DNA of 64,000 bases from Pseudomonadota bacterium (GTDB lineage Bacteria > Pseudomonadota > Gammaproteobacteria > Burkholderiales > Rhodocyclaceae): NCBI GenBank assembly GCA_018241725.1, contig JAFEDI010000068.1, positions 62,001 to 126,000 on the forward strand. The letters are read 5' to 3'. Numbering within the stretch: the first letter of the stretch is position 1; every line of letters begins with the position of its first letter. Positions 1-64,000 of this stretch are shown here, in pieces. Both the position numbers and the translations under genes were made by a program. The notes under the pieces were generated by a model that searched no databases, was not told the DNA's origin, and saw nothing but the letters and a program-made list of their open reading frames with translations.

Positions 1-2
1 CG

Positions 3-923
3 GCCCTCAACGGCGAGAAGTTCTCGGTGATCGTCAACCACCTCAAGTCGAAGGGCTGCACCGACGCCAGCGGCGCCGACCTCGACCAGAACGACGGTCA
101 GGGCTGCTACAACGCCCGCCGCCTGCAGCAGGCCGCCCGCCTGCTTTCCTTCGTCGAGCAGGTCAAGAGCAACGCTGGCGACGACGATGTGGTGCTGATT
201 GGCGACATGAATTCTTACGGCAAGGAAGACCCGATCAACGCCCTCACTACCGGTGGCCTGGTGAACCAGATCTCCGCCTACGAGAGCAACGCCTACTCCT
301 ACGTCTTCGACGGCGAACTGGGCTACATCGACCACGCCTTGACCACCGCGTCGCTGACCACCCAGATGGGCGGCGTCGGCCACTGGCACATCAACGCCGA
401 CGAGCCTTCCTTCCTCGACTACAACCTGGAGTTCAAGCAGCCCGCCTGCCCGGCCTGCGAGCCGGACCTGTACTCCGCCACGCCCTACCGCTCGTCGGAC
501 CACGACCCGGTGGTGATCGGCCTGCAACTGCTGAAGAAGCTCGACGGTACGGCCGGCCGTGACACCCTGGTCGGCACACCCGGCGACGACATCATCGTCG
601 GTGGCGACGGCGCCGACACCCTGACCGGCGGCGGCGGCGCCGACGTCTTCGTGTATCGCAGCATGCGTGAAGCCGGCGACACCATCACCGACTTCACGCC
701 GGGCACCGACCGCATCGACGTCAGCCAGCTCGGCGTCACCTCCGAAAACCTGGGCCGCGGCGTGCTGAAGCTCGTGCAGACCGCCGCCGGCACCAGCGTG
801 CAGTTCGACAGCGACGGCGATGCCGGCAGCGCCCTGCCCCGCCCGCTGGTACTTCTGAAGGGCGTGCCCGTCAGCGCCATCGACCTGAGCCGCGACTTCA
901 TCGTCCAACAGCTTCCCCGATAA
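3..923 (+). CDS. Secreted ExeM/NucH-type endonuclease with C-terminal RTX repeats (5' end missing)
   Basis: C-terminal part of an extracellular nuclease of the endonuclease/exonuclease/phosphatase fold; the start lies before the window. The reading frame is already open at the first bases (ALNGEKFSVIVNHLKSKGC). Catalytic-core motifs are visible: the NHLKSKG strand, IGDMN (usual GDxN) and SSDHDPVV, which carries the metal-binding Asp-His pair. A glycine/aspartate-rich RTX segment follows (GDDIIVGGDGADTLTGG), then a beta-roll tail (FVYRSMREAGDTITDF). RTX repeats bind calcium and normally mark type I secretion. Family members degrade extracellular DNA. It ends 12 bases before the PEP-CTERM gene, so the two are probably co-transcribed. 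The family call is firm; the substrate is inferred. Confidence 0.88.
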   Translation, partial: ALNGEKFSVIVNHLKSKGCTDASGADLDQNDGQGCYNARRLQQAARLLSFVEQVKSNAGDDDVVLIGDMNSYGKEDPINALTTGGLVNQISAYESNAYSYVFDGELGYIDHALTTASLTTQMGGVGHWHINADEPSFLDYNLEFKQPACPACEPDLYSATPYRSSDHDPVVIGLQLLKKLDGTAGRDTLVGTPGDDIIVGGDGADTLTGGGGADVFVYRSMREAGDTITDFTPGTDRIDVSQLGVTSENLGRGVLKLVQTAAGTSVQFDSDGDAGSALPRPLVLLKGVPVSAIDLSRDFIVQQLPR

Positions 924-935
924 GGAATTCCGTCA

Positions 936-1637
936 ATGAAACTGCAATCCCTGATTTCCCGCTGCGCCGCCCTCCTGCTTGCCGCCGGCGTCCTGGCCGC
1001 GCCCGCCCACGCCGCAGTGGTCAATGGCAACTTCGGCGCCGGCCTCACCGGCTGGTCCACCCTCGGCGACGTGGCAGCAATAAATGGCGCGACACTCACC
1101 ACCGCGTCCCTGGACGTGGATGACGCGCCGGCCGGCGCCGGGGCCTTCAACGTGTCCGGCACCGCGGCCGCCGCGGTCGGCGTGCCCGGCGGCGTGGAGA
1201 GCTTCGTCGGCCTGCCCCTCGGCGGCCTCGATCCGGACCCGGCCAGCGGCATCTGGGCCTTTGAAGGTTCGGCGCTGAAGCAGACCCTGACGGTCAAGGC
1301 CGGCGACACGCTGAGCTTCGACTGGCAGTTCTCCAGCCAGGAAGACCCGCTCAGCGGCATGAACGACTACGCCTTCGTGCTGATCGGCCAGACCCTGATC
1401 ACACTGGCCGACGTCCTCGGCGGCGCCACCGGCAGCCACTTCAGCACCACCTTCGGCGCTGACGGCAACGTGGACCTGGGCTTCGGCATCGTCGATGTGA
1501 ACGATTACGTCGGCACCTCGTCCTTGAGCCTCGCCAACATCAGCCTCGACGCGGCCCGCAGCGTACCCGAGCCCGGCAGCCTGGCGCTGGGCCTCGGTGG
1601 CCTGGCCCTGCTGGCCCGCCGCAAACTGCAGAAGTAG
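936..1637 (+). CDS. PEP-CTERM sorting-domain surface protein
   Basis: A secreted protein of 233 residues. A signal peptide (about residues 1-26, ending AAPAHA) precedes a beta-rich body beginning VVNGNFGAGLTGWSTLGD. The last 25 residues form a classical PEP-CTERM signal: VPEPGSLALGLGGLALLARRK, that is a PEP motif, a hydrophobic helix and basic residues. In this family the tail is recognised by exosortase (EpsH type), and the protein is released to the surface or exopolysaccharide matrix. The body resembles carbohydrate-binding or cell-surface modules but I do not recognise a specific one. It starts right after the nuclease gene and is followed by a strong hairpin. No exosortase gene is in this window. 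Confidence 0.85.
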   Translation: MKLQSLISRCAALLLAAGVLAAPAHAAVVNGNFGAGLTGWSTLGDVAAINGATLTTASLDVDDAPAGAGAFNVSGTAAAAVGVPGGVESFVGLPLGGLDPDPASGIWAFEGSALKQTLTVKAGDTLSFDWQFSSQEDPLSGMNDYAFVLIGQTLITLADVLGGATGSHFSTTFGADGNVDLGFGIVDVNDYVGTSSLSLANISLDAARSVPEPGSLALGLGGLALLARRKLQK

Positions 1638-1652
1638 GACGTCTCACGACCA

Positions 1653-1683
1653 GGCCATACCGACGTCTCCCGTCGGTATGGCC
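1653..1683. terminator. Perfect 13-bp hairpin between convergent genes
   Basis: The arms ggccataccgacg and cgtcggtatggcc are exactly complementary around a 5-base loop. The hairpin sits between the PEP-CTERM gene and the convergent DUF6491-like gene, where a bidirectional terminator is expected. No T-run follows on either strand, so termination strength is uncertain. Confidence 0.6.
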
Positions 1684-1703
1684 GCCCCCCGAACCCGCGC
1701 CCC

Positions 1704-2087
1704 TCAGCGCCGCTGACGCTTGGGTCCCTCGCTGGCGGTGATCGAGACGACCGGTGTCTTCTGCCCGCGCACCACCACCGCCCCGGTATTGTCGAGAACG
1801 CCCGACGGCCCGGTGACGAAGCCGATGTGCTCCGCGTAGGGTAAATAGCGCGACGGCGCCATCAAGCGGACCCGATACCACTTCTTGAAGTTGTCCTGGA
1901 TCAGCAAGGTGCTGTCGTCCTCGGCCACCCAGTCACGGATACCGTGGCGGTTGGCGTACGGGATGGAGAGCTGCGGCGCATCCGTCTGCTCAACCTTGCT
2001 GGCATCGTCCTCCGCCGCGGCCAGGCCCAGCCAGCCGATGACTACACCAACGACGGTCAGCCACACCAGCAGGATCACGTAACGCAT
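1704..2087 (-). CDS. Small exported protein, DUF6491-like
   Basis: 127 residues with an N-terminal hydrophobic signal or anchor (VILLVWLTVVGVVIGWLGLA), then a short domain. Its pattern is IRDWVAEDDSTLLIQ, WYRVRL and AEHIGFVTGPSGVLDNTGAVVV. This spacing resembles DUF6491-type periplasmic proteins, although the cysteines common in that family are absent. The function is unknown. It lies 35 bases downstream of iorB in the same direction and is the last gene of that block, so it may be co-expressed with the oxidoreductase. The family assignment rests on pattern recognition alone. Confidence 0.55.
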   Translation of the reverse strand: MRYVILLVWLTVVGVVIGWLGLAAAEDDASKVEQTDAPQLSIPYANRHGIRDWVAEDDSTLLIQDNFKKWYRVRLMAPSRYLPYAEHIGFVTGPSGVLDNTGAVVVRGQKTPVVSITASEGPKRQRR

Positions 2088-2122
2088 CGGAAGCCTCCTT
2101 CAGGACATCTTGCGAAAGACGC

Positions 2123-4381
2123 TCAGCCCCAGCGCAGGTCGGTCCGCGACAGCGGGAACTGGCGGACCCGCTTGCCGGTGGCGGCAAAGATCGCGTTGCA
2201 GACCGCTGGCGCCAGCGGCGGCAGGGCCGGCTCGCCGAGGCCGGTGACCGGGTAGTCGGTCTTGACGAAATGCACCTCGATCTTCGGCGGCGCATCGGCA
2301 ATGCGGATCAGCGGGTAGTCGTTGAAATTGCCCTGCACGATACGCCCGCGCTCGATGGTGAGCTCGGGGAACATCAGTGTGCCGAGGCCATCGACGACCG
2401 AGCCTTCGACCTGGTTCTCGGCACCGGACAGGTTGACGATCTGCGCGCCGATGTCGGTGGCGACCACCACCCGGTCCACCTTCAGCGTGCCGTCCTTCGC
2501 CACCGTCACCTCGGCCACCTGGGCGATGTAGCCCCGGTGGCTGAAATGGAAGGCGATGCCCTGGCCCTGCCCTTTCGGGAATTTCTTCCTGCCCCAGCCA
2601 GCCTTGTCCGCCACGTGCAGCAACACCCGGCGCATGCGGCTGACGTCGTAGGGCGTGCCCCGCTCGCCGCTGCCGGCGACGATGGCCTTGTCGCCGAGGA
2701 TGTCGAGGCGGAATTCCAGCGGGTCGCGCCCGGCGGCGTGGGCCAGTTCGTCGATGAAGCTGTGGAAGACCCACGCGAACACGCAGCTGCCCGGCGCCCG
2801 CCACGGCCCCATCGGCACGCCGCATTCGATGGCTGACTGCTCCAGCAGGCAGTTGTCCACCCAGCGCCCCGGAAACTCGTCGCCCGACAGGCTGCCGCCG
2901 CTCCCCGGCACCAGGCTGGTCTTGCCGTCGCGGCTCACCGGGTTGGCGAAGGTCACGAAATGGTTGTGCCAGGCGATCAGCTTGCCCTTGGCATCGACGC
3001 CGCCGCGCAGGAAGTGGAAGCCGGCGGGCCGGAAATGGTCGTGACGCAGGTCGTCCTCCCGCGTCCACGTCAGCTTGACCGGCCCCCGGACGCGCTGGGC
3101 GATGGCTGCCGCCTCGACGATGTAGTCCGCGGACAGGCGCCGGCCGAAGCCGCCGCCGCTGCGCGTGATGTGCAGGACGATCTTGTCCTTCGGGATGCCC
3201 AGCGTGGCAGTGACCAGCTCCTGACCGGCGGCCGGGTTCTGGGTCGGCGCCCACAGTTCGAGCGCGCCGTCCTTGTAGTGGGCCGTGCAGTTCTGCGGCT
3301 CGAAGCTGGCGTGGGAGATGAAGGGGTAGCTGTAGGCGGCCTCAACGGTTTTGACCGAGCCGGCCAGCGCGGCGCCCACGTCGCCGTCCTTGCGCAGCAC
3401 GCTCGCACCGGCTTGTTTGGAAAGACGCTGGGCCTCGGCGACGAAGCCGGCCCAGCTCTGGTTGGCGAAGCGCCCTTCGTCCCAGTCCACCTGCAGCTGC
3501 TTGCGGGCGCTCCACGCCGCCCAGGTTGACTCGGCGACGATTGCCACGCCCGGCAGCAGGCCGCGCAGATCGTCGGTGCCGGCGATCACGAAGGCGTCCT
3601 TCACGCCCGGCAGGGCCTTGATCGCATCGAGGTTGGCCGAACGGACCTTGCCGCCAAAAACCGGGCTCTTCTCGTAGACCGCGTAGAGCATGCCCGGCAG
3701 CTGCGTGTCGATGCCAAACAGCGGCTGACCGGTGACCACCTGGTGGTTGTCCACGCCGCCGATCCGCTTGCCGAGCAGCTTGAAGTCCTTCGGGTCCTTG
3801 ACCGGCACGTTCTTCGGATCGGGCACCGGCAGCAGCGCCGCGGCATCCACCAGCTGGCCGTAGCCCAGCGTGCGCTTCGACGGGCGGTGATGCACGGCGG
3901 AGTCCGCCGCGAAGCACTCGCCGACCGGCACCCTCCAGCTGCGGGCGGCCGCTTCCACCAGCATCAGCCGGGCCGCGGCGCCGAGGCGCCGGAAGTCCTC
4001 GTAGTTGGTCGGCGTGGACGTGGAGCCGCCGGCGCTCTGGCGGCCGTAGGCCGGGTCCAGATCGCCCTGCACGATGCGCACGTCCTTCCAGCTGACCTCC
4101 AGCTCCTCGGCGATCACCGTCGGCAACGAGGTCTTGATGCCCTGGCCGATCTCCGGCTGCTTGGACACCAGCGTCACGATGCCGTCGCGGCCGATGCGGA
4201 TGAAGGCGTTGGGCTTGAATTCAGCGCCGCCAGCGATGGGCTTCTCCAGCCGCTCGACGGCCTGGGTCGTGCCGTTCAGGTAGAAGCCGAGCACGAGACC
4301 GCCACCGGCCGCGGCGGACTGGCGGAGGAAGTTGCGGCGGCCTGCACTGGCGGGATCGGGGGCGTTCATCGGCGGCTTCAT
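2123..4381 (-). CDS. iorB: Molybdenum hydroxylase large subunit, IorB-type (xanthine dehydrogenase family)
   Basis: 752 residues. A Tat signal is present ([15 protein letters not shown], twin Arg at 15-16), so the enzyme is exported folded. The sequence shows the molybdopterin-binding pattern of isoquinoline 1-oxidoreductase beta subunits: [45 protein letters not shown] and the terminal [12 protein letters not shown], whose Glu (near 717) is the catalytic base in the family. It pairs with the 2Fe-2S subunit encoded just upstream; the two genes overlap by 4 bases (ATGA), implying coupled translation. Such enzymes hydroxylate N-heterocycles or oxidise aldehydes. The diheme cytochrome gene preceding iorA is the likely electron acceptor. 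The substrate cannot be read from sequence. Confidence 0.88.
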
Positions 4382-4860
4382 TTGCGGACTTTCTTGTCGG
4401 CGGCGGCCAGTTCAGCGGCCCGGTGGATGCCCTTGCGGATGCGCAGATAGGTGCCGCAGCGGCACAGGTTGCCGACCATCGCGCCGTCGATGTCCTCGTC
4501 GCTGGGGCGGGGGTTTTCCTTCAGCAGCACCGCGGCGGTCATGATCTGGCCAGCCTGGCAGTAGCCGCACTGGGGCACGTCGAGCTCTTTCCAGGCCCGC
4601 TGCAGCGGATGTTCGCCCTGCGGATCGAGCCCTTCGATGGTGGTCACCTGCTTGCGGCCGACGGTGGACACCGGCGTCATGCAGGCGCGGGCCGGCACGC
4701 CGTTGAGGTGGATCGTGCACGCGCCGCACTGGCCGATGCCGCAGCCGTACTTGGTGCCGAGCAGCGACAGGCTGTCGCGCAGGACCCACAGCAGCGGCGT
4801 TTCCGGCGCAGCTTCGACGCTGCGGCTATGACCGTTGATGGACAGGGTGTATTTGCTCAT
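4378..4860 (-). CDS. iorA: 2Fe-2S subunit of the molybdenum hydroxylase, IorA-type
   Basis: 160 residues. The plant-type 2Fe-2S cluster ligands are Cys40, 45, 48 and 60 (CGIGQCGAC and downstream Cys). The C-terminal cluster ligands are Cys98, 101, 133 and 135 (CGYC, CRC). It carries electrons from the molybdenum centre of IorB to an outside acceptor. The start was set at [10 protein letters not shown] because an upstream extension of the frame would run into the cytochrome gene without conserved sequence. There is no signal peptide of its own; in this family it is usually co-exported with the Tat-tagged large subunit. Its stop overlaps the iorB start. Confidence 0.9.
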
Positions 4861-4894
4861 GGAATGGGTCGGTCCGGATGGTTGAAGGCGGGCC

Positions 4895-5527
4895 CTACAA
4901 GCCTGAAAGATAGTCGGCCAGTGCTTCGATGTCCTTGTCGCCGAGCGACTTCGCAATCTGGTTCATGACGCCGTCCGGGCTGTTGCGGCGGATGTCGCTA
5001 CGCCAGTCCTGCAACTGCCCGCGCAGGTAGAAGCGGTGCTGGCCGCCGATGGCCGGATAGGCCAGGCCGCCGGCCACCCGCCCTTTGCCGTCGGCCCCGT
5101 GGCAGGCGCTGCAGGCCGGAATGCCGCGGGCGCCGTCGCCCTGCTCGAAGAGTTTGCGCCCGAGCGAGCTGGCGGACTGGGCGCTCGCCACCGTGCCCTT
5201 CATCACCGGCTGGGCGGCGAAATGGGCTGACACGTTGGCAAGCTCGGCGTCGCCCAGTTCCTGCGTCAGCGCCTGCATGATCACGTTGCGGCGCCGGCCG
5301 TCGCGGAAATCGCGCAGCTGCTTGTACAGATAGGCCGCCTGCTGGCCGCCCAGGCGCGGATATTCGGCCACCGTGCTGTTGCCGTCCGGGTTGTGGCACT
5401 CCTTGCAGACGTTCTCGTCGGACCAGGCCTTGCCGGCCAGCGGATCGCCGACGCGGTCCGCCGCGCATGCGCTACTCCCAATGCACAGCGCAGCGAGCAG
5501 CCCCCCGAGTGAAGACAGAACCCGCAT
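4895..5527 (-). CDS. Diheme cytochrome c, c4 type
   Basis: 210 residues with a signal peptide (to about residue 23, ACAAD) and two class I haem domains. CKECH is at 41-45 and CSACH at 139-143, each followed by a GG-Q-YLY/FYL segment and a methionine region typical of cytochrome c4. The start ATG at 5527 is preferred because GGGTGA lies about 8 bases before it; a GTG at 5536 overlapping the previous stop is the alternative. It is a likely periplasmic electron acceptor for IorAB or the DUF1549 protein in the same gene string. A paralogue lies at the end of the second module. Confidence 0.87.
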
Positions 5528-5532
5528 CGCGC

Positions 5533-5943
5533 TCACCCCAGCGGCTTGATCGGCTTGAAGCGGTCGTGGCAGGCCCGGCAGTCACGGGCGATGCCCAGCG
5601 CCGACTCGTAGGCGGCTGCAAAGTCGCCGCGTTCGACCAGGCTCGCCGCACGGGCTGCCCGCTGGCGCCCGTCCCAGGACAGCAGCAGCGGATCGTCGTG
5701 CTCGCCGCGGGCCTCGTAGAAGCGCTCCATCAGCCCGTACAGGTGCTCCAGCTCACGGGCCTCGGCGGTGGCGGACGCGGCGTCCTGGCGCTTGAGGGCG
5801 AGCAGCACCGACTGGCTGTGGCGGTCGATTTTCTGCATCCACACGTCGAACTCGAGGATGCTGTCGGCCGCCGCGGTGCCGACGCAGAGCACACCGGCAC
5901 TCAAGGCGGCAACTGCCAGCAGGCGGGGAAAGACGCGCCTCAA
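5533..5943 (-). CDS. Exported class II-like monohaem cytochrome c
   Basis: 136 residues with a signal peptide (RRVFPRLLAVAALSAGVLCVGTAAA), a mostly helical body and a single CRACH motif near the C-terminus (Cys122, Cys125, His126) followed by DRFK. A C-terminal haem site on a helical bundle is the cytochrome c'/c556 arrangement. The start is TTG, overlapping the stop of the preceding peroxiredoxin gene (TTGA). It is required to keep the signal peptide, and AAGG lies just upstream, so translational coupling is likely. It probably shuttles electrons or binds small ligands in the periplasm; the partner is not known. Confidence 0.72.
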   Translation of the reverse strand: MRRVFPRLLAVAALSAGVLCVGTAAADSILEFDVWMQKIDRHSQSVLLALKRQDAASATAEARELEHLYGLMERFYEARGEHDDPLLLSWDGRQRAARAASLVERGDFAAAYESALGIARDCRACHDRFKPIKPLG

Positions 5944-6518
5944 CGTGCCTTGCCCACCAGCGTCTGTACCACTTCGAGGGCCTTGTCCACGTTGGCCACC
6001 GGCTGCAGGCCGGCCACCGTGGCGGCGACGCGGCCGTCCGGGCGGATCACGAAGGTGGTGCGTTCGGAGAAGGCGTGGTCGATGTCCTTGCCACGGGTGT
6101 CCTTCGCCCCGCTGCGCGCTTCGCGTACGGCAATGTCGAAAGACCTGGCAATGCGGCCGTCGGCATCCGAGGCGACCGGCAGCTTGCCGGCGCAGAACTC
6201 CGGATCGGCGGAGAACTCGTTGAGGCGGCCGATGCTGTCCAGGGACACGCCGACCACGGTGGCACCGGCCGCATTGAACTTGTCCATGTTCTCGGCAAAG
6301 GTGTGGGCCTGCAGGTTGCAGCCGTTGGTGTAGGCCGACGGGTAGAAATACACCACCACCGGCCCCTTCCTGAGAGCGTCCTTCAGGGAATAGGAAAAGG
6401 CTTTGCCGGCCAGCGAGGCCTGGGCCTTGAAGTCCGGGGCGGCGTCGCCTTCCTTGAGGGCAGCAGCAGCGGGTACGGCCAGGGCGGCGAGCAAGGCGCC
6501 GATCGCGAGGGTCTTCAT
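5940..6518 (-). CDS. Periplasmic peroxiredoxin (AhpC/TSA, Bcp-like)
   Basis: 192 residues. A signal peptide (MKTLAIGALLAALAVPAAA) precedes the peroxiredoxin domain. The peroxidatic cysteine is Cys67 in YPSAYTNGCNLQAHTF, and a candidate resolving cysteine is Cys109 in DPEFCAG. Export of a Bcp-like enzyme is less common than the cytoplasmic form. It would reduce hydrogen peroxide or organic peroxides in the periplasm. It sits between two C-terminal-haem cytochromes, and a close paralogue is in the second module. That pairing suggests it guards against peroxide made by the neighbouring oxidoreductases. Confidence 0.87.
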   Translation of the reverse strand: MKTLAIGALLAALAVPAAAALKEGDAAPDFKAQASLAGKAFSYSLKDALRKGPVVVYFYPSAYTNGCNLQAHTFAENMDKFNAAGATVVGVSLDSIGRLNEFSADPEFCAGKLPVASDADGRIARSFDIAVREARSGAKDTRGKDIDHAFSERTTFVIRPDGRVAATVAGLQPVANVDKALEVVQTLVGKAR

Positions 6519-6522
6519 GGGG

Positions 6523-6906
6523 TCAGTCCTGCTTGTAGACGTTGTGGCAGGCCTTGCAGGTCCGGCCGAGTTCGGCGGACGCGGCGGCGGCGCTGTCGAA
6601 ATCCTTGGCGGCGACGGTGGTCACGATGCGCGTGGACAGGTCGACGCTCTTCTGGGACATCTTTACACCGTCCTCGGCATCGCCCTTCTTCACATAGTGG
6701 TCAACAACTTCCTTGAAGAGCTTCTCGAGCTCCTTGGCGTCGGCGGTGGCGGTTTTGGCGTCCTTGATGCCGATGGCGGCATCGGCGCTCTTGAAGGTGT
6801 CTTCCACGTTGCGCATGAAGTCTTCGTCCACCGCCCCGGAGGCGGTGAGCGCGGTCGTGGCGAGCAGGCTGGTCAGGGCAAGGCGGATCAGTTTTTTCTT
6901 GTACAT
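6523..6906 (-). CDS. Exported class II-like monohaem cytochrome c
   Basis: 127 residues from MYKKKLIRLAL. A signal peptide runs to about residue 25, and a helical, lysine-rich body ends in CKACHNVYKQD (Cys117, Cys120, His121). As in the gene two positions downstream, the haem site lies at the extreme C-terminus, fitting a cytochrome c' or c556-like bundle. An earlier in-frame start was rejected because it adds a non-signal extension reaching towards the DUF1501 gene. The gap to that gene is 67 bases and to the peroxiredoxin 4 bases, so it belongs to the same transcript. Confidence 0.72.
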   Translation of the reverse strand: MYKKKLIRLALTSLLATTALTASGAVDEDFMRNVEDTFKSADAAIGIKDAKTATADAKELEKLFKEVVDHYVKKGDAEDGVKMSQKSVDLSTRIVTTVAAKDFDSAAAASAELGRTCKACHNVYKQD

Positions 6907-6973
6907 GGGGTCAAGCTCAGGGTGAATGCCGGCGGGCATGGCGAGGGCCCCTGCCCCCGCCCCCCTTGGCCGG

Positions 6974-8419
6974 TCAGGTGATGATTTCCGGCACCACGTC
7001 GCCAAAGACGGTCGTCGCCTTCTCCTGGCGGCCCTGGTACTGGAAGGTCAGCTTGCGGTGGTCGAGGCCCAGCTGGTGCAGCAGCGTGGCCTGCAGGTCG
7101 TAGGTATCGACGATGCCGGACGTGGCGCGCAGGCCGATCTCGTCGGTGGCACCGTGGGTGTAGCCGGCCTTGATGCCGCCCCCGGCGATCCACGAGGTGA
7201 AGCCCCACGGGTTGTGGTCGCGCCCGTCGCCGGTCTGGCCGTAAGGCGTGCGACCGAACTCGGAGGTCCACACCACCAGCGTGTCCTTCAGCAGGCCGCG
7301 GGCCTCCAGGTCGGCGAGCAGGCCGGCGATCGGCTTGTCCACCAGCTTGGCCATCGTGCCGTGGTTCTTCTCGATGTTGTTGTGGGCATCCCAGTCCGGC
7401 AGGCTGTCGTCCGGCGAGCCGGAGATCACATGCACGAAGCGCACGCCCTTCTCCACCAGGCGGCGGGCCCGCAGCAGGTTGGTGCCGTATTCCACGGTGG
7501 CCTTGTCGTCGAGGCCGTAGAGCTTCTTGGTGGCGTCGCTTTCCTTGGACAAGTCCACTGCCTCGGGTGCCGACTTCTGCATACGGTAGGCCAGGTCGTA
7601 GGAGCGCAGGCGGGCCTCCAGCTCGGTATCTGCCGGGAAGCGCGCAGTGGTGCGCTGATTGAGGGTCTTCAGCAGCTCCAGCGTGTTGCGCTGCTCTACG
7701 TCCGACACGCCGGCCGGGCGGTCCAGGTACATGATCGGCGAATCGCCCTGGCGGAAGGCCGTGCCCTGGTACACCGCCGGCAGGAAGCCCGAGCTCCAGA
7801 TCACCTGCCCGCGCCCGCCGCCGCCGGTGCTGCGCCCATTGGCGAGCACCACGAAGGCCGGCAGGTCGGGGTTGTTGGTGCCCAGGCCGTACTGAATCCA
7901 TGAGCCGAGGGCCGGACGGCCCGGCACCAAGCCGCTGGTGTGCAGCTTCAGGGACGCGATGACGTGGGTCGAACCCTCGGTCTTGCTGCCCTTCAGGAAG
8001 CAGATCTTGTCGGCGTGCTGGGCCAGGTTGGGCACCAGGTCGGAGAACCAGGCACCACTCTCGCCGTACTGCTTCCAGGTGCGCTTGGTGGCGTAGAGGG
8101 CGCCGACGCCGCCGTCGGTCGCCGTCTTGAGGTTCTTGGAGAAGGAGTCCGGTAGGGGCTGGCCGTGCAGCTTGACCAGTTCGGGCTTGTAGTCGAACAG
8201 GTCGAGGGTAGACGGTGCGCCGGCCATGTGCAGCCAGATCACCGCCTTGGCCTTGGGCGTGTGGTGGGGTTGCTTGGGGGCCAGCGGGTCCACGTAGTCG
8301 GCGGCCTGCACGGAGGAAATGAAGCCGCCGCCGGGCAAGATGCCGCTGAAGGCGAAGGCGCCGATGCCATAACCGGCATTGACGAGGAAGCGACGACGGG
8401 CGTTGTGATCGTGAGTCAT
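6974..8419 (-). CDS. Tat-exported DUF1501 protein (module A)
   Basis: 481 residues. A twin-arginine signal (ARRRFLVNAGYGIGAFAFSG) opens the protein. The DUF1501 body follows: VIWLHMAGAPSTLDLFDYKPEL, SGAWFSDLVPNLAQHADKICFL, HTSGLVPGRPALGSWIQYGLG, FVHVISG and VVWTSEFGRTPY near the end. DUF1501 is a sulfatase/alkaline-phosphatase-like family abundant in planctomycetes and usually encoded beside DUF1549 proteins; its biochemical role is unproven. The gene follows the DUF1549 gene by 36 bases. A paralogue with the same neighbour lies about 6 kb away. The GEGTW/GRD-rich metal sites of true sulfatases were not identified with certainty. Confidence 0.85.
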   Translation of the reverse strand: MTHDHNARRRFLVNAGYGIGAFAFSGILPGGGFISSVQAADYVDPLAPKQPHHTPKAKAVIWLHMAGAPSTLDLFDYKPELVKLHGQPLPDSFSKNLKTATDGGVGALYATKRTWKQYGESGAWFSDLVPNLAQHADKICFLKGSKTEGSTHVIASLKLHTSGLVPGRPALGSWIQYGLGTNNPDLPAFVVLANGRSTGGGGRGQVIWSSGFLPAVYQGTAFRQGDSPIMYLDRPAGVSDVEQRNTLELLKTLNQRTTARFPADTELEARLRSYDLAYRMQKSAPEAVDLSKESDATKKLYGLDDKATVEYGTNLLRARRLVEKGVRFVHVISGSPDDSLPDWDAHNNIEKNHGTMAKLVDKPIAGLLADLEARGLLKDTLVVWTSEFGRTPYGQTGDGRDHNPWGFTSWIAGGGIKAGYTHGATDEIGLRATSGIVDTYDLQATLLHQLGLDHRKLTFQYQGRQEKATTVFGDVVPEIIT

Positions 8420-8455
8420 GATGTTTGTGTTCCTGCCTTGTTCTCGGTACGGCGC

Positions 8456-10930
8456 TTACAGGCGGTAGAGGAATTCGTTGGAGTTCACCACGGCGTGGAC
8501 CAACTCCACGAAGGCGGCGCTGCGGGCCGGGCTGGCCTTGTCCTTGGCGGACGCCTTGGCACCGCCGGCGCTGTCGCCGTCGTCATCGGAAGTCTTCGCG
8601 AGCTTGGCCTGCTGGGTGTCCAGGTAGGACAGCAGCGTGGCGCGCTCGAACTTGTCGGGGCTGCGGCCGTAGAGGGTCTTGAAAAGCCCGTCCACCTTCT
8701 CGCGCACGGCGCCGGCATCCTTGGCGCCGACCGGGGCGACCACCTTCTTGCCGCTGGAGATCTGTCCGGCGACGACCTTCTCTTCCTTGTCGAGGAAGGC
8801 CAGCAGGGAGTCCTTCTCGGTTTTGTCCGGGTTGCGGCCGAAGGCGATCTGGTACAGGCGGTCGAGGCGCGCGTTATCGTTCTCGCCCGCTTCGCGGATC
8901 ACGCGGCCGGCCAGCGCCTTCGACCACTCGAAGACCAGGTCGCTATTGACCAGGGCCAGCGCCTGCGGGGCGGTGGTGGTCACTTCACGGCGGCCATGGA
9001 CCAGCTGCGGGTTGGCCCAGTCGAAGGTGTCGAGCAGCGGATACGGCGTGTTGCGGCGCACGAAGATGTAGGCGCTGCGGCGATGCTGGTCGGCCAGGCT
9101 GTCGGAGACCTTCCACGCGTTGCGGTTGTCGAAATTGACCGGCACCGGCGGGAACACCGACGGACCGCCGATCTTCTCTTCGAGCAGGCCGGCGGCGTAC
9201 AGCAGGGAGTCGCGCACCTGCTCCGCGTCCAGGCGCTGGCGCGGGAAGTAGGCCAGCAGCTTGTTCTCCGGATCGATGCTGACCAGTTCCTCGCGGTGGT
9301 CGGACGACTGGCGGTAAACGCTGGACAGCAGGATCTCCCTCTGCAGCTTCTTCACGCTCCAGCCGTTCTTCACGAAGCTGTCGGCCAGGTAGTCGAGCAG
9401 CGCCGGGTTGGCCGGCTTCTGGCCCATCTTGCCGAAGTCGTTGACGGTATCCACCAGGCCACGGCCGAAATAGGTGTTCCACACCCGGTTCACCAAGACC
9501 CGCGCAGTGAGCGGGTTGGACGGGCTGGCAATCCAGTTGGCCAGCGCCGTGCGGCGACCGGACGAGGCGGCGGTGGCGACGATCTGCGGGTTCTGGCCGC
9601 CGGACAGGGCCGCCGGCAGGCCGGGCTGGACTTCCTCCAGCTTGCGGTCGTAGATGCCCTTGAACAGCACAAAGGTGGACGGCGAATCCGCATGGCCGAG
9701 TTCGGTGGCGGTGGAGATGTTGCCCGGGTCCTTCGGCTTGATGTCGTCGAACTTCTTCAGCTCGGCCTGCAGCTTCTCGTACTCCGCGTACTGGGTCTTG
9801 TCCTTCTCCTTCATCTGGTTGGCCGCGTTGCGGGTGCGGCCGGACATGGTCCACAGGTTGCGGTGGTAGATCCAGCGGTCGTAGGCGTTGCGTTCGCTCT
9901 CCGGCTTGGTGATGGACTCGCGGGTCTCCGGCACGAAGCCGAGCAGGCGATCCGCCTCCAGCTTGTCGATGTAGGGCTTGAGAAGCACCTCCTCCTTGGC
10001 GCGCACGTCCTTGGTGGCCGCTTCCCACTTGGCGAGCCTGGCCGAGTAGTCGGCCAGCTCCTTGCCGGACAGCGGCGTGACGTCGTCGCGGAAGCTGGTA
10101 TTAACGAAGTAGGCCTGGAGCTGGTAGTACTCCTTCTGGCTGAACTTGTCGAACTTGTGGTTGTGGCACTGGGCGCAGTTGGCGGTGGTAGCCAGGAACA
10201 CCGAGCTGACCGTGTCGGTCAGGTCGTTGGCGATCTCCTGCTTCTTCAGGTTGAGGTCGCGGGCGTTGATCTCATCCGGGAAGTCGCGCAGAAAGCCGGT
10301 CGCCACCAGCGCATCCTTGCGGTCCGGCCACAGCTCGTCGCCGGCCAGTTGTTCCTTGATGAAGACGTCGTAGGGCTTGTCGTCGTTGAAGGCCTTGATG
10401 ACGTAATCGCGGTAACGCCACATGTTGGGCCGCGTGCCGTCGGTGTTGTAGCCGTCGCTGTCGGCATGGCGGGTCAGGTCCAGCCAGCGGCGGCCCCAGC
10501 GCTCGCCGTAGCGCGGCGAGGCGAGCAGGCGGTCCACCAGCTTTTCATAGGCGTTGGGCGACTTGTCGTTGACGAAGGCCTTGACCTCCTCCGGCGTCGG
10601 GATGATGCCCCAGGTGTCCAACGTCACGCGGCGGATCAGCGTCGCCCGGTCCGCATCGGCGGACGGCTTGATGTCCTTGGCTTCGAGCTGGGCCAGGATC
10701 AGGGCGTCGATCGGGCTGCGCACCCACTTGGCGTTCTTCACGGCCGGGGTGGCCGGCCGGGCGACCGGCTGGTAGGCCCAGTGCTGCTGGCTCTGCGTCG
10801 AACGTGCCGGGCGTGTTGGTTCGGCGGATTCGGCGGGCGTAGCCTCGGCTGCCAGCACAGCCACCGACTCCAGACCCATGACCCCGACCAGGCTCCAGGC
10901 CACCGCCAGGGATGCGGCTTTTCTCTTCAT
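8456..10930 (-). CDS. DUF1549/DUF1553 secreted haem-motif protein (module A)
   Basis: 824 residues from MKRKAASLAVAW, with a signal peptide to about residue 30. The N-terminal DUF1549 domain shows SPIDALILAQLE, RRVTLDTWGIIPTPEEVKAF and YEKLVDRLLASPRYGERWGRRWLDL. It carries one CxxCH motif (CAQCHNHK, near residue 255), so it may bind one c-type haem. A charged helical middle is followed by the DUF1553 domain (LANWIASPSNPLTARVLVNRVWNTYFGRGLV; LLDYLADSFVKNGWSVKKL; SSVYRQSS). The family is typical of planctomycete polysaccharide-degradation and oxidation loci; no activity is established. It heads the first module and is preceded by a 425-base gap holding its probable promoter. Confidence 0.87.
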   Translation of the reverse strand: MKRKAASLAVAWSLVGVMGLESVAVLAAEATPAESAEPTRPARSTQSQQHWAYQPVARPATPAVKNAKWVRSPIDALILAQLEAKDIKPSADADRATLIRRVTLDTWGIIPTPEEVKAFVNDKSPNAYEKLVDRLLASPRYGERWGRRWLDLTRHADSDGYNTDGTRPNMWRYRDYVIKAFNDDKPYDVFIKEQLAGDELWPDRKDALVATGFLRDFPDEINARDLNLKKQEIANDLTDTVSSVFLATTANCAQCHNHKFDKFSQKEYYQLQAYFVNTSFRDDVTPLSGKELADYSARLAKWEAATKDVRAKEEVLLKPYIDKLEADRLLGFVPETRESITKPESERNAYDRWIYHRNLWTMSGRTRNAANQMKEKDKTQYAEYEKLQAELKKFDDIKPKDPGNISTATELGHADSPSTFVLFKGIYDRKLEEVQPGLPAALSGGQNPQIVATAASSGRRTALANWIASPSNPLTARVLVNRVWNTYFGRGLVDTVNDFGKMGQKPANPALLDYLADSFVKNGWSVKKLQREILLSSVYRQSSDHREELVSIDPENKLLAYFPRQRLDAEQVRDSLLYAAGLLEEKIGGPSVFPPVPVNFDNRNAWKVSDSLADQHRRSAYIFVRRNTPYPLLDTFDWANPQLVHGRREVTTTAPQALALVNSDLVFEWSKALAGRVIREAGENDNARLDRLYQIAFGRNPDKTEKDSLLAFLDKEEKVVAGQISSGKKVVAPVGAKDAGAVREKVDGLFKTLYGRSPDKFERATLLSYLDTQQAKLAKTSDDDGDSAGGAKASAKDKASPARSAAFVELVHAVVNSNEFLYRL

Positions 10931-11355
10931 CGTTTCAACTCCATGTGCCTGCGTCGTCTCCTCACCGAAGCGACGCACAGAAAACCTGCATTCGGTTCAG
11001 CGGGCGGCCGGAGCGGCCGCCATCGATGCCGGCGTCGGCGACATGGCCAATTGCGGACTCTTCATCACCCTGAACCTTCCAATGACAGATCGGACGGGCC
11101 GGCGCCCTTTGCACCGGCATACCGACTTTCAGCAGAATCCATGCCGCCCCGCACGGCATGCATTCCAAGGTCATCGAAGGGCAATCAAGATTTCAATTTT
11201 TCAATCGCTTACAAAATCTCCCACGGGCAGCGGAAATCCTCCCCGAGCACCACTGCGACGGTGGATGCAAGGCCGGCCTGCTGCGCGGCCAGCACCGGGC
11301 ACAACGCAAATGCTGCACCGCCAACAGACGCTGCGCGGTCCTGCACAGCGCCGCG
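10931..11355. other. Intergenic region between the two DUF1549 modules
   Basis: No credible gene. It contains a perfect 8-bp hairpin (ggcggccg, loop gag, cggccgcc) at 11003-11021 and a locally AT-rich stretch around 11185-11225. The promoter for module A should lie here on the minus strand. The only sigma-54-like candidate is poor: CGGCATG-N4-CTGC at 11131-11146, which keeps the GG-N10-GC core but has three mismatches. No clear sigma-70 pair was found. Confidence 0.5.
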
Positions 11356-12093
11356 TCAGCGCTGTCCGGCGAGGTAATTGGCCAGCGCCTTCACCTCCTC
11401 GTCACTGAGGGACCTGGCGATGCGGTTCATCACCCCATCACGGCTGTTGCTGCGGTCGCCGCTGCGCCAGTCGAGCAGCTGCTTTTCCAGGTAGCGCCAC
11501 TCCTGCCCGCCGATCGGCGGCGAGGCGGCTCCCAGGCCGGCAACCCCCTTCCCCGCCGGACCATGGCAGGACACGCAGGCATCCACGCCGCGGGCCGGAT
11601 CGCCGCTCTCGAAAAGCTTGCGCCCCAGCGGGTCATCGCCCTTGCCGTCGCCCGCCATCGGCTTCTGGCTGGCGAAGTAGGCCGCGATGTCGGCGATGTC
11701 GGCCGGATCGACGGTCCGCGCCATCACCGTCATCACGTCATGCTTGCGCGCACCGCTGCGGAAATCCGCGACCTGCTTGACGATGTAGTCGGCGGGCAGA
11801 CCGCCGAGCTTGGGGTGTCGGCCCTCCGAGCTGGCACTCTGACCAAAGCCGTGCCCATCGACGCCATGGCACTCCTGGCAACGCTCGTCGTCCGACTTGC
11901 GGGCGCCGGCGAGCACTTCGCCGGCACGCGGTGCAGAGGCGGCCGCGACAGGCACCGCCCCCGTTACCGACTTCCCCTTGCCCTTTACCGCCTGGGCCGC
12001 CACCGGCCCGGACAGGAAGGCCGCCAGCAACACGGCGACGCAACCTGTCACGCCCCAGGCCTGGCCCGGGGCCTTGCGAACGCTCAAACTCAA
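11356..12093 (-). CDS. Diheme cytochrome c, c4-like (module B)
   Basis: 245 residues with a long signal region (to about residue 35, GPVAAQA) and two haem domains, CQECHGVDGHG and CVSCHGPAGKG. The second domain ends RNSRDGVMNRIARSL, very close to the same region of the module A cytochrome. The start is TTG at 12093: GAGGA lies 7 bases upstream, overlapping the end of the peroxiredoxin gene, and no ATG or GTG upstream keeps the frame. It is the last gene of module B and is probably the electron sink for the DUF1549 or DUF1501 protein. Confidence 0.84.
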   Translation of the reverse strand: MSLSVRKAPGQAWGVTGCVAVLLAAFLSGPVAAQAVKGKGKSVTGAVPVAAASAPRAGEVLAGARKSDDERCQECHGVDGHGFGQSASSEGRHPKLGGLPADYIVKQVADFRSGARKHDVMTVMARTVDPADIADIAAYFASQKPMAGDGKGDDPLGRKLFESGDPARGVDACVSCHGPAGKGVAGLGAASPPIGGQEWRYLEKQLLDWRSGDRSNSRDGVMNRIARSLSDEEVKALANYLAGQR

Positions 12094-12103
12094 ACGATGA
12101 TCC

Positions 12104-12688
12104 TCAGCGCCTTGCGGACGCCAGGCGCGTCACCGTGTCGAGGGCCTTCTCGACATTCTCCACCGGCGCCACGCCGCCGATCGTCGCGGCGATCTGGCCG
12201 TCCGGCTTGACGACGAAGGTCACGCGATCGACTCGGCCGTGGTCGATGTCCTCGCCGCGGGTGTCCTTGCGCCCGGCCGGCACGTCGGCCACCGCCAGGT
12301 TGAAGGACTTGGCGATCCGGCCGTCCGGATCGGAGGCCACCGCGACCTTGCTGGCGCAGTACTGCGGGTCCGCCGAAAAGGCATTGAGCCGCTTGATGCT
12401 GTCGAGGGACACGCCGATCACCGTTGCGCCGGCGGCGCTGAACTTGTCGATGTTCTCGGCGAAGGTGTGAGCCTGCAGGTTGCAGCCGCCAGTGAAGGCC
12501 GACGGGTAGAAATACACCACCACCGGCCCCTTCTTCAGCGCATCGCGGAAGGAATAGTTGAAAGCCTTGCCGGCCAGCGAAGCCTGGGTGCTGAATTCCG
12601 GCGCCTTGTCGCCCTCGTTGAGGGCCGCGCTCGCGGGTGTCGCGAGTACGCCGGCGAGCAGCAGGCCGGACAGGAGAGATCGCTTCAT
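12104..12688 (-). CDS. Periplasmic peroxiredoxin (AhpC/TSA, Bcp-like), module B
   Basis: 194 residues with a signal peptide (MKRSLLSGLLLAGVLATPASA). The peroxidatic Cys69 is in YPSAFTGGCNLQAHTF and a possible resolving Cys111 is in DPQYCAS. It is clearly a paralogue of the module A enzyme, with the same FAENxDKFxAAGATVxGVSLDSI block. It stands directly between the DUF1501 gene (104 bases upstream) and the cytochrome c4-like gene (10 bases downstream). Its retention in both copies of the module argues that peroxide removal is part of the module's chemistry. Confidence 0.87.
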   Translation of the reverse strand: MKRSLLSGLLLAGVLATPASAALNEGDKAPEFSTQASLAGKAFNYSFRDALKKGPVVVYFYPSAFTGGCNLQAHTFAENIDKFSAAGATVIGVSLDSIKRLNAFSADPQYCASKVAVASDPDGRIAKSFNLAVADVPAGRKDTRGEDIDHGRVDRVTFVVKPDGQIAATIGGVAPVENVEKALDTVTRLASARR

Positions 12689-12792
12689 GCTGAATCCAAT
12701 TGGGGAATGTCTGTTGTACGTCGGGTGGCCGGCTGGACCACCCTGCTGGAAAGACGGGAGCCGGCTTTCCCGGCCCCCGTCCGCTGCGCCCT

Positions 12793-14244
12793 TTAGGCCA
12801 GGATTTCCTTGACGACCTTGCCGTAGACCACGGTCGGACGCTCGGAGCGACCGTTGTTCAGGAAGGTGGTCTTGAGGTGGTCGAGACCCATCAACTGCAG
12901 CACGGTGGCGTGCAGGTCGTAGGTATCCACGCCCTTCTCCTTGTCCGCCACCTGCAGGCCGATCTCGTCGGTCTCGCCGTAGGTGAAGCCGGCCTTCAGG
13001 CCGCCGCCGGCCATCCACTGGGTGTAGCCCCACGGGTTGTGATCGCGGCCGGTGCCGCTCTCGCCCCACGAGGTACGGGAGAACTCGGACGCCCACACCA
13101 CCAGCGTGGTATCGAGCAGGCCGAGGGCCTTCAGGTCGGTCAGCAGGCCGGCGATGGGCTTGTCCACCATGCGCGCCTGGGTGGCGTGATTGCCGTCCAG
13201 ATCACTGTGGGCGTCCCAGCTGCGGCGCTCCTGGTCGGAGATGTTGCTGGGGTAGCCGGACACCACCTGCACGAAACGCACGCCGCGCTCCACCAGGCGG
13301 CGGGCGCGCAGCAGCACCTTGCCGTAGCTCTCGCTGGTCGGATCGTCGATGCCGTACAGCTTGAGGGTGGCCTCGGACTCCTTGGAGAGATCCACTGCGG
13401 CCGGCGCGGCGGTCTGCATGCGGTCGGCCAGCTCGTAGGACTCCAGACGGGCACGCAGCTCGGTATCGGACGGACGGCGGTCGCCGCCGAAGCGGTTGAG
13501 CTGCTTCAGCAGATCCAGCGAAGCGCGCTGCTGGGAGGCGGAACGTAGCTCCGGACGCTCCAGGTACAGGATGGGGGATTCACCCGGGCGGAAGGCGGTG
13601 CCCTGATAGACCGCGGGCAGGAAGCCGGAGCTCCAGTTCACCGAGCCGGCGCTGGGTTCCTGCTCGCCGTTGTAGAGCACCACATAGGGCGGCAGATCCG
13701 GGTTCAGGGAGCCCAGCGCGTAGGTGATCCACGCGCCCAGCGACGGACGCCCCGGATTCAGGTCGCCGGTGTTGAGCTTGAGGATGGAGATGTCATGAGT
13801 GGCGCCAACGGTCACGCTGGACTTGATGAAGGTCAGCGTGTCGGCGTGCTGGGCCAGGTTGGGCAGCAGGTTGGAGAACCACGCGCCGCTCTGTCCGTAC
13901 TGCTTCCAGGTGCGCTCCTTTGAGGCGAAGAGCTTGCTGACACCGCCCTGGGTGGAGGTCTTGATGCCCTTCAGGAAGGAGGCCGGCACCGGCGTTCCGG
14001 CCAGGCGCTCCAGCTCAGGCTTGTAGTCATAGAGGTCCAGCGTGGAGGGGGCTCCGTTCTGATGCAGCCAGATCACGGACTTGATCTTGCCGGGGAAGTG
14101 CGGAGCCTTCGGCGCCAGCGGGTCGATCAGTTCGGCGGCGGTGGCCGCGTTGATGTAGCCGATACCGGGGATGAAGCCGGTCGCAGCGGCGGCGCCCAGC
14201 CCGAGGCCGCTCTTGAGCAGAAAGTCGCGACGGTTGATGCTCAT
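12793..14244 (-). CDS. Tat-exported DUF1501 protein (module B)
   Basis: 483 residues from MSINRRDFLLKSGLG, a clear twin-arginine signal. The DUF1501 core matches the module A copy: VIWLHQNGAPSTLDLYDYKPEL, SGAWFSNLLPNLAQHADTLTFI, NTGDLNPGRPSLGAWITYALG, FVQVVSG and LVVWASEFSRTSW. The two copies have clearly diverged, so duplication is not recent. An upstream in-frame extension overlapping the DUF1549 gene was rejected because the Tat motif must be near the N-terminus. The gap to the DUF1549 gene is 34 bases. The function is unknown; see the module A entry for family limits. Confidence 0.85.
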   Translation of the reverse strand: MSINRRDFLLKSGLGLGAAAATGFIPGIGYINAATAAELIDPLAPKAPHFPGKIKSVIWLHQNGAPSTLDLYDYKPELERLAGTPVPASFLKGIKTSTQGGVSKLFASKERTWKQYGQSGAWFSNLLPNLAQHADTLTFIKSSVTVGATHDISILKLNTGDLNPGRPSLGAWITYALGSLNPDLPPYVVLYNGEQEPSAGSVNWSSGFLPAVYQGTAFRPGESPILYLERPELRSASQQRASLDLLKQLNRFGGDRRPSDTELRARLESYELADRMQTAAPAAVDLSKESEATLKLYGIDDPTSESYGKVLLRARRLVERGVRFVQVVSGYPSNISDQERRSWDAHSDLDGNHATQARMVDKPIAGLLTDLKALGLLDTTLVVWASEFSRTSWGESGTGRDHNPWGYTQWMAGGGLKAGFTYGETDEIGLQVADKEKGVDTYDLHATVLQLMGLDHLKTTFLNNGRSERPTVVYGKVVKEILA

Positions 14245-14278
14245 GCTTGTTTTCCTTGTCGTCAGATGTTGGGGTCGA

Positions 14279-16627
14279 TCAGAAGCGGTAGGCGAAATCG
14301 TTGGAGTTGGCGACGGTGTGCACCAGATCCACGAAGGCTGCACCGCGCACCGGGTTGATTACGCCCGGATCCTTCAGGCCGATGGGCACGGCGGCTTCGA
14401 ACTTGCCGTCCGCCACCTTCTTCTGGACGATCGCCTCTTCCTTGTTCAGGAATTCCTTCAGCGCGGCCAGCTCGGTCTTGTTCGGCTCGCGGGAGAACAG
14501 GATCTGGTACAGGCGGCTGAGCTGGGCGGACTGCTCCTTGCCCGCTTCGTTGATGATCCGGCCGGCCAGCGCCTGCGACCAATTCACCACGATGTCGCTG
14601 TTGAACAGGGTCAGCGCCTGCAGCGGAGTGGTGGTCACGTCACGCTTGTGATGGGCCTGCGACGGGTTGGCCGGGTCGAAGTTCTGCAGCAGCGGGTACG
14701 GCAGGCTGCGGCGGCTGAAGATGTAGATGCTGCGACGGTTCCAGTCGGCCTTGTCCTTGGACACGGTCCATTGGCGGTTGCCGTCGAAGTCGGCCTGGCC
14801 GCCTTCCAGCACCTTGGCGATCGGCGGGAACACCGACGGACCGCCAACCACGTCGGTCAGCTGGCCGGATGCGTACAGCAGCGCATCGCGGATTTCCTCA
14901 GCCTCCAGGCGCTTGCGCGGATAGACCGCCAGCAGCTGGTTCTTCGGATCGATCCTGGCGACGTCTGCACGCTCTTCGGACGACTGGCGATAGACCGCCG
15001 ACAGCAGGATCTCCTTGTGCAGCTTCTTGACGCTCCAGCCGTTCTTCACGAAGGTGCTGGCCAGGTAGTCGAGCAGTTCCGGATTGGTCGGCTTCTCGCC
15101 GGCACGGCCGAAGTCGGCGACGGTCGGCACGATGCCCTTGTCGAAGTACTGACTCCACACGCGGTTGGCGTAGACCCGCGGCGTCAGCGGATTGTTGGGG
15201 CTGGCCAGCCAGTTGGCGTAGGCGGTACGACGGCCCGACGAAGTCGCGGTCGGCTTGATGTCCAGCTTGTCGCCCCCCCACAGGGCCGGGATGCCGGGCT
15301 GCACTTCCTCGGTCGGACGCTCATGGATACCACCGAAGCGCACGAAGGTCGGCGGCGAGTCGGAATGGCCCAGCTCCGTCGCAGCAGTGATGTTCACCGA
15401 GCCGCTGATCGGACGCAGGTTGTCGAACTTGCGCAACTCGGCCTGCAGCTTCTGGTACTCCTTCCAGGCCGCCACGCGGTCAGGAGAGTAATCCTGGTGA
15501 TCCTTGTTCTCGGCGGTCAGGCGCAGATAACCGGCGGTATCGGTATCCGGATTGAAAACGGTCTTGTGGCGGAAATTCACCCAGCGGTCGAGGGCATTCC
15601 ATTCGCTCTCAGGCTTGAAGATCGATTCGCGGCTGTCGGTGAGATAGCGCTCCTTCTGGTACTTGATGGCCGCTTCGCGATATGGCTTGAGGATCGCCGC
15701 CTGCTTGTCGCGGATTTCCTTGGTGGCCTCGCGGTACTTGGCCTGCTGCTCGGCGAACTTCTTGTCCCATACGGTTTCGGTACCCTTGGCCAGCGGCGTA
15801 CGCTGGTCGAAGGACGTGTTGGCGAGGAAGGCCTGCAGCTGGAAGTATTCCTTCTGGCTGACCTTGTCCGACTTGTGGTTGTGGCAGCGGGCGCAACCGA
15901 TGGTCGACGCCAGGAAGGTCTCGCCGATGGTGTCGGTGATGTCGGTGGTGATCTGGTACTTGCGCTGCACCAGGTCACGGGAGTTGGCGTTGTCCGGATA
16001 ACCGGCGATGAAGCCGGTGGCGATCCTGGCTTCCTGGCTGTCCGGCCACAGTTCGTCGCCGGCCACCTGCTCGCGGATGAAACGGTCGAAGGGCTTGTCG
16101 TCGTTGAAGGCCTTGATCACGTAATCGCGATAACGCCAGTTGTTCGGGCGGGTCGCATCGTTCTGGAAGCCGGAGCTGTCGGCGTAGCGGGCCAGGTCGA
16201 GCCAGCGGCGGGCCTGACGCTCGCCGAAGTGGTGGGAAGCCAGCAGGCGGTCGACGAGCTTTTCGTAGGCGTTCGGCGACTTGTCATTGACGAAGGCTTT
16301 GACCTCCTCCGGCGTGGGCAGCAGGCCCCAGGCGTCGAGCGTCGCGCGGCGGATGAAGGTGGAGCGGTCGGCCTCGGCCGACGGCTTGATGCCGTTTTCT
16401 TCGAGGCGGGCCAGCACGAACGCGTCGATCGGCGTGCGCACCCATTTCTGCTGCTTCACCGCGGGCGCCTTTTGCTCCTTCACCGGCTGATAGGCCCAGC
16501 CATTCGGCACGGCCTTCGCAGCAACCGCCGCAGGCGCCACGGCGGCTTTTCCATCCCCTTCCGCGTGAATAGCGGATGCACTGAGCGCCAAGGCAACAGC
16601 GATATAGATCCCTTTTCTTCTTGACAT
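14279..16627 (-). CDS. DUF1549/DUF1553 secreted haem-motif protein (module B)
   Basis: 782 residues from MSRRKGIYIAVALALSASAIHA, a standard signal peptide. The domain order and key blocks match the module A protein: TPIDAFVLARLEENGIKPSAEAD, YEKLVDRLLASHHFGERQARRWLDL, a CxxCH motif (CARCHNHKSDK, near residue 245), then DUF1553 (ANWLASPNNPLTPRVYANRVW; LLDYLASTFVKNGWSVKKL; SAVYRQSSEE). It is the first gene of module B and is divergent from the first TonB receptor gene. A candidate sigma-54 promoter lies about 160 bases upstream. Confidence 0.87.
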   Translation of the reverse strand: MSRRKGIYIAVALALSASAIHAEGDGKAAVAPAAVAAKAVPNGWAYQPVKEQKAPAVKQQKWVRTPIDAFVLARLEENGIKPSAEADRSTFIRRATLDAWGLLPTPEEVKAFVNDKSPNAYEKLVDRLLASHHFGERQARRWLDLARYADSSGFQNDATRPNNWRYRDYVIKAFNDDKPFDRFIREQVAGDELWPDSQEARIATGFIAGYPDNANSRDLVQRKYQITTDITDTIGETFLASTIGCARCHNHKSDKVSQKEYFQLQAFLANTSFDQRTPLAKGTETVWDKKFAEQQAKYREATKEIRDKQAAILKPYREAAIKYQKERYLTDSRESIFKPESEWNALDRWVNFRHKTVFNPDTDTAGYLRLTAENKDHQDYSPDRVAAWKEYQKLQAELRKFDNLRPISGSVNITAATELGHSDSPPTFVRFGGIHERPTEEVQPGIPALWGGDKLDIKPTATSSGRRTAYANWLASPNNPLTPRVYANRVWSQYFDKGIVPTVADFGRAGEKPTNPELLDYLASTFVKNGWSVKKLHKEILLSAVYRQSSEERADVARIDPKNQLLAVYPRKRLEAEEIRDALLYASGQLTDVVGGPSVFPPIAKVLEGGQADFDGNRQWTVSKDKADWNRRSIYIFSRRSLPYPLLQNFDPANPSQAHHKRDVTTTPLQALTLFNSDIVVNWSQALAGRIINEAGKEQSAQLSRLYQILFSREPNKTELAALKEFLNKEEAIVQKKVADGKFEAAVPIGLKDPGVINPVRGAAFVDLVHTVANSNDFAYRF

Positions 16628-16786
16628 CAACCAACCCCCAAAAGGCCATTTAAAAACAACCGAATGGCGTCGAATCGGCCAACACGCCATCCGACACAAT
16701 TCCTGGAAATAGATAAGGCGCCACGGAGGTCCGGCTGGAGACGCAATACGCATCAGGGCTCTCCGCACGCAGCAACCATTTCAGTC

Positions 16787-16801
16787 GCATCAAGCGTGCC
16801 A
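16787..16801 (-). promoter_or_regulatory. Candidate sigma-54 promoter for the module B DUF1549 gene
   Basis: Read on the minus strand, TGGCACGCTTGATGC matches the -24 element fully (TGGCACG). It keeps the GG-N10-GC spacing but has ATGC where TTGC is expected at -12. It would give an untranslated leader of about 150 bases. Confidence 0.5.
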
Positions 16802-17229
16802 ATACCCGAAGAGCCCCGTAAAAGCGTCGCATGCCGCGCCAAACCAATGTTCTATAAGGGTATTCTCACAATAAAGACAAACAGCCCAGCGATTAGCGGA
16901 ATACCCCTTCGGCAGGCAATGTTGAAGCATCAGCAGGTCTCGCAGGCTTGCTGCTGCTCAGCGCACAGCCCTTGCGTACCCCCGGGCAGGAAATTGCAGA
17001 GGCAATTGGACAATGTCCGATCAGAACCGCGCGTTCATATCCGGACAAGGGCTGCTCAAATAATCACATCGAAAAACCCAGAATTGCATTCAAGCCAGCA
17101 ACATATCTTTTAAAAATAAGCAAAACATCTTTTTCGCACACTCAAATAAACCATTATTTTTCCTTTAAAAACAATAACAAGCACTCGACAAATCGAACAA
17201 ACAACAGGACTTCAAATAAGAAATTCGAT

Positions 17230-17245
17230 TGGCACAACGGTTGCT
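17230..17245 (+). promoter_or_regulatory. Sigma-54 (-24/-12) promoter of the first TonB receptor
   Basis: TGGCAC-AACGG-TTGCT is a full match to the RpoN consensus TGGCAC-N5-TTGCW, with GG and GC ten bases apart. The predicted transcription start is near 17256, about 38 bases before the ATG at 17294, and AT-rich DNA lies immediately upstream. Confidence 0.85.
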
Positions 17246-17293
17246 GAGTGCATTTCGTCTATTCACATATCAGCAAGAACGAGAGCTGCCACC

Positions 17294-20170
17294 ATGACCA
17301 ATCGTCCCCACCGAACACCCGACGCCTCCTCTCCGTTTCCGTCCGCATTCCGCCGCAAGCCCGTTGCCGCCTTCCTGATTGCCGGCCTGGCCATTTCCTC
17401 CGCGCCACTTCACGCCGCAGACGAGAAAAGCAACGCCGAGCTGCAAGGCGAACTAAACCGGGCCAACGCGGAAATCCAGCAGCTCAAGCGGGAACTCGAG
17501 AAATCACGCGGCGCCCCCAGCGCGGTGCCTGCCGCCGCTCCCGTAGCGGCCGTGCCCGCAGTAGCAGTACCACCGACGCCCGAGGAAGCCGCTGAAGCCG
17601 TCAAACCCCAGTCCCTCGACTCGGTGGTGATCCGCAGCCGCCGCCAGCTGGAAAAGCTCCACGACGTGCCGGTATCGGTTTCAGTAGTGTCCGGCAGCGA
17701 ACTGGCGCGCGAGCAGGCCTCCGACTTCGAGGCCATCACCAAGCGCCTCGGCAACATCACCTTCAACCAGAACAACACCCGCGGCTCGTCCCTGTCGATC
17801 CGCGGCCTCGGCCGGCGCGGCTTCACCGAGACCCAGGACCCCAGCGTCGGCATCATCGTCGACGGCGTGCCCTACGGCCTCTCCCAGCTTGGCAACTTCG
17901 ACTTCTACGACATCCAGTCGGTGGAAGTGGCGCGCGGCCCGCAGGGCACGCTGCAGGGCAAGGGTGCCAGCGCCGGCGCCCTCACCATCACCAGCAAGCA
18001 GCCATCCTTCACGCCCAGCTCCGACCTGGAGATCACCTACGGCCAGCGGGAAACCGTGATGCTGAAAGGCGCCATCGGCGGCCCGATCATCGACGACCTG
18101 CTGGCCTGGCGCGGCTCCTTCATCGTGGACAACCAGCGCGGCTACTACACCGTCGCGGAAGACTCGAACAAGCAGCTCGACACCATGTACAACCGCAACC
18201 GGGTCAGCGCCCGCACGCAGTTCCTGCTGACCCCCTCGCCGGACTTCAACGCCAAGCTGAGCGTGGACATCCAGCCACGCGCGCCGCAATTGCAGAACGG
18301 CCTGACCAACTTCGTGGACACGCCGCTGTACTACGCCAACGGTACGCTGGTGGACCCCAGCGGCACCGGCAACCGCACGCGCCTGAACCGCAGCTGGTTC
18401 GCTGGCCGCAGTTTCGACTACAACACCTTCATCAACAGCGTCACCCGCGAAGGCAAGGTCTACCAGAACGAAACCCAGGGCCAGATCGCTTCCAGCAACG
18501 GAGCGGTGGCCGAACTCAACTACAACCTCAACGACACCCACACCCTCACGTCGATCACAGGCTACCGCCAATACACCTTCCAGGCCCGCAACGACGAAGG
18601 CACCCCCTTCGACATCAGCAAGCTGGGCGGCGGCAGCGTGTTCTACAACCAGACCACCCAGGAATTCCGCCTGACCGGCAAGCCGAACAAGCTCGTCGAT
18701 TACCAGACCGGCGTCTTCCTGATGCGCACCGAGGACGAGGTGGAATCCCGCTCCGGCTACGGCGCCGACGCCGGCGCATGGTTCGCCAACAATGCCCAGT
18801 ACGGCACGCTCATCACCAGCGCAGGCACAAACGTTGGCGCAGGTCGATCGCTCGCCACCGACTCCCTGAATGGGCTTTACAAATGGGGGGAGCAGTACAT
18901 CAAGACCTTCAGCAAGGCCATCTACGGCCAGGCCAACATCCACCTGACCGACCAGCTGACGGTCACCGCCGGCCTGCGCATCGGCACCGAAGCCCGCTCC
19001 ACCACGCAGTTCAACGCCCTCAACAACTTCGGCTACGGCACCGCGCTGAACCCGGTCTCCGTACGAATCGACGGCGCCGGTAACACCCAGTCCCTCGGCG
19101 GCTTCAGCTCCGTGGCCTACACCACGGCCAACGTCGCCAACGGCACCGCCGGCAACCTGACCGGCAGCAACAGCGCAGCCCAGCTGGCTCAGGCCAATGC
19201 CGTCGCCCAGAAATACTTCGGCGTCGCCACCTATGCCGAGCTGAGCGCCGCCCAGAAGGCCCAGGTGGCCGCCGCCAAGGCGATCCGCGCGTCGCAGATC
19301 GCCACGTTGGTCAACAACGTGCGCAGCGACTACAAGGACCAGCTCCACTCCGCGGTACTGAGCCCGAAGTACAAGATCAACGATGACATCACCGCCTACG
19401 CGAGCTGGCAGTACGGCGAGAAGTCCGGTTCGGCCCTGGTGGTGAACGGCATCCCAACCACCGTCAAACCTGAAAAGACCAATGCCTACGAGCTGGGCGT
19501 CAAGACCTTCCTGCTCAACAAGACGCTCACGCTGAATGCCGACGTCTTCCTGATGGATATCAAGGACTACCAGCAGACCGTCGTCGCGGTGGACGACTTT
19601 GCGACCCAGGACAACATCAAGAACGGCATCGCCAACCCGACCGCCTATGCCAGCGTGCAAGGCAACGTGAACAAGGTGCAGGTCTCCGGCGTCGAGGTGG
19701 ACGCCACCTATAACGGCATCCCCTTCACCACCTTCCGCCTGGCCGCGTCCTACAACGACGCCCGCTACAAGGACTTCAAGAACGCCGGCAAGCCGTCCGA
19801 ACTGGCCTACCTGTCCAACCCCTTCATCGACCGAAGCGGCACGCGGCTGGGCGAAGCCCCGTTCTGGCAGGCCAATCTGAGCGGCGAATACCGCCGGCCG
19901 GTGTTCGGCGACAAGGTCTTCCACGCCAGCTTCACCACCGCCTACATTGGCAAGGCCAACACCGACGAGCTGATCTCCGACTACGCATGGGTGCCCGACC
20001 ACGCCACCACCGATCTGGCCATTGGCCTCGGCCACGTCAGGGGCAACTACGACGTGACCTTCATCGCCAAGAACGCCTTCAACGACACCGCCCACGAGCA
20101 GGGCTGGGCCAGCTACACGCCCTACCCCTACCCCCGCTGGTACGGCATCGTGTTCAGCGGCAAGCTCTGA
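17294..20170 (+). CDS. TonB-dependent outer-membrane receptor with N-terminal coiled coil
   Basis: 958 residues. A signal peptide ends near residue 42 (SAPLHAAD). A heptad-like coiled coil follows (residues 43-70, ELQGELNRANAEIQQLKRELEK), then an Ala/Pro-rich linker, a TonB-box-like LDSVVIRSRR, the plug (VSVSVVSGSELAREQ; SLSIRGLGRRG; VEVARGPQGTLQGKGASAGALTI) and a 22-strand-type barrel ending in aromatic WYGIVFSGKL. An alanine-rich helical insertion at about residues 625-675 should sit in an external loop. It imports a large ligand across the outer membrane using TonB; the ligand is unknown. A paralogue follows directly. The sigma-54 promoter upstream is unusual for this family. Confidence 0.9.
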   Translation: MTNRPHRTPDASSPFPSAFRRKPVAAFLIAGLAISSAPLHAADEKSNAELQGELNRANAEIQQLKRELEKSRGAPSAVPAAAPVAAVPAVAVPPTPEEAAEAVKPQSLDSVVIRSRRQLEKLHDVPVSVSVVSGSELAREQASDFEAITKRLGNITFNQNNTRGSSLSIRGLGRRGFTETQDPSVGIIVDGVPYGLSQLGNFDFYDIQSVEVARGPQGTLQGKGASAGALTITSKQPSFTPSSDLEITYGQRETVMLKGAIGGPIIDDLLAWRGSFIVDNQRGYYTVAEDSNKQLDTMYNRNRVSARTQFLLTPSPDFNAKLSVDIQPRAPQLQNGLTNFVDTPLYYANGTLVDPSGTGNRTRLNRSWFAGRSFDYNTFINSVTREGKVYQNETQGQIASSNGAVAELNYNLNDTHTLTSITGYRQYTFQARNDEGTPFDISKLGGGSVFYNQTTQEFRLTGKPNKLVDYQTGVFLMRTEDEVESRSGYGADAGAWFANNAQYGTLITSAGTNVGAGRSLATDSLNGLYKWGEQYIKTFSKAIYGQANIHLTDQLTVTAGLRIGTEARSTTQFNALNNFGYGTALNPVSVRIDGAGNTQSLGGFSSVAYTTANVANGTAGNLTGSNSAAQLAQANAVAQKYFGVATYAELSAAQKAQVAAAKAIRASQIATLVNNVRSDYKDQLHSAVLSPKYKINDDITAYASWQYGEKSGSALVVNGIPTTVKPEKTNAYELGVKTFLLNKTLTLNADVFLMDIKDYQQTVVAVDDFATQDNIKNGIANPTAYASVQGNVNKVQVSGVEVDATYNGIPFTTFRLAASYNDARYKDFKNAGKPSELAYLSNPFIDRSGTRLGEAPFWQANLSGEYRRPVFGDKVFHASFTTAYIGKANTDELISDYAWVPDHATTDLAIGLGHVRGNYDVTFIAKNAFNDTAHEQGWASYTPYPYPRWYGIVFSGKL

Positions 20171-20479
20171 TCCGGATGGACTGACCCGAGAAGCGCCCGC
20201 CCCGCCACGAGGTGGGCGCAGCTGCATCGCAACAAACAGTCTGAATGCGCGGCTGCTGCCTAATCAGCACCCCAGTCGTTTTTCATTTGCTTACGCCTTT
20301 TTCGCAATTCTTATCCGTCATTACATCAATCACACCAAAGCCGGCAAAAAAATCACTTTATTTCCACGACTTATTGGACGGAATATGGATTTCCTTATTT
20401 CTTATAAGCCCGATTAGCAGGCGTGGCATAGCTATTGCGGAATGTGTCCTCGAATATTTCCAAGAGGAACAGTCCCGTC
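20171..20479. other. AT-rich spacer between the two receptor genes
   Basis: 309 bases without a gene. The stretch 20275-20410 is AT-rich, and the sigma-54 site of the second receptor lies at 20424-20438. No intrinsic terminator with a T-run was seen after the first receptor, so some read-through is possible. Confidence 0.5.
20424..20438 (+). promoter_or_regulatory. Sigma-54 (-24/-12) promoter of the second TonB receptor
   Basis: TGGCAT-AGCTA-TTGC has exact GG-N10-GC spacing and one mismatch to the consensus -24 element. The predicted start is near 20450 and the gene's ATG is at 20480, with GAGGAA ahead of it. Confidence 0.8.
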
Positions 20480-23263
20480 ATGACCAGCCACACCCAGGTT
20501 CGACCGCGCGCCACCGCCCGTCGCAACACCGCCGCCCGTTTCCGCCTGTCCCCGGTGGCCGCCGCCATCGCCGCCGTTTCAGTGCTTGCCAGCGGAGCCG
20601 TCCACGCCCAGGAAAAATCCAGCGCCGAGCTGCAATCGGAGATCACCCGCCTCAAACAGGCCCTCGAAAAAGCCCAGCAGGAACTGCAGAAGAAGGAAGG
20701 CGTCAACGCGCCCGCCGCCTCCGCCCCGAGCACCGCCGAAGCCGCTGCACCGGCCAAGGAGGAACCCACCGCCCTTGATGCCGTGGTGATCCGCTCCCGC
20801 AACCGCATCGAACGCCTGCAGGATGTGCCGCTGTCCGTCTCCGTGGTCACCGGCAAGGAACTAGATCGCCTCGGCGCCGGCGACATTGCCGAAATCACCA
20901 AGCGCGCCGGCAACATCTCGTGGAACCAGGGCAACCAGCGCACCTCCAGCCTGTCGATCCGCGGCATCGGCAAGCAGGGCCAGACCGAAGCCCAGGACCC
21001 GCCGGTCGGCGTGATCGTGGACGGCGTCAGCTACGCCTACAACGCACTGACCTCCAGCTTCAACTTCTACGACGTGGAAGCCGTGGAAGTCACCCGCGGC
21101 CCCCAGGGCACCCTGCTCGGCAAGAACGCCAGCCTCGGCGCGGTGAATATCGTGACCCGCAAGCCCTCCTTCACGCCCAGCGCCGACTACTCCCTGACCT
21201 TCGGCCAGCGCGACCGCCTGATCGGAAAGCTCGCCGCCGGTGGCCCGCTGATCGATGACCTGCTGGCCTGGCGCGGCAGCTTCGTCGTCGAAAAGGGCCG
21301 CGGCGACATCTACAACACCAACAACCCCGACCTCACCTATCAGAACATCGAACGCGTTTCCGGCCGCGTCCAGTTCCTGCTCACCCCAACCCCGGACTTC
21401 AACGCCCGTATCGCGCTGGAGCTGCAGCCCCGCTCGTCCGAAACCACCAACGGCCGCACCATCTACACGCCGACGCCGGCCACCTACGCCGACGGCTCCA
21501 AGAACCCGCTCAATACCGACGCGTCGACGCGCCTTGGGCGCCGCTGGTTCACCCAGGGCAGCTACAGCTATGCCAATGACTATCTCTATGGCGGCGGCCA
21601 AAACGCCGTCAATGTGGATGCCGCCCGCGGCCTGGTCACCGGCAGCCGTGGCTCTTCCGCCGAGCTCAACTGGGACCTTGGCAGCCACACCCTGACCTCC
21701 ATCTCCGCCTACAAGGACTACCACTTCAACGCGGTGAATGACGAAGGCACGCCCTTCGACATCAACACCAACTCCGGCGGCTTCTGGAACGACTATCGCC
21801 AGGTCAGCCAGGAAATCCGCCTGACGTCCAAACCGGGCGGTTTTGTGGATTACCAGACCGGCGTCTATTTCATCAACGTTCATAACAGCAACGATTACCG
21901 CCGCTCGTGGGGCAACGACGCCGGCGCGTGGTTCGCCAGCACGGCCCAGTACAACCGCCTGGACGCCGACGCCGCCGGCCGCTCGCTGATGCAGAATTCC
22001 CTCGGCCGGTTGTCCATGTCCTACAACAGCCCGACCGGCTACCAGGCGATCAACAACAAGAGCACGGCGATCTTCGGCCAGGCCAACTGGCACATCACCG
22101 AACCCTTCACCATCACCACCGGCCTCCGCCTGACGCAAGAGGACCGTACCAACACCGGCAGCAGCTACATCAAGGACAACGGCAACGGCGCCGAGCTGAA
22201 CCCCGTCTCCGTCAATGGCGTGCAACTGGGCGGCTTCGACTCCAACGCCAAGGGCGTGCTGGGCACCAACAACGCCACCCAGCTGGCGCTCGCCAATCTG
22301 GTCGCCCAGAAGTACTTCAACGTCGCCTCCTACTCGGCCCTGAGCGATGCCCAGAAGCAACAGGTGGCTGACGCCAAGAACATCCGTGCCTCCAACATCG
22401 GCGTGGTCTTCAACAGCACCGAGGCCGAGCCTTACCGTGCTGTGCTGCCAGCCTTCGTGATCAGCCCGAGCTACAAGTTCAACAACAACCTGACCGCCTA
22501 CACCTCCTGGCAGCACGGCGAGAAAGCCGGTATCGCCCAGCTCACCAACGGCATCTCCAACCAGGTCAAGCCCGAGAAGAACGACTCCTTCGAAATCGGC
22601 TTCAAGTCCGCGCTGCTCGACAAGACGCTGATCCTCAACGCCGACGTCTACGTCACCAACATCCGCAACTACCAGCAGACCACGCGGGTGCTTGATGCCT
22701 ACACGACCGCCCTGAAGTCCGACGGTACCGTCTACTACACCAACGCCACCGGCAACGTGCCGAAGGTACAGTCCAAGGGCGTCGAGTTCGACGGCGTGTA
22801 TGCAGGCATCAAGAACACCACGCTCCGCTTCTCCGGCGCCTACACGGATGCCCGTTACAAGGACTTCACGAACTCGGCGCAGCCCAACGAGAACGGCTAC
22901 GCCGGCGCAGCGCCCTACCAGGACGTCTCCGGCCAGACCCTGCCGGGCGCCTCGAAGTGGACCTTCAACGTCGGTGCCGATTACAACCGCCCGGTGTTTG
23001 GCGACAAGGTGTTCCACGCCAGCTTCAACACGGCCTACTACAGCCGCTTCAACTCCGACGTTTCCCTGTCCAGCTATTCGTGGATTCCGGACTACAGCGT
23101 CACCGACCTGGCGGTGGGCATCGGCAAGGCCGACCGTTCTTACGACGTGAGCCTGCTGGTGAAGAACGCCTTCAACGACAGCACCCCGCTGTCCGCCACC
23201 TGGAACAGCTACGTGCCCGCGGTGCCCCGCTGGGTCGGCGTGATGTTCACCGGCAAGCTGTAA
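20480..23263 (+). CDS. TonB-dependent outer-membrane receptor, paralogue with coiled coil
   Basis: 927 residues from MTSHTQVRPRATAR; the ATG has GAGGAA 11 bases upstream, and an earlier in-frame TTG lies inside the promoter. The architecture matches the first receptor: signal peptide (GAVHAQ), coiled coil (ELQSEITRLKQALEKAQQELQKK), Ala-rich linker, LDAVVIRSRN, plug (LSVSVVTGKEL; SLSIRGIGKQG; VEVTRGPQGTLLGKNASLGAVNI) and barrel ending WVGVMFTGKL. The alanine-rich external insertion is conserved (QLALANLVAQKYFNVASYSA and following). Shared extensions show duplication, and divergence elsewhere suggests different ligand forms. It is followed by a strong terminator. Confidence 0.9.
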   Translation: MTSHTQVRPRATARRNTAARFRLSPVAAAIAAVSVLASGAVHAQEKSSAELQSEITRLKQALEKAQQELQKKEGVNAPAASAPSTAEAAAPAKEEPTALDAVVIRSRNRIERLQDVPLSVSVVTGKELDRLGAGDIAEITKRAGNISWNQGNQRTSSLSIRGIGKQGQTEAQDPPVGVIVDGVSYAYNALTSSFNFYDVEAVEVTRGPQGTLLGKNASLGAVNIVTRKPSFTPSADYSLTFGQRDRLIGKLAAGGPLIDDLLAWRGSFVVEKGRGDIYNTNNPDLTYQNIERVSGRVQFLLTPTPDFNARIALELQPRSSETTNGRTIYTPTPATYADGSKNPLNTDASTRLGRRWFTQGSYSYANDYLYGGGQNAVNVDAARGLVTGSRGSSAELNWDLGSHTLTSISAYKDYHFNAVNDEGTPFDINTNSGGFWNDYRQVSQEIRLTSKPGGFVDYQTGVYFINVHNSNDYRRSWGNDAGAWFASTAQYNRLDADAAGRSLMQNSLGRLSMSYNSPTGYQAINNKSTAIFGQANWHITEPFTITTGLRLTQEDRTNTGSSYIKDNGNGAELNPVSVNGVQLGGFDSNAKGVLGTNNATQLALANLVAQKYFNVASYSALSDAQKQQVADAKNIRASNIGVVFNSTEAEPYRAVLPAFVISPSYKFNNNLTAYTSWQHGEKAGIAQLTNGISNQVKPEKNDSFEIGFKSALLDKTLILNADVYVTNIRNYQQTTRVLDAYTTALKSDGTVYYTNATGNVPKVQSKGVEFDGVYAGIKNTTLRFSGAYTDARYKDFTNSAQPNENGYAGAAPYQDVSGQTLPGASKWTFNVGADYNRPVFGDKVFHASFNTAYYSRFNSDVSLSSYSWIPDYSVTDLAVGIGKADRSYDVSLLVKNAFNDSTPLSATWNSYVPAVPRWVGVMFTGKL

Positions 23264-23291
23264 GCAGAAACCTCCTCGTCTCTCGAGATTT

Positions 23292-23318
23292 CCCCCGGGG
23301 CCACCCGGGGGGCTTTTT
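23292..23318 (+). terminator. Intrinsic terminator after the second receptor
   Basis: The stem cccccggg / cccggggg with a 4-base loop (gcca) is followed by gc and five T residues, a textbook Rho-independent terminator 28 bases after the stop codon. Confidence 0.88.
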
Positions 23319-23333
23319 CGCAACGAGTGCTTT

Positions 23334-23385
23334 GAATTCAGCAGTGCCCTGCGCCGATTCCAGCAGCCCTCCCACTGCTGAATTC
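23334..23385 (+). repeat. 13-bp perfect inverted repeat upstream of the PepSY operon
   Basis: gaattcagcagtg (23334-23346) and cactgctgaattc (23373-23385) are exact complements separated by 26 bases. They lie roughly 65-120 bases before the predicted sigma-54 start, where enhancer-binding proteins normally bind. It may be an activator site; it is not a terminator, having no T-run. Confidence 0.6.
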
Positions 23386-23425
23386 CAAGCCCTTGATAAC
23401 AAAGACCCCTTCATCGAAAAGGGAA

Positions 23426-23440
23426 TGGCATCAAGTTTGC
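23426..23440 (+). promoter_or_regulatory. Sigma-54 (-24/-12) promoter of the PepSY operon
   Basis: TGGCAT-CAAGT-TTGC has exact GG-N10-GC spacing and is nearly identical to the site before the second receptor. The predicted start is near 23452, about 70 bases before the GTG start codon at 23523. Confidence 0.8.
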
Positions 23441-23522
23441 CTATTCACCGGGATCGCCACTCCGGCGTCATTCCGGAACTCCGTTTCCGGCTCCTGTCGT
23501 CCGTCACAAGAAAGGCATCCCG

Positions 23523-25103
23523 GTGAAACGTCTCCTGTATCAGATCCACCGCTGGGCCGGCATCGGCCTGGCCCTGTTCATGTTCGTCTGGTTCCTGTCC
23601 GGCCTGGTCATCATGTACGCCGGCCCATCGGCGCTGGGCAAAGCCGAACAGCTGGCGCACCGGGAGCGGCTCAACCCCGAATTCGGCTGGCTGAGCCTCG
23701 GCGAAGCATGGACACGCAGCGCCGCCGGACGTCCGCAAGGCAAGGCCGTCGTCACCGACGCCCGCCTGGTCCGCCAGGCCGGCCAGCCCCTGTGGCTGGT
23801 GGAAGACAGCCGCGGCGGCCGCTTCGCGCTATCCGCCACCGACGGCCGCGTGCACGAGACCTCCGCCGACGAGGCCGCACAGATCGCCGCCCAGTGGCTG
23901 GCCGCCGACAGCGAACCCATCGCGGCCACCCCGACCTATCTGGACACCGGCATCCAGGACAGCGCCGTGCGCAACCACGAAGCGCTGCGCCCCTTCCACC
24001 GCTTCGCCGTAGGCGACAGCGGGCGCGAGCTGCTGATCTCCGCACGCACCGGCGAAGTGGTGCGCGACTCCACCCGCTTCGAACGCGCGCTGTACTGGAC
24101 CGGCAACTGGATCCACCTGCTGCGCCCCCTCGAAGCCGCCGGCCTCAGCGCCGATACCCGCCGCACGGTGCTGGCATGGCTCGGCTTCGTCGCCTTCGCC
24201 GCCTGCCTCACCGGCCTCATCATCGGCTGGCAGCGCTGGCGGCCGGGCTGGGGCGGCCGCCCCTCCTACAAGGAGGGCCGCACCCAGCCCTACCGGGAAT
24301 TCTGGTCCAAGTACCACTTCTGGACCGGCCTGCTCGGCGGCAGCGCCGCGCTGCTGTGGGCCCTCAGCGGCTACCTGAGCAACAACCCGTTCCAGCTGTT
24401 CTCCGCCGCCGCCCCCAGCAAGGAGGAACTGGCCCGCTACCAGGGCGCCGAGCTGCCGGCCGCGATGCGCGACTGGCGCCCGTCGGCCTTCGTCACCGCC
24501 GACGAGAGCCGCCGCATCGTCGAACTGGCGTGGCGCCGTCTCGGCGACAAGGCCGTGCTGGTCGCCCAGGCCGCCGACGGCAGCCGCCAGCCGCACAACG
24601 TGGATGCCAGCGTGAGCCGCTTCGACGCTGCCGCGCTGGCCCAGGCCGCCGAGCGCCTGGCCCCCGGCACCAAGGTCGCCGCGCAGACCACCCTCGACAC
24701 CTACGACAGCTACTACTACCCGCGCCACCACCAGGGCACCGTCGAGCGCCCGCTGCCGGTGGTGCGCATCGATCTGGACGACAAGGGCGCCACCCGGCTC
24801 TACATCGACCCTCAGGACGGCCGCCTGCTGCTGCGCCAGGACGACAGCCGCCGCGTCTATCGCTGGCTGTACTCCGCGCTGCACCACTGGGACTTCGGCG
24901 TGCTCTACCAGCGCCCCCTGTGGGACGCCTGGATGCTCGTCTGGGTGCTGCTCGGCGTGGTGCTCGGCGCCAGCAGCGTGGTGATCGGCTGGAAACGCCT
25001 GCGCCGCACCTTCCAGACCGACAAACCGAAACCCAAGGCCAAGCCCGGCAAGCCTCAAGCCGCCGGCCAGCCACACCTGGCCACTGACAGCCCAGCGAGC
25101 TGA
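23523..25103 (+). CDS. PepSY-domain inner-membrane protein (PepSY_TM family)
   Basis: 526 residues from a GTG start with AAGG 7-8 bases upstream. Four membrane helices are visible: about 10-33 (IGLALFMFVWFLSGLVIMYAG), 218-240, 263-287 (FWTGLLGGSAALLWALSGYL) and 475-495 (MLVWVLLGVVLGASSVVIGW). Periplasmic segments between them carry PepSY-like repeats (TDGRVHETSADEAAQIA; YIDPQDGRLLLRQDDSRRVYRWLYSALHHWDF). Members of this family are often found next to TonB receptors and are proposed to act as haem-containing reductases of imported iron complexes. That fits the context but is not shown here. It is the first gene of a four-gene sigma-54 operon. Confidence 0.86.
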   Translation: MKRLLYQIHRWAGIGLALFMFVWFLSGLVIMYAGPSALGKAEQLAHRERLNPEFGWLSLGEAWTRSAAGRPQGKAVVTDARLVRQAGQPLWLVEDSRGGRFALSATDGRVHETSADEAAQIAAQWLAADSEPIAATPTYLDTGIQDSAVRNHEALRPFHRFAVGDSGRELLISARTGEVVRDSTRFERALYWTGNWIHLLRPLEAAGLSADTRRTVLAWLGFVAFAACLTGLIIGWQRWRPGWGGRPSYKEGRTQPYREFWSKYHFWTGLLGGSAALLWALSGYLSNNPFQLFSAAAPSKEELARYQGAELPAAMRDWRPSAFVTADESRRIVELAWRRLGDKAVLVAQAADGSRQPHNVDASVSRFDAAALAQAAERLAPGTKVAAQTTLDTYDSYYYPRHHQGTVERPLPVVRIDLDDKGATRLYIDPQDGRLLLRQDDSRRVYRWLYSALHHWDFGVLYQRPLWDAWMLVWVLLGVVLGASSVVIGWKRLRRTFQTDKPKPKAKPGKPQAAGQPHLATDSPAS

Positions 25104-25140
25104 ACACCGTTTTTTACAACCGACCCAGGAAACACATCGC

Positions 25141-25827
25141 ATGAAGCGCACCCCCCTCATCGCCGCCGCCCTCGTCCTCGCCGCCGGCGCCGCCATCGCC
25201 CAGCAGGCCGCCGAGGCGCCCAAGCTGCCCCTCGGCTTCTTCGTCACCAGCGTCGGTGTCGGCAAGGGTGCCGACCTGGGCGGCCTGGCCGGCGCCGATG
25301 CCCACTGCCAGAAACTGGCTGCCGCCGTCGGCGCCGGCAACCGGACCTGGCACGCCTACCTGAGCACCCAGGCCGCCGACGGCCATCCCGCCGTCAACGC
25401 CCGCGACCGCATCGGCAAGGGCCCGTGGGCCAACGCCAAGGGCGCCATCGTCGCCAACGACGTGGCCCACCTGCACGGCGACACCGTCGAACTCGGCCAG
25501 CTCGGCAGCAACCTGCACCGCACCACCGCGCTGACCGAAAAGGGCGAGCCGATCAAGGGCGTCGGCGACACCCCCAACCAGCACGACATCCTCACCGGCT
25601 CCAAACCGGACGGCCGCGCTTACAGCGATGCTGCCGACCACACCTGCAAGAACTACACGAGCAGCGGCGAAGGCACGGTCCAGCTCGGCCACTCCGACCG
25701 TACCAACCGCGGCGCCACCGGCGGCAACGTGTCGTGGAACTCCACCCACGCCAGCCGCGGCTGCAGCCAGGACGCCCTGATCGCCACCGGCGGCGCTGGC
25801 TACTTCTACTGCTTCGCCACCAACTGA
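25141..25827 (+). CDS. Secreted lectin-like (C-type lectin/endostatin fold) protein
   Basis: 228 residues with a signal peptide (MKRTPLIAAALVLAAGAAIAQ). One domain follows, beginning GFFVTSVGVGKGADLGGLAGADAHCQKLA and TWHAYLST, patterns of the collagenase NC10/endostatin-like and C-type-lectin-like superfamily. Four cysteines (near residues 59, 169, 205 and 223) probably form disulfides, which fits the DsbD-like reductase encoded next. AGGAAA precedes the ATG. The ligand is unknown; it may bind glycans or the same compound handled by the receptors. The family label rests on pattern recognition only. Confidence 0.65.
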   Translation: MKRTPLIAAALVLAAGAAIAQQAAEAPKLPLGFFVTSVGVGKGADLGGLAGADAHCQKLAAAVGAGNRTWHAYLSTQAADGHPAVNARDRIGKGPWANAKGAIVANDVAHLHGDTVELGQLGSNLHRTTALTEKGEPIKGVGDTPNQHDILTGSKPDGRAYSDAADHTCKNYTSSGEGTVQLGHSDRTNRGATGGNVSWNSTHASRGCSQDALIATGGAGYFYCFATN

Positions 25828-25880
25828 TCCATCCCGCCCCGGCCTCGCCGGGGCTCCAGCGCGGGGCCAGGCCCCGCCCG

Positions 25881-28070
25881 ATGACCGCCATGCGCCCCTT
25901 CCCGATCGCACGCTTCGCTTCCGGCCTCGCTGTACTGGCCCTGGGTCTTGTTGCCGACACCGGCTTCGCCGCGTCGTCCCGCGCCAGCACGCCACAGGTC
26001 GAGGCCGAACTCGTCGCCTCCGCCACCGCCATCCGCCCCGGCGACGAGATCCAGCTCGGTGTGCGCCAGAAGATCATTCCCCACTGGCACACCTACTGGG
26101 TCAATCCCGGCGACTCCGGCCTCGCCACTCAGATCGCGTGGACGCTGCCCGACGGCGCCCGTGCCGGCGATATCCAGTGGCCGACGCCCGGCCGCTTCAA
26201 GCTCGGCCCGGTGGTCAACTACGGCTACGAGAACGAAGTCACCCTGCTCACCACTGTCACGGCGCCGGCCGACCTGCAGGCCGGTGGACGCTTCCCGGTG
26301 AAGGCCACGGTGGACTGGCTGGTCTGCCAGGAAACCTGCATCCCGCAGCAGGTCGAGCTGGAACTGGCGCTCCCCGTCGTCGCGGCCGGCAGCGCCGTCG
26401 GTCCTGGCAGCCCGCTGATCGAACAGGCCCGCGCCAGCCTCCCCGTCGCCAGCCCGTGGCCCATCGACATCCGCGCGGGCAAGGACGCCCTCACGCTGCG
26501 CATCGCCGACGCGCGGCTGGCCGCCCGTTTCGCCGGCCAGGCACCCGGCGAACTGTGGTTTTACGCCGAGCAGTGGGGCAAGACCGCCCACGACGCGCCA
26601 CAGCCGGTCACCATTGTCGGCGATGCCCTCGAAATCCATATCAAGCCCGGCGACGAGCCGCCCAAGGCCGGCGAGACCCTCGTCGGCGTGCTGAGCATCC
26701 GCGATGGCGACGGCAAGCTGCAGAGTTATCGCATTGCCGCGCCGGTGTCCGCGGCAGTGGGCGCCACCGCGACTGCGCCGCAAGCCACCGAAAGCGCCAA
26801 CCTCGGCATCGGCATGGCCGTGCTGCTGGCCCTCGCTGGCGGGCTGGTCCTCAACCTGATGCCCTGCGTCTTCCCGGTGCTATCCATCAAGGCCTTGTCC
26901 GTGCTGCGCCACGCCGGCCACGATCGCGCCCAGGTCCGCCTGCAGGGCCTCACCTATACCGCCGGTGTGCTGGCCAGCTTTGCCGCCCTCGGCGCCGTGC
27001 TGATCGCACTCAAGGCGGGCGGCGCCCAGGTCGGCTGGGGCTTCCAGTTCCAGTCGCCGCCCTTTGTACTGGCGGTGGCCTACCTGATGTTCGCGGTCGG
27101 TCTGAGCCTGTCCGGGGTGTTCACGCTGGGCGCGTCGGCGGCCGGCCTCGGCGCCTCACTGGCCGACAAACCGGGCTATGCTGGCAGCTTCTTCACCGGC
27201 GTGCTGGCCACGGTGGTCGCCACGCCGTGCACCGCCCCCTTCATGGGCGCCGCCCTCGGCTTCGCGCTGGGCCAGCCGGCGCCGGTGCTGCTGGCGGTGT
27301 TCCTCAGCCTCGGCCTGGGCCTCGCCCTGCCCTACCTGCTGCTGTGCTTCTGGCCTGCCCTGCAGCGCGCGCTGCCGCGCCCCGGCGTGTGGATGGAGCG
27401 GGTCAAGCAGGCGCTGGCCTTCCCGATGTACGGTGCCGCTGTATGGCTGGTGTGGGTACTGGCCCAGCAGGCTGGCCCCAACGCCATTGCCATCGCGCTG
27501 GGCGGCATGCTGGCCATCGCCTTCGCCGCCTGGCTCTACGACAGCAGCCGCCATGCCCATGTTTTCGCCCGCCACGGCAGCACCGGCCTGGCTGTGCTGA
27601 CGCTGCTCACGGCACTGCTCGGCGGCTACGCCGGCGTGCAGGCCAGCGTCGCCAACGCGGCCGCACCGGCCACGGCCGGCGCCGCCAAGCACGCTTTGGA
27701 GCCCTACAGCAAGACCCGCTTCGACGAACTGCGCGCCGCCGGCAAACCAGTATTTGTCAATTTCACCGCTGCGTGGTGCATCACCTGCCTGGCCAACGAG
27801 AAGGTCGCCCTCAGCGATGCCGGCGTGACGGCCGCCTTCCGCCAGGCCGGCATCACCTACCTGAAGGGCGACTGGACCAATCAGGACCCGCAGATCTCCG
27901 CCCACCTGGCGGAGTTCGGGCGCAGCGGCGTGCCGCTCTACCTGCTCTACCCGGCCGGCGGGGGCAACGCGCCGCAGGTGCTGCCCCAGCTGCTCACCCC
28001 CGCCACGGTCCTGTCCGCCATCGCCGCGGCCGGACCGGCCACCGCTTCCCCCAAACTCGCCAAGGAGTGA
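25881..28070 (+). CDS. DsbD/ScsB-type thiol:disulfide interchange protein
   Basis: 729 residues. A signal region is followed by an N-terminal periplasmic domain (residues 30-290) with HWHTYWVNPGDSG and WLVCQETCIPQ, as in ScsB-like proteins. Eight membrane helices begin at about 310 with the two membrane cysteines in LMPCVFPVL and ATPCTAPF. The C-terminal thioredoxin domain has the active site AAWCITCLANE. It transfers electrons from cytoplasmic thioredoxin to periplasmic thiols. The likely clients are the redoxin encoded 5 bases downstream and the cysteine-rich secreted protein upstream. ATG 25881 was chosen; ATG 25890 is equally possible. Confidence 0.9.
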   Translation: MTAMRPFPIARFASGLAVLALGLVADTGFAASSRASTPQVEAELVASATAIRPGDEIQLGVRQKIIPHWHTYWVNPGDSGLATQIAWTLPDGARAGDIQWPTPGRFKLGPVVNYGYENEVTLLTTVTAPADLQAGGRFPVKATVDWLVCQETCIPQQVELELALPVVAAGSAVGPGSPLIEQARASLPVASPWPIDIRAGKDALTLRIADARLAARFAGQAPGELWFYAEQWGKTAHDAPQPVTIVGDALEIHIKPGDEPPKAGETLVGVLSIRDGDGKLQSYRIAAPVSAAVGATATAPQATESANLGIGMAVLLALAGGLVLNLMPCVFPVLSIKALSVLRHAGHDRAQVRLQGLTYTAGVLASFAALGAVLIALKAGGAQVGWGFQFQSPPFVLAVAYLMFAVGLSLSGVFTLGASAAGLGASLADKPGYAGSFFTGVLATVVATPCTAPFMGAALGFALGQPAPVLLAVFLSLGLGLALPYLLLCFWPALQRALPRPGVWMERVKQALAFPMYGAAVWLVWVLAQQAGPNAIAIALGGMLAIAFAAWLYDSSRHAHVFARHGSTGLAVLTLLTALLGGYAGVQASVANAAAPATAGAAKHALEPYSKTRFDELRAAGKPVFVNFTAAWCITCLANEKVALSDAGVTAAFRQAGITYLKGDWTNQDPQISAHLAEFGRSGVPLYLLYPAGGGNAPQVLPQLLTPATVLSAIAAAGPATASPKLAKE

Positions 28071-28075
28071 TCACG

Positions 28076-28717
28076 ATGCCTTTCGCCTTCGCCCGCAGCC
28101 TTTCCCGCCGCAGCCTGTTCAAGCTCGCCGTCGCCACCTTGCCGCTGGCCGCTGTCGGCAGCGCCCACGCCAATGCCGAGATCGGCCAGCCGGCCCCGGC
28201 CTTCACCGCCCAGGGCGCCGACGGCAAGCCGATCAGCCTGGCTGCCTACAAGGGCAAGACGGTGGTGCTCGAATGGACCAACCACGAGTGTCCCTTCGTC
28301 GTGAAGCACTACGAGAGCGGCAACATCCCGCAACTGCAGAAGGACGCCACCGCCAAGGGCGTGGTGTGGCTGCAGGTGATCTCCTCGGCTCCCGGCAAAC
28401 AGGGTCACGTGGAAGGCACCTCGGCGATCAAGATCAACGGTTTCCGCAACGCGGCGCCGAGCGGCGTGGTGCTCGACCCGGACGGCAAGCTCGGCAAGCT
28501 CTACGGCGCCCAGACCACGCCGCACCTGTTCATCGTCGATCCGGCCGGCAAGCTGGTGTACAAGGGCGGCATCGACAGCATCCCGTCTGCCCGCAAGGAC
28601 GACATCGCCAAGGCCGACAACTACGTCAGGCTGGCCCTCGCCGACCTCGGCGCCGGCCGCCCGGTGGCCCACGCCAGCACCAAGCCCTACGGCTGCTCGG
28701 TGAAGTACGCGGACTGA
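28076..28717 (+). CDS. Exported redoxin / thioredoxin-like protein
   Basis: 213 residues. The N-terminus LSRRSLFKLAVATLPLAAVGSAHA resembles a Tat signal. The redoxin domain has FTAQGADGKPISLAAYKGKTVVLEWTNHECPFVVKHY, where the catalytic cysteine stands alone (CPFV, not CxxC), and then GAQTTPHLFIVDPAGKLVYKGGIDS. A second cysteine occurs near the C-terminus (YGCSVKY) and might resolve the first. The gene begins 5 bases after the DsbD-like gene, so they are translated together. It could be a periplasmic peroxiredoxin or a thiol carrier recharged by the DsbD-like protein. Confidence 0.85.
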   Translation: MPFAFARSLSRRSLFKLAVATLPLAAVGSAHANAEIGQPAPAFTAQGADGKPISLAAYKGKTVVLEWTNHECPFVVKHYESGNIPQLQKDATAKGVVWLQVISSAPGKQGHVEGTSAIKINGFRNAAPSGVVLDPDGKLGKLYGAQTTPHLFIVDPAGKLVYKGGIDSIPSARKDDIAKADNYVRLALADLGAGRPVAHASTKPYGCSVKYAD

Positions 28718-28735
28718 GCCGCATTCCAACGAACG

Positions 28736-28770
28736 AGGGGCGGGCCGCCGACCTCACGGCGCCCGCCCCT
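28736..28770. terminator. GC-rich hairpin after the redoxin gene
   Basis: The arms aggggcggg-c-cgccg and cggcg-cccgcccct pair with one bulged C around a 6-base loop. The hairpin lies between convergent genes and has only a weak pyrimidine tail (cttcc), so it may act for both directions. Confidence 0.6.
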
Positions 28771-28822
28771 CTTCCGTTCAAGCTGTCATCCCACCCCGGC
28801 GGGCATCAGGCCATCGGGATGA

Positions 28823-29236
28823 TCAGTCGCCCCGCTCGCTGCGGCGTTCCAGGTCCTGCTCGAAGGCGGCGATGATGGCCTCTTCCCGCGTGTCGAACAG
28901 CGGCCCCGGCAAGCCGGCATAGCTGGCCAGCGTCGGCGCCTCGCTGTCTTCACTGGGGAAATGGAACAGGAACTCCCCATCCGGCGTCGCATACACGCTG
29001 AACAGGCTGTTGGCATACACCACCGGCAGTTCCGCCGCCAGGCTGCCGACCTCCACGTCGTAGAGTTCGCAGGCCGCCTCCAGCGCAGCTTCGTAGCAGT
29101 CCTCGAAGGGACTGTCCTGGTAGGTGTCGTCATCGATCTCCACGCCGGCCGCTTCGTACACATAGCCGCCCGCCTGGGGCACGTGCCAGATCGCGAAGTC
29201 GATATGCTGGAAAACCTTGCTCACCTGCTGGGCCAT
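28823..29236 (-). CDS. Hypothetical acidic cytoplasmic protein
   Basis: 137 residues from MAQQVSKVFQHIDFAIWHV. There is no signal peptide or membrane segment, and it is strongly acidic (EIDDDTYQDSPFEDCYEAALEAACELYDVEVGSL; HFPSEDSEAPTL; EQDLERRSERGD). I do not recognise the family. The start was placed at the ATG following the putative promoter; an upstream extension lacks a plausible ribosome site. It sits alone between the redoxin operon and fliC, reading towards the redoxin gene. Confidence 0.7.
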   Translation of the reverse strand: MAQQVSKVFQHIDFAIWHVPQAGGYVYEAAGVEIDDDTYQDSPFEDCYEAALEAACELYDVEVGSLAAELPVVYANSLFSVYATPDGEFLFHFPSEDSEAPTLASYAGLPGPLFDTREEAIIAAFEQDLERRSERGD

Positions 29237-29261
29237 TTTTCGTCTCACTGATTGATGCGTA

Positions 29262-29296
29262 TTCGGGCCCGAACTATAGCAATGCCGGGCCGGCAT
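29262..29296 (-). promoter_or_regulatory. Extended -10 promoter flanked by two palindromes
   Basis: On the minus strand TGC-TATAGT (29273-29281) is a good extended -10 element for the hypothetical gene. It is flanked by perfect palindromes, ttcgggcccgaa (29262-29273) and atgccgggccggcat (29282-29296), which could be operators. Confidence 0.4.
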
Positions 29297-29330
29297 GGCG
29301 CAGCGCGGCCGACTGACGAACATCACGCGC

Positions 29331-29363
29331 AAAAAACCCGATGGCGCGGGGAGCGGCATCGGG
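29331..29363 (-). terminator. Intrinsic terminator of fliC
   Basis: Read on the minus strand, CCCGATG and CATCGGG form the stem around a 13-base loop and are followed by six T residues, 52 bases beyond the fliC stop. A second GC hairpin (gcccccgc/gcgggggc, 29373-29391) lies between the two. Confidence 0.82.
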
Positions 29364-29414
29364 TCGCACTTTGCCCCCGCCGGGCGGGGGCATCCGTCAT
29401 CCTGTGGCGGATGA

Positions 29415-30275
29415 TTACTGCATCAGCGACATGACCATCTGGGACATGCTGTTGGACTGCTTCAGCATGGAGGTGCCGGCTTGCATCAGCATCTGCTTGG
29501 AGGTCATGTTGGCGGTTTCGGAAGCGTAATCCACGTCCATGATCCGGCCCTTGGCGGCAGCCGTGTTGGTGCTCATATTGGCCAGGTTGTTATAGACGTG
29601 GTCGAGGCGGTTGGCCGCGGCACCCAGGGCGGAACGCACGGTGCTGACGGCAGCAATGGCGGTTTCCAGCTTGGTGATCGTACCGTTTGCGCCTGCAACG
29701 CTGGTGATGTCGCTGCCGGGGGTGCCGGGGGTCGTGTAGGTTCCGGAAGCGGCACCCAGTGCGGTGTCCAGAGCGGTCATGTTGGTGGTCTGGTCGACGA
29801 TCATCGTCTCACTGGCGCTGGCGCCGATCTGGAACGTCACCGAACCGGCGATGGTGCCGCCTTTCAGCAGCTTGGTACCGCCGAAAGTCGTGTTGTTCAT
29901 GATGTTGGTCAGTTCGTCGCCCAGCGAATCGTATTCCGCCTGCATCGAAGTCTGGTCGGCCGAGGAAGAGGTTCCGTTGGCGGACTGGGTCGCCAGATCC
30001 TTCATGCGCTGCAGGATGTCGGTGACTTCCTTGAAGGAGCCTTCGGCGGTCTGCATCATCGAGATGCCGTTCTGCGCGTTGCGCTGGGCCACCGCCATGC
30101 CGCGGGTCTGGGAGTCCAGACGGGTGGCGATCTGCAGGCCGGCCGCATCGTCCATCGCGGAGTTTACGCGGAAGCCGGTGCCCAGACGGGCCATCGAGGT
30201 GGACAGATTCTTCTGGGTCGCAGCGAGAGAGTTCTGCGAGGTCAGGGAGGCGATGTTGGTATTGAGGCTCAGCAT
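29415..30275 (-). CDS. fliC: Flagellin, lateral (LafA) type
   Basis: 286 residues, short for a flagellin. The N-terminal D0/D1 helices (MLSLNTNIASLTSQNSLAATQ; GFRVNSAMDDAAGLQIATRL; QRNAQNGISMMQTAEGS) and C-terminal helices (RLDHVYNNLANMS; SETANMTSKQMLMQ; MSQMVMSLMQ) are intact, and the variable centre is small. Both termini look more like lateral than polar flagellins. It is exported by the flagellar secretion system and polymerises into the filament, presumably with help from FliS. GGAG precedes the ATG. It has its own FliA-type promoter and terminator, so it is monocistronic. Confidence 0.93.
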   Translation of the reverse strand: MLSLNTNIASLTSQNSLAATQKNLSTSMARLGTGFRVNSAMDDAAGLQIATRLDSQTRGMAVAQRNAQNGISMMQTAEGSFKEVTDILQRMKDLATQSANGTSSSADQTSMQAEYDSLGDELTNIMNNTTFGGTKLLKGGTIAGSVTFQIGASASETMIVDQTTNMTALDTALGAASGTYTTPGTPGSDITSVAGANGTITKLETAIAAVSTVRSALGAAANRLDHVYNNLANMSTNTAAAKGRIMDVDYASETANMTSKQMLMQAGTSMLKQSNSMSQMVMSLMQ

Positions 30276-30335
30276 GGCAAGACTCCTAATCTAGGTTGTT
30301 CATTCAGGGCACCCGTTCCTGCGCCCTCACCAGTC

Positions 30336-30365
30336 AAAGGCGACTGCCCGGCGAAAATCCTTAAA
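30336..30365 (-). promoter_or_regulatory. Variant FliA (sigma-28) promoter of fliC
   Basis: On the minus strand TTTAAG-N15-GTCGCCTTT. The same two boxes at exactly the same spacing precede flgK and fliD. The start codon is about 60 bases downstream. Confidence 0.7.
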
Positions 30366-30537
30366 TCATTTCGAGAAAATTTCCCGACCGGGAGTAGTGA
30401 ACCGTCATTCGCGCGGCCGGTCTGTCTGCCACCGGGCACAGCATGGAAAACGGACCGGAAATGCGCGCCGTCCCCCGCGCATCGACGCTGGAACAGATCT
30501 AGGAAGAGCAGGACGCGGAGGGGCTGAAGCGGCGGGA

Positions 30538-31566
30538 CTAAGCCAGCCCCAGCAGGGCCGAAACCCGTTCGCGGGTAAGGCCGCGGGTGGCCGGCAGCAC
30601 GTCGGCCAGCGCGGCGAAGGAGGCGGTACGGGCCTGGGTCTCGAATTGGGTCGCCAGGCCTTGGGCGCGCTGCGCCTCCCCGGTGTCCGGCGCCCCCACG
30701 TCGGCCGCCAGATGGGTCAGCGCGCTGTCGGTGGTGCTTTGCAGGGTTTCCAGCGCCTGCCCGGCGAGCACCACGGCACGCAGCGTCTGGCGCTGGGCCG
30801 CCGGGCTGTCGACCTTCCAGGTATCGGGACGGATTGCCGCCGCGTCGGCATCGATGCGTACGCGGCTGAACTGGCCGGTCGGGTAGCGCCGGCCCTCCCC
30901 CTTGACCTGCAGGCTGTCGCGCACCGCCGGCCAGTCGGCTTCCGCGGCGCTGAACTGCAACACGCCGTCGGCATCCGCCGCCACGCGCACGCCCAGGGGC
31001 GCCAGCGCAAGATCCAGGCGCCGGCCGACGACCCGCGGCGACAGACCGGGCTCGATGGACACCCGCGCGGACAGACGGCCGCGCACGGAAAACTGCAGCG
31101 TCTCCGCCCCCGCAGCCGCAACGCCGGACGTATCCAGCCCACGCACGCGGAAACCCTGGCGGGCCTCGCCGGCGCCGACCAGTCGCAGCGCGCCATCCAC
31201 GCTGCCGTCCGTCGCGCTCGGGCGGGTCTGCCAGAAATCGGCAAAGCGCTGCAATTGCGGCTGCACGCCGCTGTCGGACATCTGCTGTCCGGCCAGCGCG
31301 TCCCCGACGCCTTTCTTCAGGTCGGCAAGCAGCGCTTGTGCGCGGCCGGTGAAGGCCTGGGTCAGCTGCAGCGCGGACGCCTGCCGGTTGAGTCCTTCCC
31401 GCTGGCCAAAACCGCGGTCACCCGTGAGGGAGAGGATCGGCGTTGACGACGCAGGCCCCGCCTCCCGCTCCGACGCAAGCGCGGCCGCCGAGCGCGGCGC
31501 GGCGGCCACACCGGCCGCCGTCGTGCCGCGGGCCTGGATGGCGGAGATCTGCATCGATGCCGCCAT
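30538..31566 (-). CDS. Flagellar locus protein in the LafW position, function unknown
   Basis: 342 residues from ATG 31566, 3 bases before the end of flgL; a TTG one codon upstream is an alternative. It has no signal peptide, consistent with a cytoplasmic or flagellum-exported protein. Serine/alanine-rich at the N-terminus, it then alternates helical and beta-like segments (LQLTQAFTGRAQALLADLKKGVGDAL; LQFSVRGRLSARVSIEPGLSPRVV; TLRAVVLAGQALETLQSTTDSAL). Lateral (Flag-2) loci carry a poorly known gene, lafW, between flgL and the flagellin gene. Position suggests an equivalent, but I could not confirm homology by sequence. Confidence 0.6.
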   Translation of the reverse strand: MAASMQISAIQARGTTAAGVAAAPRSAAALASEREAGPASSTPILSLTGDRGFGQREGLNRQASALQLTQAFTGRAQALLADLKKGVGDALAGQQMSDSGVQPQLQRFADFWQTRPSATDGSVDGALRLVGAGEARQGFRVRGLDTSGVAAAGAETLQFSVRGRLSARVSIEPGLSPRVVGRRLDLALAPLGVRVAADADGVLQFSAAEADWPAVRDSLQVKGEGRRYPTGQFSRVRIDADAAAIRPDTWKVDSPAAQRQTLRAVVLAGQALETLQSTTDSALTHLAADVGAPDTGEAQRAQGLATQFETQARTASFAALADVLPATRGLTRERVSALLGLA

Positions 31567-31569
31567 CAA

Positions 31570-32481
31570 TCAGATCACGTCGAACAGGGACAGCTGGCTG
31601 ACCCGCGCATAGGCCTTCTGCGTGGCCTGCGCCGCCTGGGTGTAGCCATTGAGCTTGATCACCGCGTCGCCGTAGTCGAGCTGCCCGAGGTCGATCAAGG
31701 CCTGCTGGTTGGACAGGCTGACGTTGGCGAAATTGCCGTCCAGGGTTTCGAGAATGTTCTGCATGCCGCCCAGATGGGCGATCTTGCTGCTGAACTGGCC
31801 CATCGTCGTATCGATGGTGTCGAGGGTAGCGGTCAGTTGCGCCCGCGTCGCCGGCACATTGGCGCTCGCCCCCGGGGCGCTCAGTGCGCTGCCCGTCGCT
31901 TCCAGCTGGTTGAGCATCGCGGCCATCTCTTCGACGGTCACATTGGCGCTCTGCGTCACGCCGTTGCCGACGGCCACCTGCTGCTGCCCCAGATTGCCCT
32001 GGTAGCTGTAGCGCGAACCGACAGGCTGGGTCGCGTCATAAACGATGGGCTGCGTCGACGTCTTGGTGCCGGAGAAGAGGTAGCGCCCTTCCTGATCCCT
32101 GGCGTTGGCGCCGTAGAACAGGCTGTCGCCGATCGCCTTGAGGGACGACGTCATCGCGGCCACGTCTTCCGACGAGTTGCCCCCGTCAAGGGCCCACACC
32201 ATCAGGTCGCGGGCGCTCATCATGTCCGAGTTCATGCTGTCCAGGCTCACCTCGTTCTGGCTCAGGCGGACCTTCAGCGCACCGATATTGTCGCGATACT
32301 GCTTCACTGCGGACTCCTCCCGGTTCAACCGGGAAAGGCGCACATCGGTGATCGGATCGTCGGACGGAAGCAGCAGTTTCTGCCCCGTGGACATCTGCTG
32401 CATGACCGTCTCGAGCCGGGATGAAGCCGTCTGCAGCGTGCTGCTCATCGTGCTGTGATACTGGGTGGTGGATATGCGCAT
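31570..32481 (-). CDS. flgL: Hook-filament junction protein FlgL (HAP3)
   Basis: 303 residues from MRISTTQYHSTMSSTLQTA; GAGG lies 6 bases before this ATG, whereas the ATG 12 bases earlier lacks one. The flagellin-like N-terminus (LETVMQQMSTGQKLLLPSDDPI) and C-terminus (LSNQQALIDLGQLDYGDAVIKLN; YARVSQLSLFDVI) are typical. It forms the junction between hook and filament with FlgK. It is separated from flgK by the PilZ gene, an unusual insertion. It belongs to the long flg transcript. Confidence 0.9.
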   Translation of the reverse strand: MRISTTQYHSTMSSTLQTASSRLETVMQQMSTGQKLLLPSDDPITDVRLSRLNREESAVKQYRDNIGALKVRLSQNEVSLDSMNSDMMSARDLMVWALDGGNSSEDVAAMTSSLKAIGDSLFYGANARDQEGRYLFSGTKTSTQPIVYDATQPVGSRYSYQGNLGQQQVAVGNGVTQSANVTVEEMAAMLNQLEATGSALSAPGASANVPATRAQLTATLDTIDTTMGQFSSKIAHLGGMQNILETLDGNFANVSLSNQQALIDLGQLDYGDAVIKLNGYTQAAQATQKAYARVSQLSLFDVI

Positions 32482-32489
32482 CGCTGGCC

Positions 32490-32957
32490 TCACTGGTTTT
32501 CAAGGGACTGGGTCGGCGCCGCCGCCACGTTCTGGTGCCGTTCCAGCTCGGCCACGGCATGTTCGACGATGGTCTCCGCCGACGCCGACAGACCCGTAAA
32601 GCGGCACCCGACCACGTACTGCTGACCGAGCAGGAAGGTGTGCAGAAGCCGCCGCGAGCGGACTTCGAGTTCGGTCAGGAAGCTGCGCCCCGAACCGAGC
32701 TCAACCCACACGCGCGGCAGACGCCGCCCGACGTAGAGCAGCGTGGCCTGCGTCGGCGATGCGCGCAGTCCGATGCCGCCGCGGGCGAGATCATCCACGC
32801 CCAGCACGCGGAGCCGCCCCCCCAAGGTGAACTCAGCCATGAAGGGCAGGCCGACCGGCGCCTGCACCCGCGTGTAGCGCCGCCGCTGGACGAAGGCCGG
32901 CTCGACGCTCTCCGGGCTGCCATCCGGGTCGGCGGGCAAGGACGAAGGGCCGGACAT
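32490..32957 (-). CDS. PilZ-domain (c-di-GMP-binding) protein inside the flg operon
   Basis: 155 residues. A PilZ domain is indicated by QRRRYTRVQ (the RxxxR c-di-GMP motif) at about residues 24-32 and DDLARGGIGL at about 55-64 (the D/NxSxxG motif, with Ala in place of Ser). A beta-barrel pattern follows (LEVRSRRLLHTFLLGQQYVVGCRFTGL) and the protein ends in a short helix. It lacks the N-terminal YcgR domain, so it is a single-domain protein. It lies 3 bases after flgK and 8 before flgL, so it is made with the hook-associated proteins. A brake, assembly or chaperone-like role controlled by c-di-GMP is inferred. Confidence 0.82.
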   Translation of the reverse strand: MSGPSSLPADPDGSPESVEPAFVQRRRYTRVQAPVGLPFMAEFTLGGRLRVLGVDDLARGGIGLRASPTQATLLYVGRRLPRVWVELGSGRSFLTELEVRSRRLLHTFLLGQQYVVGCRFTGLSASAETIVEHAVAELERHQNVAAAPTQSLENQ

Positions 32958-32960
32958 TCG

Positions 32961-34337
32961 TCAGCCCAGCATCGACAGCGTGGCGTCGAACAGCTCGTTG
33001 GCCACCGCAATGACCTTCATGTTCGACTTGTACATCTGCTGGTACTGGACCAGGTTCATCGCCTCTTCGTCCTGGTTGACGCCGCTGGTGGACGCCCAGC
33101 TGTCCTCGCTCTGGCTGCGCACCGTCTGGGCCGTCTTGAGGGAAGTCTGGTTCTGCTGGCTGCTCATGCCCAGCTTGCCGACCAGCTGCGTCACCGCGTC
33201 GCCGAGGCTCACCGTCCCCAGCGATGCCAATGCCAGCGGCGCCTGCTGAATGGCGATCACCTGCTTCAGGTTGGCGCTGTCGCCGGGCAGGCCGGGATCG
33301 GACGAAAAGCCGAGCGCCTGAGCGGAAATGGACGAATCGACCCGCAGCATGCCGGTCACGCTGCTCGCATCGAAGATGAACAAGGGTTTGCCGGGGCTGC
33401 CGTCCATGCCGTAGCCGGCTTGCAGCTGGGTGTTGATGGCCGACGACATCTGGCTCGCCATGTCGGTGATCGACTGCATGGTCGGCACCAGCACGCCACG
33501 CTCCAGCTCGTCCAACCCGCCCAGCTGGCCGCCCAGACCGCTGACCGGCAGCTTGAAGCTCTCCTTCGCAAAATTCACGCTGAGAATCTGCGAGCCATCC
33601 ACCTTGGTGCTCACCCCCAGCGTGGCGGCAATACCGCCGACGACCAGCGGCTGGCCGGATCGCAGGGACACACTGCGCGTACCGTCGTTCTGGTCCCCCA
33701 CCTGCACGCCGACCAGGCTGGCCAGCGAATCGACCTTCTGATCCCGCTCGTCGATCAGGCCCGAGGCGTTGACCCCGCTGGCCATGGCGGCGGAGATCTG
33801 CTTGTTCAGCGTCGCAATGTCCGTCGACAGCGTGTTGACCTGGCCGACCGCCGCGGTGCGCTGCTGCTGTACCGACGCGCGCTGGTTGGACAGCACCTGG
33901 TTGAGGCTGTTGAAGCGTTGGGCCATCGCCTCCCCGGTGGTGATCACCTGCTGGCGCAGCGGGCTCGACGTGGGGTCCACGCTGGCCGCATTGAGGGCGC
34001 TGAAGAAGGCATCCAGGCCGCTGTTGAGGCCGGCGGTCGAGTCGCCCATCACCTGCTCCAGCTGGGTCAGGTAGGGCTGGGTGACGGTGTACTGGCCGAG
34101 GCTGGTCGCGGCCCGCCACATCTGCTGGCTCTTGTAGCTGTCGGCAAAGCGGGTCAGCGCCGACACCTCGACGCCACTGCCGGCGGACAGGCCGCTGTTG
34201 GCCGGCTTGAGGGCGGTCAGCAGCACGCCCTGCCGGGTGTAGCCGGGCGTCATGATGTTGGCGGTGTTCTGGCTGGTCGCGTTGAGGGCGACCTGGGCGG
34301 CCAGGCTGCCGGACAGTGCGTTGTTGATGATGCTCAT
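32961..34337 (-). CDS. flgK: Hook-filament junction protein FlgK (HAP1)
   Basis: 458 residues from MSIINNALSGSLAAQVALNATSQ. The conserved start NTANIMTPGYTRQGVLL and end VNQDEEAMNLVQYQQMYKSNMKVIAVANELFDATLSML mark the axial helices of HAP1. It caps the hook before FlgL and the filament. A FliA-type promoter within the end of flgJ lies about 56 bases upstream, so flgK-pilZ-flgL-orf can be expressed late as a separate unit, besides read-through from flgB. Confidence 0.94.
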   Translation of the reverse strand: MSIINNALSGSLAAQVALNATSQNTANIMTPGYTRQGVLLTALKPANSGLSAGSGVEVSALTRFADSYKSQQMWRAATSLGQYTVTQPYLTQLEQVMGDSTAGLNSGLDAFFSALNAASVDPTSSPLRQQVITTGEAMAQRFNSLNQVLSNQRASVQQQRTAAVGQVNTLSTDIATLNKQISAAMASGVNASGLIDERDQKVDSLASLVGVQVGDQNDGTRSVSLRSGQPLVVGGIAATLGVSTKVDGSQILSVNFAKESFKLPVSGLGGQLGGLDELERGVLVPTMQSITDMASQMSSAINTQLQAGYGMDGSPGKPLFIFDASSVTGMLRVDSSISAQALGFSSDPGLPGDSANLKQVIAIQQAPLALASLGTVSLGDAVTQLVGKLGMSSQQNQTSLKTAQTVRSQSEDSWASTSGVNQDEEAMNLVQYQQMYKSNMKVIAVANELFDATLSMLG

Positions 34338-34392
34338 GGGCAGGCGGTTCCTGTGGCGGGGCGGCGCAGATGCGACAGCCCCTTTCTCACCG

Positions 34393-34422
34393 AAAGGCGA
34401 CCACTCAGGGCCGCGGCTTAAA
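34393..34422 (-). promoter_or_regulatory. Variant FliA (sigma-28) promoter of flgK
   Basis: On the minus strand TTTAAG-N15-GTCGCCTTT, overlapping the last codons and stop of flgJ. The boxes and spacing are identical to those before fliC. Confidence 0.7.
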
Positions 34423-34818
34423 CGGGATGGCGGCCGGAGCCGAGCCGGCGGAGGCAGGCTGCGCGGCAGTACCGCCGGCCCCCGGGCTGCGCGCGTCGGG
34501 CAGCAGCTGGGCGAGGATCGCGTCGGCCACGCCGAAGGCGCGCTGCCCGGCGAGCACGTCGGCGAGCTTGCCATCGGCGATCTCCAGCATGTCCTGGTTG
34601 ATGTGGCTCTGGAACATGCTGTCCTCGTCGGCCATCTCCCGCGTCACGCTGCGCATCTGCTTGAGCATGTCGGCGATGAAGAAGGATTCGAACTTCTCGG
34701 CGGCGGCCACCACGCGGGCGCGCCCGGCGTCTTCGCCGCCGGCGCCGCGCGGCAGGTCGAGGGTCTGCTCGGCCGCCGTCGGGGCCACCGATGAAGACAG
34801 GGCTGGATTCAGTTTCAC
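34405..34818 (-). CDS. flgJ: FlgJ, rod-binding domain only
   Basis: 137 residues, less than half of enterobacterial FlgJ. It starts at GTG with TAGGAGAG ahead. The rod-binding block is intact: AAEKFESFFIADMLKQMRSVTREMADEDSMFQSHINQDMLEIADGKLADVLA. The C-terminal muramidase domain is missing and is replaced by a Pro/Ala-rich tail. A separate muramidase gene is found in the fliD operon, next to flgN. It helps rod assembly through the peptidoglycan layer. Confidence 0.9.
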   Translation of the reverse strand: MKLNPALSSSVAPTAAEQTLDLPRGAGGEDAGRARVVAAAEKFESFFIADMLKQMRSVTREMADEDSMFQSHINQDMLEIADGKLADVLAGQRAFGVADAILAQLLPDARSPGAGGTAAQPASAGSAPAAIPFKPRP

Positions 34819-34827
34819 GGGCCTCTC

Positions 34828-35934
34828 CTAGATGACGATCAGTTCGCCTTCGATGGCGCCGGCCTGGTCGAGGGCCTGCAGGATCGCCATCACGTCGTCG
34901 GGATTGGCGCCGATGCTGTTCACGGTGTCGATGATGGCCTGCAGGCTGACCCCGGACGGCCACTTGAACATGCGCCCGCCCCCCTGCTCCACCTTCACCT
35001 GGGACTGGGGCACCACCGTCGTCTGGCCGCGCCCGAAGGGCCCCGGCTGGCTGACCTGCGGCATCTCGGAGATGACGACCTTCAGCGAACCGTGGGAAAT
35101 GGCGGCGGCACGCACGCGCACGCCCTCCGAGATCACCACGGTGCCGGTGCGCGAGTTGAAGATGACCTTCGGTCGGTTCTCGCCGATCTCCACCGACAGC
35201 ATCTCCAGGTCGGCCACGAAGGCGACCCGGCGGGTCGGGTCGGGCGGTGCGATGACGTCCACGCTGGTCGCGTCGCGGGTGCTGGCAAGCTGCCCGTAGC
35301 GGCGGTTGATGGCCTCGACGATATTGGTCGCGGTGCGGAAATGGGGGCGCTTGAGGCTCAGGCGGATCGTCGGCTGGGTGTCGAAATCGCTCTCGATCTC
35401 CCGCTCGACGGTGGCGCCGTTGGGAATGCGCCCCGAGGTCGGGCTGTTGACCGTCACGCTGGAGCCGCTGGCGCCCTGCGCGGCGACGCCGCCGACCACC
35501 AGCTGGCCCTGGGCCAGCGCGTAGATCTCGCCATCCGCGGCGCGCAGCGGCGTCAGCAGCAGCATGCCGCCGCGCAGGCTCTTGGCGTCGCCCATCGACG
35601 ACACCGTGATGTCGAGCTGCTGGCCGCGCCGGTAGCCCGGCGGAAAGACCGCGCTGACCATCACCGTCGCCACGTTCTTCAGCCGCGAGGCGTTGCCTTC
35701 CGGCGGCTTGATGCCGAACTGCTTGAGCATGTTGCTCACCGACTGGCTGGAAAACTTGACCTGGGTGCTGTCGCCGCTGCCCTGCAGGCCGACGACCAGG
35801 CCGTAGCCGAGCAGCTGGTTCTCCCGCACGCCCTCGACGCTGACCAGCTGGCCGAGGGCCTGGGCGGCGTGGGCCGCGGGGACGGGAAGGAGCAGCGCGG
35901 CGGCAAGGCCGAGCAGGCGCAGACAGGCTTTCAT
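34828..35934 (-). CDS. flgI: Flagellar P-ring protein FlgI
   Basis: 368 residues with a signal peptide (MKACLRLLGLAAALLLPVPAAHA). The sequence is highly typical: VEGVRENQLLGYGLVVGLQGSGDST, SNMLKQFGI, KNVATVMVSA, GGMLLLTPLRAADGEIYALAQGQL, ARVVFNSRTGTVVI-like VIFNSRTGTVVISEGV, and the end AIIDTVNSIGANPDDVMAILQALDQAGAIEGELIVI. It forms the periplasmic ring around the rod. The gene is 9 bases upstream of flgJ and 10 after flgH. Confidence 0.96.
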   Translation of the reverse strand: MKACLRLLGLAAALLLPVPAAHAAQALGQLVSVEGVRENQLLGYGLVVGLQGSGDSTQVKFSSQSVSNMLKQFGIKPPEGNASRLKNVATVMVSAVFPPGYRRGQQLDITVSSMGDAKSLRGGMLLLTPLRAADGEIYALAQGQLVVGGVAAQGASGSSVTVNSPTSGRIPNGATVEREIESDFDTQPTIRLSLKRPHFRTATNIVEAINRRYGQLASTRDATSVDVIAPPDPTRRVAFVADLEMLSVEIGENRPKVIFNSRTGTVVISEGVRVRAAAISHGSLKVVISEMPQVSQPGPFGRGQTTVVPQSQVKVEQGGGRMFKWPSGVSLQAIIDTVNSIGANPDDVMAILQALDQAGAIEGELIVI

Positions 35935-35944
35935 GGGCGAACTC

Positions 35945-36634
35945 TCAGAAAGGACTCCAGGGGCTGTTGAAGAAGCGGCTCAACCAGCCCGGCTCGTTGG
36001 CGTCGGCCAGCGTGCCGCGCCCGGAATAGGCGATCCGTGCATTGGCGATGCGCAGGGACGAGACCCGGTTCTCGGTGTCGATGTCGGACGCGCGCACGTA
36101 GCCGGCCAGGCGCAGCAACTCCTCGCCCTGGTTCAGGTACAGGCTCTTCTCGCCACTGACGCGCAACAGGCCGTTGGGCAGCACTTCCTGCACGATGACG
36201 GTGATCGCCCCCTGCAGGGTGTTCTGCTGACGGCTCGACGCGTTGCCAGCGAAATTGCGGTTGGCATCGAAGCCGAGGCCGGTGCTCTTCACCGCCTTGC
36301 CGAACAACGTGACCGGCGCCAGCGTCGCCCCGCTCTTCTTGTCGATGGCCGTATCCGCCGACTTGCTGGCCTGGGTGGTCTCTTCCAGCTGCACGGTCAG
36401 CACATCACCAGGACGGAAGGCACGGCTGTCGGCGGTGCTGGCCCACGGCTGTTCGCCGGAGAAGACGCCGCCGGCCCTTGCCTTGCGCGGCGCCGGCACG
36501 GGGATGTTCGGACGGCTGCCGTCGTCGAGGGGCGGGATCTGGGCCGGCTGGATGGCCGCGCACGCGGCCAGCAGGCCTGCCGCGCAGGCGACGAGCCCGT
36601 TCCGGAGACGTGGCAGGGCGTGGGCGGCGGACAT
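35945..36634 (-). CDS. flgH: Flagellar L-ring lipoprotein FlgH
   Basis: 229 residues. The lipobox LLAAC at about residues 22-26 marks a lipoprotein for the outer membrane. Conserved blocks include FRPGDVLTVQLEETTQASKSADT, TVIVQEVLPNGLLRVSGEKSLYLNQGEELLRLAGYVRASDID and ARIAYSGRGTLADANEPGWLSRFFNSPWSPF. It forms the outer-membrane bushing of the basal body. It starts 1 base after the flgG stop. Confidence 0.95.
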   Translation of the reverse strand: MSAAHALPRLRNGLVACAAGLLAACAAIQPAQIPPLDDGSRPNIPVPAPRKARAGGVFSGEQPWASTADSRAFRPGDVLTVQLEETTQASKSADTAIDKKSGATLAPVTLFGKAVKSTGLGFDANRNFAGNASSRQQNTLQGAITVIVQEVLPNGLLRVSGEKSLYLNQGEELLRLAGYVRASDIDTENRVSSLRIANARIAYSGRGTLADANEPGWLSRFFNSPWSPF

Positions 36635-36635
36635 C

Positions 36636-37427
36636 TCAGCGGGTCGCCTGGGCGAGGTTCTGCATCATGTTGTCGGCGGCGGACAGCACCTTGGTGTTCA
36701 TCTCGTAGGTCCGCTGGGCGGCGATCATGTCCACCATCTCCTCGACGACCTGCACGTTGGAGCCTTCCAGCGATCCCTGCTTGAGCTTGCCGAGGCCTTC
36801 CTCGCCGGGGTTGGCCTCGGTCGGCGCGCCGCTGGCGGTGGTCTCCTGGTAGAGGTTCTCGCCGAGGGCCAGCAGGCCGGCCGGGTTGACGAAGTTGGAC
36901 AGGGTGATCTGCCCGACCTCCTTGGCCGTGGCGGAGCCGGACTGGGTGATCGACACGGCGCCGGTGTCGCTGATGGTCACCGAGGTGGCGTCGGCGGGGA
37001 TGGTGATCTCCGGCTGCAGCGGGCGGCCCTGGGTGTTCACCAGCTGGCCTTCGGCACTGACCTGCAGCTGGCCGGCGCGGGTGTAGCCGATCTCGCCGCT
37101 GGGCTGCAGCACGCGCAAGAAGCCCTTGCCGAGGATGGCCACGTCCAGCGGCTGGCTGGTGGTCTGCAGGCTACCGGTGGTGAACACCTTCTGGGTGCCG
37201 ACCAGGCGCGTGCCGTTGCCCAGCTGCACGCCCACCGGCGAACTCGCGCCGGTGTTGTTGCCCTGGGTGCCGGGCTGGCGGTCCACCTGGTAGAACATGT
37301 CCTCCATGACCACCCGGTCGCGCTTGAAGCCGACGGTGTTCACGTTGGCGATGTTGTTGGCGATGGCCTGGAGCTTGGCATCCTGGGCCTGCACGCCGGT
37401 CTTGCTGATCCACATGGCGGGATTCAT
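36636..37427 (-). CDS. flgG: Distal rod protein FlgG
   Basis: 263 residues. N-terminal MNPAMWISKTGVQAQDAKLQAIANNIANVNTVGFKRDRVVMEDMFYQ, central GNGTRLVGTQKVFTTGSLQTTSQPLDVAILGKGFLRVLQPSGEIGYTRAG and C-terminal QGSLEGSNVQVVEEMVDMIAAQRTYEMNTKVLSAADNMM are the FlgG hallmarks. It builds the distal rod through the P and L rings. Confidence 0.95.
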   Translation of the reverse strand: MNPAMWISKTGVQAQDAKLQAIANNIANVNTVGFKRDRVVMEDMFYQVDRQPGTQGNNTGASSPVGVQLGNGTRLVGTQKVFTTGSLQTTSQPLDVAILGKGFLRVLQPSGEIGYTRAGQLQVSAEGQLVNTQGRPLQPEITIPADATSVTISDTGAVSITQSGSATAKEVGQITLSNFVNPAGLLALGENLYQETTASGAPTEANPGEEGLGKLKQGSLEGSNVQVVEEMVDMIAAQRTYEMNTKVLSAADNMMQNLAQATR

Positions 37428-37439
37428 GGTCTTTTTCCT

Positions 37440-38165
37440 TTATTCGGAGATCAGGTGATTGCCGCTGGCGGCCATCGAGTCGGCCGACTTGAGCAGGCGC
37501 ATCTGGATTTCGAATTCCCGGTTGAGGCTCATGGTCGCGACCATTTCCTCCACCGCCGAGACGTTGCTGCTTTCCAGGTGCTTGCTGCTGACCGTCACCG
37601 TTTCATCGGTTGGCAGGGCCGCACCGTTGCGGGCGACGATCAGGCCGGCTTCGTTCTTGGTGAGCTGGGCCGCATCGGCGCGCACCAGCTTCAGGCGATC
37701 CACCGGCTGCATGTCGCGCTGGCCGGGAGACAGCACGGAGATCGTGCCGTCGTTGGCGATCTCCACCTGGCTGTGCGGCGGCAGCACGATGGGGCCGTCG
37801 TCGCCGAGCACCGGGTGGCCGTTGGCGGTCAGGGCCCCGTCGCCGTCGACGGCCAGGTTGCCGGCCCGGGTGTAGGCCTCGCCGCCCTGCCAGCGCACCG
37901 CCAGCATGCCCTCGCCGCTGATCGCCACATCCAGGTCGCGGCCGGTCTCGCGCACACCGCCGCCGCGCATGTTGAGGCTGTTGGCCTGCAACTGGCTGAA
38001 GTGGCGGCTGTCGTAGCCGTAGCCCGGCACCGCCTGGCTGGTGGCCAGCTCCATATCGGCCCGGAAGCCGCTGGTGTCGGCGTTGGCCAGGTTGTTGGCG
38101 CGCACCTGCTGGGCGTGCAGCGCGCGCTCGGCGCCGCTCATGATGGTGTAGATCAGCGCGTCCAT
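37440..38165 (-). CDS. flgF: Proximal rod protein FlgF
   Basis: 241 residues. It starts MDALIYTIMSGAERALHAQQVRANNLANADTSGFRADM and has GEGMLAVRWQGGEAYTRAGNLAVDGDGALTANGHPVLGDDGPIVLP and the C-terminal SNVSAVEEMVATMSLNREFEIQMRLLKSADSMA. It forms part of the proximal rod together with FlgB and FlgC. The gene is 3 bases after flgE. Confidence 0.95.
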   Translation of the reverse strand: MDALIYTIMSGAERALHAQQVRANNLANADTSGFRADMELATSQAVPGYGYDSRHFSQLQANSLNMRGGGVRETGRDLDVAISGEGMLAVRWQGGEAYTRAGNLAVDGDGALTANGHPVLGDDGPIVLPPHSQVEIANDGTISVLSPGQRDMQPVDRLKLVRADAAQLTKNEAGLIVARNGAALPTDETVTVSSKHLESSNVSAVEEMVATMSLNREFEIQMRLLKSADSMAASGNHLISE

Positions 38166-38168
38166 GGC

Positions 38169-39359
38169 TTAGATGGCCTGCATCAGGTTCTGCATCATCT
38201 GGCTCTGCGCCGAGATCACCTTGGTGTTGGCCTGGTAGTTGCGTTGGGCCGTCATCAGGCTGACCAGCTCGCCGGTGAGTTCGACGTTGGACTGCTCCAG
38301 CGCACCGGCACTCAGCTTGCCGGCCAGGCCGCTGCCCGGTGTGAAGAACAGCGGCGTGCCGGACTCGCTGGACATGATCCAGCTGGTACCGCCGGCCGGC
38401 GTCAGCGAGCCTTCATCGGGAAAGGTCGCCAGCGCGATGGTGCCGGCGCGCTGCTTCTGGCCGTTGCTGTACTGGACCATGACACCACCGTCCTCGGCGA
38501 TCTGGACGCTGCTCAGGGAACCGGACGCGTAGCCGTTGGCGGCGTTGGCGCTGGTGGTGGCCTCGCCGGCAAACTGGGTGGAGCCGGCGTAGTCGATGTT
38601 CACCGTCAGTGCGTCAGCGCCGGCGGGCGTACCGAGGGCCAATGCGACCGGCGCAGCCGGCGTGGAGAGCTGGCCATTGACATCAAAATGCAGCGTGGTC
38701 GTCGTGGCCGGCAGCACCGCCCCGTCGAAGCTGTAATGAACAGTCACTTCACTGGTAGCCGACTTGACGAAATACTGGGTCACGCTGTGCTGGGTACCGA
38801 GGGAGTCGTACACCATGGAAACCATCGAGCCGTTGAAGGTCTGCGGATCGGCTGCGTCGAAGGGCGTCACCGTCGGCGCGCTCCAGTCGGCCGACATGTT
38901 GGCGACGTACTGCAGTTTGTCGGTGGCATTGGCTGCCATCTGGCTGGCCGGCACCTTCAGATCGCCCATCGCGCCGAGGCTGGTACTCCCCGGCAGTGCC
39001 GCATAACCCTGCACGTGGCGCCCGGAACCATCGACCACGTATCCGTCCTTATTGACCGAAAAAATCCCCACGCGGCTGTAGAGGGACTGGCTGGACATAT
39101 CCTTGCTGACGAAGAAGCCACGCCCGAGGATCGCCGCGTCCATGCCGCGTCCGGTGCTCTGCACACCGCCACCGACAGCGATGCTCTGGGTCTGGGACGA
39201 AACGGTTGCCCCCGTGGCTTGGGAGCCGGCGTACTCCGACGCGAAATCGGCACGGCTCGACTTGAAGCCGTAAGTACCCGAGTTTGCAATGTTGTTACTG
39301 ATGGTATCCAGCTGGGTGTTGACTGCGTTGATGCCGGACAGGGCGATTTCGAAGCTCAT
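38169..39359 (-). CDS. flgE: Flagellar hook protein FlgE
   Basis: 396 residues from MSFEIALSGINAVNTQLDTISNNIANSGTYGFKSSRADFASEYAGS; an upstream in-frame ATG was rejected because the flagellar axial motif begins here. The end GALEQSNVELTGELVSLMTAQRNYQANTKVISAQSQMMQNLMQ is the conserved axial helix. It polymerises to the hook, its length controlled by FliK and its growth capped by FlgD. Confidence 0.95.
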   Translation of the reverse strand: MSFEIALSGINAVNTQLDTISNNIANSGTYGFKSSRADFASEYAGSQATGATVSSQTQSIAVGGGVQSTGRGMDAAILGRGFFVSKDMSSQSLYSRVGIFSVNKDGYVVDGSGRHVQGYAALPGSTSLGAMGDLKVPASQMAANATDKLQYVANMSADWSAPTVTPFDAADPQTFNGSMVSMVYDSLGTQHSVTQYFVKSATSEVTVHYSFDGAVLPATTTTLHFDVNGQLSTPAAPVALALGTPAGADALTVNIDYAGSTQFAGEATTSANAANGYASGSLSSVQIAEDGGVMVQYSNGQKQRAGTIALATFPDEGSLTPAGGTSWIMSSESGTPLFFTPGSGLAGKLSAGALEQSNVELTGELVSLMTAQRNYQANTKVISAQSQMMQNLMQAI

Positions 39360-39405
39360 GATGGATTCCTTATGACGGGCTATTCGTTGGGCACGGTCGG
39401 AAAAC

Positions 39406-40065
39406 TCAACCTGCGGGACTGTTGAAACCGGTGATCGCCGACGACGCGACCTCGCCGACATTGGTGACCTTCAGGACCACCCCCGAACTGCCGGAGACAC
39501 GGACGCTCTCCAGCTTGCCGGTGATGTCCACCGCCGGCGTCTCGCTGCCGTCGGTCTTGACCGCAATGCTGTAACGGCCGGGCGCAAGGCCCAGGCTGGC
39601 CGGATCGAGGCTGAAGGTGTTCACGCCCACGCCGCGGCTGCCGAGAGCCACGCTATGGGCCTGGCCCAGCGCGTCGGTCAGCACGAGACTCGTCGCAGCG
39701 CTGCCGCTGGCCAGTTCGAAGCGGCCGTTGAGGGCCTGGCTGCCGAGTTCCACGCTGTCGCTGCGCACCGCCACGTCGCTGCCGATGCGCGCGCCGAGCA
39801 GCAGGGTCTGCAGGCCGTCCATCTGCGTCGCGGCGCTCTTGCCCTGGCTGACCAGGGACTGCAGCGCCGAGGTCTGGCTGAGCTGGCTCAGCTGGGTCAC
39901 GAACTGGGAAGGGTCCTGGGGATTGAGCGGATCCTGATTCTTGATCTGGGCCACCAGCAGCGTCATGAACATGTCGTCGCTGACGCCGAGCCCGTTGCTC
40001 TTGACGGCCGCGCTGTCGCTGGCGGTGCTGGTCGCGCTGGTGGAGGAATTGAAGACGGCACTCAT
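39406..40065 (-). CDS. flgD: Hook capping protein FlgD
   Basis: 219 residues. The N-terminal export and cap region DDMFMTLLVAQIKNQDPLNPQDPSQFVTQLSQLSQTSALQSL is typical, followed by a C-terminal Tudor/Fn3-like beta region. It caps the growing hook and is removed before FlgK is added. The gene is 1 base after flgC. Confidence 0.94.
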   Translation of the reverse strand: MSAVFNSSTSATSTASDSAAVKSNGLGVSDDMFMTLLVAQIKNQDPLNPQDPSQFVTQLSQLSQTSALQSLVSQGKSAATQMDGLQTLLLGARIGSDVAVRSDSVELGSQALNGRFELASGSAATSLVLTDALGQAHSVALGSRGVGVNTFSLDPASLGLAPGRYSIAVKTDGSETPAVDITGKLESVRVSGSSGVVLKVTNVGEVASSAITGFNSPAG

Positions 40066-40066
40066 C

Positions 40067-40486
40067 TCAGCTCTCCCCCATGCGCAGCAGGGCCTGCTGC
40101 ATGCCCTTCACGCGGCCGAGCACTTCCACATTGGTCTCGAAGGCGCGGGAGGCCTCCATCATGTCGGTCATCTCGGCCACCGAGTTGACGTTGGGATAGA
40201 ACACCATGCCGTCCTCGTTGGCCTGGGGATTGCCGGGCTCGTACACCTTGCGCACCGGCTCGCTGCTCTGCACCACGTCGAGCACGCGCACGCCGGCCGC
40301 TGCCGGCTGGCCGTCGGCGCTGCCTTGGTAATAGGTCGCGAAAACCGGCTTGCGGGCGTGGTAGGTCTTGTCCTCGCTGGGCGCGGCGGTCTGGGCGTTG
40401 GCCAGGTTGCTGGCCACCGTGTTGAGACGCAGGCTCTGGGCGGTCATGGCCGCTCCGGCGATCTGCGCGATGCTTCTGAACGACAT
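40067..40486 (-). CDS. flgC: Proximal rod protein FlgC
   Basis: 139 residues. MSFRSIAQIAGAAMTAQSLRLNTVASNLANAQTAAPSEDKTYHARKPVF and PNVNSVAEMTDMMEASRAFETNVEVLGRVKGMQQALLRMG match FlgC. It forms the proximal rod with FlgB. The gene is 3 bases after flgB. Confidence 0.95.
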   Translation of the reverse strand: MSFRSIAQIAGAAMTAQSLRLNTVASNLANAQTAAPSEDKTYHARKPVFATYYQGSADGQPAAAGVRVLDVVQSSEPVRKVYEPGNPQANEDGMVFYPNVNSVAEMTDMMEASRAFETNVEVLGRVKGMQQALLRMGES

Positions 40487-40489
40487 GGC

Positions 40490-40849
40490 TTATTGCCCCT
40501 CGATGACTCGGGCCAGGCCCTTGAGTTTCATGTTGATAAAGCTCAGGCTGGTCTGGAAATCCGACGCGTTCTGGGAGAACGCCGCCTGCTCGACGCCCAG
40601 CTCGACGGTGTTGCCGTCGGCGCTGGCCTGGTTGGGCACCCGGTAGCGCAGCTCGGCCGCGTCGCCGTCCGGCACGCCGCCCTGCCCCGCGACGGCCTCG
40701 CGGAGGCTGGCCGCGAAGTCCACGTCGCGCGCCTGGTAGCCCGGCGTGTTTTCATTGGCGATGTTGGATGCCAGAATCTTCGTCCGCTCGGCACGCAGCT
40801 TCAGCGTGTCGGCGTGGACTCCGAGAGCCTTGTCGAAATCGATACTCAT
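40490..40849 (-). CDS. flgB: Proximal rod protein FlgB
   Basis: 119 residues from MSIDFDKALGVHADTLKLRAERTKILASNIANENTPGYQARDVDF, ending SFINMKLKGLARVIEGQ. It is the first gene of the flg rod-hook operon. Its ATG overlaps the ATG of the divergent flgA by two bases, so its promoter must lie inside the flgA coding region. A G-rich stretch (GGGGGG) 7 bases upstream serves as ribosome site. No FliA-type or sigma-54 promoter was recognised in front of it. Confidence 0.93.
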   Translation of the reverse strand: MSIDFDKALGVHADTLKLRAERTKILASNIANENTPGYQARDVDFAASLREAVAGQGGVPDGDAAELRYRVPNQASADGNTVELGVEQAAFSQNASDFQTSLSFINMKLKGLARVIEGQ

Positions 40850-41570
40850 GCGTTTTCCCCCCACAACTAGATCCGTGATCAATTCCTTGCTGGCCGCCGC
40901 GCTGGCCACCGGCATGGCCGCAGCCCGGGCCGACACCACCGGCGACGTGGCGCGGGCAGCGCGCCAGTTCCTCAGCACCGAAGCGGCGCGCCTGGGGCTC
41001 GTCGAGCCGCAGTTCGCCGTCGAGGTGGTCGGCAGCCCGCCAAAGGCCCAGCCCTGCGCCAAAGCCGTCAGCGTCGAACCCGCCGACACCCAGTTCCCGT
41101 CGCGCATGCGCTTCGTCGCGAGCTGCGCGGCGGCGGGCTGGAGCGAGACATACACGGTGCGCGCCGAGGTCAGCGCCCAGGTCGTGGTGGCCGCCAGCCA
41201 GCTCAACAGCGGCCAGCCCATCGTCGCCGACGACCTGCGGCTGGAACGGCGCACATTGGTGAACCCGCAGGACGCGCTTTCCGACCCGGCCGCGCTCGTC
41301 GGCATGGCCAGCCGACGAGCGCTGCGGCCGGGGCAGCTGGTGGACCGCCGCGCGCTGGTCGCCGCGGTGCTGGTGCGCCGCGGCGCGAGCGTGACCATCG
41401 TGGCGCGCAACCAGGGCATCCTGGTCAGCTCGACCGGCGAAGCCACCGAGGCCGGGCGGCGCGACGACGTGATCGGCGTGCGCAACAGCGCCACCGGCCG
41501 GGTGATCCGGGCGCGGGTGACGGGCGCGAACGAAGTGGAACCGGTCGGCATCGTTCAGTCCCCCGACTGA
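40848..41570 (+). CDS. flgA: P-ring assembly chaperone FlgA
   Basis: 240 residues from ATG 40848, with a signal peptide (SVINSLLAAALATGMAAARAD). A GTG at 40875 would also keep the signal; neither has a ribosome site. The C-terminal SAF-type domain is clear: LNSGQPIVADDLRLERRTLV, LVGMASRRALRPGQLVDRRAL, RRGASVTIVARNQGILVSSTGEA and RVIRARVTGANEVEPVGI. It is a periplasmic chaperone for FlgI. It is transcribed alone and divergently from flgB, and its 3' end overlaps the end of the convergent muramidase gene by 16 bases. Confidence 0.9.
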   Translation: MRFPPTTRSVINSLLAAALATGMAAARADTTGDVARAARQFLSTEAARLGLVEPQFAVEVVGSPPKAQPCAKAVSVEPADTQFPSRMRFVASCAAAGWSETYTVRAEVSAQVVVAASQLNSGQPIVADDLRLERRTLVNPQDALSDPAALVGMASRRALRPGQLVDRRALVAAVLVRRGASVTIVARNQGILVSSTGEATEAGRRDDVIGVRNSATGRVIRARVTGANEVEPVGIVQSPD

Positions 41571-42301
41571 AGCCGCGCAGCGATGCGCGCCAGCTTGGCC
41601 CCGTATTGGGGATCGGTGGCGTAGCCACCCTGGGTCAGGCCACGGGCGTAGGCGGCGACGTCGTTGCCGGTGTTGAGCGCCCCCTTGTATCTGGGGTTGT
41701 CGAGCAGCAGGCGGCCGAAATCCCGGAAGGCCTCGCCCGGATTGGTGTAGCTGCGGAAGCGCTCGGTCCGGCTCAGCTTGGCGCCGCCTTCGTATTCGGT
41801 GGTGGCGATGCTCGCGCTGCCGCCCTGCCAGGCCCCGCCGGCCTTGATGCCGAACAGGTTGTGGGTGTCGCGGCCGTCGGACTGGCGGATCGGCCGCTGG
41901 CCCCAGCCCGACTCCAGTGCGGCCTGGGCAGCGAGAATGTCCGGCGACACGCCGAGGCGGCGCCCGGTCTCGGCGGCCAGCGGCGCGATGGCATCGAGGA
42001 AGGCGCGGCTATCCGCCGGCAGCCCGTCCTGCTGGATGCCGGCGCTGGCCGGTTCGGGCTCAGCAGCCGGCGCCATGCCCTGGCGGGCCAGATAGGCACG
42101 CGCCGCCGCATCCAGGCCCATGACGGCGTCGCTGTCGCCGCCGCCGTTCTCGATGAAGTCCGTCACTTCCTGCTTCACGTCGCGCATCAGCGCGGCGAAG
42201 TCGCCCTTGCCGGCGCCGCCGGTGGGCAGCGCGATGTCGTCGGCAATGGCATCGAAGGCTGCGCCACTGCGGAAGGCGGCGTCAGGCCGGAGCATAGACA
42301 T
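41555..42301 (-). CDS. Stand-alone FlgJ-type peptidoglycan hydrolase (glucosaminidase, GH73)
   Basis: 248 residues. A disordered N-terminus of about 100 residues precedes a GH73 domain: ILAAQAALESGWGQRPI (catalytic Glu in ALESGWG), HNLFGIKAGGAWQG, TTEYEGGAKLSRTERFRSYTNPGEAFRDFGRLLLDNPRY and GGYATDPQYGAKLARIA. This is the domain missing from the short flgJ. There is no signal peptide, so it is probably exported by the flagellar secretion system like full-length FlgJ. The N-terminal VKQEVTDFIENGGG region may target it. It is the last gene after flgN, overlapping it by 20 bases. Confidence 0.88.
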   Translation of the reverse strand: MSMLRPDAAFRSGAAFDAIADDIALPTGGAGKGDFAALMRDVKQEVTDFIENGGGDSDAVMGLDAAARAYLARQGMAPAAEPEPASAGIQQDGLPADSRAFLDAIAPLAAETGRRLGVSPDILAAQAALESGWGQRPIRQSDGRDTHNLFGIKAGGAWQGGSASIATTEYEGGAKLSRTERFRSYTNPGEAFRDFGRLLLDNPRYKGALNTGNDVAAYARGLTQGGYATDPQYGAKLARIAARLQSGD

Positions 42302-42740
42302 CGTCTCCGTCCTTGAGTACGCGCTGCATGATCTCGTGCTGATCCATCAGCAGCTGGCCGTTGCGCACATTGAGGGCCTTGCACTCGCGCACCAGCGCAC
42401 CCAGCCTGCTCCAGCCGGCCTGGGCCGCGCTGCGCTGACTCTCGGGCAAGCGGGCCAGCAGTGCCGTGACGGCCTCGGCGGGCGGCATCCCCTTCAGCGC
42501 GGCGGCAAACACCCGCAACAAGCCGTTGCGCTCCTGGCGCCGCACGTCGAGGGTGTCGCACAGCGCGAGGATCTCGTCGGCGAGCCCCGCCAGCCGGCCG
42601 CTGTCGTGGCGCAGGGCCGCGTCGAACTGCGCGTCGAGCCGTTCCTGCAGCCGCTCGTAGTCAGCCACGTCCGCGTGCACGCCGGTGGCGAGGCGGAGCA
42701 GCGCCTGGGCAGGCGTGGGGGGCTGCATCGGCTGGGTCAT
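42282..42740 (-). CDS. flgN: Flagellar export chaperone FlgN
   Basis: 152 residues, all helical, with FlgN features: DYERLQERLDAQFDAALRHDSGRLAGLADEILALCDTLDVRRQERNGLL and the C-terminal NVRNGQLLMDQHEIMQRVL. It holds FlgK and FlgL for export. The gene overlaps the flgM stop by 4 bases (ATGA). Confidence 0.87.
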   Translation of the reverse strand: MTQPMQPPTPAQALLRLATGVHADVADYERLQERLDAQFDAALRHDSGRLAGLADEILALCDTLDVRRQERNGLLRVFAAALKGMPPAEAVTALLARLPESQRSAAQAGWSRLGALVRECKALNVRNGQLLMDQHEIMQRVLKDGDDVYAPA

Positions 42741-43021
42741 GAGCGGCTGCCGTGGTAGCGGTCGATCAGGCCGGCCAGCTTGCTGGCGTCGAAGGGCAGC
42801 TTGCCCTTGGCCAGGGCGTCGCGCAGGGCGTCCACCTTAGCCCGGTCGATCTCGGGCATGGCCTGCAGGGCTTCCTTGGCCTGCAGCAGCGCCGCTGACT
42901 GCAAGGGCGCCTGTTCGGCGGCGCTGGCGGCAGGAGCGACGGCGGGCACGTTGGCGACCGGCGCGACCTCGGAGGTCGCAGCGGCGGAAGTCATCGGGAT
43001 GGAAGGGCCGGAAATCTTCAT
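42737..43021 (-). CDS. flgM: Anti-sigma-28 factor FlgM
   Basis: 94 residues from MKISGPSIPM. The short disordered N-terminus and C-terminal helices MPEIDRAKVDALRDALAKGKLPFDASKLAGLIDRYHG fit FlgM. It binds FliA until the hook is finished and then leaves through the export channel. It is encoded downstream of fliA and motAB in the same operon, so sigma and anti-sigma share transcription. Confidence 0.88.
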   Translation of the reverse strand: MKISGPSIPMTSAAATSEVAPVANVPAVAPAASAAEQAPLQSAALLQAKEALQAMPEIDRAKVDALRDALAKGKLPFDASKLAGLIDRYHGSRS

Positions 43022-43052
43022 TCGGGACTCTCTGGGTTTGGTTCGCATGGGC

Positions 43053-44048
43053 TTAGCGGGCAGCGCCCTCCAGCAGGCTGCGCACGTCGGCACCCTGACG
43101 GGCGGCGCCGGCTTCACCAGCACGGGGCAGGCCTACGTTCACACCGTCGATCAGCGGGGCCACCGCGGCGGGCATGCCGAAGGTGGCGGACAGGCTGCGG
43201 GCCTGTTCGCTGCTCAGGATCAGCAGTTCGATACGGCGGTTCACCGCCGCACGGGGGTTCTTCGGGTCGAGGGGCGCCCGGTCGGCCATGCCGACCACCT
43301 GCAGCACGCTGTCCGGACGCATGCCGCCGGCGAGCAGGTTGATGCGTGCGCGCATGGCCCGCTCGTTGGACAGGGTCCAGTTGGAATAGGCCGACGGCCC
43401 CACGTCGGCATACGGCATGGCGTCCGTGTGGCCGAGGATCAGCATCTGGTTCTCGATGCGCGCGAACAGCGGCCCCATCTTGCGCAGCAACGCACGGAAG
43501 GGCTCGCTGGGCAGCGCCGAGCCGCGGGCGAACATGCCGCGCTGGTCGGTGTCGTGGAGCATCACGCGCAGGCCCTGGGCGCTCACCTCGGTGAGCAGGT
43601 TGCCGGCCAGGCCGGTCTCGGCGCTCAGGCGCTTCACCACGTCGGCCAGCTCCTGCATGTCGGACGCGGTCTCGAAGCGGGTCTTCGACAATTGCGGCTC
43701 GCGCCCGGCCTGGCCATCGCCATTGGAGCGCAACTTGCCGTTGGGATCGTCGCCGCGATCCGGCACCGGCAGGCGGTCGATCAGACTGCCGCGCGGCCCG
43801 CCCACCGCCTCCGGGCTGCGGCCGGCGCCGTCTTCCATGAACTCGCCGCTGGCCGTGCGGGTGATGTCGGCCAGTTGCTCGGCATTGCGGGCGGCCATCA
43901 CCCACAGCACCAGGAACAAGCACATCAGCGCCAGGCAAAAGTCGGCAAAGGCGACTTTCCAGGCGCTGCCATGGGCTTCTTCGTCGTGCTTGCGGGAAAC
44001 CCGCTTGACGACGGCCTCGCCGTGCTTCTTGTCGGCCAGGCTAGGCAT
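43053..44048 (-). CDS. motB: Stator protein MotB (LafU-like)
   Basis: 331 residues from MPSLADKKHGE, 8 bases inside the end of motA. One membrane helix (VAFADFCLALMCLFLVLWVMA) carries the ion-binding Asp in ADF. The plug and linker regions are followed by an OmpA-type peptidoglycan-binding domain (LGHTDAMPYADVG; WTLSNERAMRARINLLAGGM). It anchors the stator and conducts ions, probably protons. It is encoded inside the flagellar operon, as lafU is in lateral systems. Confidence 0.93.
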   Translation of the reverse strand: MPSLADKKHGEAVVKRVSRKHDEEAHGSAWKVAFADFCLALMCLFLVLWVMAARNAEQLADITRTASGEFMEDGAGRSPEAVGGPRGSLIDRLPVPDRGDDPNGKLRSNGDGQAGREPQLSKTRFETASDMQELADVVKRLSAETGLAGNLLTEVSAQGLRVMLHDTDQRGMFARGSALPSEPFRALLRKMGPLFARIENQMLILGHTDAMPYADVGPSAYSNWTLSNERAMRARINLLAGGMRPDSVLQVVGMADRAPLDPKNPRAAVNRRIELLILSSEQARSLSATFGMPAAVAPLIDGVNVGLPRAGEAGAARQGADVRSLLEGAAR

Positions 44049-44949
44049 TCGCGCGTGCTCCGCCACGCCGCTGCATCACCGCGTCCGGATCGCCGCTGAG
44101 GGCGTTGATCCAGCTTTCCAGCTCGGCGAAGCTCGGCTTGATGTTGAGCTGCACCAGGCGCCGGCCGGCGTCGATGGCCAGCAGCGCCGGCTTGCCCGAC
44201 ACGTGGGTGACCAGCACCACCTTGACGCATTCGAGGGCCGACAGCTCCCGCGTGACGACCTGCTTCATCATGTTGGCGATGGGATCGAGCAGGCCGTAGC
44301 AGAAGAAGATGCCGATGAAGGTACCGACCATCGCCGCCGCCACGCGCTCGGCGATCTCGGCCGAGTTGGCGCCCTCGCCAACCGTGTTCATGGCCATCAC
44401 GATGCCCAGCACCGCCGCCAGGATGCCGAAGCCCGGCATCGCCTCGGCCACCTTCGACAGGGACTTGGCCGGCTGGCCGAGTTCGTCGTGGATGGACTCC
44501 AGCTCCTGTTCCAGCACACCTTCCAGCTCATGGGCGTTGATCTTGCCCATCGCCATCAGGCGGAAGTTGTCCACGATGAAGGCCAGCAGCTTGGGCTCCT
44601 CGAGGATCAGCGGATAGTTGCTGAACAAGGGGCTGTTGTGGGGCTCTTCCACATGGGCGTCGAGGGCCTTCAGGCCACCGGCCGCCGTCTGCAGCAGCTC
44701 GTACATGAGCAGCAGCAGCTGTCGCTGGAATTCCCGCCCCTGCTTGCGGCTGGTGACGATCTGGCGGATCTGCAGCCAGGTCTCGGCCAGCACGTGGCGC
44801 GGATTGCCGAGCACCAGCGCACCGACGGCCGCGCCACCGATGATCAGCAACTCGACCGGTTGCCAGATGACCTTCAGGATGCCGCCACCGAGCACGAAGC
44901 CGCCGAAGACGGTGCCGAGAACGATGGCGATGCCGATGAGTTGTTGCAT
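44041..44949 (-). CDS. motA: Stator protein MotA (LafT-like)
   Basis: 302 residues with four membrane helices (IGIAIVLGTVFGGFVLGGG; ELLIIGGAAVGALVLG; AMPGFGILAAVLGIVMAM; AAMVGTFIGIFFCYGLLDP) and the cytoplasmic loop with RNxxx-type charged residues (FVDNFRLMAMGKINAHELEGVLEQELE). Length and pattern match MotA/LafT of proton-driven stators. It is preceded by fliA (25 bases) and overlaps motB. Confidence 0.93.
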   Translation of the reverse strand: MQQLIGIAIVLGTVFGGFVLGGGILKVIWQPVELLIIGGAAVGALVLGNPRHVLAETWLQIRQIVTSRKQGREFQRQLLLLMYELLQTAAGGLKALDAHVEEPHNSPLFSNYPLILEEPKLLAFIVDNFRLMAMGKINAHELEGVLEQELESIHDELGQPAKSLSKVAEAMPGFGILAAVLGIVMAMNTVGEGANSAEIAERVAAAMVGTFIGIFFCYGLLDPIANMMKQVVTRELSALECVKVVLVTHVSGKPALLAIDAGRRLVQLNIKPSFAELESWINALSGDPDAVMQRRGGARANA

Positions 44950-44974
44950 ATGCGTTGCTCCGTCGGACCGGCGT

Positions 44975-45670
44975 TCAGTGTTGCAGGCACGCCCGCATCT
45001 TGCGGAGCGCCCCCTTGTTGATCTGGCAGACCCGCGCTTCGGTGAGATCGAGCACCGCCGCGATCTCCTTCAGGCTCAGGTCGAATTCGTAATACAGCTG
45101 GATCACCCGCTGCTCGCGCTCGTCGAGGGCCCGCAAGGCCTGCTCGATGCTGCGCCGGCGCACCAGCTGGGCCTCCGGCGACGGGCCGTCGGCGGACAGG
45201 CTGCCCATCTCCTGCAGCACCTCGTCGAAGCTGACCAGCACTTCGGCGTTCTCGGCGAGCAGGAACTCCTGGTAGCCCTCCGGGCTCAGGCCGAGGGCCT
45301 GCATCACCTCCGCCTCGCTCGGCTCGCGGCCGATGCGGCGACTGAGGGCGCGGATGCCATCGCGCAGACGGTGGCTTTCCTGGCGCACGCTGCGCGGCCG
45401 CCAGTCCTGGCGGCGCAGCTCATCGAGCACCGCGCCGCGCACGCGCATCGACGCATAGGCGCCGAACTTCTCGTCGGGCGTGCCGTAGCGGCGCAGGCAG
45501 TCGAGCAGGCCGAGCAGGCCGATCTGCTCCATGTCCTCGCGCTCCATCGCCGCGCCGACCTGGGAACGCAGCTGGCGCACGATGCGCTTCACCAGTGGCA
45601 CGTACTGCAGCAGGTAGCGCTGTTCGACGGCGCCGCCCTGCAGTTCGGCGTAACCTGCATACATGTCCAT
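44975..45670 (-). CDS. fliA: Sigma-28 factor FliA (LafS-like)
   Basis: 231 residues. Region 2 (EREDMEQIGLLGLLDCLRRYGTPDEKFGAYASMRVRGAVLDELRR), region 3 (ALSRRIGREPSEAEVMQALGLSPEGYQEFL) and region 4 (EREQRVIQLYYEFDLSLKEIAAVLDLTEARVCQINKGALRKMRACL) are complete. It should read the variant promoters found before fliC, fliD and flgK. Encoded between fliL and motA, it occupies the same place as lafS in lateral loci. It is transcribed from the fliD promoter, which it may itself activate. Confidence 0.94.
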   Translation of the reverse strand: MDMYAGYAELQGGAVEQRYLLQYVPLVKRIVRQLRSQVGAAMEREDMEQIGLLGLLDCLRRYGTPDEKFGAYASMRVRGAVLDELRRQDWRPRSVRQESHRLRDGIRALSRRIGREPSEAEVMQALGLSPEGYQEFLLAENAEVLVSFDEVLQEMGSLSADGPSPEAQLVRRRSIEQALRALDEREQRVIQLYYEFDLSLKEIAAVLDLTEARVCQINKGALRKMRACLQH

Positions 45671-45676
45671 GGCCGC

Positions 45677-46141
45677 TTACTCGATGATCAGCTTGCTGAC
45701 CATCGCCTCGACGAAGGGCTTTTCGCCGTGTTCGCGGGCATAGCGGTCGTTGAAGGCGCGGTTGATGTTGGCGGCGAACTCCTCGAGAGTCATCGCCGCA
45801 GCCTTTTCCTGGGAGTAACGGGACAACTCCATGACCGCCACGCTGCGCAGCAGCGGCAGGTGTTCCTTGGTGGTCTTCTCGCTCTTCAGTGGGGTCTTGA
45901 AGACCAGGTCCATCGCCAGGTAGTGGCTCATCGATTCGCCGGTACGCCCGCGCAGCATGACGATCACCTTTTCCAGGTTGACGTAGCGGTACTCCTGCGG
46001 ATCGATGGCCGGCGCAGCTTCCTTGGTGGCGCCGTCCTGCGGCCGCAGCAGCCACCAGGCCGCACCGGCGCCGACGCCTGCGGTCAGCACCAAGGCGCCC
46101 ACCAGCAGGAGGGTTCGGTTCAGTTTGCTCATCTCTTTCAT
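45677..46141 (-). CDS. fliL: Basal-body associated protein FliL
   Basis: 154 residues with one N-terminal membrane helix (LNRTLLLVGALVLTAGVGAGAAWWLL) and a periplasmic FliL domain (YRYVNLEKVIVMLRGRTGESMSHYLAMDLVFKTPLKSEKTTKEHLPLLRSVAVMELS). ATG 46141 overlaps the fliK stop; ATG 46132 (MSKLNRT) has a better-placed GAGGA. It supports stator function, important in swarming. Confidence 0.88.
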   Translation of the reverse strand: MKEMSKLNRTLLLVGALVLTAGVGAGAAWWLLRPQDGATKEAAPAIDPQEYRYVNLEKVIVMLRGRTGESMSHYLAMDLVFKTPLKSEKTTKEHLPLLRSVAVMELSRYSQEKAAAMTLEEFAANINRAFNDRYAREHGEKPFVEAMVSKLIIE

Positions 46142-47859
46142 TCCTCGTTGCGGGCCAGACGGAAGGACTGACGTTCAGCCTCGGCCTCGGCATCGCCGAG
46201 GGCACGGCCCGGGTTCTGCTCGGCCTGGGCTTGACGCTGCCGCTGGCGTTCGCCGTCGCCCTGGCCCTGCCCCGGGCGGGAGGCGCTCGCGTCGGCCACT
46301 TGCACTGTCACGTCGCCGGAATGGCGCTGGCCGAGGTTGTGGCGCAGGTTGTCGCTGATGTCCTGCAACTGGCGCAGCACCTCGTTGTGGGTGGCGCTGA
46401 GATTGATCTGCAGCGCACCGTCCTGGTGGCGGATGGCGATCTCGATGCTGCCCATGCGCGGCGGCTCCAGGCGGATCACTGCGCTGTCGATGCCTCGCTC
46501 GGAGGCAAACTGCAGACGCTCACCGAGGGCCTGCATGAGGGGCTGGCGCCATTGGTTCGCGTCGCCGTTGGGCAGGCGCAGCGCTCCGTCCGGACTGCGT
46601 GCGGAGCCCGGATCGGCGCTGCCGATCGGCGGCATGGCCGTCGGCTGCGGTTGATCCACGCCGTCAACCAAGGCAGAACGCCCGGTCTCCGCGGCACTTC
46701 TCCCAGACATTGCAGCCGGCGCCGCGGCGCCGGCGGACACTCCCGCCACAGCCGCTGGCATGGCGCGACTCGAGGACATCCAATCCGGTTGTTCATCCGT
46801 CCGCGACGGATGCCCGATCTCCTCCTGAACGGCGCCCGGCGCTACCACCTGCATGGCAATGACACTGGGCCGCTCGGGCACGGGCGGCACGAAGGGGGAT
46901 ACGCCGGCCGCGGCGGCTGGCCGTGCGATCCCCGAGCGCAATCCATCCAGCCCGTCCGTCGATGCCGAACGCCGAATCGCCCCCGGAACGGCACCCGGCG
47001 TTGCATCCGAAGCCACATCGACATCCACCCCCACAGGCGCGGGCAGCCCCGCGCCGGATGCGCCGGGCACAAGTGCAGGCAGTGCGATGCTCATGAACGA
47101 TCGTCCGTCCGGCGACGCCGAACGCGTGGGCTCTCCTGGGCCGGCATCCGGCCTGGCAAGCTGCTCCTGGGCGCCCCCCCGCTGCTCGGATATGGGCTGC
47201 CCGATACCGGACGTGCCAACCGCAACCACCGGCTGTGCGGTACTCGAAAGCAGTCCATCCAGCCCATCCGTCGGCGCCAGGCTCGCGCTCTTCTCCAGGA
47301 CCGCCCCCGGCGCGGCAATTCGCGCAGTAGCGACATCGGGCCGTTCGGGCGCGGGCTGCACAGTGGGCATAACGGCTTCCTCCGGCGCGGCGGCTTGCTC
47401 TGACGCGGTCCGGAACATCGGCGGGAGAGGACGCGGCGTCCCCTGCCCCGTCGCGAGCACGAGCGCCAGCGGCTGGCCGGCGACGGTTGTCGTCGTGATC
47501 CCTGCCGGCTCAGATACAGCCACGTCCGCTGTCGCCAGGGACAGCGCCACCAGCGGCGCGGCCTGCGACGGCGACATGAGTGCCATCAGCACGACAGGCG
47601 CACCCTGGGCCACAGACGACCGGGTTTCATCCGCGGACTGCTCGGCGCTGGCGCCCTGTCCGTCCGCCCGGTCGTCGGCAAGCACGCCGACGGCATCCGG
47701 CAGCTCGGCCAGACAGGCCTGCAGTGCAGCGTCGAAGGGGGTGTCATTCCCGACGTCGCCGACGATTGCGGCAGTCGTCGGCAGCCCTGGATTGGCCGCC
47801 GCGACTGCCCCCATCGGTAGCAGGATGGACTGACCATCGGCTGACATGGCGATACTCAT
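46138..47859 (-). CDS. fliK: Hook-length control protein FliK (LafE-like)
   Basis: 573 residues from MSIAMSADGQSILLP, overlapping fliT by 4 bases. A long low-complexity, repetitive Ala/Pro/Ser-rich ruler region (recurrent VAPGAVxE, DGLDGL blocks) precedes the C-terminal FliK domain: WRQPLMQALGERLQFASERGIDSAVIRLEPPRMGSIEIAIRHQDGALQINLSATHNEVLRQL. It measures the hook and switches FlhB specificity. The repetitive region explains several spurious reading frames here. Confidence 0.9.
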   Translation of the reverse strand: MSIAMSADGQSILLPMGAVAAANPGLPTTAAIVGDVGNDTPFDAALQACLAELPDAVGVLADDRADGQGASAEQSADETRSSVAQGAPVVLMALMSPSQAAPLVALSLATADVAVSEPAGITTTTVAGQPLALVLATGQGTPRPLPPMFRTASEQAAAPEEAVMPTVQPAPERPDVATARIAAPGAVLEKSASLAPTDGLDGLLSSTAQPVVAVGTSGIGQPISEQRGGAQEQLARPDAGPGEPTRSASPDGRSFMSIALPALVPGASGAGLPAPVGVDVDVASDATPGAVPGAIRRSASTDGLDGLRSGIARPAAAAGVSPFVPPVPERPSVIAMQVVAPGAVQEEIGHPSRTDEQPDWMSSSRAMPAAVAGVSAGAAAPAAMSGRSAAETGRSALVDGVDQPQPTAMPPIGSADPGSARSPDGALRLPNGDANQWRQPLMQALGERLQFASERGIDSAVIRLEPPRMGSIEIAIRHQDGALQINLSATHNEVLRQLQDISDNLRHNLGQRHSGDVTVQVADASASRPGQGQGDGERQRQRQAQAEQNPGRALGDAEAEAERQSFRLARNEE

Positions 47860-48173
47860 GCGCGCGGCTCCGGCAAGTCGTAGTCGGTCAATGCGTAAGC
47901 CATCCAGCCGTCCCGATGGGTGCACATCTCCGCCAGCCGCCGGCCGATGCGGGCTGCCTCATCGGCGCAGACTTCGCGGGCCAGGCCATGCACGGCAGCC
48001 AGCGCATCCACGGCCTGCCGCTCGGCACTGCTGAGCGGAAAGCCGGTGCGGAAGCTCTCCAGCAGCGCGGCGATCTCGCCGTCGATGCGCCCGACCGCCG
48101 CCCACTGGCGGGCCGCCGTGGCTGCCCGCAAACGGGTGGCCAGCGCAGCCAGAAGGTCCAACCGTTCAGCCAT
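47856..48173 (-). CDS. fliT: FliT-like flagellar chaperone (LafD position)
   Basis: 105 residues, helical (LLAALATRLRAATAARQWAAVGRIDGEIAALLESF; LAAVHGLAREVCADEAARIGRRLAEM). Sequence similarity in FliT is always low, and the call relies mainly on size, helicity and position between fliS and fliK. FliT binds FliD for export. It overlaps fliS by 8 bases and fliK by 4. Confidence 0.65.
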   Translation of the reverse strand: MAERLDLLAALATRLRAATAARQWAAVGRIDGEIAALLESFRTGFPLSSAERQAVDALAAVHGLAREVCADEAARIGRRLAEMCTHRDGWMAYALTDYDLPEPRA

Positions 48174-48552
48174 GACGGGCCTGCATGCCTTCCCAGCCGC
48201 TGCGCAGCGTGTTCAGCAGCCCGACCACCTCGTCGATGATGCCGACATCCAGCGCCACGCCTGCCTGGTACAGGCGCTGCCCGCAGTAGGCGTAGAGCTG
48301 GTCCAGGCTGGCCACCACGTCGCTGCCCGAGTCGAGGTCGAGCGCGCTCGCCAGCCCGTTGAGCATGCCCAGGGCCCGGTCGAGGCTGTAGGCCTTCTGC
48401 TCGTAGCGCCCGCCCTCGATGTGGGCGCGGGCGCGGAACAGCTCCTCGATCAGGCCGTCCGTCAGGATCAGCACGAGTTGTACCGGCGAGGCCTGGGCGG
48501 TCTGCGCCGCCAGGTTGTCGCTGTGATAGCTCTGATAAGCGGAGTGATGCAC
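48166..48552 (-). CDS. fliS: Flagellin chaperone FliS
   Basis: 128 residues from a GTG start. SPVQLVLILTDGLIEELFRARAHIEGGRYEQKAYSLDRALGMLNGLASALDL and LYAYCGQRLYQAGVALDVGIIDEVVGLLNTLRSGWEGM match the FliS four-helix bundle. It binds the flagellin C-terminus and prevents early polymerisation. The gene is 31 bases after fliD. Confidence 0.92.
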   Translation of the reverse strand: MHHSAYQSYHSDNLAAQTAQASPVQLVLILTDGLIEELFRARAHIEGGRYEQKAYSLDRALGMLNGLASALDLDSGSDVVASLDQLYAYCGQRLYQAGVALDVGIIDEVVGLLNTLRSGWEGMQARHG

Positions 48553-48583
48553 GGTGATGGTCCCGGTGGTTCGATGAAGTCGG

Positions 48584-49978
48584 TCAGTTGCCGCTGGTGC
48601 TCAGGCTGCTGAACATGTCGGAGGTCTGGCTCATCTGGTCCTGCAAGGTCTGCAGGGCCGTGAATTGCTGCAGGTAGCGCTCGTAGTACAGCTTGAAGGT
48701 GGCGTCGAGGCGGGTCTGCTTGTCGGTCAGTTCGGTCTGCGTCCGCTGCACCGAGTCCTGGCGGTTCTTGAGAAGGCCGTTGGCGCTGTTCAGCCACACC
48801 CCGGCGTAATCGTTCAATGCGCCGAGCAGGCCGCTGCCGCCGGTGGTGGCGGTGCTGCCGAAGACCTGCGACAAGCCATCCGGATGGGCCGCCAGGGCCT
48901 TGCTCAGCTTGCTGCTGTCGAGGCTCAACACGCCACTGCGGTCGCTCGCCACGCCCAGATCGATCACGCTCAGGCCGCCGAAACTCTGGCGCAGGATGCT
49001 GCTCAGCTTGCCGCGCAGCGCGCGGATGCCGGCGTCGGATGCAAACGCACCGGCACTCGTCTTGCCGTCGGCGCTGCCGGCGGCGGTGAGGCTGTCGAGC
49101 GTCTTGTTCAACGCGTTGTAGGCATCGACGAAGGTCTGCACGTTGGCTGCGGTGCCGCTGGCATCGCTGGCCACCGTCAGCGTCACCGGCGTGGCACCGG
49201 CCGCCATGGCCTGGTTGAAGCCGATGCTGACGCCAGGGATCGACGTGAAGGTGTTGCTGGCCTGTTCCAGCTTGATGCCGGAGCCCTGCGCGCCCAGCCA
49301 GACCACCGCGTTCTGGGCTGCGGCCAGCACGTTCGGGGCGGCGCCCAGGGCGGTCTGCAGGGCGCCGGACGGCAGGCCGCTGGCGTCGATGGTGATGTTG
49401 GGGACGACGCCCGTCAGCGGATCGGCAGCGCCGCCGGTCTGGGCCGCCGTCAGCAGCAGCTGGGTCTTGCCGTTGGCGCTCACCGTGGTGGCCGTCACCT
49501 TGCCCTGGTTGGTCGGGGCCAGGTTGATGGCGCGCGCCACTTCCGCCTGGGAGATGGTGCCGTCGTTGTCGGCATCGGCCAGCGTGACGTTGATCGTCGT
49601 TCCGTCGGGCATCTGCACGACGATCGGGCCGCCCTCGGAAGCCGCCGCGGCAGGCAGGTCCTGGTAAGCGACCTGGCTACCGGTGGCCAGCTTTTCGACG
49701 AAGAAGGAGTAGGAGCCGGCCTGCGCGGTGGACGTGGCGCTCGCGCTGCCGATCGCCGGATTGCTGAAGGTCGCGGTGTTCTGGCTCAGCCCCTTCTTGG
49801 CGCTGAGGCTCGTCACCGCGCTGTTGAACGTGTTGAGTGCGGAGCGCAGGGAGTTCAGCGCAGTGGATGTCGCCTGGGCCTTGCTGGTCTGGGTGGTCAG
49901 TTGGTCCTGGGCGGCCTGGGTGTAGGCCGTGGCCAGGGTATTGGCCATCGAGGTCGGATTGATGCTCGTGCTAGCCAT
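48584..49978 (-). CDS. fliD: Filament cap protein FliD (HAP2)
   Basis: 464 residues. The N-terminal coiled region (LATAYTQAAQDQLTTQTSKAQATSTALNSLRSALNTFNSAVTSLS) and C-terminal block (GLLKNRQDSVQRTQTELTDKQTRLDATFKLYYERYLQQFTALQTLQDQMSQTSDMFSSL) are typical. It caps the growing filament. TAGGAG lies 7 bases before the ATG. It is the first gene of the eleven-gene late operon and has a FliA-type promoter about 47 bases upstream. Confidence 0.94.
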   Translation of the reverse strand: MASTSINPTSMANTLATAYTQAAQDQLTTQTSKAQATSTALNSLRSALNTFNSAVTSLSAKKGLSQNTATFSNPAIGSASATSTAQAGSYSFFVEKLATGSQVAYQDLPAAAASEGGPIVVQMPDGTTINVTLADADNDGTISQAEVARAINLAPTNQGKVTATTVSANGKTQLLLTAAQTGGAADPLTGVVPNITIDASGLPSGALQTALGAAPNVLAAAQNAVVWLGAQGSGIKLEQASNTFTSIPGVSIGFNQAMAAGATPVTLTVASDASGTAANVQTFVDAYNALNKTLDSLTAAGSADGKTSAGAFASDAGIRALRGKLSSILRQSFGGLSVIDLGVASDRSGVLSLDSSKLSKALAAHPDGLSQVFGSTATTGGSGLLGALNDYAGVWLNSANGLLKNRQDSVQRTQTELTDKQTRLDATFKLYYERYLQQFTALQTLQDQMSQTSDMFSSLSTSGN

Positions 49979-50024
49979 GGAGCTCTCCTACGGGGGAAGA
50001 AGTGAATCGGAATTCGCCTTCGTT

Positions 50025-50054
50025 AAAGGCGACCGGATCCGCTCCCGTCTGAAA
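50025..50054 (-). promoter_or_regulatory. Variant FliA (sigma-28) promoter of fliD
   Basis: On the minus strand TTTCAG-N15-GTCGCCTTT, one mismatch in the first box relative to the fliC and flgK sites and identical spacing. It drives fliD-S-T-K-L-fliA-motAB-flgMN-muramidase. Confidence 0.68.
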
Positions 50055-50074
50055 TTCCGTGCTCATTCCGGCGT

Positions 50075-50524
50075 TCATGCCCGCCCCCGCCACCAACTTT
50101 GGGTGGCCAGTTCGTCCTGGCGCTTTTGCTCGCCCTGCAGCTGCTCCCGCTGCAGGGCCTGCAGCTTGCCGTCCAGCACCTGGCTCACGGCCTCGTGGCG
50201 CTGCACCGCACGGGTCAGTGCGAGCTGGGCCAGTTGCAGGTCGGCGTCATGGCGCTCGACTTCATTTCGCTGGCTGTCGGCGAGGTTCAGCACCGCCTGC
50301 TTGTAGTCGCCGCAGTTCAGGGACAACGCGGCGACGTGGACCGCCGGTCGTTCGCCGCTGACGGTGGCGCTGGCGCACAGCTGCTCCAGGCGCGCCAGCG
50401 TGGCGCGATGGCGCTCCAGCTGGGCACGGCGGCCGGCCAGCTCACCGACCAGGTTGTCCTTTTCGCGGCGGCGCTGGTCGACGACGGCGGCCAGGCCGCG
50501 CAGGGTCTTGGGATGGGTGCTCAT
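50075..50524 (-). CDS. fliJ: Flagellar export protein FliJ
   Basis: 149 residues, a long coiled coil (MSTHPKTLRGLAAVVDQRRREKDNLVGELAGRRAQLERHRATLARLEQL; QLAQLALTRAVQRHEAVSQVLDGKLQALQREQLQGEQKRQDELATQSWW). It is the general export chaperone and stalk of the FliI ATPase. The start overlaps the fliI stop (ATGA). It is the last gene of the fliE operon. Confidence 0.88.
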   Translation of the reverse strand: MSTHPKTLRGLAAVVDQRRREKDNLVGELAGRRAQLERHRATLARLEQLCASATVSGERPAVHVAALSLNCGDYKQAVLNLADSQRNEVERHDADLQLAQLALTRAVQRHEAVSQVLDGKLQALQREQLQGEQKRQDELATQSWWRGRA

Positions 50525-51831
50525 GCCAGCAGGCTCTCCAGTCGGGCCAGGGTGTCGGCAAAGGGCGCGGCCTCCCGCGTACCCTGGTGCAGGAAGGCCT
50601 CGATCCGCGGGTACAAAGCCACCGCCCGATCGGTGGCCGGATCGGCGCCGGCCACGTAGGCACCCAGCGGCAACAGGTCGCGCACGCGGACGTAGCGGGA
50701 ATACAAGGCCTTGATCTCCCGCGCCGCCGCCTGCTGGGCAGGGGTCGTCACCTGCGCCATGCAACGGCTGATGGACTGGGCGATGTCGATGGCCGGGTAG
50801 TGGCCGCGGTCGGCCAGCTCGCGGGACAGCACGATGTGGCCGTCGAGGATGGCCCGGGCGGTGTCCACCACCGGGTCCTGCTGGTCGTCGCCTTCGGCCA
50901 GCACGGTGTAGATGGCGCTCATGCTGCCCGCCTCGTGCTCGCCGTTGCCAGCGCTCTCCACCAGCTGCGGCAGCAGGCCGAACACCGACGGCGGGTAGCC
51001 GCGGGTGGCCGGCGGTTCGCCGAGGGCCAGCGCCACTTCGCGGCGGGCCATCGCGTAACGGGTGAGGGAATCCACCAACAGCAACACGTTCTGGCCCTGG
51101 TCCCGGTAATGGGCGGCGATGGCGTGGCACAGCTCGGTGGCGCGCAGGCGCATCAGCGGCGACTCGTCGGCCGGCGCGATGACGACCACCGCGCGGGCCA
51201 GCCCGGCCGGGCCGAGGGACATGTCGATGAACTCGCGCACCTCGCGGCCACGTTCGCCGATCAGGCCGACCACCACCACGTCGGCGACGGTCTGGCGGGT
51301 GATCAGGCCGAGCAGCACGCTCTTGCCGACGCCGCTGCCGGCCATCAGGCCTACGCGCTGGCCGCGCCCGAGGGTCAGCAGGCCGTTGAGGGCGCGGACA
51401 CCGACGTCGAGCACGCCTTCCACCGGCTTCCGGCGCAGCGGATGCACGTGCGGCGGCCGTGCCGCCAGCGGATGCTCGCCGCCGAGGCGGCCGCGGCCGT
51501 CCACCGGCTCGCCCAGGCCATTGACGATGCGCCCCAGCCAGGACGGCCCGATCATCAGCCCGCCCTGGTCGGCGGCCGGCAGCACGCGGGCGCCGGTGGC
51601 CAGGCCCTCCGGGCGCTTGAAGGGCATCAGGTAGGAAATCTCGTTGCGGAAGCCGACCACCTGGGCGGCGATCCACTCGCCGCTGGCGGTCTCGATACGG
51701 CAGCACTGGCCGGTCTGGAAGGCGCAGCCGGTGCTCTCCAGCAGCAGGCCGGAGGCGCCCACCAGACGGCCGGTGTGGGTCGCCACCGGGATGTCGGCGA
51801 ATTCGAGCTGGCGCAGCGCGGCGGCGATCAC
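50521..51831 (-). CDS. fliI: Flagellar export ATPase FliI
   Basis: 436 residues from a GTG start overlapping the fliH stop. Walker A is GLMAGSGVGKSVLLGLI and Walker B is VLLLVDSLTRYAMARREVALALGEPPATRGYPPSVF. The F1-like signature GSMSAIYTVLAEGDDQQDPVVDTARAILDGHIVLSRELADRGHYPAIDI is complete. It powers substrate entry into the export gate. Confidence 0.96.
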   Translation of the reverse strand: MIAAALRQLEFADIPVATHTGRLVGASGLLLESTGCAFQTGQCCRIETASGEWIAAQVVGFRNEISYLMPFKRPEGLATGARVLPAADQGGLMIGPSWLGRIVNGLGEPVDGRGRLGGEHPLAARPPHVHPLRRKPVEGVLDVGVRALNGLLTLGRGQRVGLMAGSGVGKSVLLGLITRQTVADVVVVGLIGERGREVREFIDMSLGPAGLARAVVVIAPADESPLMRLRATELCHAIAAHYRDQGQNVLLLVDSLTRYAMARREVALALGEPPATRGYPPSVFGLLPQLVESAGNGEHEAGSMSAIYTVLAEGDDQQDPVVDTARAILDGHIVLSRELADRGHYPAIDIAQSISRCMAQVTTPAQQAAAREIKALYSRYVRVRDLLPLGAYVAGADPATDRAVALYPRIEAFLHQGTREAAPFADTLARLESLLA

Positions 51832-52502
51832 GGCGCCACCTCCTCACCGTCCTCGGCGAGATGGGTTTCGAGTTGTTCGATACAGGCAGCCAGGCGCTGA
51901 CGGCAGCCGGCGTCGGCCTCGCGCCCGTCGGCACGAACGCGGCACTCGCCGGGCTCCAGCCGCGGATCGGCGATCAGCGTCCAGCGCGACGCGCGATCCG
52001 GCGCCAGTTCGAGGATGCGCTGGCGCTCCTCGGGATTCAGGAAAACCTCGACCCCTTCGCGGGCCGGCGGCATCGTCGCCAGGGTTTCATCCACCAGCGC
52101 GAGCAGTTGCACCGGCTGCAGGACCAGTTCGCTACGGATGACCTGACGGGCCACCTTGGCGACCAGATCCACCACCTCCCGGCGCAGCGCCCCCTGGTAG
52201 TCGGCCTGCATCTGGCGCAGGCTGGCGATCAGCGCATCGATCGGCGCGGCGAGTGAATCGAACTGGGCCAGCACCTCCTGGCGAGCCTCGTCACGGCCCG
52301 TGCGCAGCCCTTCACGGCGGCCCTCCGCCAGTCCGTCCCCACGTCCCTGGGCCAGGCCCAGTTCATGCCCTTCCCGGTAGCCCCGCTCCATGCCCTGGTG
52401 GAAGCCATCGGCCAGGGAAGCCTGGGCCTCCGCCGCACTGGCGACCGACACGCCAGCCACGAGGGACAAGGGGGGGAAACGGTAGGGCCGAAAGTTCTTC
52501 AT
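51828..52502 (-). CDS. fliH: Export ATPase regulator FliH
   Basis: 224 residues from MKNFRPYRFPPLSL. A central glycine-rich helix with GxxxG-like repeats (GFHQGMERGYREGHELGLAQGRGDGLAEGRREGLRTGRDEA) is diagnostic of FliH. The C-terminal stator-like domain VVDLVAKVARQVIRSEL and EVFLNPEERQRIL follows. It links FliI to the C-ring via FliN. It overlaps fliG by 4 bases. Confidence 0.92.
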   Translation of the reverse strand: MKNFRPYRFPPLSLVAGVSVASAAEAQASLADGFHQGMERGYREGHELGLAQGRGDGLAEGRREGLRTGRDEARQEVLAQFDSLAAPIDALIASLRQMQADYQGALRREVVDLVAKVARQVIRSELVLQPVQLLALVDETLATMPPAREGVEVFLNPEERQRILELAPDRASRWTLIADPRLEPGECRVRADGREADAGCRQRLAACIEQLETHLAEDGEEVAP

Positions 52503-53530
52503 TCGACCGTCGCCTCGGCGAACAGCTGGATCTCGATCTCGCCCGCATCGACGAGTTCCTTGACCTGCCCCATGATCTCGGCGCGCACTTGTTCGACGCG
52601 GCTGCGCGGTACCGGGCCGCTGCGCCGCATCAGATCCTCGAAGCCCTGTGCCTGGCGGCGTGGCATGGCGCGCAGGATGGCGTCGCGCACCGCCGGCTCG
52701 GCGCCCTTGAGGGCAATCGCCCACTGGTCGAGGGCCACTTCCTCGATGAGGCGGGTGATGACCTCGTCGTTCTGACGGGACAGGACGTAGAAGTCGTACA
52801 TGCTGACCTCGATCTCCGACACCATCTCCGGATCGTGGGCACGCAGCATCTCGACCATCTGCTGGCGGTTGCCGGGCAAGCGGTTGAGAATCTCGGCGGC
52901 GTGGCGCACACCTTCCACACTGGCGCTCTGCAGGCCCAGGCTGTCGAGGCAGCGGAGGACCATCTCCTCCAGCTCGATCAGCAGTTCGCGGTCGATCTCG
53001 GTGAGGCGCGCCACGTTGAGCAGCACCTGATCACGACTGTCGGTGGGCAAAGCATCGACGATCTCGCTGGCCAGCGCGGCCGGCAGGAAGGCCAGGAACA
53101 CCGCCTGCATGCGTACGTGTTCGTTGATCAGCTGCTCGGCCAGCCACTTCGGCGAGGCCCACTGCAGGCGCGCCATCTTCGGGCGGATCTCGTCGCCGTA
53201 GATCTTGTTGAGCACGCTGCCGGCGATGTCGGCGCCAAGAGCAAGGTCGAGGGAGCGCCGCAGGTAGGTGCGCGACGCGCCATGCACGCCGCTCTGCTCC
53301 CGGTAGTCGTCGAAGAAGCGCTGCAGCGAGCTCTTCACCGCCTCCACCTTGATGCCGCTCATCCGCGACATCACCTGGGTGACCTCCAGCAGCTCCTCGC
53401 GGGACAGGCAGCGCAGCACCGCGGCGGCGGGCTCCTCACCCATCGACAGCAGCACGATGGCAGCCTGCTCCACCGGCGTCGGCGTGGCACCGGGGACGAT
53501 CATGTCGGGCAGATTATTCGCTTCGGCCAT
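52499..53530 (-). CDS. fliG: Rotor protein FliG
   Basis: 343 residues with the three FliG parts: VEQAAIVLLSMGEEPAAAVLRCLSREELLEVTQVMSRM; the middle domain ending MEASPKWLAEQLINEHVRMQAVFLAFLPAALASEIVDALP-like ASPKWLAEQLINEHVRMQ; and the C-terminal torque helix region VLSRQNDEVITRLIEEVALDQWAIALKGAEPAVRDAILRAMPRRQAQGFEDLMRRSGPVPRSRVEQVR. Charged torque residues are present. It couples the stator to rotation and overlaps the end of fliF by 17 bases. Confidence 0.95.
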   Translation of the reverse strand: MAEANNLPDMIVPGATPTPVEQAAIVLLSMGEEPAAAVLRCLSREELLEVTQVMSRMSGIKVEAVKSSLQRFFDDYREQSGVHGASRTYLRRSLDLALGADIAGSVLNKIYGDEIRPKMARLQWASPKWLAEQLINEHVRMQAVFLAFLPAALASEIVDALPTDSRDQVLLNVARLTEIDRELLIELEEMVLRCLDSLGLQSASVEGVRHAAEILNRLPGNRQQMVEMLRAHDPEMVSEIEVSMYDFYVLSRQNDEVITRLIEEVALDQWAIALKGAEPAVRDAILRAMPRRQAQGFEDLMRRSGPVPRSRVEQVRAEIMGQVKELVDAGEIEIQLFAEATVE

Positions 53531-55169
53531 TTTTCTGCATCCATTGGCGGACCACTTCGGCGACGCGCTCCGGCTCCTTCGCCGACAGCACCTTCAGGTG
53601 TTCGACCATCACGTCCACCGGCGAACCCGGGGCCGGCAGGTCGTAGTTTTCGAGCAGGCCGGCGACCGGCATGCGCTGGGTATCGGGGGCGGCCAGGGCG
53701 GCATGGGCGGCCGGCGCGGCGAGTTCCGGACTGGTGGGCTCCTGTGCTTCCGCCAGCTCTTCGACGGTCTCGGCTGCGGGCAACGCCAGACGCTGCTGGA
53801 CCAGCTTCATCAGCGGACGGACGATGAACAGGAAGGCCAGCAGCAGGCTGATCGCGTAGGCCAGCCAGCTCGCCATCTCGATGATGTTGTCGCGTTGCTG
53901 CCACCAGGCCACGCTGTCATCCACCGGCTTGCGGAAGCCGCTGGCGGTGACGACCAGGCTGTCGCCACGCGCCGCGTCGATGCCGAGGCCGCTGCGCAGC
54001 ACCTTGTCCACATTGGCCAGCGCTTCCGGCGTCCAGGTCTTGCCGTCGGGGGCCGCAGCGTTGTTCATCACCACCGCCACGGAGAGCTTCTTCAGGCGGC
54101 CGCGGCTGCGCTTCACCTGGGTCACGCTTCGGTCGTAGGCGTACTGGCGGGTGGTGGCGTTCTTCTTGGTGGTCGCCGCCTCCGGCTCCTCGTCGGCCTT
54201 CACCGCCACCGGGCGGTTGCTGAGGGAGCCCGGCACGCCGACCGCCAGCGGATCGCGGCCGTTCTCGGTACGCATCGCCTCATTGGTGATCTTCGGCGCC
54301 TCGCCGTAGCGTTCGGTGGTTTCCTGGATGCGGTCGTTGTCCACCTCGGCGGTGACGCTGACCTTGAAGTTGCCCGTGCCAAGCATCGGCAGCAGGAGAT
54401 CCTCGGCATTGCGCTGGGTCTCGTCGCGGAAACGGTGGGACGCGTCGTTGAGCTGGGCACCCTCGAAGCCCTCGCTGAGATCGACGCGGGCGGACAGCAG
54501 GTTGCCGGCCTGATCGACCACGCTGACCCGCTGCGGATCAAGGCTGGCGACGCTGTTGGCGACCATGTTGATGATCGCCGCTATCTGCTCGGGGCTGAGG
54601 GAACGGCCGGCCTTGAGGGCCAGCACCACCGACGCGGTGCTCTTCTCGCCGTCATTGACGACGAAGGACGAAGAGCGCGCGATGGACAGGTGCACCCGCG
54701 CCGAATCCACCGCGTCGAGGGTCATGATGCTCTGTACCAGCTCCCCTTCGAGGCCGCGGCGGAAGCGCACGTCCTGCACGAACTGGCTGACCCCCAGCGG
54801 ATCGTTGCGGTCCATCAGCTCCAGCCCCTGCGGCAGCTTGGCAACTACGCCCTTGGCGGCCAGCAGCATGCGCACTTCGCCGAGGCGCTTGGCCGGCACC
54901 AGCACCTGACCGGAATCCGGATGGAGCCGGTAAGGGATGCCCTGGGCGTCGAGCAAGGCGATCATCTCGGCCGACGCCACCTTCTCGCGGCTGCCGAACA
55001 CCGGCTTGTAGCCCGCCTGGTCGTTCCACGCGAACATCAGCACCAGCGCGGTGATCGCCAGCGCCAGCAGCACGATGGGCAGCAGGCCCTTGACGAAACC
55101 CGGCGGCAGCTTCGGCAGGCCGCCGGGGGCGCGCAGGCGGGCCAGAGCGGGAGAGAGGGAGAGATTCAC
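53514..55169 (-). CDS. fliF: MS-ring protein FliF
   Basis: 551 residues from a GTG start. Membrane helices lie near residues 25-45 (LLPIVLLALAITALVLMFAW) and 435-455 (MASWLAYAISLLLAFLFIVRPLM). The YscJ-like ring domain (VFGSREKVASAEMIALLDAQGIPYRLHPDSGQVLVPAKRLGEVRMLLAAKGV; DVRFRRGLEGELVQSIMTLDAVDSARVHLSIARSSSF) and the C-terminal FliG-binding tail (LKVLSAKEPERVAEVVRQWMQKN) are intact. It forms the base on which the C-ring and export gate assemble. Confidence 0.95.
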   Translation of the reverse strand: MNLSLSPALARLRAPGGLPKLPPGFVKGLLPIVLLALAITALVLMFAWNDQAGYKPVFGSREKVASAEMIALLDAQGIPYRLHPDSGQVLVPAKRLGEVRMLLAAKGVVAKLPQGLELMDRNDPLGVSQFVQDVRFRRGLEGELVQSIMTLDAVDSARVHLSIARSSSFVVNDGEKSTASVVLALKAGRSLSPEQIAAIINMVANSVASLDPQRVSVVDQAGNLLSARVDLSEGFEGAQLNDASHRFRDETQRNAEDLLLPMLGTGNFKVSVTAEVDNDRIQETTERYGEAPKITNEAMRTENGRDPLAVGVPGSLSNRPVAVKADEEPEAATTKKNATTRQYAYDRSVTQVKRSRGRLKKLSVAVVMNNAAAPDGKTWTPEALANVDKVLRSGLGIDAARGDSLVVTASGFRKPVDDSVAWWQQRDNIIEMASWLAYAISLLLAFLFIVRPLMKLVQQRLALPAAETVEELAEAQEPTSPELAAPAAHAALAAPDTQRMPVAGLLENYDLPAPGSPVDVMVEHLKVLSAKEPERVAEVVRQWMQKNGRSE

Positions 55170-55190
55170 GAGTGGCGTCCCGGGGTGCGC

Positions 55191-55526
55191 TTAGAGCGGC
55201 AGCTTGATGAGGTCGTCCATCGCGCCGACCATCTTGTTGCGGACCTGCATCAGCATCGAGAAGGACAGGCTGGCTTCCTGACTGGACAACATCGCCCCCA
55301 CCAGATCGTCGCTACGGCCGCTGTCCACGTCGGCCATGCGCTCGCCGGCGACTCGGTCCTTCTCGTTGACGCCCAGCACGGCCTGCTTGAGGTGCTCGCC
55401 GAAGCCGTCGGCTTCGGAGCTGGCCGCATCCAGCAGATTGGCTGCCGGCACGACCAGGTCGGCGGCCGGCAGGCTGCCCTGCAGCTTCATCAGGTCGGCG
55501 CCGATCGACGCCAGCATTTCAGTCAC
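55191..55526 (-). CDS. fliE: MS-ring/rod adaptor FliE
   Basis: 111 residues from GTG 55526; GTG 55529 and ATG 55517 (MLASIGADLM) are alternatives. AGGAG ends 9 bases before GTG 55526 and 18 before the ATG, which favours a GTG. The C-terminal half is typical: FGEHLKQAVLGVNEKDRVAGERMADVDSGRSDDLVGAMLSSQEASLSFSMLMQVRNKMVGAMDDLIKL. It links the MS ring to the rod and opens the export gate. It is the first gene after the long c-di-GMP riboswitch leader, so its expression should depend on that RNA. Confidence 0.9.
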   Translation of the reverse strand: MTEMLASIGADLMKLQGSLPAADLVVPAANLLDAASSEADGFGEHLKQAVLGVNEKDRVAGERMADVDSGRSDDLVGAMLSSQEASLSFSMLMQVRNKMVGAMDDLIKLPL

Positions 55527-56021
55527 CACCACACTCTCCTTCGGAAACGGGATGCGCCGGAATGGCGCCCCGCACGCACCAGCCGGTGGGGCGGGATTCA
55601 ATCGCCAATTGGCGTTGCGTTTTTTCGGGAAAAAGAAACCCCTCGCACGCTCAATGCGGCAATTGAAAAAACGAACGAATAAATCGACGAAAACGAATTG
55701 AACTGGCAATAAGGCCGGAATTAAAACCGGACGCAAATAGACCTCGCGCCAAATTGAATCGGGCGAAGGGGATCAGAAGAAAACCCTGATCCGGATCCAG
55801 GCGTACGGAGAGCAGGCGAACGACACCATGCCAAGACGGCCCTGGTGCGTGTTCAGACGAGAATGTGATGGTTCATGCGCTTTCCCTCATTGATGTGCTC
55901 GGGACGCACACATAGGAAAGACGAGGCGCAGCCGCCAGAAAGGCGACAACACAGACCCGGCGCGGCGTACAGGCAAAGCCCACACGGACAACAACCGGCG
56001 GAACCGAGTCAGCGGTTCCTG
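55527..56021 (-). other. Long fliE leader between riboswitch aptamer and start codon
   Basis: About 495 transcribed bases with no credible gene. Visible structures on the minus strand are a GGAACCG/CGGTTCC hairpin just after the aptamer (about 56000-56019) and a GGATCAG/CTGATCC hairpin (55770-55792). A nine-base GTCGCCTTT block (55940-55948) also occurs, like the -10 box of the FliA sites but without a -35. An eight-codon mini-reading frame (MNHHILV, 55853-55876) is preceded by AGGGA. No hairpin is followed by a convincing T-run, so the expression platform is not identified. Confidence 0.55.
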
Positions 56022-56103
56022 TCTGGCAACCCCGCTATCGTAGCCCGTAAGAGCTTTAGACCGGAGGCTTTGCGACCCCGTCTTTCGAACGGGTGTGCCC
56101 AAA
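56022..56103 (-). ncRNA. Cyclic di-GMP-I (GEMM-I) riboswitch aptamer upstream of fliE
   Basis: On the minus strand the aptamer has the P1 pair TTTGG/CCAGA, the binding segment GGGCACACCC (56091-56100) and a hairpin closed by a C-GAAA-G tetraloop (tetraloop at 56083-56086). The hallmark CGCAAAGCCTCCGG (56061-56074) and its receptor CTAAAG (56054-56059) follow, then a second stem and GATAGCGGGGTTGCC (56025-56039). This is the known c-di-GMP-I fold; the position matching the G that pairs with the ligand is G, which favours c-di-GMP over cyclic AMP-GMP. It should sense c-di-GMP and control fliEFGHIJ. Whether high ligand turns the operon on or off cannot be read. Confidence 0.93.
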
Positions 56104-56139
56104 TTTAAGTTTTCGCGGTTTTGGTCGCGAGTTGGAGTG

Positions 56140-56168
56140 ATTATGCCCAGAAGCTTTCCGCCAGGCAA
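56140..56168 (-). promoter_or_regulatory. Sigma-70 type promoter of the fliE operon
   Basis: On the minus strand TTGCCT-N17-CATAAT, 4/6 and 5/6 matches to the consensus with optimal spacing. The predicted start is near 56133, about 30 bases before the riboswitch aptamer and 600 before fliE. No FliA or sigma-54 site was found for this unit. Confidence 0.65.
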
Positions 56169-56179
56169 TCATTTTTTTC

Positions 56180-56200
56180 AATTCAGCCCCAGGCTGAATT
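56180..56200. repeat. Perfect 9-bp palindrome between fliE and fliM promoters
   Basis: aattcagcc and ggctgaatt are complementary with a 3-base centre. It lies just upstream of the fliE -35 box and in the AT-rich region leading to fliM, a position suited to a regulator controlling both divergent units. It is not followed by a T-run on either strand, so a terminator is unlikely. Confidence 0.5.
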
Positions 56201-56369
56201 AATCGATAAACGGCCCATCAATTCCTGTTGCGTTAAATCGAATTAATCCGCAAACTAAAAATAATTAGATCCAAGTCTTTCCGGATTAAGAATTCAGGAA
56301 ACGCCATTCGCGGGCGAAACGCGACCGGCATTCTGCTCGAATTGCCGGACAATCATTGGTAATACAGAC

Positions 56370-57224
56370 ATGCAGAAATCCGCAGCGCAGCGCGGTGGAA
56401 TGACGCTCGACCCTCTCTCGCTGGGACGCCCGCTCCACTTGCTGGAGCGCTTCACCGCGCTCGCGCGGGACGATCTCGACGAGGCCTTGCGCGGCAGCCT
56501 GAACCGTCGCTATCGCGCGCAGTTCGAAGTCGCAGACGTCCGCCTCGTGCCCGTCGACCGCCTCCCTGAGCACCGCCGCTGGAACGGCTACACGCACGAA
56601 CGGGGCCGTATCGATTTCGCGCTGGACCGCCAACTCCTGCTGTGCGCCCTCGACTACCGCTACGGTGCCCACCCGGTAAGCAAGGCCGGTCCGCGGGACG
56701 AGGCGCCGGTGACGGCAACGGAAGAACGCCTCGCCGCGTTGCTCGGGCGGCGCTTCACCGGAGTACTGGTGGATCGCCTGGAAGGACGTGCTCCGTCCCA
56801 CGACGGCAGCGCCCACACCGGACGCCTGCTCGGTGACGCGACGACGGCACTGCGCCGCCAGGGCGCCTGGGCCCTGCGCGTCGGCATGCGCGAACGGAGC
56901 CACGGCATCGACGGCGGCATGTACTTCCTGCTCGAGGAGGCCTGGCAGCGCCATCTTCTGCAGCAACTGGCACCCACGCGCGATCGACCTGGCGAACCGG
57001 CCGCGGCCCAGCCTTTCCCGCACCGCCTGCGGCTCGCGCTGACGGCCCGCCTGCTGGAGAAGGACATCCCGCTGGGGCGCCTGCTCGACCTGCGGGTTGG
57101 CGACGTGATCCCGGTGCGCCTGGGGCCGTCCGACATCCTGGTCGACGATTCCCGGCTGTTCACGGCCCAGGTCGTGGAGCACAAGGGCAAGCTTTGTTTA
57201 ACCGCTTTTGAAGATGTGGAGTGA
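56370..57224 (+). CDS. fliM: Divergent rotor switch protein FliM, lacking the CheY-binding end
   Basis: 284 residues, shorter than the usual 320-330. Only about 25 residues precede the middle domain, and the N-terminal EIDALL-type CheY-P binding motif is absent. The middle domain is recognisable (LHLLERFTALARDDLDEALRGSLNRRY; FALDRQLLLCALDYRYG; TATEERLAALLGRRFTGVLVD), but the GGxG switch motif reads YGAHP. The C-terminal FliN-like domain (RLALTARLLEKDIPLGRLLDLRVGDVIPVRLGPSDILVD) is good. No ribosome site precedes ATG 56370; ATG 56400 follows GGTGGA closely and is an alternative. It resembles lateral-system FliM. It leads the fliM-flhA operon. Confidence 0.83.
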   Translation: MQKSAAQRGGMTLDPLSLGRPLHLLERFTALARDDLDEALRGSLNRRYRAQFEVADVRLVPVDRLPEHRRWNGYTHERGRIDFALDRQLLLCALDYRYGAHPVSKAGPRDEAPVTATEERLAALLGRRFTGVLVDRLEGRAPSHDGSAHTGRLLGDATTALRRQGAWALRVGMRERSHGIDGGMYFLLEEAWQRHLLQQLAPTRDRPGEPAAAQPFPHRLRLALTARLLEKDIPLGRLLDLRVGDVIPVRLGPSDILVDDSRLFTAQVVEHKGKLCLTAFEDVE

Positions 57225-57229
57225 GTGGG

Positions 57230-57592
57230 ATGGACCCGATCAACGCAAGCCTCGACGACATGCTGGGTGACTTCGACGGTGAAGCCAGCGCCTTCGGTGA
57301 AAGCACCGAACCCACCCCGGCCCCGCGCCCTGCCCGGCCGCTGGCCCAGATGCTGCGCAAGATCCCGGTGCGGCTGACGCTGGAAGTCGGCTCCACCAGC
57401 ATCTCGCTGCAGGACCTGATGAACATCGACCGGGACAGCGTCATCGAGCTCGACACCCTGGCCGGCGAACCTTTGGTCATCAAGGTGAACGGCACGCCCA
57501 TCGGCCGCGCCGAAGTCGTGCTGGCCGGCGAGAACTATGGACTGAAGGTCGTCGAGTTGTGCGACCTGGACCTGGGCACGCTGGCGTCATGA
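57230..57592 (+). CDS. fliN: Rotor switch protein FliN
   Basis: 120 residues from ATG 57230 (GGAG 9 bases upstream); a GTG at 57221 overlapping the fliM stop is possible. The acidic N-terminus (DDMLGDFDGE) and SpoA domain MLRKIPVRLTLEVGSTSISLQDLMNIDRDSVIELDTLAGEPLVIKVNGTPIGRAEVVLAGENYGLKVVEL are typical. It forms the lower C-ring and binds FliH. fliP follows by 10 bases, leaving no room for fliO. Confidence 0.94.
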   Translation: MDPINASLDDMLGDFDGEASAFGESTEPTPAPRPARPLAQMLRKIPVRLTLEVGSTSISLQDLMNIDRDSVIELDTLAGEPLVIKVNGTPIGRAEVVLAGENYGLKVVELCDLDLGTLAS

Positions 57593-57602
57593 GGCTGGCA
57601 GC

Positions 57603-58370
57603 ATGACACCGCCACACACGCGTCTATGGCCGTCCGCGGCCCTGGGCCTGCTGGCGCTCGCGCTACTGGCCCTGCCGGACCTGGCCTGTGCCGACCAGAT
57701 CGGGCTGTTCACCAGCACCGCCCAGGGCGCCAAGACCGAGCTGACGGTCAAGACCCAGGTGCTGATCATCATGACCCTGCTCGGGCTGCTGCCCGTGCTG
57801 GTGCTGATGATGACCAGCTTCACCCGCTTCGTCATCGTGCTGTCCCTGCTGCGCCAGGCCCTCGGCCTGCAGCAGGGCCTGCCGAACCGCATCGTCACCG
57901 GCGTGGCGCTGATCCTCACGCTGCTGGTCATGCGCCCGGTCGGTGAGACCATCTGGGAGAAGGCGCTGCAGCCCTACGACCAGGAAAAGATCGGCCTGCA
58001 GGAAGCCCTGAGCATCGCCGAGCAGCCCCTCTCCCGTTTCATGCTCGCCCAAACCAGCAAGAGCGCGCTGGCCCAGGTCTCCCGGCTGGCCGGCGAGAAG
58101 ACTGTCGACAAACCCGAACAGCACGCCTTCACCGTCAAGCTGGCGGCCTTCGTGCTCAGCGAGTTGAAGACCGCCTTCCAGATCGGCTGCATGCTGTTCA
58201 TACCCTTCCTGGTCATCGACCTGGTGGTGTCGTCGGTGCTGATGGCCATGGGCATGATGATGCTGTCGCCGCTGGTCATCTCGCTGCCCCTCAAGCTGCT
58301 GCTGTTCGTGCTGGTGGACGGCTGGACCCTGACCGTCGAGACGTTGGTGACCAGCGTGCGCGGCCTGTGA
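57603..58370 (+). CDS. fliP: Export gate protein FliP
   Basis: 255 residues with a cleavable signal peptide (ALGLLALALLALPDLACA) and the export gate sequence TQVLIIMTLLGLLPVLVLMMTSFTRFVIVLSLLRQALGLQQGLPNRIVTGVALILTLLVMRPVGETIW, ELKTAFQIGCMLFIPFLVIDLVVSSVLMAMGMMMLSPL and KLLLFVLVDGW. It forms the core pore with FliQ and FliR. It is the first export-gate gene after fliN. Confidence 0.96.
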   Translation: MTPPHTRLWPSAALGLLALALLALPDLACADQIGLFTSTAQGAKTELTVKTQVLIIMTLLGLLPVLVLMMTSFTRFVIVLSLLRQALGLQQGLPNRIVTGVALILTLLVMRPVGETIWEKALQPYDQEKIGLQEALSIAEQPLSRFMLAQTSKSALAQVSRLAGEKTVDKPEQHAFTVKLAAFVLSELKTAFQIGCMLFIPFLVIDLVVSSVLMAMGMMMLSPLVISLPLKLLLFVLVDGWTLTVETLVTSVRGL

Positions 58371-58383
58371 GAGAGGACACGCC

Positions 58384-58656
58384 ATGCTGACGCCCGAGAT
58401 CGCCGCCGACCTGGTCGGCGAAGCCCTGCAGATGGTCATGGTGCTGGTCGCCGTACTGGTCGTGCCCGGCCTGGTGGTCGGCCTGCTGGTCGCCCTGTTC
58501 CAGGCCGCCACGCAGATCAACGAGCAGACCCTCAGCTTCCTGCCGCGCCTGGTCGTCACACTGCTGGCGATCACCCTCGCCGGGCGCTGGATGACGTCCT
58601 ACGTGATGGACTTCTGCGTCGCCGTGTTCCGGCGCGCCGCCACGCTGGTGGGCTGA
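58384..58656 (+). CDS. fliQ: Export gate protein FliQ
   Basis: 90 residues with two membrane helices (VMVLVAVLVVPGLVVGLLVALFQAAT; LPRLVVTLLAITLAGRWM) and the INEQTLSFLP turn between them, as in FliQ. GAGAGGA precedes the ATG. It surrounds the FliP-FliR pore. Confidence 0.94.
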   Translation: MLTPEIAADLVGEALQMVMVLVAVLVVPGLVVGLLVALFQAATQINEQTLSFLPRLVVTLLAITLAGRWMTSYVMDFCVAVFRRAATLVG

Positions 58657-58674
58657 GCCCGCCCCCGCCGCATC

Positions 58675-59445
58675 ATGGAAGCGCTTTTCGGCCAGCTGCT
58701 CGCCCTGCTGCACACCCTGTGGTGGCCCTTCTGCCGCAGCCTGGCGCTGTTCAGCGCCGCCCCGGTGATCGGCGAGAACATGCTGCCGGTGCCGATCCGC
58801 GTGCTGCTGTCGCTGCTCGTCGCGGTAGTGATGCTGCCAGTCGTCGGCCCTTCCGCGCACATCGATCCCTTCTCGATGGCCGGCATACTGGCCACCGGCG
58901 AGCAAGTGCTGATCGGCTTCGTGATCGGTCTGGCCTTCCACCAGCTGATGGCCGTCCTGGCCATCCTCGGCTTCCTGGTGTCGTCCCAGATGGGCCTCAG
59001 CATGGCGGTCATGAACGACCCGATGAACGGTACGTCATCGGACGTGGTGTCCGGCCTGCTCTACATGCTCGGCGTCATCGTGTTCTTTTCCATCGACGGC
59101 CACCTGGTGCTGACCGGCGTGCTGGCCGAGAGCTTCCATGCCTGGCCGGTGGAGCGCGGTTTCGACTTCCTGGCCCTGCAGACCCTGGCCCTCAACATCG
59201 CCTGGGTGTTCGCCGCGGCCTTGCTGCTCGCCGTACCCATCATCTTCTCGACGCTGGTGGTGCAGGTCGGGCTCGGCTTCCTCAACCGCATGGCGCCAGC
59301 CCTCAACCTGTATGCCCTCGGCTTCTCGCTGATCACCCTGTTCGGCCTCTACATGCTGGTACGCATCGTCGGCTTCGTGCCGGAACACTACGTGCGCATG
59401 ACCAGCCAGGTGCTGCGCCTGCTCCACCACGACATGGGGCTGTGA
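58675..59445 (+). CDS. fliR: Export gate protein FliR
   Basis: 256 residues with six membrane helices, starting LALLHTLWWPFCRSLALFSAAPVIGENMLPVPIRVLLSLLVAVVMLPVVG and including GEQVLIGFVIGLAFHQLMAVLAILGFLVSSQMGLSMAVMNDPM and the C-terminal RMAPALNLYALGFSLITLFGLYMLV. It completes the export pore. It is followed by flhB after 3 bases. Confidence 0.95.
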   Translation: MEALFGQLLALLHTLWWPFCRSLALFSAAPVIGENMLPVPIRVLLSLLVAVVMLPVVGPSAHIDPFSMAGILATGEQVLIGFVIGLAFHQLMAVLAILGFLVSSQMGLSMAVMNDPMNGTSSDVVSGLLYMLGVIVFFSIDGHLVLTGVLAESFHAWPVERGFDFLALQTLALNIAWVFAAALLLAVPIIFSTLVVQVGLGFLNRMAPALNLYALGFSLITLFGLYMLVRIVGFVPEHYVRMTSQVLRLLHHDMGL

Positions 59446-59448
59446 GCG

Positions 59449-60591
59449 ATGGCCGACACCTCGACCGAAGACAAGAGCGAAAAGGCCTCTGCGCAGAAGC
59501 TGCGCAAGGCCCGCGAACAGGGGCAGACAGCCCGCTCACGGGACTGGGCCACCGCCCTCGGCCTGCTCGTCAGCCTCAAGCTGCTGCTCCTGCTGATGCC
59601 GGGCTACCTGGCGGATTTCCGCGCCCTGTTCGGCGTCGGCTTTGCCGCGCTGGACGGCGACGCCACGCTGGACAACCTGTGGTCCATCGCCTTCACGACC
59701 ACCATGCTGCTGCTCGCCAAGATGCTCGCCCCGCTGTTCGCGGTGCCGCTGATCGTCTCCATTGGCGCTCTGGTACCCGGCGGCTGGGTGTTCAGCGGCG
59801 AGAACCTGAAGCCCAAGCTGGACCGCCTCAACCCGCTCTCCTACGCCCAGCGCCTGACCCAGCCCAAGCACCTGTTCGAGCTGGCGACCACCGTCGTCAA
59901 GGCCACCGCACTGGGCCTGGTGCTGTGGCACGTGGTCAGCAGCGGCCGCGAAGCCTTCATGCAACTGCAGGCCCAGCCCCTCGACCAGGCCCTGGCCGGC
60001 GGCGCCGGCCTGATGGTGGACGGCATCATGGCCTTGTGCGCGGTCTTCGTCGTCTTCGCGCTGATCGACGTGCCGGTGCAGCACTTCATCTACCTGCGCG
60101 GCCAGCGCATGGGCCGGCGCGAGATGAAGGAGGAACACAAATCCACCGAGGGGCGCCCGGAAGTGCGCCAGCGCATCCGCCAGATCCAGCAGCAGCTGGC
60201 CCGCCGCGGCGTGCGCAAGACGGTGCCCGGCGCCGACGTGGTGATCGTCAACCCGCAGCACTACGCGGTCGCCCTCAAGTACGACGCGGCCCGCGCCGAG
60301 GCGCCCTTTGTGGTGGCCAAGGGCGTGGACGAGATGGCCTTGTACATCCGCGAGGTGGCCGCCGAGCACAAGGTCGAGATCGTGCCGATGCCGCCGCTGG
60401 CCCGCGCCATCTACAACACCAGCCAGGTCAACCAGCAGATCCCGGCCCCGCTGTACCGGGCGGTGGCCCAGGTGCTCGGCTACGTGCTGCAGCTGAAGGC
60501 CTTCCGCAACGGCCAGCGACCGCAGCGCCCGGACCTGCCGGACCCGCCGCCGGTGCCGCGGCAGTTCCTCGACACCGAAACCGACACCTGA
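59449..60591 (+). CDS. flhB: Export substrate-switch protein FlhB, with an NPQH cleavage site
   Basis: 380 residues. N-terminal DKSEKASAQKLRKAREQGQTARSRD, four membrane helices and the cytoplasmic autocleaving domain are present. The normally invariant NPTH motif reads NPQH (Asn268-Pro-Gln-His271, in VIVNPQHYAVALKYD). Asn and Pro, where cleavage occurs, are kept. The remainder (VVAKGVDEMALYIREVAAEHKVEIVPMPPLARAIYNT) is standard. It switches export from hook to filament proteins under FliK control. Confidence 0.94.
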   Translation: MADTSTEDKSEKASAQKLRKAREQGQTARSRDWATALGLLVSLKLLLLLMPGYLADFRALFGVGFAALDGDATLDNLWSIAFTTTMLLLAKMLAPLFAVPLIVSIGALVPGGWVFSGENLKPKLDRLNPLSYAQRLTQPKHLFELATTVVKATALGLVLWHVVSSGREAFMQLQAQPLDQALAGGAGLMVDGIMALCAVFVVFALIDVPVQHFIYLRGQRMGRREMKEEHKSTEGRPEVRQRIRQIQQQLARRGVRKTVPGADVVIVNPQHYAVALKYDAARAEAPFVVAKGVDEMALYIREVAAEHKVEIVPMPPLARAIYNTSQVNQQIPAPLYRAVAQVLGYVLQLKAFRNGQRPQRPDLPDPPPVPRQFLDTETDT

Positions 60592-60645
60592 GCCACCGCC
60601 GGCCCCCATTTCAGCCCGCCTCCTGACGGACAACGAACCACCGCC

Positions 60646-62736
60646 ATGAACACCCTGCGCCAACTCCTCTCCGACCTCAGCCGCCACCGCGTCGCCGCGC
60701 CGCTGTTCGTGCTGACCATCCTTTCGATGGTCATCCTGCCGCTGCCGCCGGTGGTGCTGGACGTGTTGTTCACCTTCAACATCGTGCTGGCGCTGATCGT
60801 CATCCTGGTCAGCGTGAATGCGCGGCGGCCGCTGGATTTCTCGATCTTCCCGACCATCATCCTGGCCACCACGCTGCTGCGCCTGACCCTCAACGTGGCG
60901 TCCACGCGGGTCGTACTGCTGCGTGGCCACGAGGGCACCGGAGCCGCCGGTCAGGTCATCGAGGCCTTCGGCCACGTGGTCATCGGCGGCAACTTCGTGG
61001 TCGGTCTGGTGGTGTTCGTGATCCTGATGATCATCAACTTCATCGTGGTCACCAAGGGCGCCGAGCGGATCTCCGAGGTTTCCGCCCGCTTCACGCTGGA
61101 CGCCCTGCCCGGCAAGCAGATGGCCATCGACGCCGACCTCAACGCCGGCCTGATCAACCAGGAGAAGGCCCAGCAGCGGCGCCGCGAAGTGGCCGCCGAG
61201 TCGGACTTCTACGGGGCGATGGACGGTGCCTCCAAGTTCGTGCGCGGCGACGCCATCGCCGGCATCCTGATCCTGCTCATCAACATGCTCGGCGGCGTCG
61301 CCATCGGCGCGCTGATGCACGACCTGAGCCTCGCCGACGCCTTCCGCCTGTACGCGCTGCTGACCATCGGCGACGGCCTGGTGGCGCAGATCCCGGCGCT
61401 GCTGCTGTCCTCCGCAGCGGCCATCGTGGTGACCCGCGTCGGCAACGACGGCAAGGACTTCGAGCAGCAGGTGGCGGCACAGATGCTGGCCTCCCCGGCC
61501 GTGCTGTACGGCGCCGCCGGGCTGATGCTGACGCTGGCGGCGATCCCCGGCATGCCGTGGCTGGTCTTTCTTGCCTTTGGCGGGGTGCTCGGCTTCGTCG
61601 CCTGGCGCCTGGGCCGCCGCCCCGCGGTGCCGGCCGAAGCGGACAGCGCCGCCATCGAGGCCGCGCTGCTCACCGAGAGCGCCCCCGAGCTGGACTGGAC
61701 CGGTCTGCCCTTCGTCGAGCCGCTCGGCATCGCCGTCGGCTACAAGCTGGTCGGCCTCATCGACAACGCGCAGGGCGCACCACTCACCAAGCGCCTGGCC
61801 GGCATGCGCCAGGGGCTCAGCGAGAGCCTGGGCCTGCTGCTGCCGAAGATCCGCGTGCGCGACGACCTGACGCTGAAGCCGGCTCAGTACTCGGTGCTCC
61901 TCAACGGCACGCCGATCGCCCAGGTGCTGACCTACCCGGACCAGCTGATGGCCATCCCGTCGCCGCAAATCTATGGCGAGCTGGACGGCACACCGGGCGT
62001 CGAGCCGGCCTATGGCATGCCGGTCATCTGGATCGCCGCGGAACAGAAAGCCCACGCGCTGGGCCTCGGCTACCAGGTCGTGGACGTGGCCAGCATGATC
62101 GCCACCCACGTCGCCAAGCTGATGCGCGACCACCTGCCCGAACTGATCGCCCACGAGGACGTGTCGGCCCTGCTGGAGCGCCTGACCGCGGTGGCGCCGA
62201 AGCTTGCCGCGGCCCTCGAAAAGGCCTACAGCCACAGCCTGCTGCTGAAGATCTTCCGCGTATTGCTGGCCGAGAACGTGTCCCTGAAGGACATCGTGCC
62301 GATCGCCACCACGCTGCTCGAAAACGCCGAAGCCACCCGCGACCCGATCCTGCTCGCCGCCGAAGTGCGCTGCACCCTGCGCCGCCAGCTCGTCGCCACG
62401 CTGGCCGGGCCCAGCGGCGAGATGAAGGTCTTCAACCTGGGCGGCGAGCTGGAGAACATGCTGCTCGGCTCCCTCAACCAGACCCGCCAGGGCGGCAAGG
62501 CCGCCCTCGACAACTACCCTATCGACCCCAACCTGCTGGCCCAGCTGCAGTCCAACATGCCCCAGGTGCGCGAGCAGATGAAGCAGCAGAACGTGCCGCC
62601 GATCCTGCTGGTGATGCCGCAGATCCGCCCTCTGCTGGCCCGCTACGCGCGCCTGTTCGCGCCCGGCCTGTCCGTGCTGTCCTACAACGAAATCCCGGAG
62701 CAGCGGGAGGTTAGCATCGTCGGCTCGCTGGGCTGA
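60646..62736 (+). CDS. flhA: Export gate protein FlhA
   Basis: 696 residues. Eight N-terminal membrane helices and the FHIPEP signature region (VSVNARRPLDFSIFPTIILATTLLRLTLNVASTRVVLL; FVVGLVVFVILMIINFIVVTKGAERISEVSARFTLDALPGKQMAIDADLNAGLINQEKAQQRR) are intact, followed by the large cytoplasmic domain ending EIPEQREVSIVGSLG. It docks FliI and export chaperones. It is the last core flagellar gene; FlhF and FlhG, which often follow in polar systems, are absent. Confidence 0.96.
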   Translation: MNTLRQLLSDLSRHRVAAPLFVLTILSMVILPLPPVVLDVLFTFNIVLALIVILVSVNARRPLDFSIFPTIILATTLLRLTLNVASTRVVLLRGHEGTGAAGQVIEAFGHVVIGGNFVVGLVVFVILMIINFIVVTKGAERISEVSARFTLDALPGKQMAIDADLNAGLINQEKAQQRRREVAAESDFYGAMDGASKFVRGDAIAGILILLINMLGGVAIGALMHDLSLADAFRLYALLTIGDGLVAQIPALLLSSAAAIVVTRVGNDGKDFEQQVAAQMLASPAVLYGAAGLMLTLAAIPGMPWLVFLAFGGVLGFVAWRLGRRPAVPAEADSAAIEAALLTESAPELDWTGLPFVEPLGIAVGYKLVGLIDNAQGAPLTKRLAGMRQGLSESLGLLLPKIRVRDDLTLKPAQYSVLLNGTPIAQVLTYPDQLMAIPSPQIYGELDGTPGVEPAYGMPVIWIAAEQKAHALGLGYQVVDVASMIATHVAKLMRDHLPELIAHEDVSALLERLTAVAPKLAAALEKAYSHSLLLKIFRVLLAENVSLKDIVPIATTLLENAEATRDPILLAAEVRCTLRRQLVATLAGPSGEMKVFNLGGELENMLLGSLNQTRQGGKAALDNYPIDPNLLAQLQSNMPQVREQMKQQNVPPILLVMPQIRPLLARYARLFAPGLSVLSYNEIPEQREVSIVGSLG

Positions 62737-62879
62737 GCCCCGTCCAGCCGCGGGCAGCCCTGCCGGGTGCCGCATATGTTTTGCAGAATTTCTTGGTTCC
62801 GCCCGCGGCCGGGTGGAAATAGATTTGGCAGCCGGACCGCGACCGCGCGGCCGTACCCGATCCACCAAGGAGTCTCCCC

Positions 62880-63701
62880 ATGGCCGCCGCGACCGCATCC
62901 CACCTCAACCCGCTGGCGCGGGACTTTCTCGCCCGCCTGCCGCAGGAGCCCGTCCCCGGCAAGCAGCTGCACCGCACGGAGAACGGTGCGGTGGTGGGCG
63001 ACTGGTTCGGCTTCGAGCTGTCGAGCGCCTTCCAGTCCATCGTCGATGCGACCAGCGGCGCCGTCGTAGGCCGCGAGGCCTTCCTGCGCAGCCACGGCCC
63101 GGACGATGACGGGCTGTCGCCATGGACGCTGTTCTCCGCCGCCGCCGAAGATGCCCGCCTGATCGCCCTCGACCGCCTGGCGCGCACCCTGCACCTGCTC
63201 AACGCGCTGGCCGCCGGCAACGATGTGCCGCTCTTCCTCAACGTACATGGCCGCCTGCTGGCCGCCGTCGGCGACGACCACGGCCGCGCCTTCCGCCGGG
63301 TGGTGGACGCCCTTGGCGTGGCGCCGGACAGCATCGTCATCGAAACGCCGCCGGAAGCCAGCGCCCAGCCCGACCTGCTGGCCTTCGTGCTGCGCAACTA
63401 CCGCAACAACGGCTTCCGCGTGGCGGTCAATGTGGAGTCCGCGGCCCAGTGGCAGGCCATCGCCAACACCGTGTGGCCGCAGTTCGTGAAGGTGGACCGG
63501 CGCAAGCTCGGCAGCGGCGTCGAAGCCCACGAGCGCCTCAAGTGGCTGGCCGCCCTGCGCGAAGACGCCCGCATCATCGTCACGCATGTGGAGGAGCCGG
63601 CACCGGAACTGGCCGCCGACCACGTGCTGCTGCAGGGCTACGCCTATGGGCTCCCGGTCGGTGCCAGCGCCTTCGCGCAGGAACTGCGCTCCGGGGATTA
63701 A
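62880..63701 (+). CDS. Degenerate EAL-domain protein downstream of flhA
   Basis: 273 residues, one domain, with no signal or membrane segment. The EAL fold is recognisable: FQSIVDATSGAVVGREAFLR (EAL site reads EAF), VPLFLNVHGRLL (metal Asn kept), SIVIETPPEA, the region FRVAVNVESAAQW where active enzymes have DD, FVKVDRRKL and LLQGYAYGLPVGASAF. The lost acidic pair predicts no phosphodiesterase activity, so it is more likely a c-di-GMP sensor or a ligand-free regulator. It starts 143 bases after flhA in the same direction and may be read from the same promoter. In Escherichia, a degenerate EAL protein (YdiV) controls flagellar genes; no close similarity to it is claimed. Confidence 0.82.
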   Translation: MAAATASHLNPLARDFLARLPQEPVPGKQLHRTENGAVVGDWFGFELSSAFQSIVDATSGAVVGREAFLRSHGPDDDGLSPWTLFSAAAEDARLIALDRLARTLHLLNALAAGNDVPLFLNVHGRLLAAVGDDHGRAFRRVVDALGVAPDSIVIETPPEASAQPDLLAFVLRNYRNNGFRVAVNVESAAQWQAIANTVWPQFVKVDRRKLGSGVEAHERLKWLAALREDARIIVTHVEEPAPELAADHVLLQGYAYGLPVGASAFAQELRSGD

Positions 63702-63711
63702 AGGCTTAAAC

Positions 63712-63732
63712 GGGGGCGACCACCGCGCCCCC
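63712..63732. terminator. Hairpin between EAL gene and ABC permease gene
   Basis: gggggcg and cgccccc pair around a 7-base loop between convergent genes. On the minus strand it is followed by GTTT, and on the plus strand by aactg, so it is a modest bidirectional terminator candidate. Confidence 0.55.
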
Positions 63733-63751
63733 AACTGTCGCCGCCCAACGC

Positions 63752-64000
63752 TCAGGCGTGCAGCCAGCGCCGGTGCAGGCTGCGGGCGGCGTGGTCGAGC
63801 AGGTAGCCGAGGAAGCCGATCACCAGGATCGCCGCCATCAGGTCCGAGTAGGCCAGGCGGTCGCGGGAATCGAGGATGAAATAACCCAGCCCGGCCGACA
63901 CGCCGAGCATCTCCGCCGGCACCAGTACGATCCAGATGATGCCGATGGCCAGCCGCACGCCGGTCAGGATGTGGGCGGTGATGCCCGGCAGGATCACCCG
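63752..64000 (-). CDS. ABC transporter permease, SsuC/TauC/NrtB type (5' end missing)
   Basis: C-terminal 82 residues of a binding-protein-dependent permease; its start lies beyond the window. ILPGITAHILTGVRLAIGIIWIVLVPAEMLGVSAGLGYFILDSRD covers the EAA-type cytoplasmic loop and following membrane segment of nitrate/sulfonate/taurine permeases. It ends with a last helix (LMAAILVIGFLGYLLDHAARSL). The substrate cannot be told. It is convergent with the EAL gene and marks the edge of the flagellar locus. Confidence 0.85.
   Translation of the reverse strand, partial: RVILPGITAHILTGVRLAIGIIWIVLVPAEMLGVSAGLGYFILDSRDRLAYSDLMAAILVIGFLGYLLDHAARSLHRRWLHA

Follow-up and report, generated by a model that had tools for sequence, protein, structure and literature searches.

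A putative c-di-GMP-I riboswitch and a conserved uORF start ahead of the early operon of a second flagellar system in Zoogloea

In the 64,000 nt stretch of DNA analyzed here, called the window below, a candidate c-di-GMP-I riboswitch stands upstream of fliE. The host genus is Zoogloea, judged from relatives. The locus raises the question of whether c-di-GMP could set the expression of an early flagellar operon at the RNA level, and through which step of gene expression the RNA would act. The features on which the answer depends are the following, in window coordinates.

50521..51831, minus strand: fliI, export ATPase (PF00006, PF18269)
51828..52508, minus strand: fliH (PF02108)
52499..53530, minus strand: fliG (FliG domains)
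53514..55169, minus strand: fliF (PF01514, PF08345)
55191..55532, minus strand: fliE, GTG start approximate (PF02049)
55533..55852, minus strand: poorly conserved remainder of the leader (50.0, 42.6 and then 18.8% invariant columns in successive stretches from the uORF towards fliE, four Zoogloea)
55853..55876, minus strand: uORF of 7 codons (MNHHILV) plus stop; SD and ATG 145 nt after the aptamer, same place in four Zoogloea
55877..56021, minus strand: conserved platform from aptamer to uORF (invariant at 105 of its 145 columns among the four Zoogloea)
55880..55920, minus strand: predicted hairpin inside the platform containing the SD-like sequence of the uORF (minimum-energy fold)
56022..56109, minus strand: c-di-GMP-I riboswitch aptamer (RF01051, 75.4 bits; helices covary over 35 relatives)
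56140..56168, minus strand: sigma-70-like promoter TTGCCT-17-CATAAT (9/12), inferred start at about 56133
56370..57224, plus strand: fliM, first gene of the divergent operon (PF01052)

The aptamer, its promoter and the flagellar cluster

The Rfam covariance model RF01051 (c-di-GMP-I, GEMM-I) matches window positions 56109-56022 on the minus strand over its full length (model positions 1-87 of 87) with an E-value of 5.5e-13, and the score of 75.4 bits is well above the gathering cut-off of 35 bits. No other match above the gathering score was found in the Rfam model scan of the window, and between 55000 and 56700 the aptamer is the single match up to an E-value of 1, overlapping matches of the same clan aside. 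The helices are also supported by covariation. In an alignment of 35 aptamers (34 distinct), whose rows were themselves picked up by the Rfam model, 98.0% of the helix cells are paired and 9 of 18 pairs are altered on both sides, with 108 doubly changed cells in the P2 and P3 helices versus 34.8 in shuffles. The residues G12, A40 and C84 (first-row numbering) are invariant across the 35 rows, and we take them to be the equivalents of G20, A47 and C92 in Vc2 numbering; the column taken as G20 is a G in all 35 aptamers. In the available part of the structural literature these are the ligand-contact residues of Vc2 (PMC4744006). Judged by its sequence, we propose that the RNA is a standard c-di-GMP-I aptamer, which would bind c-di-GMP.

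Downstream of the aptamer, the start of fliE at about 55532 (PF02049, E 3.3e-17) lies at a distance of 489 nt, and profile searches place fliE, fliF, fliG, fliH and fliI on the same strand. The genes fliM, fliN, fliP, flhB and flhA run in the direction opposite to fliE, and fliD, fliS, fliK, fliL, a sigma factor, motA, motB, flgM and flagellin are found elsewhere in the window. A different contig of the same genome encodes a second FliF with 35% identity, so that the aptamer-bearing cluster is one of two flagellar systems. Directly after flhA an EAL-domain gene is present (62880-63701, plus strand; PF00563, E 2.3e-16), some catalytic motifs of which seem degenerate against the consensus as we presume it to be. 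An EAL gene occurs on the contig of the cluster in the four Zoogloea that have the cluster, and not near the cluster in G175, G150, G180 and G025.

A sigma-70-like site, TTGCCT-17-CATAAT, is located at 56168-56140 on the minus strand and agrees with the consensus at 9 of 12 positions. It is the only 9/12 site on either strand of 55400-56450, where 0.5 are expected from shuffles, and 30 nt separate the end of its −10 box from the aptamer. Promoters were compared over 15 of the 17 known leaders, as were terminators and the GUCUG element discussed below; L075 and L087 were dropped as near copies. A TAnnnT box is found at most 18 nt from the aptamer start in 12 of these 15 representative loci (1.3 expected), the exceptions being three Zoogloea with the box 30-32 nt off. 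Full sigma-70 sites in the 80 nt before the aptamer are present in 2 of 15 loci at 9/12 (0.4 expected) and in 4 of 15 at 8/12 (1.7 expected), so that good support outside Zoogloea is limited to the −10 box. Three GAATTAATC-like 16-mers surround the divergent promoters (55677-55692, 56196-56211 and 56240-56255) and are possible regulator sites, and in several Sphaerotilaceae a GTGCACAAA-TCAC-like motif was seen by eye upstream of the aptamer promoter.

These results bear out part of the original prediction, which had named the c-di-GMP-I class and several GEMM-I sequence motifs, all found in the aptamer, a good sigma-70 promoter about 30 nt before it, and an early flagellar operon starting some 500 nt after it. 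The location it gave for the aptamer was right as well, whereas the extent of 56022-56103 omitted the first six nucleotides at the 5′ end.

Distribution among relatives

The host genome contains three c-di-GMP-I aptamers in total, and the genus has 31 over 23 whole genomes, with at least one in 17 of the 23. A FliF at least 96% identical to that of the window is encoded in 4 of the 23 genus genomes, and in all four the aptamer is at the same place. At the family level, FliF relatives at E ≤ 1e-80 occur in 14 of 297 genomes, the four Zoogloea and ten more; an aptamer precedes fliE in four of the ten (L065, L067, L070, L072) and not in the remaining six, in five of which fliM was not found beside fliE. 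A survey of named genomes, covering the best 80 of 209 FliF relatives, gave 16 loci out of 80 in which the aptamer precedes fliE, on the same strand as that gene and within the fliE/fliM gap. Of the 18 matches listed over 1.06 Mb of FliF loci, 17 reach E ≤ 2.4e-14, and every one of these is in a fliE/fliM gap; the match in L110 (14.3 bits, E 0.59) was excluded from the counts. With the window's own included, the aptamer before fliE is known from 17 genomes. The fliM-fliE gap, for which fliE starts in relatives were extrapolated from BLAST, measures 751-1190 nt in the 16 aptamer loci; of the 59 aptamer-less loci where a gap was found, 52 have 289-622 nt.

The E-values of the relatives, the uniform position in the fliE/fliM gap and the presence of such aptamers throughout the genus indicate that the match is not due to chance. 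As far as can be judged from comparing genomes, the riboswitch and its position are real and conserved. According to the tree labels the carriers belong to the Zoogloeaceae, Rhodocyclaceae, Sphaerotilaceae and Comamonadaceae, with three rows lacking a family name. The aptamer label changes three times on the tree versus 14.8 times in shuffles, so a single origin followed by losses is possible.

Other aptamers of the genus precede genes of different kinds. In the host genome one (L002, G000:C76:10759-10847) is located 78 nt before a predicted lipoprotein without Pfam family and another (L003, G000:C31:161733-161820) precedes a dynamin/GTPase-like gene. Long leaders recur in L013, L017 and L027, where the aptamer is about 1,055-1,079 nt before a prepilin-like gene; in L027, the only one of the three tested, the N-methylation motif is present. 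A genus relative has two divergent aptamers 239 nt apart (L021/L030; G005:C41:35925-36004, minus, and 36244-36328, plus), as far as seen not at a flagellar locus.

The uORF start and possible routes of control

The conservation of the leader suggests what the aptamer may act on. Among the four Zoogloea, 88.9% of the columns are invariant in the aptamer, 72.4% in the 145 nt platform and 79.2% in the short uORF that follows, after which the values fall as listed above; the spacer on the fliM side has 60.2%. Of 17 leaders, 14 have an SD-like sequence with an ATG at 125-170 nt downstream of the aptamer versus 0.71 expected, an interval chosen post hoc after inspection of leaders that include six close relatives (four Zoogloea and two Azoarcus). 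The other three leaders (L078, L116, L099) have an ATG at the uORF position without the listed SD strings. The uORF starts were chosen by hand by the analyst from candidate starts, and with these the uORFs range from 5 to 124 codons. No common peptide was detected among the uORFs of the 17 leaders, and a conserved leader peptide was rejected.

A start codon near the aptamer is not restricted to the flagellar loci. Of five other genus aptamers inspected, four are followed by an SD and ATG that open a long frame 73-136 nt downstream (L004 at 73, L002 at 78, L028 at 108 and L022 at 136 nt), and in the fifth, L026, an SD was not seen. A start codon at such a distance is therefore a usual target in the genus, the difference at fliE being that it opens a uORF.

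A rearrangement in one Rhodocyclaceae MAG, L089, independently marks out the cassette. The unit starts 11 nt upstream of the aptamer and takes in the first ten codons of the uORF; the MAG has two copies of it in inverted orientation (4582-4869 and 5200-5482), one facing fliE and the other fliM. The inverted arms of 131, 60 and 72 nt are 93, 97 and 100% identical, and the uORF on the fliE side overlaps with fliE by 8 nt past its stop.

Within the platform the pentamer GUCUG is found in 14 of 15 leaders (shuffled mean 4.92, maximum 10 in 200 shuffles). In the window it is at about 55956-55952 and complements the CAGAC flank of the aptamer; this flank is altered in L076, L150, L087, L098 and L082, with G-U pairing still possible in the first four. 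A pairing of aptamer helix P2 with the platform through the complement of GAAAGA was found in 6 of 15 leaders (0.65 expected) and was set aside because the SD arm has the same purine run. Across clades the alignment was too poor for a single consensus fold to be used.

Predicted folding was examined over all 17 leaders, as were the SD and ATG counts, the uORF counts and the composition of putative Rho sites. The SD of the uORF is slightly masked on average (unpaired 0.24 versus 0.32 in shuffles), and in the window's own leader the effect is reversed, with 0.35 versus 0.19 and no masking. The direction of folding indicates OFF in seven leaders, ON in two and no difference in eight, and the aptamer itself does not stay intact in the free fold.

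In view of the above, the following mechanism can be considered. Transcription would begin shortly upstream of the aptamer, and the riboswitch would head the mRNA of the early operon, fliEFGHI onward, of the secondary flagellar system. Bound c-di-GMP would alter the folding of the next 145 nt or so, and thereby the access of ribosomes to the uORF start. Translation of the uORF would then set the amount, survival or translation of fliE mRNA, through polarity or decay, or through coupling at loci whose uORF extends to fliE, and high c-di-GMP would most likely switch the operon OFF. Comparison establishes the aptamer, its place, its conservation and the conserved platform and uORF start, and we consider riboswitch control of the fliE operon likely. 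That the uORF is the direct target of the riboswitch is the main addition of this analysis and is put forward as a hypothesis, for which comparison argues well and folding weakly. A point against the relay is the distance involved: in 15 of 17 loci, 197-399 nt separate the end of the uORF from fliE, the exceptions being the overlap in L089 and a distance of 83 nt in L115. We infer the binding of the ligand, the direction of switching and the relay from uORF to fliE, and give the mechanism as a whole, a c-di-GMP-I aptamer that controls uORF initiation and through it the early flagellar genes, with OFF as the most likely response to high c-di-GMP, about an even chance. A wider reading is somewhat more tentative: Zoogloea, Azoarcus, Roseateles and relatives may share a riboswitch family whose output is translation of a tiny uORF, carried as a portable cassette of promoter, aptamer, platform and start codon that sets expression of a second flagellum's early operon, and of both divergent flagellar operons in one genome.

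Best placed among the alternatives, and still unlikely, is a separate short transcript that is made from the promoter and covers aptamer, platform and uORF, with fliE expressed mainly from a downstream promoter and little or no effect of the riboswitch. In line with this, conservation in the leader is lowest and AT content higher over the 320 nt that separate uORF and fliE. However, no sigma-70 site at 9/12 was found between uORF and fliE in any of 15 loci (1.9 expected), and at 8/12 there are 7 of 15, no excess over the 7.05 expected. A sigma-54 promoter before fliE also finds no support, since the best scores in aptamer loci are near the shuffled means. There is no enriched terminator that could end such an RNA, and the aptamer is kept upstream of fliE in 16 loci among the best 80 of 209 relatives.

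Next comes an OFF switch like Cd1 of Clostridioides difficile, in which binding of c-di-GMP would allow an intrinsic terminator to form in the leader ahead of fliE, the uORF start being incidental; we regard this as improbable. It would fit the class, the kind of operon and the leader length, all shared with C. difficile flgB (PMC5386303, in part). Some leaders have terminator-like hairpins, but by one simple detector with a pattern scan these number 5 of 15 in the platform, 4 of 15 after the uORF and 4 of 14 in the rest of the leader, versus 3.1, 2.4 and 2.8 in shuffles, and over all 17 leaders they have no common location. A Cd1-type intrinsic terminator after the aptamer was therefore rejected, and the end of conservation at the uORF also argues against it. 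Rho was considered separately, and a composition table inspected by eye gave no common rut-like pattern in the 17 leaders.

The opposite polarity is doubtful to a slightly greater degree. Here the same cassette would be an ON switch, with c-di-GMP exposing the uORF or fliE and raising expression of the second flagellum. Two of the 17 folds agree, but seven indicate OFF, and c-di-GMP usually opposes motility. Precedents exist for both directions, since V. cholerae Vc1 and Vc2 respond oppositely and C. difficile Cd1 is an OFF switch (PMC6366702, in part). Very improbable is 3′,3′-cGAMP as the ligand, as in Geobacter GEMM-I variants: the RNA family is the same and the G20 position is described as a selectivity factor and not a hard filter (PMC9262584, in part), but the invariant G at the G20 equivalent favors c-di-GMP over cGAMP, G20A being the change used for the study of cGAMP binding in the available text of PMC6274999.

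Comparison with known systems

Early papers on GEMM RNAs reportedly named flagellar genes among the targets. The statement of the original prediction that it knew of no description in a lateral-type proteobacterial system agrees with a search of the open-access literature by titles and abstract openings, which returned no proteobacterial flagellar c-di-GMP riboswitch, with most subscription papers outside its scope; for lateral flagella in betaproteobacteria, too, it gave no title that bears on the question. If the uORF mechanism holds, proteobacteria would also use c-di-GMP to govern the assembly of flagella at the RNA level. The point of control would be the first structural operon, in addition to transcription factors and motor brakes. 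Where two flagellar systems are present, the cell could shut one of them off. Because the uORF start is conserved, a c-di-GMP riboswitch working via a leader ORF becomes directly testable, and loci with the aptamer, without it and with a doubled cassette are at hand as natural variants.

The closest parallel is Cd1 (Cdi-1-3) of C. difficile flgB, where the same aptamer class heads an early flagellar operon (PMC6366702, PMC5386303, PMC6200980, each in part). Both have a sigma-70-type promoter and a leader of about 500 nt, and the predicted similarity in length holds, with 489 nt from aptamer to fliE against a 5′ UTR of 496-498 nt (PMC5386303). In C. difficile c-di-GMP causes termination at about nt 160 (same source), whereas the Zoogloea leader has no enriched terminator and a conserved uORF start. 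Also unlike Cd1, which has an invertible DNA switch, no inverted repeat of at least 16 nt was found in 55480-56420, and an invertible element in the leader was rejected. The parallel drawn by the original prediction thus stands for the control logic and not for the platform, where there is no terminator excess and conservation ends at the uORF start; within the described parts of that system, the flgB switch is a functional precedent with a different platform.

Vc1 and Vc2 of V. cholerae are likewise proteobacterial c-di-GMP-I riboswitches, with equivalents of G20, A47 and C92 present here (PMC4744006, PMC6366702, in part). They do not act by termination (PMC6366702), which counts in favor of the uORF mechanism, and how Vc1 works is unclear to its authors (PMC4744006, PMC6366702). 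Their targets are gbpA and tfoY (VC1722) and not a structural flagellar operon, and, unlike in the Zoogloea leader, a uORF is not mentioned in the available portions of the two papers. Bc1 of Bacillus thuringiensis is likewise of the c-di-GMP-I class, has a long expression platform and acts at more than one level, but has two intrinsic terminators where none is enriched in the fliE leaders (PMC11218506, in part). The B12 riboswitch of M. tuberculosis ppe2 has another ligand and aptamer, and its relay, termination-reinitiation, fits only L089 here, where uORF and fliE overlap; it resembles the proposed mechanism in that, according to the accessible text of PMC11260477, downstream expression depends on riboswitch-controlled translation of a uORF.
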